A stretch of DNA of 64,000 bases from positions 2,642,501-2,706,500 of the forward strand of contig NZ_CP121694.1 in assembly GCF_035573695.1 (NCBI RefSeq), in the 5' to 3' direction. The position numbers and the translations under genes were made by a program. Below are positions 1-64,000 of this stretch, piece after piece. This DNA is from Metallumcola ferriviriculae (GTDB lineage: Bacteria; Bacillota; JADQBR01). The notes under the pieces are model-generated. The model had not been told where the DNA came from. It made no database searches and worked only from the letters and a program-made list of their open reading frames with translations. The first letter of the stretch is position 1, and each line of letters begins with the position of its first letter.

Positions 1-102
1 AACCTTGATTGCGATGATTAGGATTGCAAATATCGGAGAAAGGATGATTAGGCCGAGCGCAGATAAAATTATATCAATTAGGCGCTTTATTTTTAGATAC
101 AT
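1..102 (-). CDS. Polyprenyl-phosphate sugar transferase, N-terminal fragment
   Basis: Only the first 34 codons are in the window; the gene runs off the left edge. The translation begins MYLKIKRLIDIILSALGLI and continues as one hydrophobic helix (LSPIFAILIIAIKV). This is the typical start of the WcaJ/PglC-type bacterial sugar transferases: a basic KRxxD patch followed by a membrane helix. These enzymes load the first sugar phosphate onto undecaprenyl phosphate at the inner membrane face. A GGAGG site lies 8 bases before the ATG. It is the last visible gene of the exopolysaccharide cluster, which supports the call. The catalytic domain cannot be seen. Confidence 0.75.
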   Translation of the reverse strand, partial: MYLKIKRLIDIILSALGLIILSPIFAILIIAIKV

Positions 103-176
103 ATTGTTAACCTCCGAATTTGCAATTTAGTTGGTCAGTTAGTCAGGAAGTTCAAAATCTTTTCCTGTCCAACTTT

Positions 177-332
177 CTACTGTCCACTTGATAAACTTTT
201 AATCAGTCCGCCAAGCAATCTACCAACTTCATCCATTCTCCTGTAAACTTCTTTGTAAACTACTTCATCTATATATCTCAAATCTTTTGCTAATAGCAAC
301 TGATACTTCGTTTCCTCCAAAGAACCACGTTT
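177..332 (-). pseudogene. Remnant of a four-helix bundle (23S rRNA IVS-type) protein
   Basis: The reverse strand holds an open segment of about 50 codons with no start. It includes RGSLEETKYQLLLAKDL followed by RMDEVGRLLGGLIKSL and a TAG stop. This is the well-known C-terminal half of the four-helix bundle/IVS protein family (a G-SL-E-E---LL-A-DL pattern, then a G--L-GLI-SL helix). In-frame stops lie directly upstream (333-347), so the N-terminal half is missing or out of frame. It occupies the gap between the dehydratase and the sugar transferase. Such genes often travel within polysaccharide clusters. The call is by eye, from the conserved C-terminus only. Confidence 0.6.
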
Positions 333-452
333 TTAGTGAAACTACTACCGGAAAACAAAATAAGGGACACACAGTGCCCCCATTCAATTTTCAAAATGCT
401 GTTGGGAATTATCCTCAACCGGCATTGTATACTCTCCTTTTACACCAGGTTG

Positions 453-2312
453 TTATCCAGTCATCTTGCTTTCATCGTTTCTAAATTCAGGAAGGAAAGT
501 CTGCAAAAACCCTTCGGTCTCATATTTATTGCGTGGGGTAATCCCTTTTCTTAAGTTATTTACCCTTTCTTCTATCAACTTACCATTTATATCATGAGGT
601 CTAGCAACAAAAATCCGCTTATGATTTGTGGCATTTACCCCTTCTTCATCAGTCAGCAGTTCTTCGTAAAGTTTCTCCCCCGGCCTTATCCCTGTGACGA
701 CTATTTCGATATCTTCTTGCGGTTCGAAACCGGACAACCTAATCAAACTTTCAGCAAGGTCCATAATCTTCACCGGTTCTCCCATATCAAGTACGAAGAT
801 CTCGCCGCCCTTGGCCATTGCACCTGCTTGTATTACCAGTTGTACTGCTTCTGGGATGGTCATGAAGTATCTGACCATTTCTTCATGGGTGACGGTAACC
901 GGGCCGCCTTCGGCAATTTGCTTTTTGAATAAGGGAACTACGCTCCCCCTACTGCCTAATACATTGCCAAACCTCACGGCTACAAAATTGGTGCTGCTTA
1001 CCGTATCTAGATGTTGGATAACCATTTCCGCTACACGCTTAGAAGCACCCATAATACTGGTCGGGTTAACCGCTTTGTCGGTAGAGACGAAGACAAATTT
1101 ATTTGCACCAAACTTATCCGCAGCACTGGCTACATTATATGTACCCATGACATTGTTCTTAATGGCCTCTTCGGGATTGACTTCCATTAAGGGCACATGC
1201 TTATGCGCTGCAGCATGGAACACTACTTTTGGGTTATGCAGTTTAAATACCTGTTCCACTGCCTGTTCATCTCTGACATCTTTGACAATAGGATAAATAT
1301 CCAGCTGGGGAAAGCTATTGCTAAGCTCCATCTCGATATCATAAACATTATTTTCCGATACATCTAACAGCAGTAATTTCTTGGGCGAAAAGCCGGCAAC
1401 CTGGCGGCATAACTCTGAACCGATGGAACCGCCGGCACCGGTAAGGAGAACAACTTCTCCTTTTAGGTAATGCGAAATACTATCTAAATCTACCTTGACA
1501 GGCGCTCTACCAAGTAAATCTTCTACCTGCACCTCTCTAATCTGGTTTATCGTTACATTGCCTTCAAGTAAGTCATACATCCCGGGAATTGTCTTAACAC
1601 CGGCATCTGTCTTGTGGCAGATCTCAACTACTTCTCGAATCATCTTGCCTTCTGCTGAGGGCATCGCCAGCACAATCTCCTGCACACCATGCTGCTTTAC
1701 TATATCAGGAATTTCTTCACGGCCGCCTAAGACCAGGCTTCCTAATATTTGCAGCTTCTTTTTAGAGGGATCATCGTCTATAAAACCAACTAAATTAATC
1801 TGGCCGTTATAGTGGTTTTTTAGTTCTTTGGCCACCATCGCTCCGGCGTCACCGGCACCAACTATTAGTATCGGTTTGCCACCCTTGGTCGGCCCCGGCT
1901 TTAAGCCGTAGTCTCTCAATAGCCGCCATCCTAAACGCGAACCACCGATTAGAAAGACATTTAGCAGCCATTGCAGGACAAATACTCCCCGGGAAAACTG
2001 CAGAGTGCCTGCACTAAAAAAGTAGGCTGCCGCAATAGCAATTACAGACCCTAAAGATACAGTGGAGGTTACCGCCAGTAATTCACCAATGCTGGCATAT
2101 CTCCACAAACGGTTATAAAGACCGGTAAAATAAAAGGTCAGCACCAGGACGCCTGTGAATAACGGTAGGAGTTGATAGGACGAAGCCAAGTGGGCCGCGG
2201 GAATTTTAGAGAACCCGTCAAATCGTAATATTAAAGCTAAATACATAGCCAAATTGATCAAGACTGCATCAACCAGCATTAAAGCGATTATACGTCTAAC
2301 TCTACTAACCAC
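453..2312 (-). CDS. Membrane-bound nucleotide-sugar 4,6-dehydratase/epimerase (CapD/FlaA1 family)
   Basis: About 619 residues. The N-terminus has four membrane helices. It is followed by a first Rossmann-like domain (GAGDAGAMVAKEL) and then a short-chain dehydrogenase domain with the NAD-binding GAGGSIGSELCRQ. The TDKAVNPTSIMGASKR segment fits the active-site region of the long UDP-GlcNAc 4,6-dehydratases (PglF/WbpM/CapD). The expected role is NAD-dependent conversion of a UDP-sugar for exopolysaccharide building blocks at the membrane. I place the start at the GTG at 2312, preceded by AGGGGTG with a 6-base gap; a TTG 33 bases further upstream also keeps the frame open. It follows the second Wzz gene closely in the same operon. 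The exact sugar product is not certain. Confidence 0.85.
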   Translation of the reverse strand: MVSRVRRIIALMLVDAVLINLAMYLALILRFDGFSKIPAAHLASSYQLLPLFTGVLVLTFYFTGLYNRLWRYASIGELLAVTSTVSLGSVIAIAAAYFFSAGTLQFSRGVFVLQWLLNVFLIGGSRLGWRLLRDYGLKPGPTKGGKPILIVGAGDAGAMVAKELKNHYNGQINLVGFIDDDPSKKKLQILGSLVLGGREEIPDIVKQHGVQEIVLAMPSAEGKMIREVVEICHKTDAGVKTIPGMYDLLEGNVTINQIREVQVEDLLGRAPVKVDLDSISHYLKGEVVLLTGAGGSIGSELCRQVAGFSPKKLLLLDVSENNVYDIEMELSNSFPQLDIYPIVKDVRDEQAVEQVFKLHNPKVVFHAAAHKHVPLMEVNPEEAIKNNVMGTYNVASAADKFGANKFVFVSTDKAVNPTSIMGASKRVAEMVIQHLDTVSSTNFVAVRFGNVLGSRGSVVPLFKKQIAEGGPVTVTHEEMVRYFMTIPEAVQLVIQAGAMAKGGEIFVLDMGEPVKIMDLAESLIRLSGFEPQEDIEIVVTGIRPGEKLYEELLTDEEGVNATNHKRIFVARPHDINGKLIEERVNNLRKGITPRNKYETEGFLQTFLPEFRNDESKMTG

Positions 2313-2348
2313 AGATAACACCCCTATTTCGTAACACCAACCCAATAA

Positions 2349-3185
2349 TTAATCAGATAAGTTAAAGTCCTTAAAATACTCGATTGCAAAGGCCAAAAAC
2401 ACTCCTGCCATCAGACCCAGCACCGCGGCAATTGCCACATTTAGCTTACCGTTGGGTTTAACAGGAACGTTAGGAACGACGGCAGTTGTAAGCACTTTAC
2501 TGCTCTTTATATTCTCAAGGTTTTCTTGTAAATTGCGTTGCTCCTCAGATAAGCTCCGCCTTGTTTCCTGATTTGACCTAAGTTCGCTGTAAAGATTAGT
2601 CTGGATAAAAGCCCTCTCTATTGAGGATAAGGACGTATTATTGTTAAGTTCTTCGATTGCTTGCTTCGCTAAATCGATAGTCGCTTGGGTGGTGCCAATT
2701 TCTGTTCCCACTGCAGCCATTTCTTCTTCTATATTCGCTTTATCATCTGCAATATCTTCCTGTTCTAGTTCGGCGTAAACTGCCATTAGTTTGTTAAGAA
2801 TTGCAGCTGCTTCTTCAGGGTTGCTGTGTTTGATAGTTAAATCGATTACATTTAAGCCCTTAACCGGGCTGGCTGTCACTTTAGCGCTCAGTGTTTGTCC
2901 GCTTAATTCGGAATCAGCTTTTTCTGCTGCCTGCTGCAGCGTATCCGGCGCGGTCAGTACTTGTGCTGCCAGAGTTGTATTGGTATAATCCGAGCCGGTA
3001 TAGTTTCCTAATTTCAATTTCGCTGAAGTTTGATAAACCGGTGTAATTAGCCCTGTTACCACCACTGCCGCAATTATTGCTGCGATAGTAATGCCGATGA
3101 TCAACCATTTCCACTTAAATAATACAAGAATGATTTCCCGCAAGTCTATTTCATCTTGGTAATATTCTTTTTCGTGCTCCGCCAT
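2349..3185 (-). CDS. Wzz/YveK-type chain-length determinant protein (second copy)
   Basis: 278 residues. Two membrane helices flank an extracytoplasmic region: one near residues 28-50 after the LREIILVLFKWKWLIIG start, and one near 248-268 after the PVKPNGKLNVAIAAVLG segment. The PxxPxxP-like loop before the second helix is a Wzz hallmark. The middle is predicted helical/coiled coil. In Firmicutes such proteins act as the membrane activator of the separate BY-kinase and affect polymer length. It ends in a short tail without the kinase-like linker seen in the longer Wzz of this cluster. GGAGG lies before the ATG. It resembles the first copy in topology but is 167 residues shorter, so the two may have different partners. 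Confidence 0.82.
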   Translation of the reverse strand: MAEHEKEYYQDEIDLREIILVLFKWKWLIIGITIAAIIAAVVVTGLITPVYQTSAKLKLGNYTGSDYTNTTLAAQVLTAPDTLQQAAEKADSELSGQTLSAKVTASPVKGLNVIDLTIKHSNPEEAAAILNKLMAVYAELEQEDIADDKANIEEEMAAVGTEIGTTQATIDLAKQAIEELNNNTSLSSIERAFIQTNLYSELRSNQETRRSLSEEQRNLQENLENIKSSKVLTTAVVPNVPVKPNGKLNVAIAAVLGLMAGVFLAFAIEYFKDFNLSD

Positions 3186-3260
3186 TCGTATGCCTCCAAT
3201 ATTATTGCAATTATTCTATAACTATTACATTGATATTCTACATTATCCGCGGTTTTCCTC

Positions 3261-3277
3261 CCAATTTGTGAAATTGG
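3261..3277. other. Short palindrome in the leader of the second wzz gene
   Basis: The + strand reads CCAATTTGTGAAATTGG, two 7-base arms around a 3-base loop. It lies in the 220-bp gap between the phosphatase gene and the second wzz, about 75 bases before the wzz start. It could be a repressor site or a small RNA hairpin. There is no T-run, so it is not an obvious terminator. Confidence 0.3.
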
Positions 3278-3323
3278 TTACATATAAGGGTAGTTGCCAC
3301 TAGATGTGCTGTAAAACCTCATG

Positions 3324-4103
3324 TTAGAATACATTAATTCTTCGTAGTAAGGAAGTAATAAGTGCTGCTTTCCTGGTAATCGGCTGATGCGATGATGTTA
3401 TGGTCTCATTGTTAAGCAGCTTTTGGCTGTTTTTTAATAATCTTGCCGCTGTATCGGCACCCGCTATTTCCTTCAGCTTATCTACCGCCTCCGACAGCAG
3501 GGGTGTCCTCCTTTTATCACTATGCGCATCACTGCTTAAAAAATGCACCATTCCATGCTTCACCAGCTTTTTAGCACATGACCCCACCTCTTGACCAAAG
3601 CAGCCCAAGAGACTGCCGCCATTTACCTGAGTGAGCACCCCTTTATCCAATAGTTTTACTAAGCAGTTAGGGTAAGCGATAATCCCACCATTTCGCTCCG
3701 GGTGGGCAATCACGGGAATTATCCCCTGCAGCATAATCTCGAAAATCACTTTATCAGCATAGGGCGGTATCTCTTGGAAAGGAAATTCTACCAATAAGTA
3801 TTTGCTGCCGGCCAAGGTATTAAGCCTTCCCTCTTTTAGGTCACGCGGGGTCTCAGGTGTCAGGTAGACCTCCATACCCGGGTAGAGGGTAATGCCTAAT
3901 TTCTCTGCCTCGGGGCGGATCAACTCAAGTTTGGCCGCTATTTCTGCTTTTGTTGGATGGTATCTGATATCCTCGTAATGCGGTGTGGTAATTATCTCTT
4001 TAATACCATCAGCGGCAGCGATGCGAAGCATTTCTACTGCTGTATCTATATCTTTAGCTCCATCATCAATACCGGGTAGTATATGGCAGTGAATATCAAT
4101 CAT
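3324..4103 (-). CDS. CpsB/YwqE-type tyrosine-protein phosphatase (PHP domain)
   Basis: 259 residues beginning MIDIHCHILPGIDDGAKD. The HxH pair, followed later by ITTPHY, AHPERN and SSDAHSDKR, forms the metal-binding set of a PHP-family metallophosphatase. Family members (CpsB, YwqE) are manganese-dependent and dephosphorylate the tyrosine cluster of the neighbouring BY-kinase, which regulates capsule or exopolysaccharide synthesis. The ATG at 4103 has GGGAGG at proper spacing; a longer frame reaching 4139 would overlap the kinase gene and is not needed. It follows the kinase gene by 25 bases, the expected order in Firmicute wzd/wze-type operons. Confidence 0.88.
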   Translation of the reverse strand: MIDIHCHILPGIDDGAKDIDTAVEMLRIAAADGIKEIITTPHYEDIRYHPTKAEIAAKLELIRPEAEKLGITLYPGMEVYLTPETPRDLKEGRLNTLAGSKYLLVEFPFQEIPPYADKVIFEIMLQGIIPVIAHPERNGGIIAYPNCLVKLLDKGVLTQVNGGSLLGCFGQEVGSCAKKLVKHGMVHFLSSDAHSDKRRTPLLSEAVDKLKEIAGADTAARLLKNSQKLLNNETITSSHQPITRKAALITSLLRRINVF

Positions 4104-4128
4104 CTTTGGACCTCCCTTTCTATGCTGT

Positions 4129-4824
4129 TCACGAATCATAATAGTGGTAGTAATAATAATCTTTGCCTTTGGCTTTTACCTTATTTAGTACGGCACCGAT
4201 GACTTTGGCACCGGCGCTATTTAACAGTTTCTTCGCTTCGTTGACCATATCTACATTGGAATCGTAGGCCTTGACTACCAGGACAACTCCATCTACTAAA
4301 GCACCGGCCACCATCGCATCTGTCACGGCAATTACCGGCGGGCAGTCAATTATAATCTGGTCATAAGTACCACGGATATTTTGGAGAAAGTCCTTCATTC
4401 CCTCTGACCCCAATAGTTCGGACGGATTGGGTGGAATGGGACCGCAGGTGATTACATTGAGGCCATAAATACCGGTCTCTTGAATGACCTCTTCCGGTAG
4501 CAGGTGCTCTACCAACAGATTGGTAACACCCATGATATTGGTGAGACCGAAAATCTTATGCTGTACCGGTTTACGCATATCACAGTCTATCACCAGCGTC
4601 TTTTGACCGGCTTGGGCCATAGTCACCGCCACATTGGCGGCGGTGGTGGATTTCCCTTCACCGGGGCCGGCACTGGTAAACATGATGCTCTGAAGTTGAC
4701 CGCTGGCCTGGGAATATTTAAGATTAGTGCGAATTAAGCGGTAGGCCTCTGAAGCAGCGGTCTTTGGCTGCTTGTAGGTTACCAGCCAGCGTTCCTTCTT
4801 TGATTTTTGCTGGGATGAAAACAT
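4129..4824 (-). CDS. BY-family tyrosine kinase of exopolysaccharide synthesis (CpsD/YwqD)
   Basis: 231 residues. Walker A SAGPGEGKST (51-60), Walker A' VIDCDMRKP (78-86) and Walker B IIIDCPP are all present. The C-terminus is a tyrosine cluster, YYYYHYYDS (223-231), the usual autophosphorylation tail. It is a cytoplasmic kinase expected to work with the membrane Wzz encoded just upstream; the next gene downstream is its phosphatase. AAGGAG precedes the ATG. Length matches stand-alone Firmicute BY-kinases, as opposed to the fused Wzc type of Proteobacteria. Confidence 0.92.
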   Translation of the reverse strand: MFSSQQKSKKERWLVTYKQPKTAASEAYRLIRTNLKYSQASGQLQSIMFTSAGPGEGKSTTAANVAVTMAQAGQKTLVIDCDMRKPVQHKIFGLTNIMGVTNLLVEHLLPEEVIQETGIYGLNVITCGPIPPNPSELLGSEGMKDFLQNIRGTYDQIIIDCPPVIAVTDAMVAGALVDGVVLVVKAYDSNVDMVNEAKKLLNSAGAKVIGAVLNKVKAKGKDYYYYHYYDS

Positions 4825-4845
4825 ATCACCATCTCCTTAAGGTCA

Positions 4846-6183
4846 CTAGCCAAGGTCGTTTTCGTGGGCGGGCACACTGCCCAATACCGGCAGTCCGGTA
4901 CGCTTCTGCAGGTCTGCCGCTGATTTCACACTGGTATCAAAAAATTCCAATAAGAATGCTAAAAATACCGACAGCATTATACCCAGCACCACGGCAATGG
5001 CTATATTCATCTGCTTATTGGGTTTAATTGGATTAACCGGGGTTACCGCCGGTGACATTATCTGCAGGGTATTTTGGCCGATATCAATGGACTTGGCCAA
5101 TTGGGTCTGGGTCATTTTTTCAAGTAATAGGGCGTAGGTCTGTTCATGGCGCTCTAATTCGCGAGTGAGATTATTTTCCTTGGCCCTTTTTTCTGCCAAG
5201 TCGGCCTGCAAGCCGACCAGTTCCTTTTGCAGACTGCCGATGGTGCGCTCTACCGAGCTTAATTCTGCCTGCTTTTCTATCAATATTACCTGACGCTCCT
5301 GGAGTTTGGCCACCAGCGCACTGTATTCGGGATTGGGATTTTGCACTTCAACGATGGTATCACCGCCTGCAGTAGGAACCGGGGCAACCTCCTGGTAAGT
5401 GAGGGTTTCCGGCACTTCCTCAAGCTGGGAATTAATACGGGCGACACCGGTATGGTAGCGTTCTAGCTCTACCTGCAAGGCATAGTATTTGGAACGATAG
5501 GACGCTAAGTTTGCGGTGACGCTTTTCACTTCACTATCCAAAAACTCGACACTGCGGGGCTGGGATTGAAAGTTTCTCAGCTTTTTGCTGACCACCTCGA
5601 GTTTTACTTCCTCGTCATCGATCAATTCCTGCATAAAGTCCACTGATTGGTTCATCTGCTCTTGAATAGTATCAGTAATAAACTTGACATACTCCCCGCT
5701 TAAAGTATTGGCGATCTTAGCGGCCAGATGCGGGTCGCTATTGGTGACGGTAATCTGGATCAGATTGGTATCGGATATGGCGGAGACGCTAATCATCCGG
5801 CCCAGGGAGGAAACATTATAAAGGCTCTTATCTAACTCTAGCTCGTCAATAACTTTGGTCAGCAGGCCCTGGTTTTTTACCTGGCTGACATAGTTTTTCA
5901 TGGTCATCTGCGGTATCTGGGAAACTGTATTTACTACATCCTCAAGGTTCGAGATATCTTTATTTAAAGTCTGGGTCTGACTGGCCTGCCGCACCAACAG
6001 CTGTGTCCTTGCTTGGTACACCGGCGGCAGCACGAAAAAGCTCATCACGCCGCTGGTGGCGGTCGCCAAAATGGTGAGGGCTATAATTAGCCACTTCCAC
6101 TTAAGAAGCACCTTTAATATTTCCCGCAGGTCTATTTCAAACTCATCAGCTAATTCCTCTCGCTGTTTCTCTATTTCGGTCAT
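4846..6183 (-). CDS. Wzz/GNVR-type polysaccharide chain-length/export protein
   Basis: 445 residues. A cytoplasmic lead (LREILKVLLKWKWLIIALT) runs into a first membrane helix near 30-52. A long extracytoplasmic region with heptad-rich helices (about 170-380) follows, then a P-rich PVNPIKPNKQ loop and a second helix near 393-413. The tail DLQKRTGLPVLGSVP resembles the linker that in Wzc joins the membrane part to the kinase. It probably activates the kinase encoded 21 bases downstream. AAGGAG lies before the ATG. Both wzz genes here share the same start motif, suggesting duplication. Confidence 0.88.
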   Translation of the reverse strand: MTEIEKQREELADEFEIDLREILKVLLKWKWLIIALTILATATSGVMSFFVLPPVYQARTQLLVRQASQTQTLNKDISNLEDVVNTVSQIPQMTMKNYVSQVKNQGLLTKVIDELELDKSLYNVSSLGRMISVSAISDTNLIQITVTNSDPHLAAKIANTLSGEYVKFITDTIQEQMNQSVDFMQELIDDEEVKLEVVSKKLRNFQSQPRSVEFLDSEVKSVTANLASYRSKYYALQVELERYHTGVARINSQLEEVPETLTYQEVAPVPTAGGDTIVEVQNPNPEYSALVAKLQERQVILIEKQAELSSVERTIGSLQKELVGLQADLAEKRAKENNLTRELERHEQTYALLLEKMTQTQLAKSIDIGQNTLQIMSPAVTPVNPIKPNKQMNIAIAVVLGIMLSVFLAFLLEFFDTSVKSAADLQKRTGLPVLGSVPAHENDLG

Positions 6184-6195
6184 TCTCCTTACCTC

Positions 6196-8526
6196 CTAGC
6201 TGTCTGATATGCCCAATAATTGCAGGATGTCTTTCCGATCCTTTTGTCCATATAGCACTGCTTCTGCTTCCTGAGCCATCTGTAACGCCCTGGGGCCAAA
6301 CTGCTCATCATCCTTTATTTCTAAGAAAATGGCGTGTGCCTGCCAATAATTCTCCAGTAAGAGATACCCCTGGGCCTGGGTCAGCTTTAATAATGGCGTC
6401 GGCGCCAGTTCTCTTCCCTGCCAGCGCACTGCCGGGTCGGGACTGATGGAAGCTATCTTTTGCTCCAGCTGTCGCGGCAGCTCCACCGCCTGCTCGATCA
6501 TCAGCAGTGCCTTATCCCGCCGGCCTTCTTTTAGCAGCCGTACCCCGGATGTGTAATAGGAGCGGCTTAGTATCTCGTAACTATTAACATCCAGCGGATT
6601 TATTTCCACAATTCTTTCAGTATGCTTCAATGCTTCCGCCATATCGTCAAGTAATAGGTAAGCATTTACCAGGCCCTGCTGCACGGGCACGCTGTATTTG
6701 CCTTTTAGCGCGGCTTCTCCGGCAATTTTCCGGGCCTGCACTCTTTTTTCTGCATCTTTAGCTTTTAGGCCGATGGCGGCGTTTACCTGGGCTAAATCAG
6801 CCAGATAGTTTGGCTGCCAGGGGTTTAATCGATGCGCTTTTTCTAAGTAATCTCTGGCAGCGTAAAGCTCCTGGGCTGCCATGGCCCTGGCCCCTTGGGC
6901 CGCCGTCACTCCGGCGCGGTACATGAAGTTGGCGGGAATAAATAAGGCCAGGGTGATTATTAGTGCGGCCACCGGCATCAACCACCACGGCGGCGTTAAT
7001 TTAATCTCGGGGATGCTAAACCAGGAATCCCCGGCGATGTAGAGTGCCGCTATTCCCTGCAGGATACCGAAAAGTGCCCAAAGGATGATGCTGACAGCAG
7101 GTAATGATAAGTCAAAGTCCATAAAGCTGTGGACACCAAGCACGGTAATGGCGCTGGTCAAAGTCCAGACCTTCAGCCATTGATCAGGCCCTAAGCCGCG
7201 CCAGCGCCAGCGGAAAATACGAAAGATATAAATAAGAGCGAAAATCCAAATGAAGATATAGGCAAGAAAACCAATGCTGCCGCTTTCTACCCATGTTTGC
7301 AGAAAGTGATTATGTACTTCAGTGGTCCAGTAAAGCTCATCTTGATAGAGGTGGTAAAGCGCATTCCAACCGCCGCCGCCGGTACCAAAGATGGGATAAT
7401 CTTTCACCATGGCAAAGGCGTCTTGATACATATTCACGCGGCCCACCTGGCTGATATCGGTGCTTTGGATAGAGTTCATCTCATTAACCACTGAAGCAGG
7501 CAGGAACTGGGCATAAACATTGGGCAGCACCTGGGATGAGTAAATTATGTAGCCGCCTACCACCAGGCATAAATAGATCATAATACCCCAGGCCATGATG
7601 GTCTTGGTCTTTTCCGTGGGATCAAAACGATCAATTATCTTCGCCATCACGTCAGCCAGGACATTATAGGTGATAATAGCGAGTATCGCTGCGGCCAATA
7701 TCAATGCTTGATAGGTTCCCCAGCCGTCCACCATAGCGGGAAAGAAAAACCGTGAGGCCAGCATCACCGTAACAAGAGCCGCCGCCTGATTGGCGAACAT
7801 CTGCCAAAAATATTCCCGGGGCGTACCCAGCAGCAGCATCACCATGGCCAGCGGATAAAGCATCAATGCCCCTTTGGAATAAGCCGCTACCAGAGTTATC
7901 CCCTGGAGCACCACGGCAATAGAGTAATATAGCTTCAGCCAACTATTACTGCTTTGTACCCAGAGGAAAAAGCCCAACACCGAGGTGACACCCATCACTG
8001 CACCCAGGGTATTGGGGTACTGAAAGGTAGAAAGAATGTACTTGCCGTTAAAGGCGCCGGGATAATCAAACACCCCCAGGGAAGCTGCTAATCCCACTGC
8101 TGCCACAGCCAATCCTCCGGCAAAAAGGGCATTCAGAAGCGTCAAGGCATCTTTTTCTTTCTCTATGCTTCTTGATACTGTCCAATAGATTAGGACATAT
8201 GCTGCTACTTTTAGTGTTGTGGTTATGGCGTCATGGATGGATACGGCGTTCATCAGACTGACTAGGTAGAAAATTAGGTAAGCGATTACTGCTATATCCA
8301 GGTAACTGCTGATAGCGGCTCCCTGGCGCGTATTCCAGCGATGAGCTGCAGCCAAAAAAAATACCACTGCCACTGCCATAACTGCGGGAAGATATTCCTG
8401 CGCAAAAAATAAGCCGCGAAAAAGCGGTGAAAAAAAGAGAATACAAATGAGGCCAAAGCTACTAAAGGCCTTGAAATTGATGTTTAATGGTGTTTTATGC
8501 TTCAACTGAGGCGCTGTTCGAGCCAT
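6196..8526 (-). CDS. O-antigen ligase/Wzy-like membrane protein with C-terminal TPR region
   Basis: About 776 residues. Residues 1-560 carry roughly a dozen hydrophobic helices, with a large loop holding GTGGGGWNALYHLYQ and EVHNHFLQTWVESGSIGF. The His in a HNxFLQ context and the G-rich patch are typical of the Wzy_C/O-antigen ligase superfamily, which polymerises or transfers lipid-linked glycans outside the membrane. The last 200 residues form tetratricopeptide-like helices (A--YLEKAHRLNPWQPNYL; ALKHTERIVEINPLDVN). The start is the ATG at 8526 with GGAGGTAACT; an in-frame TTG lies 12 bases upstream. It is the first gene of the exopolysaccharide operon. Whether it is polymerase or ligase cannot be told from sequence. 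Confidence 0.82.
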   Translation of the reverse strand: MARTAPQLKHKTPLNINFKAFSSFGLICILFFSPLFRGLFFAQEYLPAVMAVAVVFFLAAAHRWNTRQGAAISSYLDIAVIAYLIFYLVSLMNAVSIHDAITTTLKVAAYVLIYWTVSRSIEKEKDALTLLNALFAGGLAVAAVGLAASLGVFDYPGAFNGKYILSTFQYPNTLGAVMGVTSVLGFFLWVQSSNSWLKLYYSIAVVLQGITLVAAYSKGALMLYPLAMVMLLLGTPREYFWQMFANQAAALVTVMLASRFFFPAMVDGWGTYQALILAAAILAIITYNVLADVMAKIIDRFDPTEKTKTIMAWGIMIYLCLVVGGYIIYSSQVLPNVYAQFLPASVVNEMNSIQSTDISQVGRVNMYQDAFAMVKDYPIFGTGGGGWNALYHLYQDELYWTTEVHNHFLQTWVESGSIGFLAYIFIWIFALIYIFRIFRWRWRGLGPDQWLKVWTLTSAITVLGVHSFMDFDLSLPAVSIILWALFGILQGIAALYIAGDSWFSIPEIKLTPPWWLMPVAALIITLALFIPANFMYRAGVTAAQGARAMAAQELYAARDYLEKAHRLNPWQPNYLADLAQVNAAIGLKAKDAEKRVQARKIAGEAALKGKYSVPVQQGLVNAYLLLDDMAEALKHTERIVEINPLDVNSYEILSRSYYTSGVRLLKEGRRDKALLMIEQAVELPRQLEQKIASISPDPAVRWQGRELAPTPLLKLTQAQGYLLLENYWQAHAIFLEIKDDEQFGPRALQMAQEAEAVLYGQKDRKDILQLLGISDS

Positions 8527-8629
8527 AGTTACCTCCAAGTATTGTCAGAGTAATATATTAAGTTAGTTTAGAGTTTAGGGGACAATTCGACAGGGTTTTG
8601 TTTATTTCCTGCCAATAAATGAAAATTAT

Positions 8630-8669
8630 GTAAAAAAGACACCCGTCCATTAACCAGACAGGTGTCTTT
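8630..8669 (-). terminator. Rho-independent terminator after the S-layer gene
   Basis: On the minus strand AAAGACACC pairs with GGTGTCTTT across a loop of about 17 bases, followed by a run of seven T. It starts 14 bases past the stop of the SLH gene and separates it from the exopolysaccharide operon. Confidence 0.8.
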
Positions 8670-8682
8670 GGTATTTACTTTT

Positions 8683-10419
8683 TTAGAGATAATCTGCTAG
8701 CAGCATCATGCGTTTCAGCATTACTGCAGACTCGGCTCTAGAGGCCAATCCTTCGGGTGCGAAGTTATCTGCTCCGCGACCCTGAACAATACCTGCAGAT
8801 ACAGCGAGTGCTGCACCGTACCGGGCCCAGCCGGCAACCTCGGCACCATCGGCAAACTCTTTCAAAGCAGCAGAAATCTCTGCTTCAGTCAAGTCTGCTT
8901 GGTAACCGCTGGCCGTCAGTGCGTTGGCAACCATGGCTGCCATTTCCTGACGGTTAATGGTTTTATTGGGCTTAAAGGTACCATCCGGGTAACCTGATGA
9001 CAAACCGGCAGCCTTAACTGCTGCTACCGCCTCAAAGTACCATTCTTCGGCGGCCACATCGGTAAATGCGGCTGCTTCGGGCTGGACGACATCGAGTCCC
9101 AAGGCACGTACCAGTAATGCGGCAAACTCAGCTCTGGTGATATTGGTATCCGGTCTAAATGTTTCATCGGGATAACCGGTGACCACATACTTACTCACCA
9201 TTAGGTCAACATCCTGCTTAGACCAGTGGTTGGCCAAATCAGCAAAATTCTTGGCGTAAGCCATAATGGCATAGCTGCTGAAGTGGTTAAGATTGGCGAT
9301 AACCAGATTATTGTCAGCATCCACCTTACCACCGACAAATACCGCTTCGCCATCTACCAACTGGTAGACATTGAGCGTCGCTTCGTCAACACCTGCCGTA
9401 TCGGCATCGTCATAAGCCAAAGCTAATCTCAACGGACGATTGAAACGACTGATACCGGAAACTTCCTCACCGTCAGCCATCACCGCAACTTCAAACTGCT
9501 GTACCCGACCCAGGAACTGCTTTCCTTCCCTGGCTTCGTCCGTCAGACCGTCAAAAGCTGCTGCAGCTTCTTCACTAGGAAGATTGCTGATGCTCAGTCT
9601 GATCTGCACATCCTTACCTGCAGCAATCTGATCTGCAACTTCAGGCACCTGAAGGGCCGCAGGGGGTATGGTAAAGTCCACACCTTGGCTGCGTACAATC
9701 AGTTCCTTACCACCGTTAGCCAAGGAGTTGACCAAACCGGTAGGAAGCTGAAGTGCCGTCGGGCCATCCTCCACTTGGGGAAGCTCTACAGCGATTGCAG
9801 TCATCTCGGGATCAGCAGCCAGCTGTTCCTCTACCTTGGTGGTACTTAACGATACGGTAACGCTGCCATCCGGATCGGTAAAGACAGTGCCGGTGTCCGT
9901 TTCCTCGGTTTCTACCGTTTCGGGTGCGGAGCTGCCTCCGCCACCGCCGCCACCGCCACCGGATTCCGGGGGTTCGTACTCTCCTTCAGGAAAATGTACG
10001 GTTTCCATCGAATTGTCATATGCGCTGCGTACGATAATATAAGGATCATATACGGAATGCCCAAAAGAATACGTAAAGGCGTATACCTGACCGTAAACTT
10101 GACTGTAAGCTTCCTGCACCACACCCTGCTGGTTGAAATAAACACCCTCTGCTATGGCTGTATCGTCGCCGTTATAAATATCGGCCCAGACGCTTTCAAA
10201 ATCTTGCGGTGAACTGATAACAAACTGGAAGGTTAAATCCACTTTGTGCGTGCTTTGGTTTTCCACAACCTCAGCCGTACTGCCATAAGCAGTAACCTGC
10301 GGGGGAGCCGGCATAGCATACGCCGAATTAATTCCGCCCCAGAAACCGGAAAAGAGGAAAGCGAAGAATAACACCAGACAAACATTGCCTGCCGTTAGTC
10401 GTAACCTACTTAAACTCAT
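8683..10419 (-). CDS. Secreted S-layer homology (SLH) domain protein
   Basis: 578 residues with an N-terminal signal peptide ending near the MPAPP segment (residues 30-40). A nine-glycine linker (around 155-165) separates a small N-terminal domain from a central region. Three SLH repeats fill the last 190 residues: FADLANHW...GYPDETFRPD, FTDVAAEEWY...GYPDGTFKPN, and a more divergent third with GRGADNFAPE. SLH triplets anchor proteins to pyruvylated secondary wall polymer. The ATG is preceded by AAAGGAGGTG. It is flanked by terminators on both sides, so it is probably transcribed alone. The central domain is not recognised. Confidence 0.88.
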   Translation of the reverse strand: MSLSRLRLTAGNVCLVLFFAFLFSGFWGGINSAYAMPAPPQVTAYGSTAEVVENQSTHKVDLTFQFVISSPQDFESVWADIYNGDDTAIAEGVYFNQQGVVQEAYSQVYGQVYAFTYSFGHSVYDPYIIVRSAYDNSMETVHFPEGEYEPPESGGGGGGGGGSSAPETVETEETDTGTVFTDPDGSVTVSLSTTKVEEQLAADPEMTAIAVELPQVEDGPTALQLPTGLVNSLANGGKELIVRSQGVDFTIPPAALQVPEVADQIAAGKDVQIRLSISNLPSEEAAAAFDGLTDEAREGKQFLGRVQQFEVAVMADGEEVSGISRFNRPLRLALAYDDADTAGVDEATLNVYQLVDGEAVFVGGKVDADNNLVIANLNHFSSYAIMAYAKNFADLANHWSKQDVDLMVSKYVVTGYPDETFRPDTNITRAEFAALLVRALGLDVVQPEAAAFTDVAAEEWYFEAVAAVKAAGLSSGYPDGTFKPNKTINRQEMAAMVANALTASGYQADLTEAEISAALKEFADGAEVAGWARYGAALAVSAGIVQGRGADNFAPEGLASRAESAVMLKRMMLLADYL

Positions 10420-10451
10420 CTCTTTTCACCTCCTTTCCATAGTATACAGTG

Positions 10452-10483
10452 TCTATTCTACCATAAAAGGAAAAAATTGGACA
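10452..10483 (-). promoter_or_regulatory. Possible extended -10 promoter for the SLH gene
   Basis: On the minus strand TGGTAGAAT (TG-N-TAGAAT, an extended -10) lies about 35 bases upstream of the start. A weak -35 (TGTCCA) is 17 bases further up. The spacing is right but the -35 matches only half of the consensus. Confidence 0.35.
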
Positions 10484-10596
10484 GAATTTTTCCCTTTTTT
10501 TACTATGGCAGCGAAATAAATATATTAGTTAAAGTATGATAAGGGTTTACTAATGATATATAGGAAGTTTTTCAGCAAGGAAATCGGGGTTGGGCA

Positions 10597-10632
10597 AAAT
10601 AAAAAACCCCAGGCTCTTATCAGCCTAAGGTC
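10597..10632 (-). terminator. Rho-independent terminator after the ComK-like gene
   Basis: On the minus strand ACCTTAGGCT pairs with AGCCTGGGGT (two G-U pairs) around GATAAG, followed by TTTTTT. It lies 17 bases after the stop at 10649 and ends the small-protein cluster. Confidence 0.8.
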
Positions 10633-10648
10633 AGTTTTGTCGAATGTT

Positions 10649-11200
10649 TTAGTTGTTGTTTTTCATAAAAGGACAATTAAAATTATGGCAGTCGCTGCCG
10701 CTGTCCCGGGTGGGCAGTTGGTATAGCTGCTTGTAATGCTGCAGTACGATTTCTGCCTGATGGGTACGCTCATCTAAGGTCCTGGCGGTATGAAATGTTT
10801 TTAGGGTTTGGCCGTTTTCTAAAGCAATACTGCTTTTAAAGTCCTCTTCATTAATCGGTTCAAAGCCGGCAACAAAGCGATAGGCCACGTAGCCGATGGT
10901 GCCGTCGCCGGGCAGCATCTGATTGCGCACCTTTACCGGTATCAGCACTAACCGGGAGATGATGGGCAAGGGCACTAATTTACCCTTTTTGAGTATCTGC
11001 TTCTGGATTTGCTTTAATGTAGTCAGATCCAAAGCAAAGACTTTGGCCAGGGCTTTCAGCAGACTTTCTACTTTCACCGGCTGCTGCATCTTGGCGCCGC
11101 CGCTCAGCCACAGTTCGCTGCAGTTGCCTATGTCCGGCAGATAGGTCGGTATCATGCAGACAATTTCCTGCCACCTGCCGGCAAGATCAAAGGTTTCCAA
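10649..11200 (-). CDS. Uncharacterised protein, possibly ComK-like
   Basis: 183 residues. There is no signal peptide or membrane helix. The middle part (KLVPLPIISRLVLIPVKVR, then GTIGYVAYRFV and LENGQTLKTFHTA) has the layout of the central region of the competence regulator ComK: a P-rich strand, a 'FPT/IPV' strand, a G-W/Y-V strand and then an 'S/ENG-T' strand. The similarity is by pattern only. The C-terminus ends in a Cys/His group, SDCHNFNCPF, which ComK lacks. The start codon is a TTG with a weak ribosome binding site. It is downstream of the small CCCC protein and DUF2922/DUF1659 genes. Function should be treated as unknown. Confidence 0.55.
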   Translation of the reverse strand: METFDLAGRWQEIVCMIPTYLPDIGNCSELWLSGGAKMQQPVKVESLLKALAKVFALDLTTLKQIQKQILKKGKLVPLPIISRLVLIPVKVRNQMLPGDGTIGYVAYRFVAGFEPINEEDFKSSIALENGQTLKTFHTARTLDERTHQAEIVLQHYKQLYQLPTRDSGSDCHNFNCPFMKNNN

Positions 11201-11306
11201 ATCACTTCACTCGCTTTCATTGTTTAGGAATAATTCCACATGCTATATTGTATTGGGACAAATGTTTGGATGTTCAGGAAAGTTTGTCAGCTGTTGGAAA
11301 CTTCTC

Positions 11307-11528
11307 TTACTGCTCAAAAACCCATTCTTTTTCCACCACTTCTTTACCTACGTTAAGTACCTCGGCCAGGGTGTCCGCACAACCGCTGCAAAGCTCTAAG
11401 TCCCCTACCAGGCGTCCTTCTTCATCCAGAAAGTTTATTTTCCTGGTCAGCATCATGGTACGGTCGCAGCAGCAGCACTTTTTCTTTCTCGGGTCCAAAA
11501 AGGCCATAAATTGTATCTGGGGCATCAT
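11307..11528 (-). CDS. Small putative zinc-binding protein
   Basis: 73 residues. A KKKCCCCDRT motif near 16-24 and a CSGC pair near 48-51 would form a four-cysteine metal site, as in small zinc-ribbon or treble-clef proteins. No family name is recognised. AAAGGAG precedes the ATGATG start. It lies 63 bases after the stop of the DUF2922 gene, with a terminator between them, and about 106 bases upstream of the 183-residue protein. Confidence 0.65.
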   Translation of the reverse strand: MMPQIQFMAFLDPRKKKCCCCDRTMMLTRKINFLDEEGRLVGDLELCSGCADTLAEVLNVGKEVVEKEWVFEQ

Positions 11529-11551
11529 TATTACTCCTTTCCGGGGGTAAG

Positions 11552-11585
11552 TAATAAATAAGGGAGCGGATACTGCCCGCTCCCT
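11552..11585 (-). terminator. Rho-independent terminator after the DUF2922 gene
   Basis: On the minus strand AGGGAGCGG pairs perfectly with CCGCTCCCT around a 7-base loop, followed by TTATTTATT. It begins 7 bases after the DUF2922 stop codon. Confidence 0.75.
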
Positions 11586-11591
11586 CGGTTG

Positions 11592-11813
11592 CTAAATTAC
11601 CTGAAGTTCGGAAACATCACGCGTAACAATGCGTGCTCCCAGGATGCCGGTATAGCTTGAACCGTCTACATGGAAGACATTTTTACCAATAATGTCGTTC
11701 ATGGCCGTTTGCACCTCGGCGGCGGTAAGGGTATCTTTAGGATTTGGGATGCGGATGGTACTGCGGCGGCCAGTGCTGGTTTGGAAGATTAATTCCAGGT
11801 TTTTGGTAATCAA
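11592..11813 (-). CDS. DUF2922 family protein
   Basis: About 73 residues beginning LITKNLELIFQTSTGR and continuing with IPNPKDTLTAAEVQTAMNDI and a final GARIVTRDVSELQ. This is the usual length and pattern of DUF2922, small proteins of unknown function found in Firmicutes next to DUF1659 proteins, as here. I choose the TTG at 11813 because a GGGGGG-type site sits 6-7 bases upstream; an in-frame extension to 11846 has no ribosome binding site. Confidence 0.85.
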   Translation of the reverse strand: MITKNLELIFQTSTGRRSTIRIPNPKDTLTAAEVQTAMNDIIGKNVFHVDGSSYTGILGARIVTRDVSELQVI

Positions 11814-11907
11814 GGTATTCCCCCCCTTCTCATTTGTCGGGGCCATGGTTCGGGCGAAATTGCTGACTGTTTACGGAAGCCCTGCCCGGCCCCGGGTAGT
11901 AAAAGTG

Positions 11908-12135
11908 CTAGATGGTCATTACCAGGTCGTTTTCGTTGACGCGCTGCACCGCGGCCAGGGTGTCGTTTTGCAAACCGGCGATAATCACGGCCACATCATA
12001 AACATCCTGGTCCAACGCTACCGGTCGCACCCGCCTAAATGTTCTGTTATCAAACTGCGGATTGCCCGCTGCGTCGGTGCCGGTCTGCAACATTAAAAGC
12101 AGACTGGACTCGGCAATAGTACTTGTTACTGCCAT
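11908..12135 (-). CDS. DUF1659 family protein
   Basis: 75 residues beginning MAVTSTIAESSLLLMLQTG and ending VQRVNENDLVMTI. DUF1659 and DUF2922 proteins are commonly paired in Firmicutes and both are of unknown function. GGGAGG precedes the ATG at 12135 at normal spacing. The pair is transcribed on the minus strand with 94 bases between them. Confidence 0.85.
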   Translation of the reverse strand: MAVTSTIAESSLLLMLQTGTDAAGNPQFDNRTFRRVRPVALDQDVYDVAVIIAGLQNDTLAAVQRVNENDLVMTI

Positions 12136-12189
12136 GGAAAACACCTCCCTTCTTTGTCCGATGCTCTTATTTTACGGCAGAAAAAAGGG

Positions 12190-12218
12190 ATAGAAAAAAG
12201 CCGCTTTGAACGGCGGCT
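12190..12218 (-). terminator. Probable terminator downstream of the toxin-antitoxin pair
   Basis: On the minus strand AGCCGC pairs with GCGGCT across an 8-base loop, followed by TTTTTTC. It is about 185 bases after the toxin stop and about 55 bases upstream of the DUF1659 start, so it insulates the two units. The 180 bases between the toxin gene and this hairpin hold nothing I recognise. Confidence 0.65.
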
Positions 12219-12401
12219 GCGCCGATAGCGGCTGTATTAACTGTAAAGTTGTTTCAAAATTACTCCTTTTTGGCAGTGGATTGTCCAAAATGGTGAATAC
12301 CCGTGTGGAAAGCTAAAAATTTTGGTTGTCTGCTGTGTTTAAAAAACCCCGGGCTTTCATTTACCCAGGAAGCTTTTTCATATGATAGAGCTTTAGCGTA
12401 T

Positions 12402-12740
12402 TTACAAACCCATCAGAATCCGCAACCGCTCTTGGACCAACTCCAGAGTATGTTGGGATACCTTCCCCAACCGGCCTGTAAGTCTTTCGGTGGAAATGGA
12501 ACGGATATCCTCACACTTGATGAAGCTTATCTCTCTCAAGCCTGATTCTGTCAGCCCGATTTCCACGTGAAAAGGAATACCTTTTCGCCTGGTAGTAATA
12601 GGCATAACCACAGCCAGCCCTGCTGGACCATGGTTAAATAAATCTACTGATACAATCAAGCAGGGTCGTTTCCCCGCCTGTTCATGACCGCGGGCCGGGT
12701 TGAGGTCCGCCACCCAAATTTCCCCTTGAGACGGCTTCAC
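12402..12740 (-). CDS. MazF/PemK-family endoribonuclease toxin
   Basis: 112 residues. It opens with GEIWVADLNPARGHEQAGKRPCLIVS, the conserved PemK-like start (G-I--V-L-P--G-E---RP-LI-S). PITTRRKGIPFHVEI and ISFIKCEDIRSIS correspond to the strands that form the RNA-binding face and the conserved Q/KCxxIRxIS segment. MazF proteins cleave mRNA at short motifs when free of antitoxin. The start overlaps the antitoxin stop by four bases (ATGA), the classical translational coupling. Confidence 0.88.
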   Translation of the reverse strand: MKPSQGEIWVADLNPARGHEQAGKRPCLIVSVDLFNHGPAGLAVVMPITTRRKGIPFHVEIGLTESGLREISFIKCEDIRSISTERLTGRLGKVSQHTLELVQERLRILMGL

Positions 12741-12988
12741 TTTTCATCCTCCAATCCATCTTTAAGGGCACTATCCCATGTTTCTCTTTCCATTACCTCA
12801 TCCTGCCAGGCCTGAGAATCGTTCTTTAAGGCCGCATAGGCTTTATTCGCCTCTTCAAGAAACTGTTTTCTACGGTATTCTTCAATTGCTTTATCAAGTA
12901 TTTCCTGTATTGGCTCACCGGCTCGGCCGGCAAGCTGCCGCAAGGTTTCCAGAGCGGCCCGGCTAATCCTGACAGTGGTGGTGCCCAT
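12737..12988 (-). CDS. Ribbon-helix-helix antitoxin partner of MazF
   Basis: 83 residues. The N-terminus TTTVRISRAALETLRQLA is a ribbon-helix-helix DNA-binding start. The acidic C-terminal half (DSQAWQDEVMERETWDSALKDGLEDE) fits a toxin-binding tail. Gene order (antitoxin first), the four-base overlap and the sizes fit a MazEF-type module. GGGGGT lies a few bases before the ATG. It probably represses its own promoter through the palindrome at 13019-13044. Confidence 0.82.
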   Translation of the reverse strand: MGTTTVRISRAALETLRQLAGRAGEPIQEILDKAIEEYRRKQFLEEANKAYAALKNDSQAWQDEVMERETWDSALKDGLEDEK

Positions 12989-13018
12989 AAGACATACCCC
13001 CTTTGTAACCTGCTTTAT

Positions 13019-13044
13019 CTACAATATAGTATACAATAGTGTAG
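13019..13044. promoter_or_regulatory. Imperfect 26-bp palindrome upstream of the antitoxin gene, likely autoregulatory operator
   Basis: CTACAATATAGTA is followed directly by TACAATAGTGTAG; the second half read backwards matches the first at 11 of 13 positions. It lies 31 bases upstream of the antitoxin start, over the likely promoter region. Ribbon-helix-helix antitoxins bind such sites as dimers of dimers. The binding role is inferred. Confidence 0.5.
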
Positions 13045-13211
13045 CGTTTGATGCAATATAGATCATAAAAGTTGGTTCTTATTCCTTTCAGGATACCCGG
13101 AGTTAATAAAAAAAACCTTGGCTAAGAGAAGGACTATTTTGCCAAACGGCCAAATAATAAAACCATAAGTGGTAACAATTAGTAAAGAGTATTTTTTTAA
13201 GGAGGAATTTG

Positions 13212-14600
13212 ATGCGAAAAATAAATAATGAGGTGTTCAGGCAGTACGATATCCGCGGCATTGTGGGTGACGAACTGACTGATGAATTTGTCGGGCTTTT
13301 GGGTAAGGCAATCGGGACGTATATATTAAGGAAGGGATTCGATCAGGCGGTGGTGGGCCGGGATAACCGGGAGAGCTCGCCGGCTATTCGGCAGCAGCTG
13401 GTGGCTGGGTTGGTGTCTACTGGCTGCAATGTGGTGGATATTGGCGAGGTGATTACTCCGATCTTTTATTACGCCCGGGTGCTTTATGATATGCCGGGCG
13501 GTGCGATGATTACCGGCAGCCATAACCCTTCTAATTACAACGGCTTTAAGATTTCGGGCGATAAGGGGCCGGGCACAATCTATGGTGACGAAATCCAGAA
13601 GCTGCGGCAGTTGATTGAAGCGGATGACTTTGAAAGCGGCTCGGGCACGGTAGTGGAGAAGAATCCGGTGAAAGATTATCTTGATATGCTGGCTGAAAAG
13701 ATTAAGCTCGGGCCTCAGCAGCTGAAAGTAGTGGTGGACTGCGGCAACGGCACGGCCTCGGACTTTGCGCCGGAATTCCTGCGGCGGCTGGGCTGTGAGG
13801 TGGAATGTCTCTACTGTGAGTCTGACCCCACCTTCCCCAATCATCATCCAGACCCGGTAAAAACAGCGAATCTGCAGGATTTAATTAAGAAGGTGGCAGA
13901 GGTGGGCGCTGATGTGGGTGTATCCTTTGACGGTGATGCGGACCGCATCGGCGCGGTGGATGAAAAGGGTACTATCATCTGGGGCGACACGCTGATGATC
14001 CTCTACTGGCGGGAAATTATGAAAAAACACCCCGGTGCTGATGCCATCATCGAGGTTAAATGCTCTCAAGCCCTGGTGGATGAAGTGGAAAAACTAGGCG
14101 GCAGGCCGGTGTTTTATAAGACGGGCCACTCTCTCATTAAGGCCAAGATGAAGGAGTTAAAGGCAGTCTTTACCGGAGAAATGAGCGGGCATATGTTTTT
14201 TGCCGATGAGTTTTACGGCTTTGACGATGCGCTTTACGCTACAGGCAGGCTGCTGAGGATATTGAGTAATGATAAGCGCAGCCTATCTGAAATGCTGGCC
14301 GATGTGGCAGAATATCACGCCACCCCGGAGACCCGCATTGACTGCCCGGACAGCCGCAAGTTCGATATAGTGGAACAAGTAGCGGCGGACTTTAAGCAGG
14401 ATTATAAAGTAATCGATATCGACGGCGCGCGGGTACTCTTCCCCGGCGGCTGGGGCCTAATCAGATGCTCCAATACCCAGCCGGTAATTGTCGCTCGCTG
14501 CGAGGGCAAAACCCCGGCAGACTTAGAGTTTATCAGCGGCGTTGTGAAAGAAAAGCTGATGCAATTTGCCGAGATTGGCGATTTCCAGTGGGGGGACTAG
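13212..14600 (+). CDS. Phosphomannomutase/phosphoglucomutase
   Basis: 462 residues of the alpha-D-phosphohexomutase family. Visible motifs, in order: FRQYDIRGIVG near the start, the phosphoserine loop TGSHNPSNYNGFK, the metal loop DGDADRIG, the sugar-binding GEMSGHMFF and the phosphate-binding RCSNTQPVIVAR near the end. It interconverts 1- and 6-phosphates of glucose or mannose, feeding nucleotide-sugar synthesis for the exopolysaccharide cluster. AAGGAGG lies 7 bases before the ATG. It is the only long + strand gene in the first 37 kb and is probably a single-gene unit ending at the hairpin at 14611. Confidence 0.93.
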   Translation: MRKINNEVFRQYDIRGIVGDELTDEFVGLLGKAIGTYILRKGFDQAVVGRDNRESSPAIRQQLVAGLVSTGCNVVDIGEVITPIFYYARVLYDMPGGAMITGSHNPSNYNGFKISGDKGPGTIYGDEIQKLRQLIEADDFESGSGTVVEKNPVKDYLDMLAEKIKLGPQQLKVVVDCGNGTASDFAPEFLRRLGCEVECLYCESDPTFPNHHPDPVKTANLQDLIKKVAEVGADVGVSFDGDADRIGAVDEKGTIIWGDTLMILYWREIMKKHPGADAIIEVKCSQALVDEVEKLGGRPVFYKTGHSLIKAKMKELKAVFTGEMSGHMFFADEFYGFDDALYATGRLLRILSNDKRSLSEMLADVAEYHATPETRIDCPDSRKFDIVEQVAADFKQDYKVIDIDGARVLFPGGWGLIRCSNTQPVIVARCEGKTPADLEFISGVVKEKLMQFAEIGDFQWGD

Positions 14601-14610
14601 GGTAAAAAAT

Positions 14611-14678
14611 AAGTGTCACTTATTTGTCACTTATTGGTGTCAGGCACCAATAAGTGACAGCAAATAAGTGACACTTTT
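14611..14678. repeat. GTGTCAC-family nested palindrome, locus 1 (bidirectional terminator-like)
   Basis: A 16-base arm (AAGTGTCACTTATTTG) pairs perfectly with CAAATAAGTGACACTT. Inside it TCACTTATTGGTG pairs with CACCAATAAGTGA around TCAGG. AAAAAA precedes it and TTTT follows. It lies 10 bases after the phosphohexomutase stop and 18 bases from the stop of the convergent coiled-coil gene, so it can serve as a terminator for both. Confidence 0.85.
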
Positions 14679-14696
14679 ATCGCTATATTACTAGTT

Positions 14697-15227
14697 CTAT
14701 ATTACTAGTTTCTTTAGCAACTTCACGTCGTCTTCAAGTTTTTCAAGACGTTCGTTGGTTTCAGTTTTAAATTCAATCAAACCGGCTGTTTCTTGGAAAA
14801 TTGCATCTGTTTTTCGATTAAGTTCTTTGAAGTTAGTTTCTAATTTATTGACAGTGGTCTTTAGTTCAACCACGTCTGCCTTTAGCTCACTCACGTCGGT
14901 CTTCAGTTCAACTACGTCTGCCTTTAGCTCACTCACGTCGGTCTTCAGTTCAACTACGTCTGCCTTTAGCTCACTCACGTCGGTTTTCAGTTCAACTACG
15001 TCTGCCTTTAGCTCACTCACGTCGGTTTTCAGTTCAACTACGTCTGCCTTTAGCTCACTCACGTCGGTTTTCAGTTCAACTACGTCTGCCTTTAGCTCAC
15101 TCACGTCGGTCTTTAGCTCGTTGGTGACGCTTTTTAATTCAACTTGACCTTGTTTGAGCGACCCAAAATCTTGACGCAAGTCTTTTAGCTCAGCTAATAT
15201 TTGGCTTAGCACAGTATTATCACTCAC
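14697..15227 (-). CDS. Coiled-coil protein with six 14-residue repeats
   Basis: About 176 residues with no signal peptide or membrane helix. The N-terminal 30 residues (SDNTVLSQILAELKDL) lead into an uninterrupted heptad pattern, then six near-perfect copies of ELKTDVSELKADVV, then a more varied heptad tail ending LEDDVKLLKKLVI. A long parallel coiled coil is expected. I choose the GTG at 15227, preceded by AAGGAGG; the frame extends to 15254 without a better site. No function is recognised. The DNA repeats are nearly identical, so the number of units may change by slippage or recombination. Confidence 0.75.
   Translation of the reverse strand: MSDNTVLSQILAELKDLRQDFGSLKQGQVELKSVTNELKTDVSELKADVVELKTDVSELKADVVELKTDVSELKADVVELKTDVSELKADVVELKTDVSELKADVVELKTDVSELKADVVELKTTVNKLETNFKELNRKTDAIFQETAGLIEFKTETNERLEKLEDDVKLLKKLVI
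14863..15114. repeat. 42-bp tandem repeat, six units
   Basis: Units start at 14863, 14905, 14947, 14989, 15031 and 15073, each 42 bp and differing by only one or two bases (C/T changes in GTCGGTYTTYAG). They lie wholly in the coiled-coil gene and encode 14 residues (two heptads) per unit, keeping the frame when units are gained or lost. Confidence 0.92.
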
Positions 15228-15323
15228 CTTTGTGGACCTCCTTAATCGTACCATAATTTTACACTAGATTAGGCAAGTTAACAACTAATTTGCACCTAGA
15301 AAAGGGGCCCACAAAACTAACAT

Positions 15324-15461
15324 GCCCATAAAAAATCACCTCGCCTTATATTCATTTCCTATTACTTCTGCGTCGAGATGACATTTCCTGCCAGCTATGC
15401 GAACTTTTGTTCGGTTTTTTTGGAAAAGTAAATAAGTGACACCTTTGGTGCCTGACACCAT
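15324..15461. mobile_element. Solo copy of the RAYT gene leader (internally deleted element)
   Basis: This stretch matches the sequence just upstream of the RAYT gene (41187-41222 continued at 42950-43058, across the IS). Shared blocks include AAAAAATCACCTCGC, GACATTTCCTGCCA and TATGCGAACTTTTGTTCGG. On the minus strand GAGGTGATTTTTT is followed by ATGGGC, i.e. the RAYT ribosome site and its first two codons, after which similarity stops. It runs into repeat locus 2. The whole coding body of the transposase is absent. Confidence 0.8.
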
Positions 15462-15507
15462 AACAAAAGAGTGTCACTTATTGGTGCCTGACACCAATAA
15501 GTGACAC
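15431..15507. repeat. GTGTCAC-family palindromes, locus 2
   Basis: AATAAGTGACACC, GGTGCCTGACACC, then GTGTCACTTATTGGTG-CCTGA-CACCAATAAGTGACAC as a complete hairpin. It ends 4 bases from the stop codon of the gamma subunit gene (15512) and could terminate the kor operon. Confidence 0.85.
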
Positions 15508-15511
15508 ATTG

Positions 15512-16036
15512 TTACTCTTCTACACCTAGGCCTACACGGAAAGTATGAACATTTAAAGAATGCAGCTTTTCCGGCAGCTCGTGCCTGATGCTTTCTTCGA
15601 TGGTTTCTTGCTTTAAGAAAGGCATATGCTTAATTATAAACCCAAGTGACAGTATATTCATGACTTGTTCTTTACCCAAATCCAAAGCCTGATTTCTTAA
15701 GGAATATCCCACTTGCTTATCTCTATGTTGGACGTTCACCAAGTCTTTATCATAAATTATCAGGCAATCTTCAGGTACCTGGTCCCAATACTTGTCGTAG
15801 GCTTGTTGACTGAGTGTCAGTACAATATCCGGACTGTCGCAGTATGGATAGTAAATAGGATCGTCGGCAATAATAACCTCTGTTTGGGAGTGTCCTCCCC
15901 TGCTCTGGGTACCATAACTTTTGCTTTGAACGACATTTTTTCCTTCTATCATGGCTGCATGAGCTAAAATATGCCCGCCTAATATCAAACCTTGGCCGCC
16001 AATTCCCGCGAGTATCACTTGATTGGCCTTACCCAT
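15512..16036 (-). CDS. korC: 2-oxoacid:ferredoxin oxidoreductase, gamma subunit
   Basis: About 174 residues beginning MGKANQVILAGIGGQGLILGG, the conserved gamma-domain start, followed by KSYGTQSRGGHSQTEVIIAD. The gamma subunit (2-oxoacid oxidoreductase gamma fold) binds CoA or shapes the CoA site of the complex. The ATG at 16036 has GAGGTGG before it and overlaps the end of the beta gene by 8 bases. It is last in the order ferredoxin-alpha-beta-gamma, typical of 2-oxoglutarate:ferredoxin oxidoreductases (KorDABC). Confidence 0.88.
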   Translation of the reverse strand: MGKANQVILAGIGGQGLILGGHILAHAAMIEGKNVVQSKSYGTQSRGGHSQTEVIIADDPIYYPYCDSPDIVLTLSQQAYDKYWDQVPEDCLIIYDKDLVNVQHRDKQVGYSLRNQALDLGKEQVMNILSLGFIIKHMPFLKQETIEESIRHELPEKLHSLNVHTFRVGLGVEE

Positions 16037-16856
16037 TTGTCCCACCTCGCATTTTAACATTATTCAACCTCTTATAGATTGTTAAGAAGTCTTCTCTATC
16101 TTTATCTGTTAGTACACCTGTGGGGAAATGTTCTTCTTTTTCTTTTTCCGGTAATTGTTCGTACTTTGCTTTAGGCACACCTAACTCCCGCAGATATTTC
16201 ATCATATTAACTGCCGGGCTATAGCCGTTATAACGGCCAAAATATGTCGGGCAGGAGCTTAGCACTTCCACAAGACTAAAGCCTTTCTTTGTCATGGCCT
16301 GAACAATTAGCTTACGCATATTAACTGCATGATAAGCGGTGGTCCTGGCAACGAAATTGGCCCCTGCTGCTTCAGCCAGATTGCTTACGTCAAACCCGGG
16401 TTCCGGTACGCCTTTAGGTGACGTGGAAGTACGAGCGGCAAGAGGTGTTGTAGCTGAGTACTGCCCGCCGGTCATGCCGTAATTAAAATTGTTTACAACT
16501 ATGGCGGTCAAGTCAATGTTTCGTCTCGCCGCATGGATAAAATGGTTACCGCCGATAGTGGCGGCGTCACCGTCACCCATCAATACCAACACATGAACAT
16601 CTGGGTTGGCCAGTTTGATGCCGGTAGCGTAAGGCAGCGCCCTGCCGTGTGTTCCGTGAAAAGCGTGGGTGGTAAAATAATCGTCTGCCTTACCCCAACA
16701 ACCAATGCCGGTGGCAATAACTACTTTATCTTTTTCTAAATTCAATTCCGTTAGCGCTTCTGCAATGGCGCGAACCACTATTCCATCCCCGCATCCGGAA
16801 CACCACATGTGAGGCAGTTTATCCATCTTTAAATAATCCTGATACGCTAATGTCAT
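16029..16856 (-). CDS. korB: 2-oxoacid:ferredoxin oxidoreductase, beta subunit (TPP-binding)
   Basis: 275 residues. MWCSGCGDGIVVRAI (near 18-32), GIGCWGKADDYF, and the TPP/Mg motif GDGDAATIGGNHFIHAARR followed by NNFNYGMTGGQ are present. Cysteines that ligate the proximal 4Fe-4S cluster in this family occur in the N-terminal CSGC and GIGC segments. It carries the thiamine diphosphate centre that decarboxylates 2-oxoglutarate (or a related 2-oxoacid) to an acyl-CoA with ferredoxin reduction. It starts two bases after the alpha stop. Confidence 0.92.
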   Translation of the reverse strand: MTLAYQDYLKMDKLPHMWCSGCGDGIVVRAIAEALTELNLEKDKVVIATGIGCWGKADDYFTTHAFHGTHGRALPYATGIKLANPDVHVLVLMGDGDAATIGGNHFIHAARRNIDLTAIVVNNFNYGMTGGQYSATTPLAARTSTSPKGVPEPGFDVSNLAEAAGANFVARTTAYHAVNMRKLIVQAMTKKGFSLVEVLSSCPTYFGRYNGYSPAVNMMKYLRELGVPKAKYEQLPEKEKEEHFPTGVLTDKDREDFLTIYKRLNNVKMRGGTNG

Positions 16857-16857
16857 C

Positions 16858-18003
16858 TTATTTGGCCACCTCCTTAATTACATCCAGGATTTGTGAAGGA
16901 GTAATAAGTTTCCCGTCCAACCTTGAAATAGGATGTATCGGGGTATTGAAGCCGACATTCATGCGTTCAACTTCCAGTAAGATTTGCCCCATATTCAATT
17001 CGGGAACGATCACACCTTTGGTCCTGCTCAACACGTCCTTGACTTCCTTTTCGGCAAAGGGCCAGATGGTGATTAAACGTAACAGGTTAACTTTTACGCC
17101 GGCTGCATTTGCATCGGTGACTGTTTGCATCGCTGCCCTTGAAACGCCGCCGTAGGCAATTATGGTGTAATCGGCATCCACGGGGCCAAAGATTTCGGTA
17201 CGAACTATATCTTCTAAGTTTGTACAAATCTTGTCATACAACCGCCGCACCAATTTATCATTGTTGGCCGGATCACTGTTTGAACGGCCGGATTCGTCGT
17301 GGGCGGAGCTGGTGGCTCTCATAATATATTTATCGCCGTATTTAGCCATAGGTGGTATGCCATCCTCAGCGTGAGCATACGGTAAGAACTGCTCTGGGTC
17401 ACCCTGCGGTGTCTTACGGTTTATAATTTCAAGCGTATCCAAGGAGGGTATATCAAAAGTTTCCGTCATATGTCCTACTACTTCGTCCGATAGCAAGATA
17501 ACGGGTGTGCGGTATTTTTCCGCCAGATTAAAGGCTTCTATTGTCAGTGTGTAGCATTCCTCTACCGAAGCAGGTGAGAGGGCTATGATAGCATGGTCAC
17601 CGTGGGTACCATATCTTGCCTGCATTACATCCCCTTGTGCGGGCTTAGTTGCCAAACCGGTACTTGGGCCCATTCGCTGGACGTTTATTATTACACAGGG
17701 TACCTCTTGGGCTATGGCAACACCTAGGTTTTCTTGCATTAAGGAAAAACCGGGGCCGCTGGTTGCTGTAAAAGATTTCATGCCGGATAAGGACGCCCCT
17801 ACAATTGCTGCCATACTTGCCAGTTCGTCTTCCATTTGGATATAAATACCGTTATATTCAGGAAGCTTATGGGCACAAACTTCAGCAACTTCAGAAGAAG
17901 GGGTTATCGGATATCCTGCAAAGAATCTTGCTCCCGCCGCTATTGCCCCCAAAGCGCAAGCTTCGTTTCCTTGTACCAACTGTCTACCTGCAGCACTACT
18001 CAC
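16858..18003 (-). CDS. korA: 2-oxoacid:ferredoxin oxidoreductase, alpha subunit
   Basis: 381 residues beginning with QGNEACALGAIAAGARFFAGYPITPSSE, the standard alpha-subunit opening. GPGFSLMQENLGVA and QRMGPSTGLATKPAQGD follow, the pyrimidine-binding part of the two-subunit TPP site. The four-subunit composition and the KorA-type start favour 2-oxoglutarate over pyruvate as substrate; neighbouring glutamate dehydrogenase supports this. Its start overlaps the end of the ferredoxin gene by 8 bases. Confidence 0.9.
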   Translation of the reverse strand: MSSAAGRQLVQGNEACALGAIAAGARFFAGYPITPSSEVAEVCAHKLPEYNGIYIQMEDELASMAAIVGASLSGMKSFTATSGPGFSLMQENLGVAIAQEVPCVIINVQRMGPSTGLATKPAQGDVMQARYGTHGDHAIIALSPASVEECYTLTIEAFNLAEKYRTPVILLSDEVVGHMTETFDIPSLDTLEIINRKTPQGDPEQFLPYAHAEDGIPPMAKYGDKYIMRATSSAHDESGRSNSDPANNDKLVRRLYDKICTNLEDIVRTEIFGPVDADYTIIAYGGVSRAAMQTVTDANAAGVKVNLLRLITIWPFAEKEVKDVLSRTKGVIVPELNMGQILLEVERMNVGFNTPIHPISRLDGKLITPSQILDVIKEVAK

Positions 18004-18199
18004 TTTCTTCCACCTCCAGCGTTATGGCCATTTCGGGACACCTTAAATCACATAATGTACAATTAGTGCAATTATTGTTAACCACTAAAGGGAGTCCGTC
18101 TTTAGCCGGTTCGAAAACTTTTTGGGGGCAAAATTCAATACAAATACCACATCGCTTACAAAACTTTTCGTTTATTGCAATAGTTACTTTGCTTCGCAC
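17996..18199 (-). CDS. korD: 2-oxoacid:ferredoxin oxidoreductase, ferredoxin-type delta subunit
   Basis: 67 residues with two four-cysteine clusters, CKRCGICIEFCP and CTNCTLCDLRCP, for two 4Fe-4S centres. This small subunit passes electrons from the catalytic core to ferredoxin. I choose the GTG at 18199, 8 bases after AGAGGGG; another GTG lies three codons upstream. It heads the kor operon. Confidence 0.9.
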   Translation of the reverse strand: MRSKVTIAINEKFCKRCGICIEFCPQKVFEPAKDGLPLVVNNNCTNCTLCDLRCPEMAITLEVEESE

Positions 18200-18224
18200 A
18201 GTTGACACCCCTCTCGTATCTTTT

Positions 18225-18258
18225 AAAAAAGATGCTCCCTAAAAGTTATTAGGGAGCA
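18225..18258 (-). terminator. Rho-independent terminator after the first TAXI gene
   Basis: TGCTCCCTAA pairs perfectly with TTAGGGAGCA around a 6-base loop, followed on the minus strand by TCTTTTTT. It is 19 bases after the TAXI stop and separates the gdh/TRAP unit from korDABC. Confidence 0.85.
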
Positions 18259-18276
18259 CTGCAGCAAATTCCCGTT

Positions 18277-19284
18277 CTACTCTATTAAGCCTTGCTCTTT
18301 ATAATATTTTTCCGCACCCGGGTGCAGAGGAATTGCTATAGTATCCAAAGCAGTCTCTAGCTGTATGCTTTTACCTGCCTCGTGCACATTTACAATCTTT
18401 TCTTTGCTTTCAAACATGGTCTTAACAACATTGTAAACTACTTCATCGGGCACATCTGCGCTTACAGCTATCATCACTTTAGACCCTGTTGTAGGAATGT
18501 CCTGATCGATACCTTTATAGGTTCCAGCCGGGATAACGTAGGAATCCGCAAAGAATGGGTAGCTTTCTTTCATCTTGCTTACTACATCAGCTTCAATAGG
18601 CAAAATACGCACTTCGTGCTGTGTGCTAATGTCTATAATTGAGGAGGAAGGCGCCCCGGAATCAACCAAGACAGCGTCAAGTTGATTATCCTTTAACAGC
18701 TGCATTGCCTCACCATACCCTAAATATTCTGGCTTGATATCATCTAAGGAAATGCCATATTGATCCAAGGTAAACTCCATATTCAAGGGTGTAGAACCAC
18801 CTTGAACTCCAATTGCAACTCGCTTACCCTTTAAATCAGCATACGATTCAATGCCGGAATTAACTTTAACCACTGTTTGCATTGTGTTTGGATATAACGC
18901 AATGACGCCGCGAATGTTCTCAACGGGGTTTCCCTCAAACATTTCTTCGCCGTTGTACGCCCACTTTGCAATGCCAGATTCGATAAAGCCGAAGTCTGCT
19001 GCATTCTGAAGAATTAATCTTGCGTTTTCGACTGAGCCACCGGTGGATTCCGCGGTCGCATTAATATCTAGCTTAGCTTCATTCACTACAGTAGCAACAG
19101 CACTGCCTAATGGGTAGTAAGTGCCGCTGGTGCCGCCGGTAGCGATAGAGATATCAACGGGTTCAGAAGCTTGTTCCTTGGCGCCTGATTCTTTCTCTGC
19201 GTCCTGTCCACCACAACCTACCACAGTAAAGGCTAACAACACCATCACACTCACCAAAACACTTGCCTTTAAGAATTTTTTCAT
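18277..19284 (-). CDS. TAXI-family TRAP transporter solute-binding lipoprotein (first)
   Basis: About 335 residues. MKKFLKASVLVSV leads to a lipobox VVGC, so it is likely a lipid-anchored extracellular receptor. SIATGGTSGTYYPLGSAVA and ESTGGSVENARLI are TAXI signatures that form the ligand pocket. The ATG at 19284 is preceded by AAGGAGG. It follows its permease gene. TAXI proteins often bind glutamate, 2-oxoglutarate or other carboxylates; the neighbours (glutamate dehydrogenase, kor) make such a ligand plausible but this is inference. Confidence 0.9.
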   Translation of the reverse strand: MKKFLKASVLVSVMVLLAFTVVGCGGQDAEKESGAKEQASEPVDISIATGGTSGTYYPLGSAVATVVNEAKLDINATAESTGGSVENARLILQNAADFGFIESGIAKWAYNGEEMFEGNPVENIRGVIALYPNTMQTVVKVNSGIESYADLKGKRVAIGVQGGSTPLNMEFTLDQYGISLDDIKPEYLGYGEAMQLLKDNQLDAVLVDSGAPSSSIIDISTQHEVRILPIEADVVSKMKESYPFFADSYVIPAGTYKGIDQDIPTTGSKVMIAVSADVPDEVVYNVVKTMFESKEKIVNVHEAGKSIQLETALDTIAIPLHPGAEKYYKEQGLIE

Positions 19285-19369
19285 AATTTTTGACCTCCTT
19301 GTTTTTGCCAACCAATTCTTAAGTAAAGACTACCGGTCGCCGACCACCCCCCATGCAGCTATGATAGAA

Positions 19370-21229
19370 TTAGACACTTGTCGTCTTAATTTTTGGCTGA
19401 TCACGATACAGACGCTGCCACAGATATACTGCCGCCAAAATTGCTGCACCGCTTAAATCGGTAAAAACTTCCGGCACTAACAGCATCATGCCGCTGGCAA
19501 AAAGCAAAACTCTTTCAATAATAGGACACCGCACTCTCAGATAGCCCGATACACCACCTGAAATTGCTATCACAGCTAAAACTGCAGTGGCCACTGTTAA
19601 TGCCACTTTCATAGCCGGTGCCTGTCCTAACAGGGCCGGGAAATATACGAACAAGAACGGAACAATAAATCCGACTAATACATTTCGTGAGGCCAATAAG
19701 CCAGTCTTCATTGGGTCGCCTTTTGAAATACCTGTGGCTGCATAAGCGGCAAGCGCCACCGGCGGGGTAATGTCCGCAAATACGCCAAAGTATAAAACAA
19801 ACAAATGCGCGGTCAGAACCGGAATATTCAAAGCGACTAAAGCGGGTGCTGTAATAGCAGCCTGAACAATGTAATTTGCAGTGGTGGGAAGAGACATCCC
19901 CAACACAATAGACGCCAACATTGTTAATAATAGCGCCGGGAATAACATTCCCTGGGCCAAAGAGGTAACAATGGCAGAAAACTTTAGTGCTAACCCGGAC
20001 ATACTGACAATACCTACTATCATCCCGGCGCAGGCAGTAGCAGCCACAATGCTAACAGAAGTCGCTGCGCCATCCCTTAAAGCCAGACCTATTTCCTTAA
20101 ACTTCATTCTTGTCTCACTTCTAAAGGCACTAACTAAAATTAAGAGAGCTATTCCTGTGTAGGCAGCCCGGTTAGGACTAAATCCCACAATGAGAGTGAT
20201 AATAATAGCTCCAAGGGGGATAAAGTAATGCCACCCTTTTTTAAGAACGTCCATTATCCGGGGAACTTGATCATCAGGCAAACCTTCAAGTCCCGTTTTG
20301 CAGGCTTCCAGATGTACGTTCATATATAATGATAGGTAGTACAGGATAGCAGGAATTATTGCCGCCAAAATTATCGTTAAATAAGGTATGTGGGTAAATT
20401 CGGCCATAATAAAAGCCGCCGCCCCCATAATTGGCGGTGTAACTTGTCCTCCGGTAGAAGCCGCAGCCTCCACGGCGCCGGCAAATTCTTTCTTATAACC
20501 AATTTTCTTCATCAAGGGAATGGTGAAACTCCCCGTGGTAACAACATTTGCTATGGAACTACCATTGATGGTGCCCAAAAAAGCGCTGGCGAAGATGGCG
20601 ATTTTGGCCGGGCCGCCACGGGCTTTTCCAGCTAATGCTACTGCCAAATCAATAAAGAAGTTCCCGCCGCCGGAACGTTCAAGAAAAGCGCCAAACAGAA
20701 CAAAGAGAAACACTATTGACGTGATAACCCCAATCGGTACACCAAATATACCTTCCGTTGTCAGATACATTTGGTTAATAATCCGGCTAATACTATAGCC
20801 TCCGTGCCCAAAAGTCCCCGGTATGCTTTGGCCAAATAATGCGTAGAGTAAAAACAGCGAAGTTACTACGGGCAAAGGCCACCCAATGGAACGACGAGTT
20901 GCTTCGAGTGTTAAAATAATTGCCGTCCCACCTAGAATTAAATCAATATTGTTAGGCATTCCCATTCGCATTACCAGGGTGTCAAAAAAGATTACTACGT
21001 AAAGCCCCGTTGCCAACCCGGTCACCGCAAGAATATATCCGCCAAGGTTAATTTTTCCTTTTTTAGTCGCTGGATAAATAACAAAAACTAGGAAAATGCT
21101 TAACATAAAAATCAGTGCTCTTTGACGCATGGCAACCAACGGTCCAACAATAGAAGTATAAAGAACGAAAGAAGATAAACCCACCATCAAAAAATTGTTA
21201 AACGTTTGTCTAAAATTCTGTAAATTCAA
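19370..21229 (-). CDS. TRAP transporter fused permease (TAXI type, first)
   Basis: About 619 residues of nearly continuous membrane helices. The DctQ-like four-helix part and the DctM-like part are fused, as is usual for TAXI systems. Conserved stretches include GTINGSSIANVVTTGSFTIPLM and AAASTGGQVTPPIMGAAAFIMAE, as well as LGMSLPTTANYIVQA. It imports its solute with a sodium or proton gradient. The TTG at 21229 has GGGGGGAG at good spacing; the upstream ATG at 21253 has none. It lies between the IclR regulator and the solute-binding gene. Confidence 0.9.
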   Translation of the reverse strand: MNLQNFRQTFNNFLMVGLSSFVLYTSIVGPLVAMRQRALIFMLSIFLVFVIYPATKKGKINLGGYILAVTGLATGLYVVIFFDTLVMRMGMPNNIDLILGGTAIILTLEATRRSIGWPLPVVTSLFLLYALFGQSIPGTFGHGGYSISRIINQMYLTTEGIFGVPIGVITSIVFLFVLFGAFLERSGGGNFFIDLAVALAGKARGGPAKIAIFASAFLGTINGSSIANVVTTGSFTIPLMKKIGYKKEFAGAVEAAASTGGQVTPPIMGAAAFIMAEFTHIPYLTIILAAIIPAILYYLSLYMNVHLEACKTGLEGLPDDQVPRIMDVLKKGWHYFIPLGAIIITLIVGFSPNRAAYTGIALLILVSAFRSETRMKFKEIGLALRDGAATSVSIVAATACAGMIVGIVSMSGLALKFSAIVTSLAQGMLFPALLLTMLASIVLGMSLPTTANYIVQAAITAPALVALNIPVLTAHLFVLYFGVFADITPPVALAAYAATGISKGDPMKTGLLASRNVLVGFIVPFLFVYFPALLGQAPAMKVALTVATAVLAVIAISGGVSGYLRVRCPIIERVLLFASGMMLLVPEVFTDLSGAAILAAVYLWQRLYRDQPKIKTTSV

Positions 21230-21272
21230 AATAGTCTCCCCCCCCAGTCGCATAACGGTTGCTTACAATCTC

Positions 21273-22055
21273 TTACATCCCCCCTGACCCTTTGGTATAC
21301 CCTAACGCTCGAGAAATTTCAGCAGCAGCTTTAATAACGCTTTGCTTGAATTTCTTTAACCTTTCTTCCGTTGCCCGAAAAACTGGTACTGATAATGATA
21401 TTCCGGCAACTACTTGGCCTGTTCTATCCTTTACAGGACAGGCTATTGCCACGCTTCCACAGACAAACTCCTCAACACTTACTGCCACGCCTTTTTCTCT
21501 AATTTGCCGCACCATTTCTTTTAACTGCTGCTTGTCGGTGATAGTTTTGGATGTAAAAGAGTCGAGATTAGTTTCAGTCAAAAAACTATCTAACTCGTGC
21601 TCATCAAAACTACTCAGCAATACCCTTCCGTCTGCGCCCGCATGTAAAGGCGAACGTTGGCCAATGGGCACAATACTCCTTACGTCATGGTTTCCTTCAA
21701 GTGAGATGATACAGATTCTTTCACTTTCATCAACAATGTCCATGTAGGTAGTTTCACCGAATTCGTCCCTTAAGTTTTTTAAAATGGGTAACGCCGTGCT
21801 TTGCAGTTCTTTATCGTGCTCAACAATTGAACCCAAATGAAATAGTTTCATTCCTAACGAATACTTGCTGTTTGACAAATCTTGCTGCAAGTAGCCTTTT
21901 TGGCATAATGTGCCCGCCAACCGAGATACCGTCGGCCGAGGAATATCAAGTTTTTCACTAATGTCCAGCACACTTAATTCTCTTTCTTGAAAGCTAAAGC
22001 ACTCAAGTATTGCCAAAGCTTTTACTACAGATTGAACCTGGTTTCCGTTTTTCAT
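21273..22055 (-). CDS. IclR-family transcriptional regulator
   Basis: About 260 residues. The N-terminal winged helix (VQSVVKALAILECFSF; LDIPRPTVSRLAGTLCQKGYL) is followed by the IclR effector domain with SPLHAGADGRVLLS, CGSVAIACPVKDRTGQVVAGISLS and a C-terminal amphipathic helix. It may control the gdh-TRAP unit through the palindrome at 23344-23361. ATG at 22055 is chosen because family members begin shortly before VQS; no start in this region has a strong ribosome site, so coupling to gdh translation is likely (the genes are 14 bases apart). Confidence 0.88.
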   Translation of the reverse strand: MKNGNQVQSVVKALAILECFSFQERELSVLDISEKLDIPRPTVSRLAGTLCQKGYLQQDLSNSKYSLGMKLFHLGSIVEHDKELQSTALPILKNLRDEFGETTYMDIVDESERICIISLEGNHDVRSIVPIGQRSPLHAGADGRVLLSSFDEHELDSFLTETNLDSFTSKTITDKQQLKEMVRQIREKGVAVSVEEFVCGSVAIACPVKDRTGQVVAGISLSVPVFRATEERLKKFKQSVIKAAAEISRALGYTKGSGGM

Positions 22056-22069
22056 AATTCGCGGCAGGG

Positions 22070-23317
22070 TTATATCCAACCCCTAAGCCTAACTCCTTCC
22101 TCGATCCTGCTGATGGCGATGCTCCATGCGGCCATACGCATGGAAATCTTTTTCTGTGAACTCAAGCTATATAGCTGATTATAGATATCTTTAAACATCT
22201 TCTCATATTGAATATGTACCTCTTTTTCAGTCCAATAATAATTATATGTTCCTTGTACCCTTTCCAAATAAGCAATGACAGTACCGCCGCCATTAGCCAA
22301 AATATCTGGCACCACTACTACGCCATTTTCATTCAGCAATTTTTCAGCATTTGGTGTTATCGGTCCGTTAGCTCCTTCGACAATGATCTTTGCTTTAATG
22401 TCAGAAGCATTATCTTCACTTATAGCGCTTTGAACTGCAGCGGGAATTAATACATCGCATGGGCACGAGAAAATTTGCTCTTTGGCGCCGCTTTTCCCGC
22501 CAGGAAAACCATCTACGGAATTATGCTCTTGTGTATATTTCAGTAAAGCGTCCGGGTCTAATCCGTTGGCATTATGTATAAAACCGCCTATATCGCTTAC
22601 ACCAACAATTTTTGCCCCTTTACGCGATAATAGGCTGGCGGCCCAAGAACCCACCTTACCAAAACCTTGTACAGCCACTTCTAGGCCTGCCAGATTCTTT
22701 CCTAGCTTGGCACAGGTTTCAATTACAGCCAAGCTAACCCCTAACCCGGTCGCGGAAGGCCTGCCGGCAGATCCGCCCAACAAAAGACCTTTGCCGCTAA
22801 ATGCTGCCGGTTCATGTCTCATGCCGTGCATTTGTTCCCATTCGTCCAACATCCAGCTTTGTGTTTCAATGTCCGTACCTATGTCAGCGCCGGGGAAATC
22901 CTTCATAGCTCCAAGCATTGGCGCTATTGCACGGACATAAGCCCTGCAAAGTCTTTCCTTCTCACCCTTGGAAAGCTCGCTTGGGTTGCATTTTATCCCG
23001 CCTTTTCCGCCACCGGCCGGTAATTGATTAACGGCGTTTTTGATACTCATCCACAGAGACAGGGCTTTTATGTCTTCCAGCGTCTCTTCCGGATGAAACC
23101 TAGTTCCACCCTGAATGGGCCCCAGCACATAATTGTGATGCACCCGAAAACCCTTAAAAAACTTAGTTGTGCCATTATCCATCTTTACCGGGAATTGGAC
23201 TTCTAATACTCGTTGTGGTTCAGCTAATAACTGCACAATTTCCGGAGATGCTCCTGCTAATTGCGCTGCTTCCAATAATTGCTCTTGCGCTATTTCTAAT
23301 GCAGATCTTGTAAGCAT
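22070..23317 (-). CDS. gdhA: Glu/Leu/Phe/Val dehydrogenase family, probably glutamate dehydrogenase
   Basis: 415 residues, the length of hexameric NAD-type glutamate dehydrogenases. GPIQGGTRFHPEETLEDIKALS, the catalytic-lysine loop PAGGGKGGI, DIGTD and the dinucleotide fold QGFGKVGSWAA are all present. It oxidatively deaminates glutamate to 2-oxoglutarate or runs in reverse. The ATG at 23317 follows a GGGGGGAG site; an apparent in-frame extension to 23389 crosses the operator and promoter. It is the first gene of the unit gdh-iclR-TRAP. Substrate assignment to glutamate rests on overall pattern. Confidence 0.88.
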   Translation of the reverse strand: MLTRSALEIAQEQLLEAAQLAGASPEIVQLLAEPQRVLEVQFPVKMDNGTTKFFKGFRVHHNYVLGPIQGGTRFHPEETLEDIKALSLWMSIKNAVNQLPAGGGKGGIKCNPSELSKGEKERLCRAYVRAIAPMLGAMKDFPGADIGTDIETQSWMLDEWEQMHGMRHEPAAFSGKGLLLGGSAGRPSATGLGVSLAVIETCAKLGKNLAGLEVAVQGFGKVGSWAASLLSRKGAKIVGVSDIGGFIHNANGLDPDALLKYTQEHNSVDGFPGGKSGAKEQIFSCPCDVLIPAAVQSAISEDNASDIKAKIIVEGANGPITPNAEKLLNENGVVVVPDILANGGGTVIAYLERVQGTYNYYWTEKEVHIQYEKMFKDIYNQLYSLSSQKKISMRMAAWSIAISRIEEGVRLRGWI

Positions 23318-23343
23318 AAATCTCCCCCCACTCCGTTTCACCA

Positions 23344-23361
23344 TGTGGACGTCGGTCCACA
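23344..23361. promoter_or_regulatory. Palindromic operator upstream of gdh, candidate IclR site
   Basis: TGTGGAC and GTCCACA flank GTCG, two perfect 7-base arms. It lies 26 bases upstream of the gdh start and just downstream of the predicted -10, where a bound protein would block transcription. The IclR gene is the next gene in the unit. Binding is inferred. Confidence 0.5.
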
Positions 23362-23376
23362 ATGTGGCGCATCTAT

Positions 23377-23406
23377 AGAATATCACCAATTTCCAGGCGT
23401 AGTCAA
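23377..23406 (-). promoter_or_regulatory. Sigma-A-type promoter of the gdh unit
   Basis: On the minus strand TTGACT (23401-23406) and TATTCT (23377-23382) are separated by 18 bases. This is the clearest vegetative promoter I found in the window. Transcription would begin near 23369 and run into the operator. Confidence 0.6.
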
Positions 23407-23474
23407 GATTAGTTTAAAGTCGTATTTTAGAGAATTTTGCTGTTTTCAAGAAGGTTTTCAAGCTAAACGTGCCA

Positions 23475-23574
23475 TTGTCACTTATTTGGTGTCAGGCACC
23501 AGAATAAAAAGAAGTGTCACTTATTGGTGCCTGACACCAATAAGTGACACTTTTTTTGACACTTTGCTAACCAG
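23475..23574. repeat. GTGTCAC-family palindromes, locus 3
   Basis: A TTGTCACTTATTTGGTGTC/GGCACC half-unit is followed by a full hairpin (GTGTCACTTATTGGTG-CCTGA-CACCAATAAGTGACAC) and seven T, then a further TGACACTTTGCTAACC tail. It lies 36 bases from the hypE stop and about 70 bases upstream of the gdh -35. The T-run is on the + strand, while the A-rich GAATAAAAAGAAG gives a T-rich tail to minus-strand transcripts of hypE. Confidence 0.85.
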
Positions 23575-23610
23575 CCTGGGAATGTCCTTAGACAGATGCT
23601 CCTTTTTATC

Positions 23611-24618
23611 TTAACAAATCCGCGGCAGGTGCTCTCCCTCCAACCGACGCAGGAGGCGCTTAGCACCCACGGTCGTCTCGAGGAGCACTGCCCCGCCCTG
23701 GTCCCGTCCGGTAACCTTGCCGATTATTTGCGCATCGCTCCCCAATGGGTGGCCCTTGACGGCGGTCAATACCTTTTCCTTACTTTGGTTTTTGGCAATT
23801 ATGATTACTTTGCCTTCATTGGCCAGATACAACGGATCCATTCCCAACATAGCGCACCCCAGGGTGACGGCAGGCTTTACCGGTACTTGGTCCTCGATAA
23901 TTTCCATCACCGTACCCGATTGTTCTGCTAACTCACATAGCGTGGTAGCCAGACCACCCCGGGTGGGATCACGCATGCAGACTATCGAACCGGTGCGGCT
24001 CACTGCTTCGACCAAACCGTTTAAAGCGGCACAGTCACTGGTAAGCACCGTTTCAAAGGATAAACCTTCCCGACAGCTCAACACTGCCATACCGTGATCA
24101 CCCATAGTGCCGCTGACGATGATTACGTCGCCCACTTCAATGTTGGCAGGCCCCAGCTGGGTGCCTGGAGAAATAAGCCCGATACCGGCGGTATTTATGT
24201 AGAGTTTATCCGCATTGCCCCGCTCCACCACCTTGGTATCCCCTGTCACCACTGCTGCTCCCGCAGTTTCAGCTGTATTGGCCAGTGACTGCAAAATTTT
24301 CTGCAGCTTGGAAATCTCAAATCCTTCCTCGATAATCAGTCCAACGCTTAAAAAAAGTGGTTCCGCCCCGCTTACTGCCAGGTCATTGATGGTGCCGCAG
24401 GCAGCCAGTTTGCCTATATCGCCCCCAGAAAAAAATAACGGGGAAATGACAAAACTATCGGTAGTAAAAGCCATTTTACCCCAGGCGGTAAAAGATGCGG
24501 CATCTAACAGCTCATGGCCTCCGTTGCTGCCAAATGCTGGATAGATGACCTCCTCAATCAACCGTTGGGACAGCTTACCGCCGCTGCCGTGAGCCAGTGT
24601 TATTTTATCTCTTTTCAT
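23611..24618 (-). CDS. hypE: Hydrogenase maturation protein HypE
   Basis: About 335 residues of the PurM-like/AIR synthase fold. KITLAHGSGGKLSQRLIEEVIYP at the start and GTINDLAVSGAEPLFLSVGLI are typical. The C-terminus is the invariant PRIC, whose cysteine is carbamoylated by HypF and dehydrated to the thiocyanate that becomes the CN ligands of the NiFe site. The ATG at 24618 overlaps the hypD stop (ATGA). It is last in the hyp unit. A longer open frame upstream lies inside hypD. Confidence 0.95.
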   Translation of the reverse strand: MKRDKITLAHGSGGKLSQRLIEEVIYPAFGSNGGHELLDAASFTAWGKMAFTTDSFVISPLFFSGGDIGKLAACGTINDLAVSGAEPLFLSVGLIIEEGFEISKLQKILQSLANTAETAGAAVVTGDTKVVERGNADKLYINTAGIGLISPGTQLGPANIEVGDVIIVSGTMGDHGMAVLSCREGLSFETVLTSDCAALNGLVEAVSRTGSIVCMRDPTRGGLATTLCELAEQSGTVMEIIEDQVPVKPAVTLGCAMLGMDPLYLANEGKVIIIAKNQSKEKVLTAVKGHPLGSDAQIIGKVTGRDQGGAVLLETTVGAKRLLRRLEGEHLPRIC

Positions 24619-25709
24619 GCCAATTCCCCCTGATATTCCGCATATCTGTAATAGGCGGCGCAGGTCCCTTCGGAAGAAACCATACAGGGGCCCACCGGCT
24701 CCATGGGAGTACACGCTCTGCCGAATGACCTGCATTGATGCGGTTTTTTAATCCCCTTCAAGATTTCGCCGCAGGCACAGCCTGGCTGTACCTTCACCGC
24801 TGTCGGGGGTACCTGGGGCAAACCAAATTTTGCCTTAGCATCAAATCTCTCATATTCGCGTCTTAATCTCAGCCCGCTCTCGGGTAGCAGCCCCAGTCCG
24901 CGCCAACGGGCGTCCTCGGGTGTAAAAACTTTCGCCGCTGCTTCCCGTGCCACAGCATTGCCCTCGGGCGCCATGCCCCGATGGTACTGTATCTTAATGG
25001 CCGGTTCCCCCTGATTCATTTGAGCCAATAACATACCAACTGTTTCTAGGATATCTTCTGGCTCGAACCCAGCAATAACACCGCCTTTACCATAATCCCT
25101 ACTGAGGAATTGGTAAGGTTCCTGGCCGATGATTGTACTTACGTGTCCCGGCAGAATAAACCCGTCCACATTGACTTCCTTGTCCTCCAGTAATGCCGCT
25201 AGTGCCGGGGGCACCAATTTATGCATGCTGAATACGGAGTAATTTTTCAGGCCCCTTTCTTTCGCTTCAAGCACCGACATGGCCACCACCGGCGTAGTGG
25301 TTTCAAAGCCCGCACCCAGAAAGACCACTTCTGCTGTGGGATTATTCTGCGCTAGTGTTAGTGCCTCAAGGGGCGAATATACCACCGACACCCTGATCCC
25401 ATCCCCCCGGGCATCGGCCAGGCTACCCCTAGTGCCGGGCACCTTCAGCAGATCACCAAATGTGGCAATAATAACCCTACCTTGCCGTGCCAAATCCAGG
25501 TAGGACTCAATTTCCCAGTCATCGGTGACACATACCGGACAGCCGGGACCGGATATGAGATTGATATTTTGCGGCAGCAGCTGACGCAGGCCGCTTTTGC
25601 CGATGGCATGGGTATGTGTGCCGCAAACTTCCATAAGATTGATTTGCTTGCAAGGGTTCATCCTTTCAATTTCCTGCAGCTGATATCGAACCTTTTGCTT
25701 ATCAACCAT
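24615..25709 (-). CDS. hypD: Hydrogenase maturation protein HypD
   Basis: About 364 residues. MEVCGTHTHAIGKSGL near the start, SGPGCPVCVT, GAGFETTTPVVA and the cysteine-rich C-terminus (QPGCACGEIL, FGRACTP, EGTCAAYYRY) are the expected iron-sulfur and Fe(CN)2CO-scaffold residues. It works with HypC to assemble the iron ligand set. The start is taken at the ATG at 25709, with AGGTG upstream; a GTG three codons earlier is also possible. It overlaps the end of hypC. Confidence 0.95.
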   Translation of the reverse strand: MVDKQKVRYQLQEIERMNPCKQINLMEVCGTHTHAIGKSGLRQLLPQNINLISGPGCPVCVTDDWEIESYLDLARQGRVIIATFGDLLKVPGTRGSLADARGDGIRVSVVYSPLEALTLAQNNPTAEVVFLGAGFETTTPVVAMSVLEAKERGLKNYSVFSMHKLVPPALAALLEDKEVNVDGFILPGHVSTIIGQEPYQFLSRDYGKGGVIAGFEPEDILETVGMLLAQMNQGEPAIKIQYHRGMAPEGNAVAREAAAKVFTPEDARWRGLGLLPESGLRLRREYERFDAKAKFGLPQVPPTAVKVQPGCACGEILKGIKKPHQCRSFGRACTPMEPVGPCMVSSEGTCAAYYRYAEYQGELA

Positions 25710-25923
25710 TACTTTCACCTAGCTCCTCCAACAATTTCAACGTTTCCAGGGCGTCTTCCTCGCTGATCTGATGAATGGCATAACCGGCATGTACCAGCAC
25801 CCAGTCACCTTCGGCTGCATCGGGAGTCAGGGCCAGGGAAATCTTACGTCTGAGGGTTTCGTCACCTGCCTCAGCCATGTCCCCGGATCTTGTCTTGATT
25901 CTTAATGGTACTGCTAAACACAT
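25702..25923 (-). CDS. hypC: Hydrogenase maturation chaperone HypC
   Basis: 73 residues beginning MCLAVPLRI. The cysteine at position 2 is the iron-binding residue of the HypC family. WVLVHAGYAIHQISEEDA is the conserved core strand-helix. It carries the iron unit between HypD and the hydrogenase large subunit. It overlaps the hypF stop by about 10 bases and the hypD start by 8, indicating tight translational coupling. Confidence 0.95.
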   Translation of the reverse strand: MCLAVPLRIKTRSGDMAEAGDETLRRKISLALTPDAAEGDWVLVHAGYAIHQISEEDALETLKLLEELGESNG

Positions 25924-28205
25924 CTTTTCTGCACCTCGTTTCCTATCAACGCTTGTCCCAGGGAAACCCCACCGTCATTGGGCGGCACCTGCCGGTGCAG
26001 GTATTCATCTATCTTTGTCTCTGCCATTAATTCTTTCACCATGGCGGTCAAGAGACGGTTTTGAAAGACACCGCCGGAAAAAACCACTTTGTCCAAACCG
26101 GTGACCGCCGCCATGTGAAGGACACCGTCGATAATAGCCCGGGCCACCGCCCAGTGAAATTTCAACGCCAGGGTGCCCGGTTCTTTTCCCGCCAGGATAT
26201 CCTCCAGCATTTCAGCCCACAGCGCTGCCGTATTAAGCGTGAAAGTACCGTCTCCATTTTTAGCTAACTCCAGCCGGTAATATTGGCCTTTATCGGTGGA
26301 ATGGCGAGCTTTAGCCTCCATCTCCATGGGGGCCTGACCTTCATATTTGTTAATGCTGCAGATACCCAGCAGGGCCGCGGCAGCATCGAAGAGCCTGCCG
26401 CAGCTTGAGGTAAGCGGTGAATTAATTTTTCGCTTTACCTGTATGTCCAGGAGCTCTCTTTCCTTAGTACCGAGCCGTGGCAGCACCTGTTCGGCCTGCT
26501 GCTTAACCCCATTATTTAGGGTGGAAATAAGAAAAGCGTACGCCATACGGTCTACCTTTTTGATGGATGCTTCTCCTCCAGGGAGCGGTAGATAATGCAG
26601 ATGACCCAGGCGGCTGTAGCTGCCATAGTCCCCGTAGAGGAATTCAAAACCCCAGATAGCACCGTCAGTCCCGTAACCGGTACCGTCACAAATTACCGCC
26701 ATTACTTCTTCATCCAAACCGTTATCCGCCATACAGCTGGCCATATGGGCATGATGGTGCTGCACCGCGTGGGCAGGTAAACTCAAATCACGGCATAACT
26801 TCCCGGCAAAAGCGGTGGTCTGGTAATCCGGGTGCAGGTCATGAACCACCAGCTCGGGCTTAATGTCCAGCAGCGACATCATCTTCGGGACCGCCTCCTC
26901 GTATTTCAGGTAATTGAGGTAGTTATCCAGGTCCCCCCAATGTTGGCTTAAAAATACCTTTTCGCCCTTCGTCAGAGCAAATGTATTTTTGAAATTGGGC
27001 CCGCAGGCCAATAAAGGGGTCATTTCTTTTCCACGCAGATGTACCGGCAGCGGCACGCAGCCCCTGGCACGCCGGGTGTACTGCCAACTGCCCCCCGTTA
27101 CTGCGCCCACTGAATCATCACACGGGTTTACTATCCCTCTGTTATGTACTAAAAAAAAGTCTGCTATCTCCCCCAGCTGTTCTAGGGCCTCCTTGTTCGC
27201 AGTTATCAATGGGTTGCTGGAAAGGTTGGCACTGGTCATTACTACGAGCGACAGAGTCGGTGAAAGAAGGAGCTGATGAAGCGGGGTGTACGGCAGCATT
27301 ATCCCCAAAGAGTCAAGAGCGGGATTAATGGCTTGGGGCAATGATAAGTCTTGTTGCTGCAGCACTACAATTGGCCGGACAGGGCTAATAAGCTGTTCTT
27401 CTTCGGCAGCGGAAAGGCGACAGCAGCGCCGCACCGTTTCCAGGTCCGCCGCCATCAGGGCAAAGGGCTTGGCATCACGTTTTTTTAGCTGTCTCAGTCT
27501 ATCTACTGCCTCTTCGTCCATGGCATTACAAGCCAGGTGAAAGCCGCCTAGGCCCTTAACCGCGAGAATATTACCGGCTAACAAGAGCCGATGTGGGTCT
27601 TCATTAACAATATTGCCCATGTGATCCCATAGTTCCATCCTGGGCCCGCACCTACCACAGGCGTTGGGTTGAGCATGAAAACGCCTGTTTTCAGGGTCGT
27701 CATACTCTGCTTGACAGCTTGGACACATGTCAAACTGATTCATGGTTGTCTGGCGCCTGTCATAAGGCATATCGCGGATTATGGTAAACCTGGGACCGCA
27801 GTTGGTACAATTGGTAAAAGGATAGGAAAACCTTCGGTCCGCGGCATCCTGAAGCTCTCTCATACAGTCGCTGCAGATACCCACGTCGGGCGGGATGAGT
27901 GCTTCTATACCTTCCCGGACGAGACTCTCCTGAATAAAGAAGCTGCTGTATTTATTCGGTTCTATCTCTCGGCATGAATAACTGGTGATTTTTGCCAAAG
28001 GAGGCGGGGAGTTTAGCATTGCCGCCAAAGCCTGGTCTATGCTGCGCGCTTCACCTTCCCAGTGGATGGTTACCCCTTGGCTGTTATTTAGCACGAATCC
28101 ATGCAACCGGTGCTTGCCGGCCAGCCGATAAATAAAGGGGCGAAAACCCACGCCCTGCACCACACCGAACACTTTTATCTCTCTTGCTGGTAGGACTTCC
28201 CTCAT
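25914..28205 (-). CDS. hypF: Carbamoyltransferase HypF
   Basis: 763 residues with all family parts in order. The acylphosphatase domain is at 8-95 (VQGVGFRPFIYRLA). Two zinc-finger pairs follow near 110-185 (CSDCMREL, CTNCGPRFT, CPSCQAEYDD, CGRCGPR). A YrdC-like domain is near 205-390 (KGLGGFHLACNA), and the Kae1-like C-terminal domain has AVQHHHAHMASCMAD and VFSGGVFQNRLL. It makes carbamoyl adenylate from carbamoyl phosphate and passes the carbamoyl to HypE. It starts two bases after hypB. Confidence 0.96.
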   Translation of the reverse strand: MREVLPAREIKVFGVVQGVGFRPFIYRLAGKHRLHGFVLNNSQGVTIHWEGEARSIDQALAAMLNSPPPLAKITSYSCREIEPNKYSSFFIQESLVREGIEALIPPDVGICSDCMRELQDAADRRFSYPFTNCTNCGPRFTIIRDMPYDRRQTTMNQFDMCPSCQAEYDDPENRRFHAQPNACGRCGPRMELWDHMGNIVNEDPHRLLLAGNILAVKGLGGFHLACNAMDEEAVDRLRQLKKRDAKPFALMAADLETVRRCCRLSAAEEEQLISPVRPIVVLQQQDLSLPQAINPALDSLGIMLPYTPLHQLLLSPTLSLVVMTSANLSSNPLITANKEALEQLGEIADFFLVHNRGIVNPCDDSVGAVTGGSWQYTRRARGCVPLPVHLRGKEMTPLLACGPNFKNTFALTKGEKVFLSQHWGDLDNYLNYLKYEEAVPKMMSLLDIKPELVVHDLHPDYQTTAFAGKLCRDLSLPAHAVQHHHAHMASCMADNGLDEEVMAVICDGTGYGTDGAIWGFEFLYGDYGSYSRLGHLHYLPLPGGEASIKKVDRMAYAFLISTLNNGVKQQAEQVLPRLGTKERELLDIQVKRKINSPLTSSCGRLFDAAAALLGICSINKYEGQAPMEMEAKARHSTDKGQYYRLELAKNGDGTFTLNTAALWAEMLEDILAGKEPGTLALKFHWAVARAIIDGVLHMAAVTGLDKVVFSGGVFQNRLLTAMVKELMAETKIDEYLHRQVPPNDGGVSLGQALIGNEVQKRCV

Positions 28206-28206
28206 G

Positions 28207-28899
28207 TCACTTCAGCCTTTGTTCTTGGGTCAGGTCATTTTTCCCATAATTTTCTTGACGTACTTGGTCTTTCAACCAACTGCACCACTGCTCCAGCCCT
28301 TCTCCGGAAAACGCGGCAGTATGGAAAATTTCCATAGCGGGATTTAAGTTATGTATATCCTCATTAAATGTGGTCAGGTCAAAATTGCTGTACGGCAGCA
28401 GGTCAATCTTATTCAATATGCAGGCCCGGGACTCTTGAAACATCAAGGGATATTTGGCCGGCTTGTCGTCTCCTTCAGCCACACTGAGAACTACCAATTT
28501 AAAATGCTCGCCTAAGTCATAGGTACCTGGGCAGACCAGATTACCCACATTTTCGATGATGATCAGGTCAATGTCTGCTAAATCCAGTTCATTTAGTGAC
28601 AGGTTAATCATATTGGCATCCAAATGACAGCCGCCCTCAGTGTTAATCTGAACCACCGGTACCTGCTGCCGCTTAATCCGTTCCGCATCCCTGCTGGTCA
28701 TTAGGTCACCCTCTATGATTGCCAGATTCAAGTCTTTCCTTAAGATAGGTATCGCTTTTTCCAAAATAGTGGTCTTCCCCGCCCCGGGTGAGCTCATGAT
28801 ATTCACCGTCACAATACCATGTTTGTCAAATATCTCGCGGTTTAAACCGGCCAGGTCTTCGTTACGTTTCATGATATTTTTTAACACTTTAATCTCCAA
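28207..28899 (-). CDS. hypB: Nickel-insertion GTPase HypB
   Basis: About 230 residues. The G1 motif is SSPGAGKTTILE, with IEGDLMTS, QINTEGGCHLDANM, IENVGNLVCPG and NKIDLLPY following. The invariant Cys and His of the nickel/zinc site lie in GGCHLD. The histidine-rich N-terminal nickel store of some homologues is absent. I choose TTG at 28899, preceded by AGGAGG at 7 bases. HypB uses GTP hydrolysis to deliver nickel with HypA. Confidence 0.93.
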   Translation of the reverse strand: MEIKVLKNIMKRNEDLAGLNREIFDKHGIVTVNIMSSPGAGKTTILEKAIPILRKDLNLAIIEGDLMTSRDAERIKRQQVPVVQINTEGGCHLDANMINLSLNELDLADIDLIIIENVGNLVCPGTYDLGEHFKLVVLSVAEGDDKPAKYPLMFQESRACILNKIDLLPYSNFDLTTFNEDIHNLNPAMEIFHTAAFSGEGLEQWCSWLKDQVRQENYGKNDLTQEQRLK

Positions 28900-28929
28900 A
28901 ACGGTTCCTCCTAGTTTGTTCAAGTATTC

Positions 28930-29030
28930 AGATCGGGGTCGTCGAGGCTTCAGATGGAGTCAACTCTAGCTGAAGTAAAAGTGAGCACCCCCACTTCTAT
29001 CAATGGGGGCTTGGTCATCAGGTAAACTCT
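28930..29030. other. Two hairpins in the hypA-hypB gap
   Basis: On the minus strand AGCCCCCATTG...AGTGGGGGTGCT forms a strong C/G hairpin (about 28990-29020). It is followed by CTTCAG...CTGAAG (about 28950-28980). No T-run follows, so this is not a clear terminator. It fills the 147-bp gap that interrupts an otherwise overlapping operon. C5/G5 hairpins like the first occur at ends of IS200/IS605-type elements, so an old element scar is possible. I see no open frame in it. Confidence 0.35.
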
Positions 29031-29046
29031 TTCGGGTAATTGAGCG

Positions 29047-29388
29047 CTAATCTCCTTCAATGTAGTCAATATACAGTTCCTTACCGGTAACCAGGCTTTT
29101 GATTGCTCCACCACAGTGGGGGCAGGCAAAGCATTGCTCTTTTAGCTCATACTCTACATTACAGTCAGCGCATAAAGCCACCGCCGCTTTCTGGTCAACG
29201 GTCAATTGGGCACCCTCCCAGGGCGTACCTTCCGCGGATACCTGCCAGCAGAACCGCAGAACATCTTCTACCACACCAGTCAGTTGACCTACCACCAGGT
29301 GCACCCGGTGTACCTTTTCTAGTTGGTGTTCTTTTACCTGATCGTCGACCACCGTAATCAGGTTATCGACTATAGCGATTTCATGCAT
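29047..29388 (-). CDS. hypA: Nickel metallochaperone HypA
   Basis: 113 residues beginning MHEIAIVDNL; the N-terminal His2-Glu3 binds nickel. The zinc domain is built from CADC near 73-76 and CPHC near 89-92. It partners HypB for nickel insertion into NiFe hydrogenase. It is the first gene of the hyp unit; no hydrogenase structural gene is in the window. Confidence 0.93.
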   Translation of the reverse strand: MHEIAIVDNLITVVDDQVKEHQLEKVHRVHLVVGQLTGVVEDVLRFCWQVSAEGTPWEGAQLTVDQKAAVALCADCNVEYELKEQCFACPHCGGAIKSLVTGKELYIDYIEGD

Positions 29389-29498
29389 ACCCTAGCACCA
29401 ACCTTCGCATAAATTCTAAATATTTATATTGTTCGTGCTAACTGTGTAACCCATTCGATACACTATTCTAATTTCCTGCTTTTCCCGATCAAGAAAAA

Positions 29499-29612
29499 AA
29501 GTGTCACTTATTGGTGTTGTCACTTATTGGTGTCAGGCACCAGGATACGATCAAGAAAAAAAGTGTCACTTATTGGTGTCAGGCACCAATAAGTGACACT
29601 AATAAGTGACAA
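29499..29612. repeat. GTGTCAC-family palindromes, locus 4, with internal duplication
   Basis: Two copies of the block CGATCAAGAAAAAAAG followed by GTGTCACTTATTGGTG begin at 29486 and 29548, 62 bp apart. The second is completed into a full hairpin and trailed by an extra AATAAGTGAC. The end is 3-5 bases from the stop codon of the second TRAP permease (29616). Confidence 0.85.
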
Positions 29613-29615
29613 GAT

Positions 29616-31526
29616 TTACATTTCTTCAACGCTTTTTCCTATATTCACAACTTGCTTTTGTCCTCTTCTTATATTGGTAAACAGGGCCAGGCCTATTGCT
29701 ATAATTCCCAGCAGGTCTGTATAGATACCCACATAAAGCATGCTGAAGGCACCGACAATTAACAGCACTCGTTCATAGAATACTGCTTTATTGACAAAAT
29801 AGCCGATGCTGCCTCCTGCTAGTGCAGCAACTCCAATTATAGCTGTAATTAACGCTAAACTGACGCTAACAAACGAACCCTGGCCCAGCAGGGCCGGTGA
29901 TTGAGCGAATAAAAATGGAATTATATAGGCTGCAACGCCAATTTTACAGGCCGTGAAAGCAATTTTCATTGGGTCGTCTTGGGCGATACCTGATGCAGCA
30001 TAGGCTGCCAGTGCTACCGGTGGAGTGATGGCAGAGATAATGGCAAAATAAAATACGAATAGGTGTGAACCCAGCGGCAGTATACCCATCTCAATTAAAG
30101 CGGGTGCGGCCATGGTTCCGGCTACGATATAGGCTGCGCTGGTAGGCAGCCCCATGCCAAGAACGATAGCTATCATACCGGTGAGCAACAGGGCTATCCA
30201 TAAATAACCGCCGGATAAGGAGATAATAAATGACGATAATTTTAAGCCAACACCTGTCAAATTAATACTGCCCACCACTAAACCCGCGGTGGCGCAAGCC
30301 AATGCAACCATGATAGTGTTTCTTGAAGCGGCCAGTGCCCCGTCCACAAAACGCTGCCAGGTGAGACGGGTGTCCTTGCTAACGAATGAGACAATAAACA
30401 TTGTGACAATAGCATAAAATCCGGAACGGATGGGACTATATTGAACCACACCTAAAAAGTAAAGTAAAGCTACTAAAGGCAATAGTAAGTACCATCCTTC
30501 TTTGAGAACTTCTCTCGTTGATGGGAGTTCTTTCTTTGGCAATCCCTTTAGCCCCAAGCGACAAGCTTCAAAATGCACGCCAAATAGTATGGAAATATAA
30601 AATAAAACTGCTGGAATAATTGCCGCTACCGCTACTTCAATATAAGGAATACCTAAGAATTCGGCAATAATGAATGCTGCAGCACCCATAACGGGCGGCA
30701 TCAACTGCCCGCCTGAAGAAGCACACGATTCCACTGCACCGGCGAAATGAGATTTATAACCGTTACTTTTCATTAATGGGATAGTAAAAGTACCTGTGCC
30801 CACTACGTTTGCCACTGCACTGCCGGTTAAAGACCCCATAAAGCCGCTGGCCAACACGGCCACTTTTGCCGGCCCACCGACGAAACGTCCCATCAGAGAC
30901 ATGGCTAAACGCAAGAGGAATTCACCCATCCCAAGTTTCTCCAGCATGGACGTAAGAAAGATAAAGAGAAAAATATAGTTTGCGGACACCCCCAGCGGAA
31001 TTCCGAAAATCCCCTCGGTGGTAAGGTACATCTGAGATACCACTCGCTCTAAACCGTACCCCTTATGACCCAGCAATCCCGGAAGATATGGTCCGATAAA
31101 GGTATAGATTAGGAAGAAGCCGGCAATGAACACTAATACCCATCCCACAGCCCGGCGGGTAGCTTCCAACAGCAGCAATATCATTATAATACCAAAGATA
31201 GTGTCCAAGGTGGTATATGACCCGGCGCGCATTACTATCTCCTGATAAAAAACTATAATATATAGCCCGGATGCTATTGCGAGCGTAACAAGTATCCCGT
31301 CAAGAATAGTCGCCTGGTCTGATTTTCCTCGCTTGGACAAGGGAAAAATTAAAAAGGTCAAAACTAAAATAAAAACTAAATGGATGTCTCTTTGAATCCA
31401 AGCGCCAAGTAGAGATACACCGGCGGTATATAGCTGGAATGCCGTTAAAGCTAGAGCCACTGCCGTAATCATTAATATAGAAAATTTCTTAGTATTTTTT
31501 TCCTTAGCAATCTCCTGTTTGCTCAA
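29616..31526 (-). CDS. TRAP transporter fused permease (TAXI type, second)
   Basis: 636 residues, fused DctQ/DctM-like and rich in membrane helices. GSLTGSAVANVVGTGTFTIPLM, CASSGGQLMPPVMGAAAFIIAE and LGMGLPTSAAYIVAG match the same conserved sites as the first permease, with clear divergence between the two. Start at TTG 31526, with AAGGAGGGG upstream. It is third in the unit TAXI-DUF1850-permease and is probably driven by the sigma-54-like promoter at 33281. Confidence 0.9.
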   Translation of the reverse strand: MSKQEIAKEKNTKKFSILMITAVALALTAFQLYTAGVSLLGAWIQRDIHLVFILVLTFLIFPLSKRGKSDQATILDGILVTLAIASGLYIIVFYQEIVMRAGSYTTLDTIFGIIMILLLLEATRRAVGWVLVFIAGFFLIYTFIGPYLPGLLGHKGYGLERVVSQMYLTTEGIFGIPLGVSANYIFLFIFLTSMLEKLGMGEFLLRLAMSLMGRFVGGPAKVAVLASGFMGSLTGSAVANVVGTGTFTIPLMKSNGYKSHFAGAVESCASSGGQLMPPVMGAAAFIIAEFLGIPYIEVAVAAIIPAVLFYISILFGVHFEACRLGLKGLPKKELPSTREVLKEGWYLLLPLVALLYFLGVVQYSPIRSGFYAIVTMFIVSFVSKDTRLTWQRFVDGALAASRNTIMVALACATAGLVVGSINLTGVGLKLSSFIISLSGGYLWIALLLTGMIAIVLGMGLPTSAAYIVAGTMAAPALIEMGILPLGSHLFVFYFAIISAITPPVALAAYAASGIAQDDPMKIAFTACKIGVAAYIIPFLFAQSPALLGQGSFVSVSLALITAIIGVAALAGGSIGYFVNKAVFYERVLLIVGAFSMLYVGIYTDLLGIIAIGLALFTNIRRGQKQVVNIGKSVEEM

Positions 31527-31592
31527 GTTTACCCCTCCTTGATTGCCTTTCTGTTATTTCATTCTTAGGGTCTGCCCCCATTCTTTCATTTC

Positions 31593-32111
31593 TTAGCTGT
31601 TATTTCTAACAGATATATATACTAAGTCCATACCAGCGGCATAGTCCCAGAGGTGAACTTCCGAGCCTCGATATTGCAAAGTGTGGTCAGCAATAGTGCC
31701 AACTCGTAGGGGCAGCGTACCAATTTGCCGATTCATATTGATAATTCTAACCCATTTCCCGTCCAATATCAGCTCACCCTGCCCGGCATAGTCTAGACCG
31801 GCACCAAATGATATCCAACTGACTTTGTCCAGCACAAGGCTTCCCTGCCTCACTTGGTAAGCTTCAATTACAGGGAGGTGATCTACCGAGTGAGTATACC
31901 GTATTTGGAACTTTTCACCCTCTTTAATCGGGCCGCTCCAAATTAGCTGACCACTATTTGCATTTTCTATCGACAGCATCAAGCTAGGAGCGCTGAATAT
32001 TTTTGTCCACATTATACCTGCCAGCATTAAAATACCAAGAGAGAGCAGGAAAAAGAACCCGATCTTTCTCCGGTTCTTCTCCCGCCAATCTTTTGTTGGC
32101 ATAATGTGCAT
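31593..32111 (-). CDS. DUF1850 protein of a TAXI TRAP system (first)
   Basis: 172 residues. One N-terminal membrane helix (IGFFFLLSLGILMLAGIMW) is followed by an extracytoplasmic domain with IRYTHSVDHLPVIEAYQV and a final WDYAAGMDLVYISV. The YTHSVxxxPxxE motif marks DUF1850, a family nearly always found with TAXI TRAP genes and of unknown function. It starts immediately after the binding-protein stop and lies between it and the permease. Confidence 0.85.
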   Translation of the reverse strand: MHIMPTKDWREKNRRKIGFFFLLSLGILMLAGIMWTKIFSAPSLMLSIENANSGQLIWSGPIKEGEKFQIRYTHSVDHLPVIEAYQVRQGSLVLDKVSWISFGAGLDYAGQGELILDGKWVRIINMNRQIGTLPLRVGTIADHTLQYRGSEVHLWDYAAGMDLVYISVRNNS

Positions 32112-33125
32112 TTACTTCATCTCTGGTGGAATGAGGCGGTCGGGCACCTCTACATTAATTTCTTCTAGATATTTAATTACACCTGGATGTAAAGGTGCAA
32201 CAGCATTATTAACAAGGTTCTCAGGAGTGGTCAGCTTAGCTCCGGGGTAGACTTGTATGAGTGTATCCACGTGCTCAAAAATGGCCTTAACTATGTTATA
32301 AGCGGTTTCCTCCGGCATATCTTTATTTACAGCTACCGTATTCCAAACGGCAATAGTAGTTACATCCTCATCTTGCCCTTGATAGGTTCCGGCAGGCAAT
32401 ACCATCTTATTGTAATAAGGCAGCGCCGATACAACTTTGTTTACTTCGCTATCGGAGAAATTGATGATTCGAATATCATGGGTAGTAGCCAAGTCCATCA
32501 CTGAAGAAGTGGGAGCACCTACCGACCAGATACCAACATCTATTACACCGTCCCTTAGGCCTTGGGTGTTTTCAGCGAAGGACAAACGCAATACTTCAAA
32601 AGCATCATAGGTTATGCCCAAAGAACCTAGCACTCCCTTAGCCATTGACTCAGTACCACTCCCTGGAGCACCTACCGAAACCTTATTTCCTTTCAAACCT
32701 TCTATGGTTTGAATGCCGCTATCTTTTAAGGTAACAACGTGCTGTACATTGGGGTACATTTCAAAAAGCGTCCGCAGTCCCAGTTTTCCTTTGAAGGGTT
32801 CTTCACCATTAGTTGCCTTAAATAATACATCGTTCATCATTAATGCTAATTGGGTTTGTCCATTTTCAAGCAAGCGGGCATTTTCCACAGAAGCACCTGT
32901 GACTTCAGCTGCTGCTTCTATTCCTTGGACATTTTTATTAATAACGTCTGCCATGCTGCCGCCATAAGGGTAATAAGTTCCACCGGTACCGCCGGTGGCA
33001 ATTGAAATTCTTTCTACTGATCCGGATTCATCCTCGCTGGGAGTACCTCCAGAACAACCCGCAACGATAAAAGTAAGTGCACTAATAACCAATATTAAGA
33101 AAATAAATTTCCTTCCTTTGCTCAT
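32112..33125 (-). CDS. TAXI-family TRAP transporter solute-binding lipoprotein (second)
   Basis: 337 residues. A signal peptide with lipobox IVAGC is followed by SIATGGTGGTYYPYGGSMAD and EVTGASVENARLL. The ATG at 33125 has no close ribosome site; a GGGGG stretch lies about 24 bases upstream, at normal spacing to an in-frame CTG (five codons earlier). A CTG start is rare, so this is only noted. It heads the transporter unit, next to the two-component genes that probably control it. Confidence 0.9.
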   Translation of the reverse strand: MSKGRKFIFLILVISALTFIVAGCSGGTPSEDESGSVERISIATGGTGGTYYPYGGSMADVINKNVQGIEAAAEVTGASVENARLLENGQTQLALMMNDVLFKATNGEEPFKGKLGLRTLFEMYPNVQHVVTLKDSGIQTIEGLKGNKVSVGAPGSGTESMAKGVLGSLGITYDAFEVLRLSFAENTQGLRDGVIDVGIWSVGAPTSSVMDLATTHDIRIINFSDSEVNKVVSALPYYNKMVLPAGTYQGQDEDVTTIAVWNTVAVNKDMPEETAYNIVKAIFEHVDTLIQVYPGAKLTTPENLVNNAVAPLHPGVIKYLEEINVEVPDRLIPPEMK

Positions 33126-33187
33126 ATGTTTAATTGACAGTTTAATTACCCCCTAGTTTTTAACTATCTTGGAAACATTCAACACTT

Positions 33188-33207
33188 CATCAATTAATTA
33201 ATTGATG
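33188..33207. promoter_or_regulatory. Perfect 20-bp AT-rich palindrome in the TRAP leader
   Basis: CATCAATTAATTAATTGATG is its own reverse complement. It sits about 63 bases before the TAXI start and downstream of the sigma-54-like promoter, so it would be in the transcribed leader. It may be a protein site or an RNA hairpin. Confidence 0.45.
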
Positions 33208-33280
33208 AATTCATTAATTACACAAACACCAGTTTTATACTCGGTGCCGCTGCCCGGATTACCTACGGATACTTATTTTC

Positions 33281-33297
33281 CGCAAAATCATCACCAC
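33281..33297 (-). promoter_or_regulatory. Sigma-54-like promoter of the second TRAP unit
   Basis: On the minus strand TGG and TTGC are arranged as TGG-TGATGATT-TTGC, giving the required ten bases between GG and GC. The -12 box is exact and the -24 box keeps only TGG. A sigma-54 activator gene lies directly upstream, which supports it. The leader to the TAXI start would be about 145 bases. Confidence 0.5.
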
Positions 33298-33300
33298 TTT

Positions 33301-33408
33301 TAACGCAATTCACCACCTTTCAAATAACCTTCCAATAATAGTAAAACAGTTTTGAAGATTCTATTTATTTATGATGCAAGATCGATTCCAAAGGAAATAA
33401 TTGCGTTA
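33301..33408. promoter_or_regulatory. Inverted pair of AATTGCGTTA sites, candidate activator binding region
   Basis: TAACGCAATT at 33301-33310 and its exact reverse complement AATTGCGTTA at 33399-33408 lie just upstream of the -24 box and about 110 bases above it. Such upstream sites are expected for NtrC-type activators. No other feature explains them in this 415-bp gap. Confidence 0.4.
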
Positions 33409-33483
33409 GAAAACACCTGGAAGGCTTGTCTGTAAAGGGATGACGGGATAAGTTCGGCGATAACCTTTATGGCAGAGGGATAA

Positions 33484-33533
33484 GAAAAAAATGCCGCTTT
33501 TAGCGGCAAAATTTGCCGGGCGGCATTTTTTTC
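33484..33533 (-). terminator. Terminator after the response regulator gene
   Basis: AATGCCGC...GCGGCATT forms a long stem with inner GCCGC/GCGGC repeats and T-runs on both strands. It begins 9 bases after the regulator stop and isolates it from the TRAP unit. Confidence 0.8.
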
Positions 33534-33541
33534 TATCAACT

Positions 33542-34915
33542 TCACTCTTTTATTATCTTGTATTTCTTAATCTTATCTCTTAGAGACCGTTCGCTGATAC
33601 CCAACATTTGCGCTGTTTTTTTTCGATGCCCGTTTAGGTGTCTAAGAGTTGCCTCTATTGACCTTTTTTCTATTTCCAACATGGACTGGCCGATATTTAT
33701 GGATATTTCGGCAGACGGGTCTGAAGTCTCTTGCTTGTTCTCATTTAAGGAAGCCCATGCGTCTAGATACTCTGGAAGATCATCCTTAGTAATTGCCTGC
33801 CCGGGGGAGATAGCCACGGCGTACTCGATAATGTTTGCCAACTGCCGCACGTTGCCCGGATAATGATGTTCCAATAAAATGCGTTTGGTATCTGCATCCA
33901 GCTGCTTTGCTTTCTTACCCATACTTTTGCAGATGCGACTGATAAAATAATCTATTAGCAACAAAATATCTTCTCTTCTTTCCCTTAAAGGGGGGATATG
34001 GATGGGAATTACATTGAGCCGAAAATAAAGGTCTTCGCGAAATTTCCCTTGTTTCACCAGCTCCAATAAATCCTTATTTGTGGCTGAGAGAATACGTACA
34101 TCAGCTTGAAGAGATTTATTTGAACCTAAGGGTGTGACTTCTCGTTGTTGAATTACCCTGAGTATCTTGGCTTGAAGCGAGAGAGGCATCTCTGCAACTT
34201 CATCAAGCATTAAAGTACCGCTGTTAGCGACGATAAGCTTTCCCACCTTATTCTGTACCGCGCCGGTGAAAGCCCCTTTTTGATAACCAAATAGTTCACT
34301 TTCCAGGAGGGGTTCGGGGATAGCGGCGCAGTTGATAACTTCAAAGGGGCCTTCTTTGCGCTTTCCCAAAAAATGAATGGCCCGACTTACCAGCTCTTTG
34401 CCGGTACCACTTTCGCCAGTAATTAAAACATTTGAATCAATGTCTTTAACTTTATCAATTAGGCGAAAAACCCGGCGCAGCGCCTTGCTTTTGCCGATGA
34501 TACCTCCATAGCTTTCGCTAAATGCTTCGTCAAGGTATTTAACTTTTGCTGAAAGTCTGTAGTATTCGACAGCGTTATCCAGCAGCAACAGCAACTCCTT
34601 TACGTCCAGGGGTTTGGTGATATAGTAGTAGGCTCCCAGTTTCATAGCCCTTACCGTGGACTCCACGGTGCCGTACGCTGTCATCATTATCACAACCGTT
34701 TGGGGGAAATCTCTTTTAATTTCCTCCAGAACCGCTAACCCGTCACTCTCTCCCAACCGCCAATCCAGCAGCACTACTGAAAATGACCTTTCATTTAATT
34801 TATCCAGACCTTCGGCTGCGCTGGTTGCCGTACTGACTTGGTAACTATCTTCTAACGCAAATGTTAAAGATGAGCAAATGGCTATTTCATCATCGATGAT
34901 TAAAATGTCATGCAC
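33542..34915 (-). CDS. Sigma-54-dependent response regulator (NtrC family)
   Basis: 457 residues in three parts. The receiver domain has acidic pair D8-D9, phospho-acceptor D51 (LLDWRLGES), T79 and K101. The AAA+ domain has Walker A GESGTGKE (167-174) and the sigma-54 contact loop GAFTGA (214-219). The Fis-type helix-turn-helix at the C-terminus reads KKTAQMLGISERSLRDKIKKY. It activates sigma-54 promoters after phosphorylation by the kinase encoded just upstream, whose end it overlaps by 8 bases. The probable target is the adjacent TRAP unit. Confidence 0.94.
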   Translation of the reverse strand: MHDILIIDDEIAICSSLTFALEDSYQVSTATSAAEGLDKLNERSFSVVLLDWRLGESDGLAVLEEIKRDFPQTVVIMMTAYGTVESTVRAMKLGAYYYITKPLDVKELLLLLDNAVEYYRLSAKVKYLDEAFSESYGGIIGKSKALRRVFRLIDKVKDIDSNVLITGESGTGKELVSRAIHFLGKRKEGPFEVINCAAIPEPLLESELFGYQKGAFTGAVQNKVGKLIVANSGTLMLDEVAEMPLSLQAKILRVIQQREVTPLGSNKSLQADVRILSATNKDLLELVKQGKFREDLYFRLNVIPIHIPPLRERREDILLLIDYFISRICKSMGKKAKQLDADTKRILLEHHYPGNVRQLANIIEYAVAISPGQAITKDDLPEYLDAWASLNENKQETSDPSAEISINIGQSMLEIEKRSIEATLRHLNGHRKKTAQMLGISERSLRDKIKKYKIIKE

Positions 34916-36953
34916 CTGCAGTCCTCCTTCGATCTAGCCTTACATCCGGATCCGGTGCCATACAAAGAACCTGCAGTCTTACCGTGGTTCCCTGACCAGA
35001 CACGCTGGATACGGTGATTTCCCCATGGTTTTCTTTGGCCAACTGGTAGCTAACTGTCAAACCCAGCCCAACACCCGTCGTTTTCATGGTAAAGAACGGG
35101 TCAAATATTTTATCTAGCTGGTGACTGGGTATACCATGACCTGAATCTGTAAAATTGATAAAAATTTTATCTCCGTTTGGTACGGCATTGATCACTAGTT
35201 CTTTTTTGCTGCATCCCTCCATAGCATCTATACCGTTAAAAATTAGGTTGAGAGCTACTTGTTTAAGTTGGTTGGGATCGGCAAAAACAGTCAGATCTTT
35301 ATTAACTTCAGTACGGACTCTTATTCCTTTATCTGCAAAGGTTTTTGTAAATAAAATCAGAATGGAGTCCAGCCACTGGGAGAGATTGAAAGTTTTTTGT
35401 TCCGCTTTTTTGGGCCGCGAGTAGTCCAGCAGGCCTTCAACGATACCGTTTAGTCGGTTGACTTCCTTGGGAAGATAAGTCGCCATTTCTTCCCTGAACA
35501 GAGGGTTATGATGCTTTCTGGGTAACAATTCCGTAAACGCCTTTATAGAAGTTAGGGGGTTGCGTATTTCATGAGCAATACCGGCAATTAATTGACCCAA
35601 GGCGCGCATTTTCTCCTGGGTGATCAGCTTTTGCTGCAGTTTCCTTTCGTTGGTACGGTCCTGGATGGTGATGAGGGTGCCCATAATATTTTCTTGCACA
35701 TCAAGTAATGGTAAAATATCACAGGTGATGTTTTTTACCTGTTTATCAATAGACATCTCTACTTCCGCCTGCTGCACTTCTTCCCGGTTGGCAATTTGTT
35801 TTTGGAAAGGTACCAACATGCAGTTCAGCCGGTTTAAACTCTGATAGTGGGTTTGATATAGGCGGGACTTATTTTCTAATTTCAATATATTAAGCGCCGC
35901 CGGGTTAATGGTAGATATTGTCCCGTCAAGGTCCAAGGTGATAATACCATTTTTTACACTGGTTAAAATCTGCTCTTTAAAGGTATCATTTTCTGCAAGT
36001 AATGCCCGCTGCTCTTTCAGATTGATATTAGCTTGGGAAAGGTCCTTGGTACGTTTAGCTACTTCTAACCGCAAGTTATAGTTCCAAAGCAGGCCAAGCA
36101 GGGTTGAAATTACTATAAATACCGCCAGCACCTGAATGATTCTTGTAAAAGGGGCAGTGACAAAAGATAGTTTTTCGTCAAACCATGAGTAGTAAATATG
36201 ATCAAACTGGCCATTGGCCCGGATCGTCTTTAATGAAGAATTGAGCTTCTCAAGCAGTTGATAATTGCCCTGGCGTACGGCGATGGCATAATCAGCGGGT
36301 TGAATGGGGCCACCTACCAATTTATATTTACCTTCCATCCCGTAAGATTTTAGCAGGCGTTTAGCGGTCCAAGGATTACCAATAAATGCGTCGGCCCTGC
36401 CGCTGAGGAGTAAGTCTAGCGCTTCTTTTTGGTTGAATGCCACATTGACTCTTACCCGCCGGATATTGCTCAGCAAACCCTCCAGCATTTGCGAATGTTC
36501 TATAGCCGCTGTATGACCTTTCAAATCTGCCAAATGTTCAATACCTTCGATGTATGAGGGAACAACAATAGTCTCTGATATGGTAAACACTGTATCAGAA
36601 AAATCAAAGAGGTCGTCTCTTGCTTGGGTATACTTCATTCCGGCTACAGCATCTACTTTACCTGTCTCTAAAGCAGCTATCGCATCAGCCCATTCAAGCG
36701 GTATCAGTTCTATTTTTATACCGCCGAGGTCCTCTACAGCGTTGATTAAGTCTATATTGTAACCTGTCAATTCCCCTCTTTCATTATAGTAGGAAAATGG
36801 GGGGAGATATTTATGGACAGCTATTTTTACTGTTGATTCTGGCGAAGAAGCTTTCAGTTCCGATAAACTGGCCATTGACTCAGGCGGCGATATAGTACCT
36901 AGGGTTAATGCCATGGTCAGTACTATCAGTATCTGCATTAGGCGGTTTATCAT
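34908..36953 (-). CDS. Sensor histidine kinase with extracellular solute-binding (SBP_bac_3) domain
   Basis: 681 residues. A signal/anchor segment (1-22) is followed by a family 3 periplasmic-binding-like domain (about 42-262, VKIAVHKYLPPFSYYNERGE) and a membrane helix (273-293). A PAS-like domain lies near 320-430, the HisKA phospho-histidine is H461 (IAGIAHEIRNPL), and the ATPase domain has N573, DSGHGIP (603-609) and GVGLGL (627-632). It probably binds an amino acid or organic acid outside the cell directly. GGGGGT lies before the ATG. It is divergent from the orphan TAXI gene. Confidence 0.93.
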   Translation of the reverse strand: MINRLMQILIVLTMALTLGTISPPESMASLSELKASSPESTVKIAVHKYLPPFSYYNERGELTGYNIDLINAVEDLGGIKIELIPLEWADAIAALETGKVDAVAGMKYTQARDDLFDFSDTVFTISETIVVPSYIEGIEHLADLKGHTAAIEHSQMLEGLLSNIRRVRVNVAFNQKEALDLLLSGRADAFIGNPWTAKRLLKSYGMEGKYKLVGGPIQPADYAIAVRQGNYQLLEKLNSSLKTIRANGQFDHIYYSWFDEKLSFVTAPFTRIIQVLAVFIVISTLLGLLWNYNLRLEVAKRTKDLSQANINLKEQRALLAENDTFKEQILTSVKNGIITLDLDGTISTINPAALNILKLENKSRLYQTHYQSLNRLNCMLVPFQKQIANREEVQQAEVEMSIDKQVKNITCDILPLLDVQENIMGTLITIQDRTNERKLQQKLITQEKMRALGQLIAGIAHEIRNPLTSIKAFTELLPRKHHNPLFREEMATYLPKEVNRLNGIVEGLLDYSRPKKAEQKTFNLSQWLDSILILFTKTFADKGIRVRTEVNKDLTVFADPNQLKQVALNLIFNGIDAMEGCSKKELVINAVPNGDKIFINFTDSGHGIPSHQLDKIFDPFFTMKTTGVGLGLTVSYQLAKENHGEITVSSVSGQGTTVRLQVLCMAPDPDVRLDRRRTAGA

Positions 36954-37004
36954 TTACATACCCCCAGGTATCATATAAACTATAGGCACAGTAAGGACTT
37001 TACC

Positions 37005-37026
37005 AGATAACAATGTTCAGTTATCT
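37005..37026. promoter_or_regulatory. Inverted repeat in the kinase/TAXI divergent promoter region
   Basis: AGATAAC and GTTATCT, perfect 7-base arms 8 bases apart, about 50 bases from the kinase start and 90 from the TAXI start. Two direct AGGTACGT copies lie nearer the TAXI gene (37074-37092). This could be a shared operator. No sigma-54 box was found here. Confidence 0.4.
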
Positions 37027-37115
37027 TTCTACGCTGGTGGTAATTAATCCTCCCGAGGATAATTTGTTACGGGTAGGTACGTGTTAGGTACGTATTGATG
37101 AAAGGAGCAGTAACA

Positions 37116-38141
37116 GTGAGAAAAGCAATATTCTGGGTTGCGATAATTTTGCTGATCACTGCCACTTTTTTAGGGTGCAGTGGCCTATCTTTATGGTCAA
37201 ATGCAGAAAATGGCTCAGGGCCGAAAAACACCAACAGCAGTACTACCCGAGAAGCAGTTACTATATTGACCGGGGGTACGTCCGGAGTATACTTCCCCCT
37301 AGGCGGTGCCTTAGCGGAAATATATCACCGAAATTTGAATGTGGCAGTTTCATTTCAATCAACTGGCGCTTCGGCGGAAAACTGTTACAAATTGGCCCGC
37401 GGCAAAGGAGAATTGGCATTTGCTATGGCGGATACAGTGTCTGATGCTTATTATGGCCAAGGTAGATTTGAAGGCAAACCATTGACCAATATTAGAGGAT
37501 TATCAGCCATGTATTCCAATTATCTGCATCTGATTACCACCAAAGATAAAGGAATAGCTTCGCTGGCAGATATCAGGGGAAAAAGGGTGGCGGTAGGCGC
37601 CCACGGCAGCGGTACCGAAATTAATGCAAAGCGTGTCCTGATTGCTGCTGGATTAACTTATGATGATATAGAAGAACACTTCTTATCTTTTGCCGAAGCG
37701 ATTCAGGGCTTACGAGACGAGACTATTGACGTCGCTGTTTTGTCGTCCGGCATTCCAAACATTGCGGTAAGCAAATTGGCGGCAGAAAAGCAGTTGGTGC
37801 TGATACCAGTTTCCCATAAAATAATAACTAAACTTCAAGAGGTTTCCCCTGCTTACACCGACGTTATTATTCCTGGTGCTACTTATCCCGGTGTTGACAC
37901 TAATATCGCTACGGTAGGTGTAAAAAACCTTATAGTTACTAGAGAAGAGCTTAGCGAGGAATTCGTATATAAACTAACGAAAGTAATTTTTGAGAATACC
38001 GATTTCTTAAGGAGTACCCATGCTGCTGCAGATAATATCCTCCTAGACACCGCTGTAGAAGGTATGCCAATTCCATTACATCAAGGGGCTGAGAGGTATT
38101 ATCGGGAAATGGGAGTATTAGAGCCCCAAGTTTCGCCATGA
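37116..38141 (+). CDS. TAXI-family solute-binding lipoprotein (third, without permease)
   Basis: About 341 residues. The signal peptide (VRKAIFWVAIILLITATFL) ends in the lipobox FLGC. TILTGGTSGVYFPLGGALAE and STGASAENCYKLARG match the TAXI pocket motifs. I choose GTG 37116 with AAAGGAG 8 bases upstream; the ATG pair at 37095 would overlap that site. It is divergent from the sensor kinase and followed by DUF1850 with a 4-base overlap. No permease follows, so it may feed the second TRAP permease or act as a receptor for the kinase. Confidence 0.88.
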   Translation: MRKAIFWVAIILLITATFLGCSGLSLWSNAENGSGPKNTNSSTTREAVTILTGGTSGVYFPLGGALAEIYHRNLNVAVSFQSTGASAENCYKLARGKGELAFAMADTVSDAYYGQGRFEGKPLTNIRGLSAMYSNYLHLITTKDKGIASLADIRGKRVAVGAHGSGTEINAKRVLIAAGLTYDDIEEHFLSFAEAIQGLRDETIDVAVLSSGIPNIAVSKLAAEKQLVLIPVSHKIITKLQEVSPAYTDVIIPGATYPGVDTNIATVGVKNLIVTREELSEEFVYKLTKVIFENTDFLRSTHAAADNILLDTAVEGMPIPLHQGAERYYREMGVLEPQVSP

Positions 38142-38674
38142 GAAACAAATCTATCGTTGTGGCTGTTGTCATGCTGGCTTTATGGTTCATTCCATTAGTG
38201 CCCATTCTAGCAATTAAGGACCAGGATACCGGGAAAATACTAACGGCAGTTTTTACTCAAAACAATACTTTTAGTTTGGAATGGATTCATTCTGTAGAGC
38301 TTGAACCCTGGCAGGAAACTTATCGGCTGGCTGACGGAAAAATTAAGTTAACTGAAACCCGATTTAAGGCTTTCGGCGCCGGTTCGCCTGTTAACGAAGG
38401 TGACGAAATCTTCTTTAAAGACGGATGGATAGTGATAAGAGGTATTAATAGGGAACTTGATTTTCTCCCCTTAACAATTTCTCCTCGCAGCGGACACCGG
38501 CTAGATACAGGTAGAAAGGTGCTTCTATTGCAGGACGTTGCCCCAGGGGACAGGAACCTTATCATTGAGCAGGTCAAGGTGAACTTACCCCGGGCGGTTT
38601 ACTACCGCATTTTCATTGCCGGTGTCACTTATTGGTGTCAGGCACCTATGCCGGTGTCAGGCACCAATAAGTGA
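38138..38674 (+). CDS. DUF1850 protein (second), with C-terminus encoded by a repeat
   Basis: 178 residues. An N-terminal membrane helix (IVVAVVMLALWFIPLVPIL) and SLEWIHSVELEPWQETYRL mark DUF1850. Its ATG overlaps the TAXI stop by 4 bases. Residues 162-178 (GVTYWCQAPMPVSGTNK) are translated entirely from the GTGTCAC repeat that begins exactly at codon 162, and the TGA stop comes from AATAAGTGAC. The natural C-terminus has therefore probably been replaced by the insertion; whether the protein is still functional is unknown. Confidence 0.82.
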   Translation: MRNKSIVVAVVMLALWFIPLVPILAIKDQDTGKILTAVFTQNNTFSLEWIHSVELEPWQETYRLADGKIKLTETRFKAFGAGSPVNEGDEIFFKDGWIVIRGINRELDFLPLTISPRSGHRLDTGRKVLLLQDVAPGDRNLIIEQVKVNLPRAVYYRIFIAGVTYWCQAPMPVSGTNK

Positions 38675-38737
38675 CACCAATAAGTGACACTTTTGCCAAC
38701 TTTGGTGTCAGGCACTAATAAGTGACATTTTTGCTAA
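38621..38737. repeat. GTGTCAC-family palindromes, locus 5
   Basis: It contains GGTGTCACTTATTGGTGTCAG, two further GGTGTCAGGCACC-type boxes, two AATAAGTGACAC boxes and the CATTTTTGCTAAC tail also seen at loci 3 and 6. It overlaps the last 18 codons, including the stop, of the DUF1850 gene. Confidence 0.88.
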
Positions 38738-38841
38738 CACCATTCGTGATGTCTAAAACTCAGGTGGTGTTTTTATATCGTTTTTACTCGTAGATATATC
38801 GTGACAAGGTTAAACAACTTTATGAGCGCTATAAAGAATTT

Positions 38842-39822
38842 CTAGCCAAATATTTGCTTCAACTGAGCCATAACTCCTTGAGATTCACTGATTATCTCTT
38901 CAATCACCGCCTGAACAGGCTTCACTTCGTCAATTAATCCCACGGCGGTGCCGCACGCCAGCAGGCCAAGGTCCGGTTTCCCTTCCAGCCATGCAGCGCG
39001 ACCGCGCTTACCGTTAATGACAGCCATCAGATCTTGAAGTCCGCCGCCTCTTGCCTCGATACCCAAGGCTCGTTCCGCTGCTTCGTTGGCCAACACCCTA
39101 GTGGTATTTCTAATGGACTTTTGTACCAGAACGGTGTCGTTTTCGCTGGCTTCAATCAACCGCTGTTTTGTGTCCGGATGCGCGATACATTCTTCGGTAA
39201 AAACAAATCTGGTACCCATAGTTACTGCATCAGCTCCCAGAGCCAAAGCAGCTGTAAAACCTGACGCATCAGCAAATCCCCCGGCAGCAATCACAGGAAT
39301 TTGCACTCTTTTTTTCACCTTTGGCACAAAAACCAAAGAACTAACCTGATTTTCTCCGGGATGACCGCCGCATTCAAAGCCCGCAATAATGACGGCATCG
39401 GCCCCTATCTTTTCCGCTTTTAACGCATATCGCTCAGCAGGCTTCCCGGCAGGCACCTTATGGAATACTCTAATTCCGTTTTCCTGCAGTTTACCAATAA
39501 ACGGCTCGGGGCTTGCGCCGGAAGTCTCCACCACGGGCACCTTCTGTTCAATTGCGGTGCGAACGTACATTTTGGTTATCTCACCGGACTGCATTTCGGG
39601 CAGCATACTGATGGTCATCGCGAAAGGCCTATTCGTCAATTGCTTTACCTTTTCAATTTCTTTGGTTAACTCTTCTTGTTCAGAAAAGATGTTGGCAGAA
39701 ATTGTTCCTAAGCCCCCGGCATTGGATACAGCTGCTGCCAGTTCTGCCCGGCCTAAGCCCATCATCCCACCGCAGACAAGTGGGTATTTGATGCCTAACA
39801 TCTCCGTAATACGTGTTTTCAT
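38842..39822 (-). CDS. Nitronate monooxygenase / FabK-like flavoprotein
   Basis: 326 residues of the 2-nitropropane dioxygenase family, an FMN-binding TIM barrel. MLGIKYPLVCGGMMGLG at the start, SNAGGLGTIS, IIAGFECGGHPGE (with the conserved GHxG), PVIAAGGFAD and GADAVTMGTRFVF near the phosphate site are visible. It could oxidise nitronates or be an FMN-dependent enoyl reductase relative. GGAGG precedes the ATG. It stands alone between repeat loci 5 and 6. The 217 bases upstream (39823-40039) hold nothing I recognise. Confidence 0.88.
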   Translation of the reverse strand: MKTRITEMLGIKYPLVCGGMMGLGRAELAAAVSNAGGLGTISANIFSEQEELTKEIEKVKQLTNRPFAMTISMLPEMQSGEITKMYVRTAIEQKVPVVETSGASPEPFIGKLQENGIRVFHKVPAGKPAERYALKAEKIGADAVIIAGFECGGHPGENQVSSLVFVPKVKKRVQIPVIAAGGFADASGFTAALALGADAVTMGTRFVFTEECIAHPDTKQRLIEASENDTVLVQKSIRNTTRVLANEAAERALGIEARGGGLQDLMAVINGKRGRAAWLEGKPDLGLLACGTAVGLIDEVKPVQAVIEEIISESQGVMAQLKQIFG

Positions 39823-40039
39823 TTTCGCACCTCCATTAATTTTTAACTGCTCCTCAATGTCGTACAGGGTTACAATAACTGTGACACTTTTATAATAATG
39901 TCAACAACTGATCGATGTAATCGCCGGCTTACCCCCAGTCCTTCAAGCACCGAAAAGATCCACGCCGGAAAGAGCAGCTTCTTGATTTAATATTGCAATA
40001 ATGGTGCCAATGAATGTAATATCTTAACGCGCGTGGTGC

Positions 40040-40147
40040 AAGTGTCACTTATTGGTGTCAGGCACCGGGAACGGGCACCGGGAACGCTGCAAGTGTCACT
40101 TATTGGTGCCTGACACCATGACACCAATAAGTGACACTTTTGCTAAC
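40040..40147. repeat. GTGTCAC-family palindromes, locus 6 (downstream end of the RAYT element)
   Basis: GTGTCACTTATTGGTGTCAG-GCACC, a GGGCACCGGGAACG duplication, then GTGTCACTTATTGGTGCC and GACACCAATAAGTGACAC with the tail TTTTGCTAAC. The RAYT stop codon lies in this tail, 4 bases past the palindrome. Confidence 0.88.
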
Positions 40148-41192
40148 GGCTTCGCTGCAGTAAATTGAGTACGGCGGTGCGGCTCATGGTAATGTTGGCG
40201 CCTATTTGCTCGGGAGAATAGCCGTAACGTTTGGCATCTTTGATGTAGGCAATTTTGGCCGGGGTTAAATCACGCAGTCTTCTTCCGGACTTAAGTTGGT
40301 GAAACTCTTGGCTGGTACAGCAATTTTGGAGAAGGATTTCGTCCAATGGGGGCCAGTCCTGCGGTTCTCCTTTTGTCCCACGTTTTTTTATTTTCTCTGT
40401 GCCTTCCGTTATCTTTATTCTGCTGGTTAGATGGGTGTCTCCCTGCCCTTTGGGCTGATCGTTTTCCGGAATTTGTACTCGATTATTTTCTTGGGGATCT
40501 ATTAGGGCTTTGATTTGGACGTTTTCCGGAGAATTTACCTGGTCCGAAGGATTTACTTGGCCACTTTCTACAAGGGTCATTTTCTTGCTTCCCGATCTAT
40601 TTGCAATGTGGTCTGCTTCACCGATAACTCTTCCTTCTTCATAGTTATTATCGTCATGCTGCTGCATTAAACGCTTGTACACGACAGCGGCTTCCTGACG
40701 ATCAGGAGATATGGCATTTAGTATTACATCGGTATTGATAAAACCTGGGAGAGAACGCCTGTAATATATATCGCTGCTCCAATAATACTGCTCAGCGAGA
40801 GAGTATATTCCGGCTTTTACCGGGTTTTGGTGAATGTACCGTAACACCGCCAACAAGTAGCTTTCGTCCTTAATCAGCAGCGACTTATACCTCCCTTGAA
40901 ACACGTGCCCCACTCTATCCATGCTCTTATTGAAATACCGAGCATAGCGGCTGTTGAGCTGCTGCATGAAACATCTTAAAGGATTGTTGGTGCGCTGCAG
41001 CAGTAGATGATAGTGGTTACCCATCAGCACGTAACCCAAAATCCTGAAATTATGTTCGGTTACCATCTCCTCTAGGAGTTTAAGAAAATAACCTTTATGA
41101 CGGTCCGATTCAAAAATATACTCCCGGTTGTTCCCTCGCTGAATAACATGGTAAATGGCTCCCTCATAGTCAATCCGCGGTTTTCTGCCCAC
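40143..41192 (-). CDS. REP-associated tyrosine transposase (RAYT, Y1_Tnp family)
   Basis: 349 residues. The start GRKPRIDYEGAIYHVIQRGNN and the HUH pair in GNHYHLLL (H60, H62) are classic. The helix with the catalytic tyrosine is LNSRYARYFN (Y83 or Y86), followed by GHVFQGRYKS and AVLRYIHQNPVKA. These enzymes cut single-stranded DNA at hairpins and are linked to REP sequences. The C-terminal third is longer than in the smallest RAYTs and ends in a helix-turn-helix-like part (YSPEQIGANITMSRTAVLNLL). It starts at GTG 41192 with GAGGTG upstream. Repeat loci 6 and 7 flank it; an IS element sits in its leader. Confidence 0.92.
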   Translation of the reverse strand: MGRKPRIDYEGAIYHVIQRGNNREYIFESDRHKGYFLKLLEEMVTEHNFRILGYVLMGNHYHLLLQRTNNPLRCFMQQLNSRYARYFNKSMDRVGHVFQGRYKSLLIKDESYLLAVLRYIHQNPVKAGIYSLAEQYYWSSDIYYRRSLPGFINTDVILNAISPDRQEAAVVYKRLMQQHDDNNYEEGRVIGEADHIANRSGSKKMTLVESGQVNPSDQVNSPENVQIKALIDPQENNRVQIPENDQPKGQGDTHLTSRIKITEGTEKIKKRGTKGEPQDWPPLDEILLQNCCTSQEFHQLKSGRRLRDLTPAKIAYIKDAKRYGYSPEQIGANITMSRTAVLNLLQRSR

Positions 41193-41222
41193 AAAAAATC
41201 ACCTCGCAACTTATATTCCCTT

Positions 41223-42938
41223 TAGGCGTTTGCAAAACGCCGCAACCCTTGCAAATTCTATCTTTTTTCTTGCTTAGTTATATAGAACTCCTCACTTGTC
41301 TTGTGTAAAATATAGTTAACAGGCAATATCTACATTCAACAAGAAAGGAGATCTATTCTGTGAAATTTAAACAATTATCCCTATCTGATATTTATGACGG
41401 TTGTCTTGATTTCGTTGATAAGGATAAACCTCGGTTTCTAGCGCTTCTTGAAGAGCATATTCAACTTTCAGAGTATATTTCGCTGAGTTTCTATCAGGCT
41501 TTTTACAAGCACTTTGGTCGCAAACGAAAATTTAAGCTTGAGTCTTTTCTTTATGCACTCATCATTCAGAGAATCTTTTCTATTCCTACAGATGCGCTTC
41601 TGATTATTTTTTTGAATTTTTCCAAGGAAATCCGTGAATTCTGTGGTTTTTCTAAAGTACCTGATGCATCAAAATTTACACGATTTAAGCAAGATTTTTC
41701 TAAACATCTTCAAACACTTTTTGATAACCTTGTTGATCAAACTGAACCTATTTGTGAGCAAATTAACTCAGAACTTGCTTCATATCTCGTCTTTGATACC
41801 TCTGGCGTTGAAGCTTACGTTACTGAGAATAATCCTAAGTTTATCAATCGCTTAATCAAGCAGCTTAAGTCTCAATACAAAGGCAACTCTTCTGTTGACC
41901 CATACAAAATGGCATACGGCATTATGCCTTCCTGCGCATCATCAAATCCAAATGTCAAACAGCTTTACATCAATGGCCATTTTTGCTATGTCTATAAATT
42001 TGGTATGCTCACAAATGGCCTTGGTATAGTCAGAAATATTTCCTTTTTTGATGAAGACTTTATAAATGCACACCCTGAAATCCCAATAGAGAAAAAGTCT
42101 GATTCCCCTGATGAAGATAAATCCTTATCCGATTCTAAAGCACTTAAACCTGTTCTGCGCGACTTTTTTAAAACACATACTCATTTTAAACCCAGCACGT
42201 TTATTGGCGATGCTGCTTTTGATACAAACGATTCCTATAACTTTTTATTGAAGGATTGTCACTTTTTAAAAACAGTCATTCCTCTGAACGAACGAGGTTC
42301 TAAGAACCTCCCTGAACCCGGGTTCAACGAATCTGGACAACCTCTGTGTCCGTTAGATTCTTCTTTACCCATGAAATATGAAGGTAAAGCGCCCTTAAGG
42401 AGTGGCGTTGTTAGAGATAAATGGGTTTGCCCAAAAATGAAGTGGAAAGGTTCTAAACGCATTACTTTATGTGAACATCCTTGCTCCGACTCTCCTTCTG
42501 GTAGAATGTTTTATACCTATCCTGAAAAAGACTTAAGACTTTATCCTGGCATTATTAGAGACACCCCTGAATGGATTGATATCTACAAAAATCGTTGCGT
42601 TATTGAGCAAACCATTCAACACTTTAAATCCAATTTTGGCGTCGCCAACAGAAAAACTACAAATGCTTTAACCATTAAGGCTGACTTACTCCTTGCAGGA
42701 ATTACTCAACTGCTTACCGTTATTCTTGCAGACAAACTCCATAAACACGAACTCATCAGAAGCCTTAAACCTCTTTTGGCTTAGCAAATCCTTTATACTT
42801 GCTCTTTCAACCCGCAAAATACTTGCGGTTATTTGTGCCGAATTTTTTCTGTCCAACCTCTGCTTAAAATTTTCTGTCCTCTTTATTAAACTTTCTGATT
42901 AGCTGCCTACGTTAAATTTTGAATTTCGCAATTACCTA
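41223..42938 (+). mobile_element. IS4-family insertion sequence, copy 1 (1,716 bp)
   Basis: The ends read TAGGCGTTTGCAAAA and, reversed, TAGGTAATTGCGAAA (11 of 15 matching). The 11-bp direct repeat TATATTCCCTT flanks it at 41212-41222 and 42939-42949, so the target site is clear. Comparison with 15324-15461 shows the uninterrupted target, the leader of the RAYT gene. Copy 2 starts 12,898 bp further on and appears identical. Confidence 0.93.
41360..42784 (+). CDS. IS4-family DDE transposase (copy 1)
   Basis: 474 residues. The acidic triad is D146 (YLVFDTSGVEAY), D284 (FIGDAAFDTND) and E416. The C-terminal motif Y409-x2-R412-x3-E416-x6-K423 (YKNRCVIEQTIQHFK) is the YREK signature of the IS4 family. 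The N-terminal part (LESFLYALIIQRIFSI, REFCGF-KVPDASKFTRFK) matches the usual transposase N-domain. GTG start with AAAGGAG 9 bases upstream. Codon use is AT-rich compared with the neighbours, a sign of recent arrival. It is intact and probably active. Confidence 0.95.
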   Translation: MKFKQLSLSDIYDGCLDFVDKDKPRFLALLEEHIQLSEYISLSFYQAFYKHFGRKRKFKLESFLYALIIQRIFSIPTDALLIIFLNFSKEIREFCGFSKVPDASKFTRFKQDFSKHLQTLFDNLVDQTEPICEQINSELASYLVFDTSGVEAYVTENNPKFINRLIKQLKSQYKGNSSVDPYKMAYGIMPSCASSNPNVKQLYINGHFCYVYKFGMLTNGLGIVRNISFFDEDFINAHPEIPIEKKSDSPDEDKSLSDSKALKPVLRDFFKTHTHFKPSTFIGDAAFDTNDSYNFLLKDCHFLKTVIPLNERGSKNLPEPGFNESGQPLCPLDSSLPMKYEGKAPLRSGVVRDKWVCPKMKWKGSKRITLCEHPCSDSPSGRMFYTYPEKDLRLYPGIIRDTPEWIDIYKNRCVIEQTIQHFKSNFGVANRKTTNALTIKADLLLAGITQLLTVILADKLHKHELIRSLKPLLA

Positions 42939-43022
42939 TATATTCCCTTTCGTATTGTTTCTGCGTTGAGGTGACATTTCCTGCCAACTATGCGAACTTT
43001 TGTTCGGTTTTTTTAGAAAAGT

Positions 43023-43070
43023 AAATAAGTGATACCTTTGTGGTGCCTGACACCATAAGTGTCACTTATT
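43023..43070. repeat. GTGTCAC-family palindromes, locus 7 (upstream end of the RAYT element)
   Basis: AAATAAGTGATACC, GGTGCCTGACACC and GTGTCACTTATT. The arrangement copies the first part of locus 2, including the flanking RAYT leader. The XRE gene stop codon (TAA at 43066) is the reverse of TTA in CACTTATT. Confidence 0.85.
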
Positions 43071-43464
43071 TCTTTTTTGTTCTAATAAGACGCTTTGCCT
43101 TCAGATAGTAGAATAGCTCTGCCCGGTCAGTTTCGTCCCAATCCTCAAAGTGTTTTAGTTCTTCTAGAACTAGTTTTAACTCCGGTTTACCCAACAGGTA
43201 ACGGATTTCTTCGCCTGCTGTCTGTTCCGGCAACTTGGATGAATTTTCTGGACCCCTGCCTTCACCCAGCAGGTAGCTGACAGTAGTATTGAGCGCCTGG
43301 GCAATATCCTTAGTTCTTTCAAGCGATGGCGTGCTGCGCTCGTTTTCGATATCGCTTAAAAAGGAGATGGATATGCCTGTTCTTTCAGACAGCTGTTTTA
43401 AAGACAGTTTCTTCTCTTTCCTTAAACTTTTTATACGTTTACCAATTTCCAAAGGTATACCCAC
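43066..43464 (-). CDS. XRE-family helix-turn-helix regulator (SinR-like)
   Basis: 132 residues. The helix-turn-helix is at 8-63 (LKQLSERTGISISFLSDIENERSTPSLERTKDIAQALNT is the recognition region). The C-terminal part (GEEIRYLLGKPELKLVLEELKHFEDWDETDRAELFYYLKA) is helical and probably a dimerisation or ligand domain. It ends in KKK followed by a TAA supplied by repeat locus 7. It is divergent from a second small XRE gene, across a 211-bp region with repeated ACGTAA motifs. Target genes are not known. Confidence 0.88.
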   Translation of the reverse strand: MGIPLEIGKRIKSLRKEKKLSLKQLSERTGISISFLSDIENERSTPSLERTKDIAQALNTTVSYLLGEGRGPENSSKLPEQTAGEEIRYLLGKPELKLVLEELKHFEDWDETDRAELFYYLKAKRLIRTKKK

Positions 43465-43469
43465 CTTTT

Positions 43470-43650
43470 TTCCGTAAATAACGTATTTGTCTCTCTAGTA
43501 TATCGCTGTACTAAAACTTTGTAAACTAATACGTTTTTTACGTAAGCCTGCGCATTTCGGCGTATACTCCAATAATTTGCAGAATTTGCCAACTGGTCAA
43601 AGTATTTGGATACTGTTGGCGTTTGCATGTGTTTCGGTTTTTACGTAAAA
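43470..43650. promoter_or_regulatory. Repeated ACGTAA sites between divergent XRE genes
   Basis: TTCCGTAAATAACGTATTTG (about 43470-43489), ACGTTTTTTACGTAA (43531-43545) and the perfect palindrome TTTTACGTAAAA (43639-43650) lie between the two regulator starts. They look like operator sites for one or both XRE proteins. The second gene's ribosome site is about 15 bases after the last palindrome. Confidence 0.45.
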
Positions 43651-43675
43651 TGGTATTGGATTGAGGTGAGAAATA

Positions 43676-43867
43676 TTGGAAATTGGCAAAAAAGTGCGCA
43701 AAGAACGCTTAAAGAGCAACCTAAAGCAGTATCAGCTCGCTAAAAAAGCCAACATTTCAAACACCTACCTGTCAGATATTGAAACGGGAAGAACTATTCC
43801 TTCACTAAAAACATTAAAGAAATTGGCCGAGGTCTTGGCTGTTGATTGCAGTATTTTTTTAGAGTAA
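43676..43867 (+). CDS. Small XRE-family helix-turn-helix protein
   Basis: 63 residues, almost nothing but the DNA-binding domain (QYQLAKKANISNTYLSDIETGRTIPSLKTLKKLAEVL). TTG start with GAGGTGAG upstream. Such short XRE proteins act as repressors in phage-like or mobile regions. It faces away from the longer XRE gene and is followed after 75 bases by a zinc-ribbon protein. Confidence 0.85.
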   Translation: MEIGKKVRKERLKSNLKQYQLAKKANISNTYLSDIETGRTIPSLKTLKKLAEVLAVDCSIFLE

Positions 43868-43942
43868 CCATATTCTGATAAAAATTAGCCCGGGAAGATG
43901 GGTGAGATGGATATTTTTATTTAATGAACCGAGGTGAAAGTA

Positions 43943-44281
43943 ATGTTAAAAAAAACCTGCCCGTACTGCAATAAAAACTCTTACAGCGCTACATTAAACG
44001 GAATATGGATATGTCCTCATTGTCAGAAGGACATATCAGATGTTCCTACAAACAGCCATATTATTAACCTTGAAAAAAAATTAGTTGACCTAGTGCAGAA
44101 GCATCAGGATAAAAGCAGTCAGGAATTAGAAGAAGCCCTCCGGAAAGCTTTTGCGGAAGCCGGTGTTCCCGGTGATGAAGTGTGGATAAAACTGCTCGTG
44201 AAATTTAGGGACTCCGCCCAGCAGATAACTGAAAAATCTACCGTAACGTATATAATGTATGAACCTTGTAATAAGATTTAA
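43943..44281 (+). CDS. Uncharacterised protein with N-terminal zinc ribbon
   Basis: About 112 residues. CPYCNKNSYSATLNGIWICPHC near residues 6-28 is a two-CxxC zinc ribbon. The rest is helical (LEKKLVDLVQKHQDKSSQELEEALRKAFAEAG). No family is recognised. The ATG at 43943 has GAGGTG upstream; a GTG three codons earlier is possible. It is probably cotranscribed with the small XRE gene. Confidence 0.6.
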   Translation: MLKKTCPYCNKNSYSATLNGIWICPHCQKDISDVPTNSHIINLEKKLVDLVQKHQDKSSQELEEALRKAFAEAGVPGDEVWIKLLVKFRDSAQQITEKSTVTYIMYEPCNKI

Positions 44282-44375
44282 AGGAGCGGCGATTCCATGC
44301 CAGGGCGGTAAAGATTATCTTTAGAGGGGCCTTGGAGTTACCCATCGTCTTCGGCAGGTATGCCGGGCAAACAAT

Positions 44376-44422
44376 AATAAGTGACACCCCTGGGTGACAG
44401 GCACCAATGGGTGTCACTTATT
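44376..44422. repeat. GTGTCAC-family palindrome, locus 8
   Basis: AATAAGTGACACCC pairs with GGGTGTCACTTATT around a GGTGACAGGCACCAAT-containing loop. It lies between the convergent zinc-ribbon gene and the C26 gene. The latter's TAA stop (44418-44420) comes from CACTTATT. Confidence 0.82.
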
Positions 44423-45149
44423 TAATGTACTTTTCTATTCCATTGCGGGCAGCCTTGATTAGAGCCCGGTAAATTTTCCAAAAGGGGTTTATTTCCATTA
44501 GGTTCTCGGGGTGAAATTGTACTCCCATGACAAATGTATGAATAGAGCTTTCAAAGGCTTCCAACAGGTAGTCTTCGGACCAGGCGCTGGCTCTGAAGCC
44601 CGGGGCAAGCTGGTCCACCACCTGTCTGTGTAAACTGTTGACACTGATAGTTTCTTTACCCAGCAGTTCATATAAAGCGGTGCCTTGAACGACTCTGATT
44701 TCATGTGTGCATTCTTCTCTGGGCACCGTTTGGCTGTGATCAATCTGAGCCGTATCCCTGATGCTCAGCCTGGTGGTGCCGCCGGCGACTTCGTTAATAG
44801 ACTGGTGCCCTCGGCATATTCCCAAGACGGGCAGGTCCCTGTTTAGTGCTTGTTCTACCAGCATGGTATCAAATTGGTGCCGGATGGGATTTTGTTCTTC
44901 CAAGCCCGGCAGGGGTTCCACATGGTCAAACTTTGGATGGAGCCCGCCCCCGCCTGTCATCAGCAGACCGTCTATCAAGTCCATGTAGCTGGTAACCAAA
45001 TCCTTATTGCTTACAACGGGGAGTAAGATGGGAAGCCCACCGGATTTTTCCACCGCCTGGACATAGGGACGGTAGAGATGGAGCTTATCTTTGTGTGCTG
45101 ATTCCTCATCCTGAAGGTATGCACAGTTTATACCAATTACCGGAAACAT
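44418..45149 (-). CDS. Class I glutamine amidotransferase-like hydrolase (peptidase C26, PuuD-like)
   Basis: About 243 residues beginning MFPVIGINC. The nucleophile is in LGICRGHQSINE, and the catalytic His-Glu are in GVQFHPENL near the end. C26 enzymes hydrolyse gamma-glutamyl bonds (for example gamma-glutamyl-GABA). AAGGAGG precedes the ATG at 45149. It is the last gene of the ABC-AtuA region, but a terminator lies between it and DUF4387, so it may be expressed at a lower level or from read-through. Confidence 0.88.
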   Translation of the reverse strand: MFPVIGINCAYLQDEESAHKDKLHLYRPYVQAVEKSGGLPILLPVVSNKDLVTSYMDLIDGLLMTGGGGLHPKFDHVEPLPGLEEQNPIRHQFDTMLVEQALNRDLPVLGICRGHQSINEVAGGTTRLSIRDTAQIDHSQTVPREECTHEIRVVQGTALYELLGKETISVNSLHRQVVDQLAPGFRASAWSEDYLLEAFESSIHTFVMGVQFHPENLMEINPFWKIYRALIKAARNGIEKYIK

Positions 45150-45164
45150 AATCATCCTCCTTAT

Positions 45165-45200
45165 TTTTTAAAAGGACCCTGCAAAAAACAGGGTCCCTTT
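45165..45200 (-). terminator. Terminator after the DUF4387 gene
   Basis: GGACCCTG pairs with CAGGGTCC around a 7-base loop, followed on the minus strand by TTTTAAAAAAT. It starts about 12 bases past the DUF4387 stop. Confidence 0.75.
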
Positions 45201-45207
45201 TTATTTA

Positions 45208-45528
45208 CTATTCTACAGGAACCTCAATGTCTAACAAGGGAGGGTACTGCTGGCAGCCGAAGATATCCCTTTCACCGGGACCCCCGCTGGGAGTAGGCCG
45301 GTAAATGGTGAACTTAATCGCATAAGCCGGGTCAAAGTGCACGAAGTCAGATATCATGTCGATGGGGATATTAAATAACCGAGCGACAGTTTCTTCAGTC
45401 AGCACCTGACTAGATTTAACCAGTTCGTAGTTTTCTTTTTCCCGAAAAATAATATCAAAAGTGACTTTATCTGTACCTGCGTTTTTGCTTCTGATAGTTT
45501 TTGCCAAATCAGAGAGTTTTTTAACCAT
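45208..45528 (-). CDS. DUF4387 family protein
   Basis: 106 residues beginning MVKKLSDLAKTIRSKNAG and containing DIIFREKENYELVKSS and the conserved FDPAYAIKFTIYRP. DUF4387 proteins commonly accompany AtuA/DUF1446 proteins, sometimes as a fusion; the function is unknown. AAAGGAGG lies before the ATG at 45528. It begins 13 bases after the AtuA stop. Confidence 0.85.
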   Translation of the reverse strand: MVKKLSDLAKTIRSKNAGTDKVTFDIIFREKENYELVKSSQVLTEETVARLFNIPIDMISDFVHFDPAYAIKFTIYRPTPSGGPGERDIFGCQQYPPLLDIEVPVE

Positions 45529-45541
45529 TGGTAGACCTCCT

Positions 45542-46918
45542 TTAGCCGATTTCAATCATTTTTACTGGAAACAATTCCATGGGGTCATCCACCTGAACCA
45601 CATGATTCATGGTCCAGACATGGGCGCCGCCCGCAGGAAGCACTTCATCCATCACAAAAGCGGCGGTGCCTGCTGTGCCTTTAACCTCGGGCAGCCTGGC
45701 ATAAAACAGCTGCCGGGTACCGGTCAAGGTGATTTCCTCCGCCATCTCCTTGGTGGGGGCAACCCCCTCTACTACTACGCCCAGCTCGTGAGATTTGATT
45801 TCCTTGACAGGTTCCAAATCTCCCATCACCCCGTTTTTGCCGTAAATCCTAAAATAAAGTCCATATCCTGAATCGCCGTACTTTTCCCTTACCTGCTGAC
45901 GGGACCATTCTACCACTTGGTCTATGTTCTTAATGGTATAGGGATCCCTAATGCCGGCGATGCCGATATATTTTTCCCCCACCTTACCGGATCCTTCCAG
46001 CTTAACTTTTACCTTATCTTGCACTGGGGTAAACTCGGGGCCGGTGATGCGGCAGGTCTTATCATCAAACTGCTCATAACTGCAGCGTGTCATGTCTAGC
46101 ATACCGCCGGCTACGTATTCGAAAAATGGATTGGACCGTTCATACATTGCATGCCCGGCGACAGAAGCGACGGTGCACCGCTGGTCAGGATGCATGGCGG
46201 TAACCTTGACGTCATCCCTGGTTATGGTGCCGATAACGCTCTCTTTAGCACCGTAAGGCTCGGCGCAGAAGGAAGCACATTCCAGTACCTTGCCCAGATA
46301 GTAGGACAGGCTTTCCGAAAAATCGTTTAATAAAGCCGGTGCTGCAAAGATGGCACAGTCACTGGATCTACCACCGATAATTACATCTGCTCCCATCTGC
46401 AGTGCCTGGATATAGGGGTGAACCCCTGCCACCGCCACTATTCTATCTGTTTCCTCCAGCTGTTCCGTTGTCAGATCTTCCCTGCCATCCAACCCTTCAA
46501 TGGCAATACCCTGCTTCATTTTGTCCTTCAAGTACTCTTGGCTCACCTCGGAGTAGAAATAGGCCAGTTTGAATTTGGGCATGTTATGTTTTCGGGCCAG
46601 GTCCTTAATAATCTGCACGTACATATCTACTTTGCTGTTTGAGCCGGTGTCCCCTGCAGAACCAATAATCATGGGCACTCCCTGCTCCCGGGCAGCCACC
46701 AGCATTAATTCCAAGTCGTGCTTCTGCCACTCAATATTGCTAGCACAGGTATCAGCACCCAGGGGTCCGGGACCGATATCATCACTGCCGGAATCGCAGC
46801 AGTAATAATCTGGTTTAGTGGCGGCACCGATATAAAAACTTTCTTCTTTGGTAGGTGCAAAACCTAGGTGCCCGTTGGGGCAAATAATTCTTAGTTCTTG
46901 CTTGTTGTTCGACATATT
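45542..46918 (-). CDS. AtuA / DUF1446 family protein (acyclic terpene utilisation-like)
   Basis: 458 residues. PNGHLGFAPTKEESFYIG, CDSGSDDIGPGPLGAD, GSAGDTGSN and GGRSSDCAIFAAP are typical of the AtuA family, named for acyclic terpene breakdown in Pseudomonas but widely found with unrelated substrates. Its reaction is not known. GGGGG precedes the ATG at 46918. It follows oppF in the same direction, across an inverted-repeat element, and pairs with DUF4387. Confidence 0.88.
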   Translation of the reverse strand, partial: NMSNNKQELRIICPNGHLGFAPTKEESFYIGAATKPDYYCCDSGSDDIGPGPLGADTCASNIEWQKHDLELMLVAAREQGVPMIIGSAGDTGSNSKVDMYVQIIKDLARKHNMPKFKLAYFYSEVSQEYLKDKMKQGIAIEGLDGREDLTTEQLEETDRIVAVAGVHPYIQALQMGADVIIGGRSSDCAIFAAPALLNDFSESLSYYLGKVLECASFCAEPYGAKESVIGTITRDDVKVTAMHPDQRCTVASVAGHAMYERSNPFFEYVAGGMLDMTRCSYEQFDDKTCRITGPEFTPVQDKVKVKLEGSGKVGEKYIGIAGIRDPYTIKNIDQVVEWSRQQVREKYGDSGYGLYFRIYGKNGVMGDLEPVKEIKSHELGVVVEGVAPTKEMAEEITLTGTRQLFYARLPEVKGTAGTAAFVMDEVLPAGGAHVWTMNHVVQVDDPMELFPVKMIEIG

Positions 46919-46984
46919 CTTATCCCCCTTCAATATTAACTAAAGATAAAGCCAAATATTATAATATAACCTCTTAAAGTGCGT

Positions 46985-47128
46985 GTTCAAAAAGTCCATT
47001 GTAGCAGGAGCAAGAAGTTCAAGGCGCGAAGGCTTTCAGACGCGGAGCGTACTGGTGGCGTACGTGAGCAGTCTCAAAGACTGAGCAACGCAGAAATTCG
47101 CCGCTCACCTGCGATGGACTTTTTGAAC
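46985..47128. repeat. Inverted-repeat element (MITE-like), copy A
   Basis: GTTCAAAAAGTCCAT at 46985-46999 and its exact complement ATGGACTTTTTGAAC at 47114-47128 bound a 144-bp GC-rich insert. CCTCTTAAAG occurs just outside both ends (46970-46979 and 47131-47140), like a target-site duplication. It lies 7 bases from the oppF stop. Its interior is shared with copy B (reversed). Confidence 0.82.
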
Positions 47129-47134
47129 ATCCTC

Positions 47135-48142
47135 TTAAAGCAAATGACAGGCTGCCTTGTGCCCGTTACCCAAGTCCTTCAACTGCGGTTCTTCTTCCTC
47201 ACAGATGCGTCCCTTTTTCCTGTAACAGCGTGGATGAAAGCGACAGCCGTTTGGTGGATTAATGGGGCTGGGTACTGTTCCTTCCAAGAGAATTCGCTCC
47301 CGTCGTTCACTCTTGTCTACAAAAGGTATGGCAGACAACAGGGCTGTGGTATAAGGGTGGGCGGGGTTTTTAAACAGTTCGTCGGTTTCCGCACTTTCAA
47401 CTACTTTGCCCAGATACATTACCACCACCCGGTGACTTATATAATGAATCACACTTAAATCATGGGCAATAAATAGATATGTCAGATTATATTCCTCCTG
47501 GAGCTCCTCCAATAAGTTGATAATCTGGGCCTGGACTGAAACATCCAAAGCAGAAACCGGTTCGTCGGCAACAATAAACTTAGGCTTCACGGCCAGGGCC
47601 CGGGCAATACCGATACGCTGCCTTTGACCGCCGCTGAACTGGTGCGGATAGGAATTAATATGTCTCGGCTTTAACCCAACCCGTTCCAATAACCTAAGAA
47701 TTTCTTCTTCCCGTCGGATGGGCTCCTGCATACCCAAATTTCTTAAAGGCACCCCCACTATATCCCGTACCATTTTTCTTGGGTTTAGCGATGCATATGG
47801 ATTTTGAAAGATAATCTGGGCCTCGCTGCGAAACTTTTTCATTCCCTTGGCGGAAATCTCCGTAATATCTTTGCCGTCAAATTTAACACTGCCTGAGGTG
47901 GGTTCCAACAGACGCAGTATCATCCGACCGAGGGTTGATTTGCCGCAGCCGCTTTCCCCCACCAGCCCGACAATTTCGCCGGGGTATATTTCTAAATCCA
48001 CCCCGTCGACAGCCTTTACTACCACGTCATTGGCTTTGACTAATGTCTTTTCCAGCAGCGTTCTTTTGGTAATGAAATGCTTTCTCGCATTTTCCACTTG
48101 CAGGAGCGGATTATGGGCCGCCGCCCTTTCTACAATTGCCAT
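47135..48142 (-). CDS. Oligopeptide/dipeptide-type ABC transporter ATPase (OppF/DppF)
   Basis: About 335 residues. Walker A GLVGESGCGKSTLGR, signature FSGGQRQRIGIARAL and Walker B KFIVADEPVSALDVS are present, with the C-terminal oligopeptide-transporter extension GCRFHPRCYRK that binds an iron-sulfur cluster in some members. GAGGAGG lies before the ATG at 48142, which sits within 2 bases of the OppD stop. It pairs with OppD to energise uptake. Confidence 0.93.
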   Translation of the reverse strand: MAIVERAAAHNPLLQVENARKHFITKRTLLEKTLVKANDVVVKAVDGVDLEIYPGEIVGLVGESGCGKSTLGRMILRLLEPTSGSVKFDGKDITEISAKGMKKFRSEAQIIFQNPYASLNPRKMVRDIVGVPLRNLGMQEPIRREEEILRLLERVGLKPRHINSYPHQFSGGQRQRIGIARALAVKPKFIVADEPVSALDVSVQAQIINLLEELQEEYNLTYLFIAHDLSVIHYISHRVVVMYLGKVVESAETDELFKNPAHPYTTALLSAIPFVDKSERRERILLEGTVPSPINPPNGCRFHPRCYRKKGRICEEEEPQLKDLGNGHKAACHLL

Positions 48143-48143
48143 G

Positions 48144-49142
48144 TTACACCTCCTCACCGCTATATAACAGGCATCGGGCTGAATGTCCTTCTTCGACCTC
48201 GATCATGGGAATGTCTTGCTGCTGACACCGTTCGGACCCCTGATCGCACCTGGAATGAAAGGCGCAGCTGTCATCAATATTTAAAAGGTCCGGTACACTT
48301 CCCGGTATTGGCCTGATTTTTTCCCTTCGACCGCTTATTTTGGGAATGGAGCGGAGTAAGCCCCGGGTATAAGGGTGGCTGGGACTTGACATAATCCTCT
48401 CTGTTTTACCTATTTCCACAATCTTACCGGCATACATGACAGCTATCCGATGGCAAAATTCCGCTGCTACCCCTAAGTCGTGGGTGACCAGAATAATTCC
48501 GGTACCCCGTTCTTCATTAATTTTCTTCATCAAGGCCAGAATCTGTGCCTGAATTGTAACATCCAATGCAGTGGTAGGTTCATCCGCCAGCAGCAGTTTA
48601 GGTTCACAGGATAAGCCGATGGCAATCAAGGCACGCTGCTGCATACCGCCGCTGAATTCATGAGCATAATTATAATAGCGCCGTTCCGGCGAAGGAATGC
48701 CCACTTCCCGCATCAGATCCATGGCTTTATCCTTTTCGGCCAGGGTCTTTTTCCTACCCAGCAGACCGCCTTTTACGTTGCTGAAGATGCCGTGGATTCT
48801 CATGGCTTCTCGGATTTGTTCGCCTACCTTAAAGACCGGGTTTAACGTGGTCATGGGGTCCTGAAAAATCATGGCAATGTCCTTGCCGCGGATATCACGC
48901 ATTTCCTTGCGGCTTTTTTTCAGCAGGTCCTCACCTTGAAACATTACTTCTCCTGACATTATCCTCCCCGGATACTGGACCAGGCGAAGAATATTCAGCA
49001 GCGTGGCACTTTTACCGCAGCCGGATTCACCGACAATTCCCAATATTTCACTGTTACTTAGACTCAAGCTTATGTTGTTGACGGCCTTTACTAAACCTTT
49101 GTCCGTTTCAAAGGCCATGGACAGATTTTTTATTTCCAACAT
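48144..49142 (-). CDS. Oligopeptide/dipeptide-type ABC transporter ATPase (OppD/DppD)
   Basis: 332 residues. Walker A GIVGESGCGKSATLL, signature EFSGGMQQRALIAIGL, Walker B LLLADEPTTALDVT and the C-terminal DDSCAFHSRCDQGSERC extension are present. GGAGGTG is 5-6 bases before the ATG. It follows the OppC permease gene. Confidence 0.93.
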   Translation of the reverse strand: MLEIKNLSMAFETDKGLVKAVNNISLSLSNSEILGIVGESGCGKSATLLNILRLVQYPGRIMSGEVMFQGEDLLKKSRKEMRDIRGKDIAMIFQDPMTTLNPVFKVGEQIREAMRIHGIFSNVKGGLLGRKKTLAEKDKAMDLMREVGIPSPERRYYNYAHEFSGGMQQRALIAIGLSCEPKLLLADEPTTALDVTIQAQILALMKKINEERGTGIILVTHDLGVAAEFCHRIAVMYAGKIVEIGKTERIMSSPSHPYTRGLLRSIPKISGRREKIRPIPGSVPDLLNIDDSCAFHSRCDQGSERCQQQDIPMIEVEEGHSARCLLYSGEEV

Positions 49143-49189
49143 GAGATCACCTCCATGAGACAGCTCCCCTTAAGTGCAACTGCCTGCTG

Positions 49190-50146
49190 TCAATTGATTT
49201 TCAGCCTCGGATCCAATATGTCTCTTAAACCTTCGCCGAACAGATTAATGCTCAGTATCAAACTTAGGATAGCCAGACCGGGGAATGTAGACAGCCACCA
49301 GCCGTTCATCATAAAGTCACGCCCGTCACTAACCATAAACCCCCAGGCCGGCTGAGGCGGCTGGATGCCCAGTCCCAAGAAACTTAGCGAAGCTTCCATG
49401 ATTATGAAGAAACCCATCCTCAGAGTGGCCAATACCACAACTGTATGAATGATGTTGGGCAGCACTTCAGAGAACATGACGCGTAGGCTGCTTTGGCCGT
49501 TAGCCCGGGCGGCTTCCACGTATTCCTTGGTCTTTTCTGAAAGCATTTCTCCCCGCACTAAGCGGAAAAATTCAACCCATCCCTTAAAGGTCAAAGCCAA
49601 TATTAAGTTAATCAGGCCTGGCCCCAAAAAGGCCATTACCCCTACGGCAAATATGAGAAAGGGAAAAGCCAGTAAAAGGTCTGCAATCCGAGAAAGAACC
49701 GTATCAAACCGACCCCGAAAGTACCCAGCCACAATCCCCAGCAGCGTACCCACAGTGGTGGAAATTATGACGCAGATAAAACCAACCCAGAGGGATATCC
49801 GGGCCCCATAAATGATTCTGGACAACAAATCTCGTCCCTGTTGGTCGGTGCCTAAGAAAAATTCCGCCTTCCCGCCTTCCAACCAGCTGGGAGCAGCCAA
49901 GCGGTCTGCCAATTTACCGCTAAAGGGGTCATGGGGCACAATCTGGGGTGCCAAGAGAGCAAGTCCGATAAATATGAGAATGATGACCAGCCCAGTCATG
50001 GCGGAGGGGTGTTTTTTTAGTTTCTTTATAAAGTTCAACAGGCCCTGGGTGGATGTTTTTAGCTTTATCGTAAATAGGTACCACCTGGGATGGCTGTAAG
50101 CCTCATCTGCCAACCCTTCCTTTTGTTGCACCGTCTTAGGTATCAT
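49190..50146 (-). CDS. Oligopeptide/dipeptide-type ABC permease (OppC/DppC)
   Basis: 318 residues. A long cytoplasmic N-terminus is followed by five or six membrane helices. The EAA loop near 220-240 reads EYVEAARANGQSSLRVMFSEVLPN, and FFLGTDQQGRDLLSRIIYGARISLWVG is the usual OppC start of the periplasmic loop. GGTGG-type site before the ATG. Between this gene and oppB lies inverted-repeat copy B. Confidence 0.92.
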   Translation of the reverse strand: MIPKTVQQKEGLADEAYSHPRWYLFTIKLKTSTQGLLNFIKKLKKHPSAMTGLVIILIFIGLALLAPQIVPHDPFSGKLADRLAAPSWLEGGKAEFFLGTDQQGRDLLSRIIYGARISLWVGFICVIISTTVGTLLGIVAGYFRGRFDTVLSRIADLLLAFPFLIFAVGVMAFLGPGLINLILALTFKGWVEFFRLVRGEMLSEKTKEYVEAARANGQSSLRVMFSEVLPNIIHTVVVLATLRMGFFIIMEASLSFLGLGIQPPQPAWGFMVSDGRDFMMNGWWLSTFPGLAILSLILSINLFGEGLRDILDPRLKIN

Positions 50147-50172
50147 TTCCTTGTCACCACCTTATAGAAGTT

Positions 50173-50369
50173 GTTCCAAAAGGTTATCGCAGGTGAGCGG
50201 CAAATTTCTGCGTTGCTCAGTCTCTGAAACTGCTCACGTTCGCCACCAATACTCTCCGCGTCTCTTAAAGAAGACTTGCCAACTTGTTGGCTTAGTCGCC
50301 TTAATGCCCTTGGGTGAGAGCCTTCGCGGCCTTGAACTTCTTGCTCCTGCTACAATGGCCTTTTCGAAC
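50173..50369. repeat. Inverted-repeat element (MITE-like), copy B
   Basis: Bounded by GTTCCAAAAGG and CCTTTTCGAAC (10 of 11 paired). Read on the minus strand it follows copy A almost base for base (TTGTAGCAGGAGCAAGAAG, GTTCAAGGC, GACGCGGAG, GTGAGCAG, GAGCAACGCAGAAAT, GCCGCTCACCTGCGAT), with about 55 extra bases in the middle. It occupies the gap between oppB and oppC, i.e. inside the operon. Confidence 0.85.
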
Positions 50370-50374
50370 CCGTA

Positions 50375-51385
50375 TTATAATGATATCTTAGGATTGATAT
50401 AGGTGTATAAGACGTCTACTACCAGATTTGCCACGATAAAGGTCAAGGCGTAGAACATCACCACTGCTTGTATTAACGGGAAATCTCTATTAAAGATTGC
50501 GTCAACTGCCAACCTGCCTAAACCGGGCCAGCCGAAAACCGTTTCCACAATCATGTTGCCGCCCAATAGCACTCCCACCTGTATCCCCAATACGGTCACA
50601 GTGGGAATAAGGGCATTACGCATGGCATGCTTGACTATTACGGTAAATTCCCTCAAGCCCTTGGCTCGGGCAAGCATTACGTAGTCTTGACGCAATACTT
50701 CCAACATGCTGGAACGGGAAACTCGGGCCAGTATGGATAAAAGCTGCATTCCCAGTGCCACTGAAGGAAGTATCAAATGGGAAGCCGCATTCTTAAAGGC
50801 TGCCCAATTCCCCGTGACGATACTGTCCACCAGGTAAAATCCGGTAATATGCTCCAGCTGCACACCGTAGTCCAGCCTGCCGGTAATGGGGAGCCACTGA
50901 AGCTTCACCCCAAAAACAATAATTAAAATAATTGCAAACCAGAAGGCCGGCATAGAAATACCCAAAAAGGAAAATGCCATGCTGGCCCTATCCATGACGG
51001 AATTTTGCTTTACCGCAGAATAAACACCAATGGGGATAGCAAAGATCAAGGCGAAAAATGCTGCGCCAAATGCTAGTTCCACGGTGGCGGGCAGGGCTTT
51101 TTTTATGATGCCGGTCACAGGCTCCCGCTGAGTAAAGGATTCCCCAAAATCACCGGTGGCGATATCTTTTAAAAAGATGCCCAGCTGCACATGAAGAGGC
51201 TTATCCAGGTTGAACTCTTTCGTTAATGCGGTCACTTCCGCTTCTGATACATTTCCTCCGCTGCCCATCATTAAGTCAATGGGATCTCCCGGGGTCATAC
51301 GCATAAAGAGAAAAACTAGCACAGCCACCGCCAACATTATGGGTACTGCTATAAGGAGCCTTTCCAAAATTTTGATGGATTTCAC
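50375..51385 (-). CDS. Oligopeptide/dipeptide-type ABC permease (OppB/DppB)
   Basis: About 336 residues. LLIAVPIMLAVAVLVFLFMRMTPGDP at the start, GDFGESFTQREPV and the EAA loop DYVMLARAKGLREFTVIVKHAMRNALIPT are typical. I choose GTG 51385, 7 bases after AGGTGA; a longer frame to 51448 runs through inverted-repeat copy C. It stands downstream of the GntR gene and upstream of oppC. Confidence 0.9.
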   Translation of the reverse strand: MKSIKILERLLIAVPIMLAVAVLVFLFMRMTPGDPIDLMMGSGGNVSEAEVTALTKEFNLDKPLHVQLGIFLKDIATGDFGESFTQREPVTGIIKKALPATVELAFGAAFFALIFAIPIGVYSAVKQNSVMDRASMAFSFLGISMPAFWFAIILIIVFGVKLQWLPITGRLDYGVQLEHITGFYLVDSIVTGNWAAFKNAASHLILPSVALGMQLLSILARVSRSSMLEVLRQDYVMLARAKGLREFTVIVKHAMRNALIPTVTVLGIQVGVLLGGNMIVETVFGWPGLGRLAVDAIFNRDFPLIQAVVMFYALTFIVANLVVDVLYTYINPKISL

Positions 51386-51416
51386 AATTATCTCACCTGC
51401 CTTCCTTAAAATAAGT

Positions 51417-51502
51417 GTTTGAAAACCGCTCTCACCCTCTGGGTACAAGTGCGACTAAGCCAGCATAGCTGGCAAATCTCCCTGCCGGTAAGCTTTTCGA
51501 AC
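51417..51502. repeat. Inverted-repeat element (MITE-like), copy C, short form
   Basis: GTTTGAAAA and TTTTCGAAC ends (8 of 9) enclose CTCTCACCC and GCGACTAAGCCAGC, which match the extra middle part of copy B (CTCTCACCC, GCGACTAAGCCAAC). CCTCTTAAA follows its right end, as it does in copy A. It lies between oppB and the GntR stop codon. Confidence 0.7.
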
Positions 51503-51520
51503 TACCTCTTAAATAGGCTT

Positions 51521-52276
51521 CTAATAGCTGTAGTACTTACGCTTCATACTAAATCTGTATTTATCTCCCCGATAGTGTGCAGTACGGTATTCTATGGGCT
51601 GCTTTTCCCGAGAGTAACCGATGGAAGTGAGCCTAAGCAGCGGGTCTCCCTGGCTAATTTTTAATAAAGAACTAGTCTCTTCATCGGCCACCACCGCTTC
51701 AAAAGACTGGTGGGCAGAGCCGGGCGTGAGACCTACTTTCTGATGGTACTTAATAAACATGGAAAATAATTCACCCTTATCTGCGGTACTTATCAGCTGT
51801 TCCACTTCCCTTTTATCCAGCATGGCCGGAAGATAAATGCTATAAAGAATCATGGGTTCCTCATCGGCCAACCCCAATAATCTCAGATAAAGCACTTCAT
51901 CCCCCACTTCTTTCTTCAAGACACTGGCTAGAGTCAAATCAGCCGCCGTCCGCTGCATCTCCAATACTTTAATGGAAGGATTTAGTCCCCGGAGAAGCAG
52001 TGTTTCCTTAAAACCGGTGATCTTTTCCAGCTCTTGGTCAATTTTAGGTTTGGCCACAAATGTTCCCTTGCCATGAATTCGATATAAAAGACCTTCGTTG
52101 ACAGCTTCGCTGATACTCTGCCGCACCGTTGTACGGCTTAAACTGTATTTTTCACATAATTCTCGTTCAGAAGGGAGCTTTTCATGAGGCATTAATTTCC
52201 CATTAGCTATAGCTTCCTCTATCATGGTTTTTAACTGTTTATATAATGGTTCTGCACCGTTTATCTGTATGCTCAT
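51521..52276 (-). CDS. GntR-family regulator, HutC/UTRA subfamily
   Basis: 251 residues. The winged helix is PLYKQLKTMIEEAIANGKLMPHEKLPSERELCEKYSLSRTTVRQSI in its usual form (residues 10-65). The ligand-binding UTRA domain fills 90-250 (EKITGFKETLLLRGLNP; ending EYRTAHYRGDKYRFSM). It lies between the binding-protein gene and oppB, so it is likely the local repressor. A strong ribosome site is 33 bases from the ATG with a hairpin between them. Confidence 0.9.
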   Translation of the reverse strand: MSIQINGAEPLYKQLKTMIEEAIANGKLMPHEKLPSERELCEKYSLSRTTVRQSISEAVNEGLLYRIHGKGTFVAKPKIDQELEKITGFKETLLLRGLNPSIKVLEMQRTAADLTLASVLKKEVGDEVLYLRLLGLADEEPMILYSIYLPAMLDKREVEQLISTADKGELFSMFIKYHQKVGLTPGSAHQSFEAVVADEETSSLLKISQGDPLLRLTSIGYSREKQPIEYRTAHYRGDKYRFSMKRKYYSY

Positions 52277-52282
52277 GATTAT

Positions 52283-52321
52283 TTGCCCGAAAGCTCAGGC
52301 TGCTTTCGGATACACCTCCTT
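52283..52321 (-). promoter_or_regulatory. Hairpin between ribosome site and start codon of the GntR gene
   Basis: On the minus strand AAGGAGG (52315-52321) is followed by CCGAAAG...CTTTCGG (52287-52309, 7-base arms, 9-base loop) and then 10 bases to the ATG. A TGA in frame just upstream rules out an earlier start. Folding would bring the ribosome site near the start codon. Read from the + strand this is also a hairpin upstream of the binding-protein stop region. Confidence 0.5.
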
Positions 52322-52432
52322 CTTAATTGTTGCTGCTTATGTCCGGCTGCGGACTTACAATCAGCCATTTTAAGAGGAAAAAGGCGGCCCCCCGAGTCCA
52401 GAAGGCCGGTATCTCTTCCACACTCTGACTGT

Positions 52433-54028
52433 TTACTTCAAACCCACATCATGAAGATTGATTCTGCCGTCGGGGCTGGGTTCCCAATTGGTCACGTTGG
52501 CCCTTTGGGCGTAGAGCTCTTTGGTAATATAACCAAATACCATGGGAGCGTCTTCATAGACAATTTCCTGTATTTCCTGCCAGTAGGCTGCCCGTTTCGC
52601 CGAGTCGGTTTCTGACATGGTTTTTTCAATGAGTTCGTCTACCCTGGCGTTGCTATAGAATGAGTAGTTACCTCTGCCGCCGGTCCTCAGCTTAGGTTCA
52701 AGTATGCCTGCGGGATCAAGGCTGCCGTTACCCCAGTTGTTGGCAATCATCAGCCGCTGGCCTTCAGCAATCTTTTCCTTAAAGACGCCCCACTCCCACA
52801 CACGCACTGAGGCATTAATGCCAACCTCGCGCAGCTGACTGGCCACTGCTTCGGTGGCTGTCTTTTCGTCTGCCTTGGCATCTATCACCACGTCAAACCC
52901 ATTTTCATACCCGGCCTCTTTCAGCAGTTCCTTTGCTTTTTCTGGGTTATAGCCATAACCGGGCAGTTTGTCGTTATATCCAAAGCCTTTGGGCATATAC
53001 GGCCCCTTTAAAGCCTCACCGTTGCCGCCTAAGATATGTGTTACGATACTTTCATAGTCAATGGCATAATTCATTGCCTGTCTCACTCTGACATCGTCAA
53101 AGGGCGGCTTGTTCACGTTGATTTCGATAAATCTTTCCCTGGTACTGTCAGCCATTTTAACCTCTATATCGGGATCAGCCTGCAGCTGTTCCACCAAATC
53201 AGGCGGTATTTCCTGGACTATCTGCACGTCTCCGGCCTGCAAAGCGGCAATCCTGGAGGATACCTCGGGGATTATTTTAAAGATTACCGTATCCACCTGG
53301 GCGTTACCCACCGGCGCTATATCCTGGGACCCACCCCAGTAGCCATCATATCTTTCCATAATAACCTGCTCATTAAGGGTGCCTTCCACGAACTTAAACG
53401 GGCCGGCACCTACGGGATTTTTGGCGAAGTAATCGGAGCCCTTTTCTTCAATATAATCTTTAGGCACGATCTCCTGGAAAGGCAGCATACCTAAAAATAT
53501 GGGCCAGGACTCTGTCAAAACAAACTTTACGGTATATTCATCCAGCTGTTCCACTCTTTCCAATGTTCCCAATAATCCCTTACGGGGAGATGATTTACCG
53601 TCAACCGCTCCTTCGGTAATAATGCGGTTAAAGGTAAAGGCCACATCTTCAGCAGTCAACTTTTCACCATTATGGAAAGTAATGCCCTCGCGAATTTTAA
53701 ATACCCACTCGGTGGGGGTTACCTGTTCGTAAGATTCTGCAATCTCAGGCACAATTTCCATATCCGTGGTTCTGGTCACCAAACCGTCAAACATGTTGCG
53801 AATAACCGTTTCCGTAACCCTGTCCCGATGCATTGCCGGGTCCAATGATTCCAGTTCGGTGGGAATAGCCACCGTAAGTACTTTGATTTCAGCCTGTTCG
53901 TTCTGTTCTTGTTTTTGCTCCCCTTCATTGTTGGACTGTTGGGGTTGGGTATCTGATGAACAACCGACAACACCAGTCAGAGCAACTATCAAAAGCAGCG
54001 TCAACCCTAAAAACAGCAGCTTTCTCAT
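52433..54028 (-). CDS. ABC transporter solute-binding lipoprotein (SBP_bac_5, OppA/DppA-like)
   Basis: 531 residues. MRKLLFLGLTLLLIVALTGVVGC is a lipoprotein signal (lipobox VVGC). SLDPAMHRDRVTETVIRNMFDGL, YTVKFVLTESWPIF and DDVRVRQAMNYAIDYESIV are family 5 motifs. The ATG at 54028 has GAGGAGG. It is first in the unit with gntR and oppBCDF. Its own upstream region is cut by IS copy 2, 92 bases before the start. The ligand may be a peptide or another compound; AtuA/DUF4387 downstream hints at the latter. Confidence 0.93.
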   Translation of the reverse strand: MRKLLFLGLTLLLIVALTGVVGCSSDTQPQQSNNEGEQKQEQNEQAEIKVLTVAIPTELESLDPAMHRDRVTETVIRNMFDGLVTRTTDMEIVPEIAESYEQVTPTEWVFKIREGITFHNGEKLTAEDVAFTFNRIITEGAVDGKSSPRKGLLGTLERVEQLDEYTVKFVLTESWPIFLGMLPFQEIVPKDYIEEKGSDYFAKNPVGAGPFKFVEGTLNEQVIMERYDGYWGGSQDIAPVGNAQVDTVIFKIIPEVSSRIAALQAGDVQIVQEIPPDLVEQLQADPDIEVKMADSTRERFIEINVNKPPFDDVRVRQAMNYAIDYESIVTHILGGNGEALKGPYMPKGFGYNDKLPGYGYNPEKAKELLKEAGYENGFDVVIDAKADEKTATEAVASQLREVGINASVRVWEWGVFKEKIAEGQRLMIANNWGNGSLDPAGILEPKLRTGGRGNYSFYSNARVDELIEKTMSETDSAKRAAYWQEIQEIVYEDAPMVFGYITKELYAQRANVTNWEPSPDGRINLHDVGLK

Positions 54029-54120
54029 CGGATAAAACCTCCTCTTCAAAATAGTTAATAATTTGGCAACATTCTGATTATTGGCGCTGTACATCCCTCC
54101 TCTTTTCGAATATTGAACAC

Positions 54121-55836
54121 TAGGCGTTTGCAAAACGCCGCAACCCTTGCAAATTCTATCTTTTTTCTTGCTTAGTTATATAGAACTCCTCACTTGTCTT
54201 GTGTAAAATATAGTTAACAGGCAATATCTACATTCAACAAGAAAGGAGATCTATTCTGTGAAATTTAAACAATTATCCCTATCTGATATTTATGACGGTT
54301 GTCTTGATTTCGTTGATAAGGATAAACCTCGGTTTCTAGCGCTTCTTGAAGAGCATATTCAACTTTCAGAGTATATTTCGCTGAGTTTCTATCAGGCTTT
54401 TTACAAGCACTTTGGTCGCAAACGAAAATTTAAGCTTGAGTCTTTTCTTTATGCACTCATCATTCAGAGAATCTTTTCTATTCCTACAGATGCGCTTCTG
54501 ATTATTTTTTTGAATTTTTCCAAGGAAATCCGTGAATTCTGTGGTTTTTCTAAAGTACCTGATGCATCAAAATTTACACGATTTAAGCAAGATTTTTCTA
54601 AACATCTTCAAACACTTTTTGATAACCTTGTTGATCAAACTGAACCTATTTGTGAGCAAATTAACTCAGAACTTGCTTCATATCTCGTCTTTGATACCTC
54701 TGGCGTTGAAGCTTACGTTACTGAGAATAATCCTAAGTTTATCAATCGCTTAATCAAGCAGCTTAAGTCTCAATACAAAGGCAACTCTTCTGTTGACCCA
54801 TACAAAATGGCATACGGCATTATGCCTTCCTGCGCATCATCAAATCCAAATGTCAAACAGCTTTACATCAATGGCCATTTTTGCTATGTCTATAAATTTG
54901 GTATGCTCACAAATGGCCTTGGTATAGTCAGAAATATTTCCTTTTTTGATGAAGACTTTATAAATGCACACCCTGAAATCCCAATAGAGAAAAAGTCTGA
55001 TTCCCCTGATGAAGATAAATCCTTATCCGATTCTAAAGCACTTAAACCTGTTCTGCGCGACTTTTTTAAAACACATACTCATTTTAAACCCAGCACGTTT
55101 ATTGGCGATGCTGCTTTTGATACAAACGATTCCTATAACTTTTTATTGAAGGATTGTCACTTTTTAAAAACAGTCATTCCTCTGAACGAACGAGGTTCTA
55201 AGAACCTCCCTGAACCCGGGTTCAACGAATCTGGACAACCTCTGTGTCCGTTAGATTCTTCTTTACCCATGAAATATGAAGGTAAAGCGCCCTTAAGGAG
55301 TGGCGTTGTTAGAGATAAATGGGTTTGCCCAAAAATGAAGTGGAAAGGTTCTAAACGCATTACTTTATGTGAACATCCTTGCTCCGACTCTCCTTCTGGT
55401 AGAATGTTTTATACCTATCCTGAAAAAGACTTAAGACTTTATCCTGGCATTATTAGAGACACCCCTGAATGGATTGATATCTACAAAAATCGTTGCGTTA
55501 TTGAGCAAACCATTCAACACTTTAAATCCAATTTTGGCGTCGCCAACAGAAAAACTACAAATGCTTTAACCATTAAGGCTGACTTACTCCTTGCAGGAAT
55601 TACTCAACTGCTTACCGTTATTCTTGCAGACAAACTCCATAAACACGAACTCATCAGAAGCCTTAAACCTCTTTTGGCTTAGCAAATCCTTTATACTTGC
55701 TCTTTCAACCCGCAAAATACTTGCGGTTATTTGTGCCGAATTTTTTCTGTCCAACCTCTGCTTAAAATTTTCTGTCCTCTTTATTAAACTTTCTGATTAG
55801 CTGCCTACGTTAAATTTTGAATTTCGCAATTACCTA
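54121..55836 (+). mobile_element. IS4-family insertion sequence, copy 2 (1,716 bp)
   Basis: Same ends as copy 1, flanked by the 12-bp direct repeat AATATTGAACAC (54109-54120 and 55837-55848). It sits between the binding-protein gene and the palindrome at 55921. Confidence 0.93.
54258..55682 (+). CDS. IS4-family DDE transposase (copy 2)
   Basis: 474 residues, the same protein as copy 1 with D146, D284, E416 and the YREK motif intact. The complete protein identity shows that the two insertions are recent. Its transcription runs away from the oligopeptide transporter genes. Confidence 0.95.
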   Translation: MKFKQLSLSDIYDGCLDFVDKDKPRFLALLEEHIQLSEYISLSFYQAFYKHFGRKRKFKLESFLYALIIQRIFSIPTDALLIIFLNFSKEIREFCGFSKVPDASKFTRFKQDFSKHLQTLFDNLVDQTEPICEQINSELASYLVFDTSGVEAYVTENNPKFINRLIKQLKSQYKGNSSVDPYKMAYGIMPSCASSNPNVKQLYINGHFCYVYKFGMLTNGLGIVRNISFFDEDFINAHPEIPIEKKSDSPDEDKSLSDSKALKPVLRDFFKTHTHFKPSTFIGDAAFDTNDSYNFLLKDCHFLKTVIPLNERGSKNLPEPGFNESGQPLCPLDSSLPMKYEGKAPLRSGVVRDKWVCPKMKWKGSKRITLCEHPCSDSPSGRMFYTYPEKDLRLYPGIIRDTPEWIDIYKNRCVIEQTIQHFKSNFGVANRKTTNALTIKADLLLAGITQLLTVILADKLHKHELIRSLKPLLA

Positions 55837-55920
55837 AATATTGAACACTGGTAGTAACCACCATCGCTTTAAAAGATACTAGTTCGCTGTTAAATAATAT
55901 GTTTGCAGCGTTGTTGTTAT

Positions 55921-55938
55921 AACTGGTAATGACCAGTT
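55921..55938. promoter_or_regulatory. AACTGGT-AATG-ACCAGTT palindrome, candidate operator
   Basis: Two perfect 7-base arms. TGGT-N4-ACCA is a common GntR-type site. Without the IS it would lie about 165 bases upstream of the binding-protein start; now it is about 1.9 kb away. It could also belong to another promoter. The remaining 55850-56050 region is AT-rich with nothing else clear. Confidence 0.4.
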
Positions 55939-56050
55939 ACCAGAAAAAAATAATCAGATATTTAATTGTATTTCTACCTTTTCTACCTTCTTAAGGAATC
56001 TCCTGCAGAATTTTCAAAATATTTTTATTTTTTTTAATATACCAGATTGA

Positions 56051-56113
56051 AAGTGTCACTTATTGGTGTCACTTATTGGTGCCTGACACCATATGACACC
56101 AATAAGTGACACC
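56051..56113. repeat. GTGTCAC-family palindromes, locus 9
   Basis: GTGTCACTTATTGGTGTCAC, a second CACTTATTGGTGCC, then GACACC and GACACCAATAAGTGACACC. It overlaps the last 18 codons and the stop of the MFS gene. Confidence 0.88.
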
Positions 56114-57321
56114 AACCGGCTATGATAGTTCTCAAAAAATAAAATACTTCCCATTAGCAAGGAAACGGCGCCCTGCACGTTCCATGCGACTGTATAATTT
56201 TGATTCCATTCCACAATATGGCCAAATAGTATCGGACCAGTAATGATGCCAATGTAACAGATGGTCATACTAAAACCTACCACGGAACCTGCTTTGCTTG
56301 AACCGCCTTCCTTGGCCACTGCGTTTAAAAAGACGGCATTCCAACCAATATTTATTATTCCTAGCACTAAAGAAACTGCAGCTAGTACCAAGGTGCCCGG
56401 TTTAAAATAGTCAAATAAATTTAGGCTAAAAAAAGAACCGGCGGATAATAAACTAAGTAATATTAGTACTTTTTCCTGCTTGTTTTTAAATAGAAAATCA
56501 CTTACCACAGCCCATTCCATCCTGCCAATGACACCACCAATAAGGCTGATACCCAAGAAACGTGCGGCATTGACTGAGTCTAGGCCAATGGTTTCGTGTA
56601 AATATAAGGTTAAATAACCTATTACCGCAAATTGTGCCGCTCCCATAACCATGGCAAAGAGTGAGAGGATGACAACTTTTCGCGTAATAGTTTTTTTATT
56701 CAATTCCAATGTCTTAACTGAAGAATCCGGGACATCATCCTGCTCATTTTCCTGATACCAATACATCACGAAACTTAAACTAAGAATCAGTATACCGCTA
56801 ATCGCCAAGGATTGTCGCCAGTTACCGGTCCATAATGTTAAAACCGGTAATAGGTAAGCGGCGATAATACCGCCTAAAGGGACCCCTGTCTGTTTTAGTC
56901 CCATGGCTGTTGCTTGGTTTTTTTCATTTAAAAACCATGACTGTACTGCTTTGGTACCAGCAGGGGTAACTGTTCCATAGCCCACCCCTGCTAAAGCTAG
57001 AAAAATTAGTATGGACACAAAAGTGCCGGAAAATGCAGCACAAATGATTGAAATTCCCACTAACATTTGAGCTGCGATAAGAACTTTTTTGACACCAATC
57101 TTATCAGTAATCCATCCCGAAAACCAAAGTATACCGATCCCGCCCCCATAGCTTGCGGCGGTAAAGTAACCAATCTGATTTGTGGAAAGATGCAGGTATT
57201 CCTTGATTTGAGGGGTCAGAGGGTAAACCACTTGGTTGCCAATTGCCACGGCTACTTGGGACAATGTAATAACAAGCACCATAACCCATTGGACCTTTAA
57301 CCCTAATGATCTTTTTCCCAA
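56056..57321 (-). CDS. Major facilitator superfamily carrier, C-terminus encoded by a repeat
   Basis: 421 residues with twelve membrane helices. GWITDKIGVKKVL is the loop 2-3 motif, and ALAGVGYGTVTPAGTKAVQSWF is conserved. Residues 404-421 (ending GVIWCQAPISDTNK) come from repeat locus 9, including the TGA. TTG start with CGGGGGGAAG upstream. As the last gene after sucD it may export or import a carboxylic acid product, but the substrate is unknown. The foreign tail is after the last helix, so activity may be kept. Confidence 0.85.
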   Translation of the reverse strand: MGKRSLGLKVQWVMVLVITLSQVAVAIGNQVVYPLTPQIKEYLHLSTNQIGYFTAASYGGGIGILWFSGWITDKIGVKKVLIAAQMLVGISIICAAFSGTFVSILIFLALAGVGYGTVTPAGTKAVQSWFLNEKNQATAMGLKQTGVPLGGIIAAYLLPVLTLWTGNWRQSLAISGILILSLSFVMYWYQENEQDDVPDSSVKTLELNKKTITRKVVILSLFAMVMGAAQFAVIGYLTLYLHETIGLDSVNAARFLGISLIGGVIGRMEWAVVSDFLFKNKQEKVLILLSLLSAGSFFSLNLFDYFKPGTLVLAAVSLVLGIINIGWNAVFLNAVAKEGGSSKAGSVVGFSMTICYIGIITGPILFGHIVEWNQNYTVAWNVQGAVSLLMGSILFFENYHSRLVSLIGVIWCQAPISDTNK

Positions 57322-57357
57322 GATTCTTCCCCCCGACCCGTAAAAACATTTTAACGC

Positions 57358-58254
57358 TTAGTTTGCCTGTGACTTTAGCTGCTTACCTTTGCTTATCTCC
57401 TCTACTATTTCCGCTACTTCCAAGGGGGTGCGGGCTAAGTGTACTCCCGCCTCTTGGAGGGCATGAATTTTGGATTGATAAGTGCCTTTACCATGGGTAA
57501 TTATAGTGCCTGCGTGCCCCATCTTTTTACCACTTGGTGCGGAGGCACCTATAATATAGGAAACTACCGGCTTGGTAATCTTTGATTTAATATATTGGGC
57601 AGCCTGTTCTTCATCAGCGCCACCGATCTCACCTATCAACACTATTACCTCTGTTTCCGGGTCAGCTTCAAACATTGGCAGCAAATCCGTAAAATTAGTG
57701 CCTTTGACGCCATCTCCGCCAACGCCGACCACTGTTGACTGCCCGATACCCCTCTCGGTCAAACCAAAGACGACCTCATAGGAAAGCGACCCGCTTCTCG
57801 AAGCCACTCCGATAGGGCCTTTCTTGAAAATATGGGATGGCATAATTCCTAGTTTTGCCTCCCCGGGAGTAATAAGCCCCGGACAGTTGGAGCCAATGAG
57901 AACCGTATTGCTTTCCTTAAGTTTTTGCTTAATTAACATCATTTCTTGAATCGGAATACCATCGGTGACACAGACAGTTACTTTTAACTGATCTTCAATT
58001 GCTTCATAAATACTGTCGGCGGCAAAGGCCGGCGGTACAAAGATAATGGACGTATCCGCACCGGTATTTGCCACCGCACTGGCCAGGGAATTGAACACTG
58101 GAATGCCTTCAAAGCTAGTACCGCCCTTTCCGGGTGAAACTCCGGCAACAACATGTGTGCCATATTCCCTCATTGATCTAGTATGAAAGGAGCCCTCTTT
58201 GCCGGTAACCCCCTGCACCACTACCCGGCTGGATTTGTCAACTAATATACTCAT
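57358..58254 (-). CDS. sucD: Succinyl-CoA synthetase (ADP/GDP-forming), alpha subunit
   Basis: 298 residues. [16 protein letters not shown] at the CoA-binding start, [19 protein letters not shown], and the phospho-histidine loop [13 protein letters not shown] are all present. It carries the phosphorylated histidine intermediate. The ATG shares one base with the sucC stop (TAATG). The pathway role is interconversion of succinyl-CoA and succinate with nucleotide phosphorylation. Confidence 0.94.
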
Positions 58255-59390
58255 TATATTTCACCCCGCTTCACCGACTGGTACACTGCTTCCTGCAAAG
58301 TAAGGCAGGATTCTAACCCATGCTGTTGAATAACTTCCCTGCCAAGCTCGGCATTGGTCCCTTCCAGCCTGATGGTCAATGGCTGCTTAATATCACCGAT
58401 TTTTTTAATAGCGTACACTATTCCTTCAGCTACCTTGTCAATACGCGTCAAACCGCCAAAAATATTTATTAGTATGGATTTTACCTCCGGCCTTAAACTA
58501 ACTGTTTTTAAGGCCAACGCTATGGTCTCCGGATTGACACCGGCGCTAAAATCCAGAAAGCAAGCGGGCTTTCCCCCTTGACGGCTGATTAAGTCCATGG
58601 TGGCCATGGTTTCCCCGGCACCGACACTGATGATACCGACATTACCATCAAGTTCTACATAATCGATACCGTATTTTTTCATTCGCTGCTCCACTGTGTC
58701 CTGGGCTGTTTCCACTGCCAATTTTTTAACGGTAGAATATTTATTGAGTGCATTATCATCAATGGCCAGCCGTCCATCAGCGGCAACAAGCTCACCATCC
58801 ACCGTCAGCACCAGTGGATTAACTTCCAACAGGATAGCATGATATTGCAGATAAATATCGTACAACCGTTGAATAAGCGGCACAAACCGTTTTGCGATGG
58901 TATGCCGAAAATTAAGTTGAGACAGTACTTCTCGCACTGTATAGTCATGTAAAGGATATTTCATATCTATGACACACTGGGCCATGGCCTCAGGAAACTC
59001 CCGGGCCACTTCTTCCACATCCATGCCCCCTTTGCTGCTGACAATTAAGACAGGCAGCTGTTCGTCCGGAGATATGGTAATTCCCACGTAAAACTCTTGT
59101 TCTATCTGAAGCTTCTCCTCAACCCACACCTGTTTGACCGGGAGTCCTTTGATGGTTAGGCCGGTCAACTGCTTGAATACTGCTAGAACCTCTTCCTCTG
59201 CAGCAGCTGCTTTAATACCTCCCGCTTTCCCCCTGCCGCCGGTCAACACCTGAGATTTAAGCATGACCTCCGGTCCCACCAATTGGTAAGCGTTAATTGC
59301 ATCATCTTCGGTTTTGGCAAGCTGGCCGGCTGGTGTCTTAATTCCTATATCTTTGAATAGCTGTTTCACCTGGTACTCATATAAATTCAA
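58254..59390 (-). CDS. sucC: Succinyl-CoA synthetase, beta subunit
   Basis: 378 residues. The start MNLYEYQVKQLFKDIGI, the ATP-grasp part KSQVLTGGRGKAGGIK, EVNPLVLTVDGELVAADGRL and the GAGETMATMDLI/INIFGGLTRIDKVAEGI parts are conserved. A few residues shorter than typical. It lies three bases after the small mutase gene in a tight operon. Confidence 0.93.
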   Translation of the reverse strand: MNLYEYQVKQLFKDIGIKTPAGQLAKTEDDAINAYQLVGPEVMLKSQVLTGGRGKAGGIKAAAAEEEVLAVFKQLTGLTIKGLPVKQVWVEEKLQIEQEFYVGITISPDEQLPVLIVSSKGGMDVEEVAREFPEAMAQCVIDMKYPLHDYTVREVLSQLNFRHTIAKRFVPLIQRLYDIYLQYHAILLEVNPLVLTVDGELVAADGRLAIDDNALNKYSTVKKLAVETAQDTVEQRMKKYGIDYVELDGNVGIISVGAGETMATMDLISRQGGKPACFLDFSAGVNPETIALALKTVSLRPEVKSILINIFGGLTRIDKVAEGIVYAIKKIGDIKQPLTIRLEGTNAELGREVIQQHGLESCLTLQEAVYQSVKRGEI

Positions 59391-59393
59391 AGC

Positions 59394-59804
59394 TTACCCC
59401 ACCTTTACCAAGGTATTTTGTAAGTATTCGCTAATTACTTTTAATTTGGTACCGGTTGTGAACACCTGATCAACACCGAGTTTTTCCAATTCCTCAAAAT
59501 CCCTGCGAGGGATATTTCCCCCGACTAACACTTGTACCTCATCTTTCATTCCTTCTGTTTCCAGCCGCTGCATTAATTTCCTGACTAAGGATACGTGTGT
59601 CCCTGAAAGGATGCTCAACCCAATGACCTGCACATCTTCCTGGATGGCCGCGCCCACAATTTGATCAACTGATTGGCGTAAGCCGGTATAAATTACTTCC
59701 ATACCTGCGTCCCGTAAAGCCTTGGCTACAACCTTTGCTCCCCGGTCATGACCGTCCAATCCAGGCTTAGCTATTAAAACTCTGATTACTTTACGATTTT
59801 CCAT
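59394..59804 (-). CDS. Methylmalonyl-CoA mutase, B12-binding subunit
   Basis: 136 residues, a stand-alone cobalamin domain. The cobalt-ligand motif is D17-x-H19-x-x-G22 (LDGHDRGAK), followed by GLSILSGTHVSLV and VGGNIP. The adjacent large chain lacks this domain, so the two form one enzyme, as in many archaea and some Firmicutes. Starts 23 bases after the large-chain gene. Confidence 0.94.
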   Translation of the reverse strand: MENRKVIRVLIAKPGLDGHDRGAKVVAKALRDAGMEVIYTGLRQSVDQIVGAAIQEDVQVIGLSILSGTHVSLVRKLMQRLETEGMKDEVQVLVGGNIPRRDFEELEKLGVDQVFTTGTKLKVISEYLQNTLVKVG

Positions 59805-59826
59805 TACTCAATCCCCCTCTTACACC

Positions 59827-61461
59827 TTATATAACAGCCGGTTCCTGGAATTCACCAAATTCTTCTTTCAATATGCCGATGATTTCGCCTATGGTAGCAT
59901 AAGCTTTTACAGCTTCAACCAGATAAGGCATCAAGTTTTCTTGGCCCTTTGCAGCCTGCTGCAGATTGGCCAGTGTTTTAGCTACCTGTCCAGCGTTACG
60001 TTCCATTTTGACTTGTTTCAGCCTGTCAACTTGTTTGGAAAAATTTTCGCGGTTTGCTTCGTACAACTGGAAAGTAGGGTCCGATTCATCCTTAACAAAT
60101 TTGTTTACCCCCACAATAACTAGTTCACCGGACTCGACCTGTTTCTGATGCTGATAACTGTTCTTTAAAATTTCTGATTGAATATGACCGCTTTGCACAG
60201 CTTTGACCATGCCGCCCTTATCCTCAATCTCTGTGATAATTTTCATGACCGCACTTTCCATTTCATCGGTCAAACTTTCGACAAAATAAGAACCGGCTAA
60301 GGGATCAACCGTATTCATAACCCTGGTCTCATAACCCAAAACCTGCTGGGTACGCAGCGCCAGCTCCGCACTTTCCACAGTGGGTATATCGTAGGCTTCA
60401 TCCCAGGCGCAGGTAAACATGGACTGGACCCCGCCCAAAACCGACGAGAGTGCTTGATACGCGACCCGAACCACATTATTTAGCGGCTGTTGCGCGGTGA
60501 GGGTGCTGCCGCCGCCGACTACCCCAAACCTGAACATCTGCGATTTGGGTTTCACTGCGCCAAACCTTTCTTTCATAAGCTTTGCCCAAATTCTCCTGCC
60601 GGCCCGGTATTTGGCCACTTCCTCAAAAAAGTCATTGTGTGTGTAAAAGAAGAAACTTAAGAGCGGGGCAAATTCGTCAATATCAATCCCCCGTGCCAGT
60701 GCCGCCTCAACATACGAAATGGCATCGGCCAAAGTAAACGCCAACTCCTGAACGGCGGTTGCTCCGGCATCCCGGAAATGTGCCCCCGCTATACTAATTG
60801 GATTAAACTTAGGGGCATTGTTCATGCACCACTCAATAGTATCCACAATTAACCTGATGGATGGCTCGGGAGGAAATATCCATGTCCCCCTGGCCACGTA
60901 TTCTTTTAAAATATCGTTTTGGATCGTCCCACGGACCTGCGCACTGTCAATGCCTTGTTTTTCCGCCACGGCAATGTACATTGCCAGCAGAACTGAGGCA
61001 GTGGAATTGATGGTAAACGAAGTGCTAATCTTATCCAGCGGAATGCCGTCAAAAAGAATTTCCATATCCAATAAAGTATCTATCGAGACGCCTACTCTTC
61101 CTACTTCCTCTTCCACCATTGGGTCATCGGAATCATAACCAATTTGTGTGGGCAGATCCAGGGCTACACTTAAACCGGTTTGGCCCTGACCTAACAGAAA
61201 CTTATAGCGCTGGTTCGATTCTTCTGCTGTACCAAACCCTGAATATTGGCGCATGGTCCATAACCGGCCCCGATGCATGGTAGGGTAAATTCCCCTGGTA
61301 AAGGGATATTCACCGGGAACTCCTAGGTCATTCAAGTAGTCCATATTGGCCATATCTTTGGGTGTGTACAGAACCTTGACCGGAATTCCCGAAGACGTTG
61401 CAGCCTGGTCTGTTTCTACTGTACTAGCCCAATCCTTTAATTTTTCTCCTAATTTATCCAT
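59827..61461 (-). CDS. Methylmalonyl-CoA mutase, large (TIM-barrel) subunit
   Basis: 544 residues without the cobalamin domain. Residues that in the Propionibacterium enzyme define substrate and catalysis are kept: Y73 (RQYSGFG, Tyr89 there), Q181 and R191 (QNDILKEYVAR, Gln197 and Arg207) and H228 (AGAHFRDAGA, His244). Isobutyryl-CoA mutases change the Tyr and Arg, so methylmalonyl/succinyl-CoA is the likely pair. GRLWTMRQ, DLPTQIGYDSDDP and GGGSTLTAQQPLNN are also standard. The mutase-protecting GTPase MeaB is not in the window. Confidence 0.94.
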   Translation of the reverse strand: MDKLGEKLKDWASTVETDQAATSSGIPVKVLYTPKDMANMDYLNDLGVPGEYPFTRGIYPTMHRGRLWTMRQYSGFGTAEESNQRYKFLLGQGQTGLSVALDLPTQIGYDSDDPMVEEEVGRVGVSIDTLLDMEILFDGIPLDKISTSFTINSTASVLLAMYIAVAEKQGIDSAQVRGTIQNDILKEYVARGTWIFPPEPSIRLIVDTIEWCMNNAPKFNPISIAGAHFRDAGATAVQELAFTLADAISYVEAALARGIDIDEFAPLLSFFFYTHNDFFEEVAKYRAGRRIWAKLMKERFGAVKPKSQMFRFGVVGGGSTLTAQQPLNNVVRVAYQALSSVLGGVQSMFTCAWDEAYDIPTVESAELALRTQQVLGYETRVMNTVDPLAGSYFVESLTDEMESAVMKIITEIEDKGGMVKAVQSGHIQSEILKNSYQHQKQVESGELVIVGVNKFVKDESDPTFQLYEANRENFSKQVDRLKQVKMERNAGQVAKTLANLQQAAKGQENLMPYLVEAVKAYATIGEIIGILKEEFGEFQEPAVI

Positions 61462-61477
61462 CGTTACCCCTCCCTAA

Positions 61478-62260
61478 CTATTTACGTAAAATCCCTTGTG
61501 GATCTACCCGCCCTCTTAGGACCCGCAGTTCGTCCTCATTGGGCGGTGAAACTACTTCCACCTGCTCATGCATTATCAATTCAAATCCTGTATTCCGCAC
61601 CACCTGATCAGGGTCGACACCAGGATAAACTGCCTTGAGGCGCATTTTCTTGGTCTCTTCCTCAAAATCCATAATACCGAAGGGAGATATCACATACTTA
61701 GGTCCCCCACCCGGTAAACCCAGTGCGCGCCGGGCATCTGCGCCCCCATTATGCCAGCCCACTGCGGATACATAATCGCATCTTTTCACAAATACCCGGG
61801 GATTATGACTGCCCATTAAAATATAATAGCGTTTAATATAAGAAGATGTGGTTGGGGTGCCGGCGCTGCCGGGGCCCCGCAGTTTAAAATTCCCCTCTTT
61901 TCCCTTGATACCAATCAAATTGGTGTTGCCGTACTGGTCCACTTGTATACCGCCAATAAAGCAAACATCTGCTTTTCGCGCACTTTCCAGCTGCATCTCA
62001 AAAGTAAAGTACCCTTCCGCCCACCGCCGATACCGACCGTCGGCGAATAAAGGATAAAGCTGAAGCTGCTTTTCCCGGGCCATATCAGTCATGTAAAAAT
62101 ACATGGGCACTTTCAGATTAGGGCACCGCAGCAGGTAAGCCTGCATCACACCTGCCCGAGGAATTGGCTGGTTCGCCCCTACTATTACCAGTTCATCATC
62201 GTGCATCTGCCGGGAAATAAAAGTAGCCATTAATTCATCAATTGTATAATCACTGCTCAT
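61478..62260 (-). CDS. CoA-transferase family I, beta-type subunit
   Basis: About 260 residues beginning MSSDYTIDELMATFISRQ. DDELVIVGANQPIPRAGVMQAYLLRCPNL corresponds to the beta-subunit opening, and FIGGIQVDQYGNTNLIGI to the conserved core. No catalytic-glutamate motif (E-G) of the classical SENG type is evident. AGGGGG precedes the ATG at 62260, which follows the partner gene by 11 bases. Substrate is not certain; the operon suggests a propionyl/succinyl type exchange. Confidence 0.85.
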   Translation of the reverse strand: MSSDYTIDELMATFISRQMHDDELVIVGANQPIPRAGVMQAYLLRCPNLKVPMYFYMTDMAREKQLQLYPLFADGRYRRWAEGYFTFEMQLESARKADVCFIGGIQVDQYGNTNLIGIKGKEGNFKLRGPGSAGTPTTSSYIKRYYILMGSHNPRVFVKRCDYVSAVGWHNGGADARRALGLPGGGPKYVISPFGIMDFEEETKKMRLKAVYPGVDPDQVVRNTGFELIMHEQVEVVSPPNEDELRVLRGRVDPQGILRK

Positions 62261-62270
62261 GCCATGCCCC

Positions 62271-63155
62271 CTAAAATTCGGCCAGTGAAAGGAGCTTTCT
62301 AATACCGATAGTCTCCAAGTAATCCTCATGGTCCGAAAGGTTTGTCACATACTTATTAAGGTAATTCTCTACTCCGTCTGGATCATCTGACTTGACAGCA
62401 TGTAAGTATTCTTGCAAATGCTCAATGTCAGCACTGTAGAAGCCTTCACTGGCATAGGGGTGAGACCCATAAGGAGCTTTTACAATTCGGTCTACGTAGA
62501 AATTAGGTATCGTGACGCTGTTTGGTTTCCCCATGACAAACTCATGAGGAATAATCTGCTCAACTTGAACCACGGTAGTTTCAGCCGCCCCGGCCATGGT
62601 CTTATCCATAAAGGTGGTGCCGTAGTGAGCGACATTGCCGTATTTATCTGCATAAGCGGCATGGAGAAACGCCACATCAGGTACGATTGCCGGAACTGCT
62701 AATAAGGGTTCGCCATTAATGGGGTCGTTGAAAACCTTGAGAGTGGGGTTTAATTCAGGCAGTGATGTACCCACTCCCCCGCGCCATGGCATAAAAGGAA
62801 GGCCTGCAACTCCGGCTTTTAACCCGGCCAAAACAATGCCGCTGTCTACCTCCATCACCTCTACCTGACCCTTTTCAACGGTCTGACGAAAAATAGGTGA
62901 TATAGGTGCGATAGCTTCGGCCCCAACATACGGCACTATTAATTTGCCAACGCACCCCGCTGCAAGCAAAAGGTCAATTTCCAAACCGGCGGGGATGGCT
63001 ACAATGGTTAAGTTTTTGGTTTTGTTACGAATCATTTCCCGGATTAATACCATTGGGATATTCGAGGAGATGAACCCACCAATGGCTACTGTCATCCCAT
63101 TTTCAATTTTGGCTGCCGCTTCTTGGACAGTGGTGACTACTGATTTGCGTTCCAT
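62271..63155 (-). CDS. CoA-transferase family I, alpha-type subunit
   Basis: 294 residues. KIENGMTVAIGGFISSNIPMVLIREMIR is the GFG-type alpha-subunit opening with the GxGG(F) loop. PFMPWRGGVGTSLPELNP and VPDVAFLHAAYADKYGNV match the glutaconate-CoA-transferase-like branch. It pairs with the next gene. Starts 3 bases after the crotonase stop. Confidence 0.88.
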   Translation of the reverse strand: MERKSVVTTVQEAAAKIENGMTVAIGGFISSNIPMVLIREMIRNKTKNLTIVAIPAGLEIDLLLAAGCVGKLIVPYVGAEAIAPISPIFRQTVEKGQVEVMEVDSGIVLAGLKAGVAGLPFMPWRGGVGTSLPELNPTLKVFNDPINGEPLLAVPAIVPDVAFLHAAYADKYGNVAHYGTTFMDKTMAGAAETTVVQVEQIIPHEFVMGKPNSVTIPNFYVDRIVKAPYGSHPYASEGFYSADIEHLQEYLHAVKSDDPDGVENYLNKYVTNLSDHEDYLETIGIRKLLSLAEF

Positions 63156-63158
63156 ATT

Positions 63159-63941
63159 TTATCTCCCTTTGAAATTGGGTTTTCGTTTTTCTTTTAAAGC
63201 ATTTACTGCTTCGGTATGATCCTCAGAGGCCCAGACCACGGAGAATAACTCTGACTCATAGTTTAGCGCCCCTTGAAAAGACATTTCCCGCTGGTCGTTC
63301 AGCAGGAGTTTTGCGTACCTCACTGCCAAGGGCGAATTGGCAGCCATACGACCGGCCAAATCTTTAGCCGCATCCAGCAGTTCCGCCGGCTCCACAACCT
63401 GGTCTACTATTCCCATTTCCAACGCTTGCTCAGCTTTTAAAATATCACCGGTGGTCAGCAGTGCCAGTGCTTTTGACCGACCTATCAGCCGCGCCAGCCG
63501 TGGTCCTCCGCCCCAGGAAGTCATAATCGCCAGCTTCACCTGCAGCAGACCCAGCTTGGCACTGTCGGCCGCAATTCTGTAATCACAGGCCAACGCAACC
63601 TCGGAGCCGCCGCCGTAGGCAACGCCGTTGATTGCGGCAATAACGGGGATTTCTAGATTCTCCAAACGGTTTAGGGTATTTTTTATAAGAAAGGACATCC
63701 GCCTGCCATCCTCTATGGTAACTAGCTGTTCAAATTCTTTCAGGTCCCCGCCTGAGACAAATGCTCTGTCACCTGACCCAGTAACAATCAGCACCCTGAT
63801 GGATTGGTCTTTTTCAATGCTGTCCAATACAGCATTTATTTCCTCCACAGTGCCCAAGCTGATGGCATTGCGCACTTCGGGCCGGTTAATTGTCAATATC
63901 GCAATGTTATTTTCAACTGAAAAAATTAAGTTTTTGTACAA
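63159..63941 (-). CDS. Crotonase (enoyl-CoA hydratase/isomerase) superfamily protein
   Basis: 260 residues. ILTINRPEVRNAIS, AFVSGGDLKEF and the oxyanion-hole segment GVAYGGGSEVALACD are standard. Of the two catalytic glutamates of hydratases, E114 is kept, but the second position is Q134 (LGLLQVKLA in place of xxPEIxxG). This argues against a normal hydratase and leaves isomerase or methylmalonyl-CoA decarboxylase-like chemistry open. TTG start with GGAGGGG upstream. It is the first complete gene of the mutase operon in the window. Confidence 0.88.
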   Translation of the reverse strand: MYKNLIFSVENNIAILTINRPEVRNAISLGTVEEINAVLDSIEKDQSIRVLIVTGSGDRAFVSGGDLKEFEQLVTIEDGRRMSFLIKNTLNRLENLEIPVIAAINGVAYGGGSEVALACDYRIAADSAKLGLLQVKLAIMTSWGGGPRLARLIGRSKALALLTTGDILKAEQALEMGIVDQVVEPAELLDAAKDLAGRMAANSPLAVRYAKLLLNDQREMSFQGALNYESELFSVVWASEDHTEAVNALKEKRKPNFKGR

Positions 63942-63964
63942 GCTAACCCCTCCAATCTGGTTTA

Positions 63965-64000
63965 TTAGACAATAAGTTCAGCTAGATCATTGGACTGCAC
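63965..64000 (-). CDS. C-terminal end of an upstream gene, possibly a biotinyl/lipoyl domain
   Basis: The last 36 bases hold the in-frame end VQSNDLAELIV followed by TAA, 24 bases upstream of the crotonase start. 'GD-V--ND-LA-I' is a usual ending of biotin or lipoyl carrier domains, and such a protein would suit a methylmalonyl/propionyl-CoA operon. With only eleven codons this is a guess. Confidence 0.3.
   Translation of the reverse strand: MQSNDLAELIV

Follow-up and report, generated by a model that had tools for sequence, protein, structure and literature searches.

That small repeated elements can supply the ends of genes is already known, both from REP termini that give stops and from MITEs that give C-termini. 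The termini of GTAG-tagged REPs, which are mobilised by RAYTs, have been reported to provide flanking ORFs with stop codons (TAG) (Di Nocera et al. 2013, PMC3733652; Bertels and Rainey 2011, PMC3116915). In Coxiella, the MITEs QMITE1 and QMITE2 overlap the 3' ends of genes and contribute C-terminal residues or the stop codon, while protein length hardly changes (PMC5896051), and in Rickettsia palindromic repeats are translated within host proteins (reviewed in PMC10969869). A further group of Y1 transposases, the TIRYTs or Y1 subclass 2.1, comprises long proteins with an HTH-like C-terminal extension; their genes lie between inverted repeats, which may be self-complementary as well as dispersed (PMC3733652, PMC6006769); no REP-like sequences were found near the genes of subclass 2.1, the group with HTH extensions (PMC6006769).

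The locus described here lies in a stretch of 64,000 nucleotides of the Metallumcola ferriviriculae genome (contig NZ_CP121694.1, positions 2,642,501 to 2,706,500), referred to below as the window. As judged by sequence comparison, a palindromic mini-element of REP-like kind, specific to this lineage and probably moved by a Y1 transposase, very probably lies as a composite copy across the 3' end of a DUF1850 gene in this stretch; elements of this family cap gene ends. The repeats resemble GTAG REPs in being short, high-copy palindromes placed just behind genes in a tandem or convergent setting, with a linked Y1 transposase. They differ in carrying neither a GTAG nor a CGTC tag and in giving TAA and TGA stops, never TAG, and their putative transposase is a longer protein whose C-terminus may be HTH-like (weak matches). 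Lacking the tag at the foot, they fall outside the GTAG and CGTC REP superfamilies; they do share general attributes of REPs, namely many copies (133 boxes), extragenic location (none of 88 sampled clusters is wholly inside a gene) and a position behind genes (two clusters are divergent). TIRYTs are similar in their long Y1 protein with flanking self-complementary, dispersed repeats, but GGGGWSAS, the TIR motif of most though not all TIRYTs, is absent from the M. ferriviriculae repeats, and against the published survey of subclass 2.1 stand more than 130 dispersed boxes in this genome. The Coxiella elements likewise supply stop codons and C-termini at gene 3' ends, but they are about 190 bp and longer, have TIRs and direct repeats, and are linked to other elements and not to a Y1 enzyme. 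The Rickettsia elements share the reading of a palindromic repeat as host-protein sequence; they sit in frame inside genes, however, a type of insertion found at none of the 88 clusters.

Table 1. Features of the window discussed in the text (positions within the window)
Feature	Position	Strand	Remarks
DUF1850 protein ORF	38138..38674	+	178 codons/178 aa; repeat supplies codons 162-178 and TGA
Left arm GTGTCACTTATT	38622..38633	+	read VTYW in DUF1850 ORF; the G at 38621 before the arm also fits several copies
Box 1 GGTGTCAGGCACC	38634..38646	+	with T at 38633, read WCQAP
Box 2 GGTGTCAGGCACC	38653..38665	+	entered one frame over; read VSGT
Right arm AATAAGTGACACC	38666..38678	+	contains DUF1850 TGA stop, 38672-38674
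Units beyond DUF1850 stop	38679..38727	+	second right arm 38679-38690; degenerate box 3 38704-38716; arm 38717-38727
Type III repeat units	40044..40139		directly downstream of Y1 gene 40143-41192
Y1 transposase (RAYT/TIRYT type), candidate mobiliser	40143..41192	-	349 aa; 1.5 kb from DUF1850 end; repeat units from about 6 nt beyond TAG stop
Type II element	43024..43070	-	tip TAA is the stop of HTH gene 43066-43464 (minus)
Repeat-derived tail VSLIGVIWCQAPISDTNK and TGA of MFS ORF 56056-57321	56056..56112	-	cluster separate from that of DUF1850

The end of the DUF1850 protein

The ORF is assigned to DUF1850 by its match to PF08905 (E 1.4e-22). It ends ...AVYYRIFIA-GVTYWCQAPMPVSGTNK-stop, the last 17 residues being GVTYWCQAPMPVSGTNK; the DNA behind this tail and its TGA reads GGTGTCACTTATTGGTGTCAGGCACC TATGCC GGTGTCAGGCACCAATAAGTGA, and the C-terminal peptide runs ...YRIFIAGVTYWCQAPMPVSGTNK. 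The element here is of the type III form, a composite copy with the arms arranged GTGTCACTTATT-box-AATAAGTGACAC. At 38621, box 1 is translated as WCQAP; after TATGCC, box 2 falls in a frame offset by one, giving VSGT, and the ORF closes with AAT AAG TGA. The tail arises by reading into a REP-like mini-element. A sequence-only reading of this DNA had proposed that the repeat supplies the last 17 residues and the stop, and its sequence and coordinates were right. Its statement that codon 162 coincides exactly with the first base of the repeat needs qualifying: the codon does begin at 38621, but the boundary depends on how the element is defined, the conserved arm among copies being (G)TGTCACTTATT with a start at 38622 or 38623, and is good to 1-2 nt.

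Relatives of the protein occur in 20 of 61 genomes, M. ferriviriculae counted among them, and 26 homologous ORFs were aligned, two of which are paralogues from the same genome. None of the 26 contains WCQAP or ends in TNK, and the nearest homologue (from genome G004, 47% identical) stops at about residue 156 of the window protein in this alignment. Because C-terminal length varies within the family, the native end is uncertain; we would place it at about residues 156-161.

The MFS gene listed in Table 1 carries the other of the two longest tails in the sampled clusters. Here the left arm is read VSLIG and the box WCQAP, the first right arm is open (ISDT), and the second right arm gives AAT AAG TGA. 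The two tails had been described as almost identical. WCQAP, from the box, and TNK-stop, from the right arm, are indeed common to both, but they are all that is common, since the left arm is in a different frame (VTYW in DUF1850 vs VSLIG in MFS). The same reading credited the element with a frame that stays open across both boxes up to a TGA of its own, and this did not hold: in single consensus elements, whichever the type, the WCQAP frame is open from end to end, and TAA or TGA closes the remaining two. Each of the two tails owes its stop to an adjoining second arm or box, and the common peptide therefore reflects a shared box and arm rather than one conserved frame. Four MFS relatives (25-29% identical) have unrelated tails of roughly similar length after the last helix, so the element seems to replace, not lengthen, the MFS end. 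Aligning both proteins with their homologues had been suggested as a check, and no repeat-free homologue with the same C-terminus was found (26 for DUF1850, four for MFS).

Two regions of the window (29616-33125, minus; 37095-38674, plus) each contain a DUF1850 gene beside an ORF of the size of a TAXI-type (NMT1_3-like) binding protein. One of the two DUF1850 genes also adjoins a DctM transporter, and the end of the DctM ORF at 29616 abuts a repeat cluster. The two neighbourhoods look like two TAXI-TRAP transport loci.

The repeat family and its candidate mobilisers

The box TGGTGTCAGGCACC, a 14-mer, has 15 matches in the window with up to two mismatches, against 0.32 expected; with up to one mismatch there are 133 matches in the 3.72 Mb genome and a single one for the reversed control. 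Reading 117 box contexts defined three palindromes around this one box. Type I, of which there are 33 full copies, reads AATAACTTGACAAAAT-GGTGTCAGGCACC-ATTTTGTCAAGTTATT with close variants; the type II sequence is AATAAGTGACACC..box..GGTGTCACTTATT; and in type III, as at the DUF1850 end, the arms are turned round. The consensus sequences are 41-47 nt long, within the 20-50 nt of short REP palindromes, and form perfect or near-perfect hairpins with RNA folding energies of -27.8, -35.8 and -28.3 kcal/mol for the three types. GT[AG]G and its complement are absent from all three consensus types, as is CGTC. Type I flanks have a C/G bias only.

Reversal of the type III arms relative to type II around the same box can be seen at window positions 38618-38681, 29520-29590 and 15440-15500, and rearrangement of tandem copies may be one route of conversion between these types. 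By eye, the listed boxes are concentrated at roughly 2.36-2.85 Mb of the 3.72 Mb genome (14600-56110 in the window).

The family appears, on the genomes compared, to be essentially confined to M. ferriviriculae. A repeat 23-mer is absent from 60 relatives, and the 15-mer TGGTGTCAGGCACCA, which occurs 53 times in M. ferriviriculae, is found once each in three of 397 other genomes, of which G001 (same family) has related arms; in the remaining two the match looks fortuitous. Searching the literature for the box sequence gave no match. In viral contigs neither the type III nor the type I core had an exact match that would point to a phage origin, and as for known RNA families there were sub-threshold mir-3116 matches only, an artefact that falls on both strands because the repeat is palindromic.

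Eight Y1_Tnp matches are present in the genome. One is the window gene, with type III units on its 3' side; its paralogue at 2776349-2777254 has intact type I elements on both sides, the arrangement of a REPtron (a RAYT with its REPs). An IS200/IS605 insertion sequence, in which the gene travels together with its ends, would be expected in several near-identical copies; these two are single, diverged genes (59%). Both pass NCBIfam NF047646 (REP_Tyr_transpos; cut-off 80) marginally, at 80.7 bits for the window copy and 80.1 for the paralogue. The enzymes may well belong to Y1 subclass 2.1, though the HTH matches in the C-terminal extension are weak: of three paralogues two match HTH_23 and UPF0122, and the window copy matches neither. 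From this linkage, which is circumstantial, and from published RAYT biology we infer that the Y1 enzyme may move the repeats. A contig scan with the transposase as query gave a single distant match.

Two near-identical Y1 copies at 2603962 and 2608625 (~2604 and ~2609 kb) have AAGTTAAGTGCCTGGCACC beside the 5' end and are possibly a still-mobile relative of the same system. For these near-identical copies, at 2.60-2.62 Mb, the sequence by the 5' end can also be given as AATAAGTTAATAAGTTAAGTGCCTGGCACC, a 19-mer that occurs eight times in G001. In G002, also of the same family, a Y1 gene is flanked by AATTCACAT...GAGAACCGTCCCC palindromes (L162:1400-1460, 2340-2440), GGGGACGG, close to the TIRYT motif GGGGWSAS.

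Capping of gene ends

Capping was counted in the 88 clusters, drawn from stretches around listed boxes, with genes called by codon-usage scoring, which is crude, and without Prodigal. Neighbouring genes are both on the minus strand at 53 clusters, both on the plus strand at 16, convergent at 16 and divergent at two, and one cluster has an uncalled neighbour. Divergent space makes up about 17% of intergenic length in the window, so that two of 88 is a marked deficit (P=1e-5). The bias to tandem and convergent gene ends is strong, and clusters are mostly less than 60 nt from a stop.

The sequence-only reading's proposal that the repeat can cap genes is borne out by 19 genes that stop inside a cluster, at about a fifth of the sampled sites. 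Their stops are 12 TAA, seven TGA and no TAG, as compared with 28 TAA, 27 TAG and eight TGA among 63 uncapped neighbours within 100 nt; for TAG, 0/19 vs 27/63 gives a Fisher P of 1.8e-4. Where genes enter through the AATAA tip, 11 of 14 end at the tip's own TAA, against the one third expected by frame (P=7e-4). With this TAA as the stop, most capped genes gain no residues, and three such genes compared with solved structures (transaldolase, acyl-CoA dehydrogenase and NadD) finish a few residues at most from the natural C-terminus. Capping is a regular property of the repeat family, since its arms (AATAAGTGA, AATAACTTGA) bring a stop into two of the three frames whichever strand is read and its copies lie just behind gene ends.

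The effect has an independent replicate in another family. Genome G062 has a related repeat, AATAAGTTCGGTACCAGGTACCGAACTTATT, beside a Y1 gene (the counterpart in G017 and G133 is CAATAACTTAACAACTTAAGTGCCTGGCACC). Its palindrome has 45 strand-matches in the genome, and in the roughly 20 stretches examined it is entered by five gene ends, that of the transposase gene itself (...SSVPGTKLNNK-stop) included. This Y1 gene, on contig 52 (L195:2300-2440), finishes inside its own palindromic repeat as ...KISSVPGTKLNNK-stop; its upstream neighbour also ends within a repeat copy (...LNKLGTWYRT-stop).

Explanations and significance

The explanation we favour is that of a mobile mini-element. The elements would be moved as single-stranded hairpins by the Y1 transposases of the genome (the window gene and its 2.777 Mb paralogue), and copies would survive mainly where the harm is small, at or just behind stop codons. 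Genes would thereby come to end on a stop carried by the element, with a tail that is short or absent, and the WCQAP...TNK peptide would be a passive by-product of element placement. A native tail, resembling the repeat by chance or serving as its source, is extremely improbable. Variable C-terminal length among the homologues is in its favour, but the repeat sequence runs on beyond the stop, an unrelated MFS protein has the same motif with its left arm in a different frame, and the tail is found in none of the 26 homologues, on which ground a native origin is rejected.

Two accounts of the placement itself deserve more weight. The elements could be kept as 3'-end RNA signals for upstream genes, either bidirectional terminators or mRNA-stabilising hairpins, with capping incidental to the placement of elements at stop codons. 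We regard this as rather unlikely: hairpins of -28 to -36 kcal/mol and the bias to tandem and convergent ends close behind stops agree with it, but the 3' arm ends TTATT, usually without a long U run, and purifying selection alone predicts the same placement. Such a role is compatible with the mini-element explanation, not exclusive of it. Somewhat more doubtful still is a transposase that prefers AATAA/TTATT targets, such that host stops of the form xAA-TAA are chosen and the native stop is re-used or replaced by the element tip. The excess of tip entries in the TAA frame fits this idea, as do the near-natural ends of the genes compared with structures, but selection against long tails would give an equal excess, and the flanks of type I show no preference beyond their C/G bias; since the tip belongs to the palindrome itself, it takes empty sites to tell target from element. 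A wider version, in which the HTH-bearing Y1 transposases of the phylum carry their own class of untagged palindromes tipped AATAA...TTATT, with insertion favouring such sites and host stops preferentially serving as the tip or giving way to it, seems to us about as unlikely.

On the mini-element explanation, the new case here is the untagged repeat family with its TAA and TGA stops. It offers a countable instance, replicated in a second genome, of mini-elements writing gene ends outside the tagged REP families, and it connects the extended Y1 transposases, near whose genes the published survey found no repeats, with a class of untagged repeat. For annotation, tails of WCQAP, VSGTNK or NGA in the M. 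ferriviriculae lineage are best taken as repeat read-through and not as conserved protein sequence.
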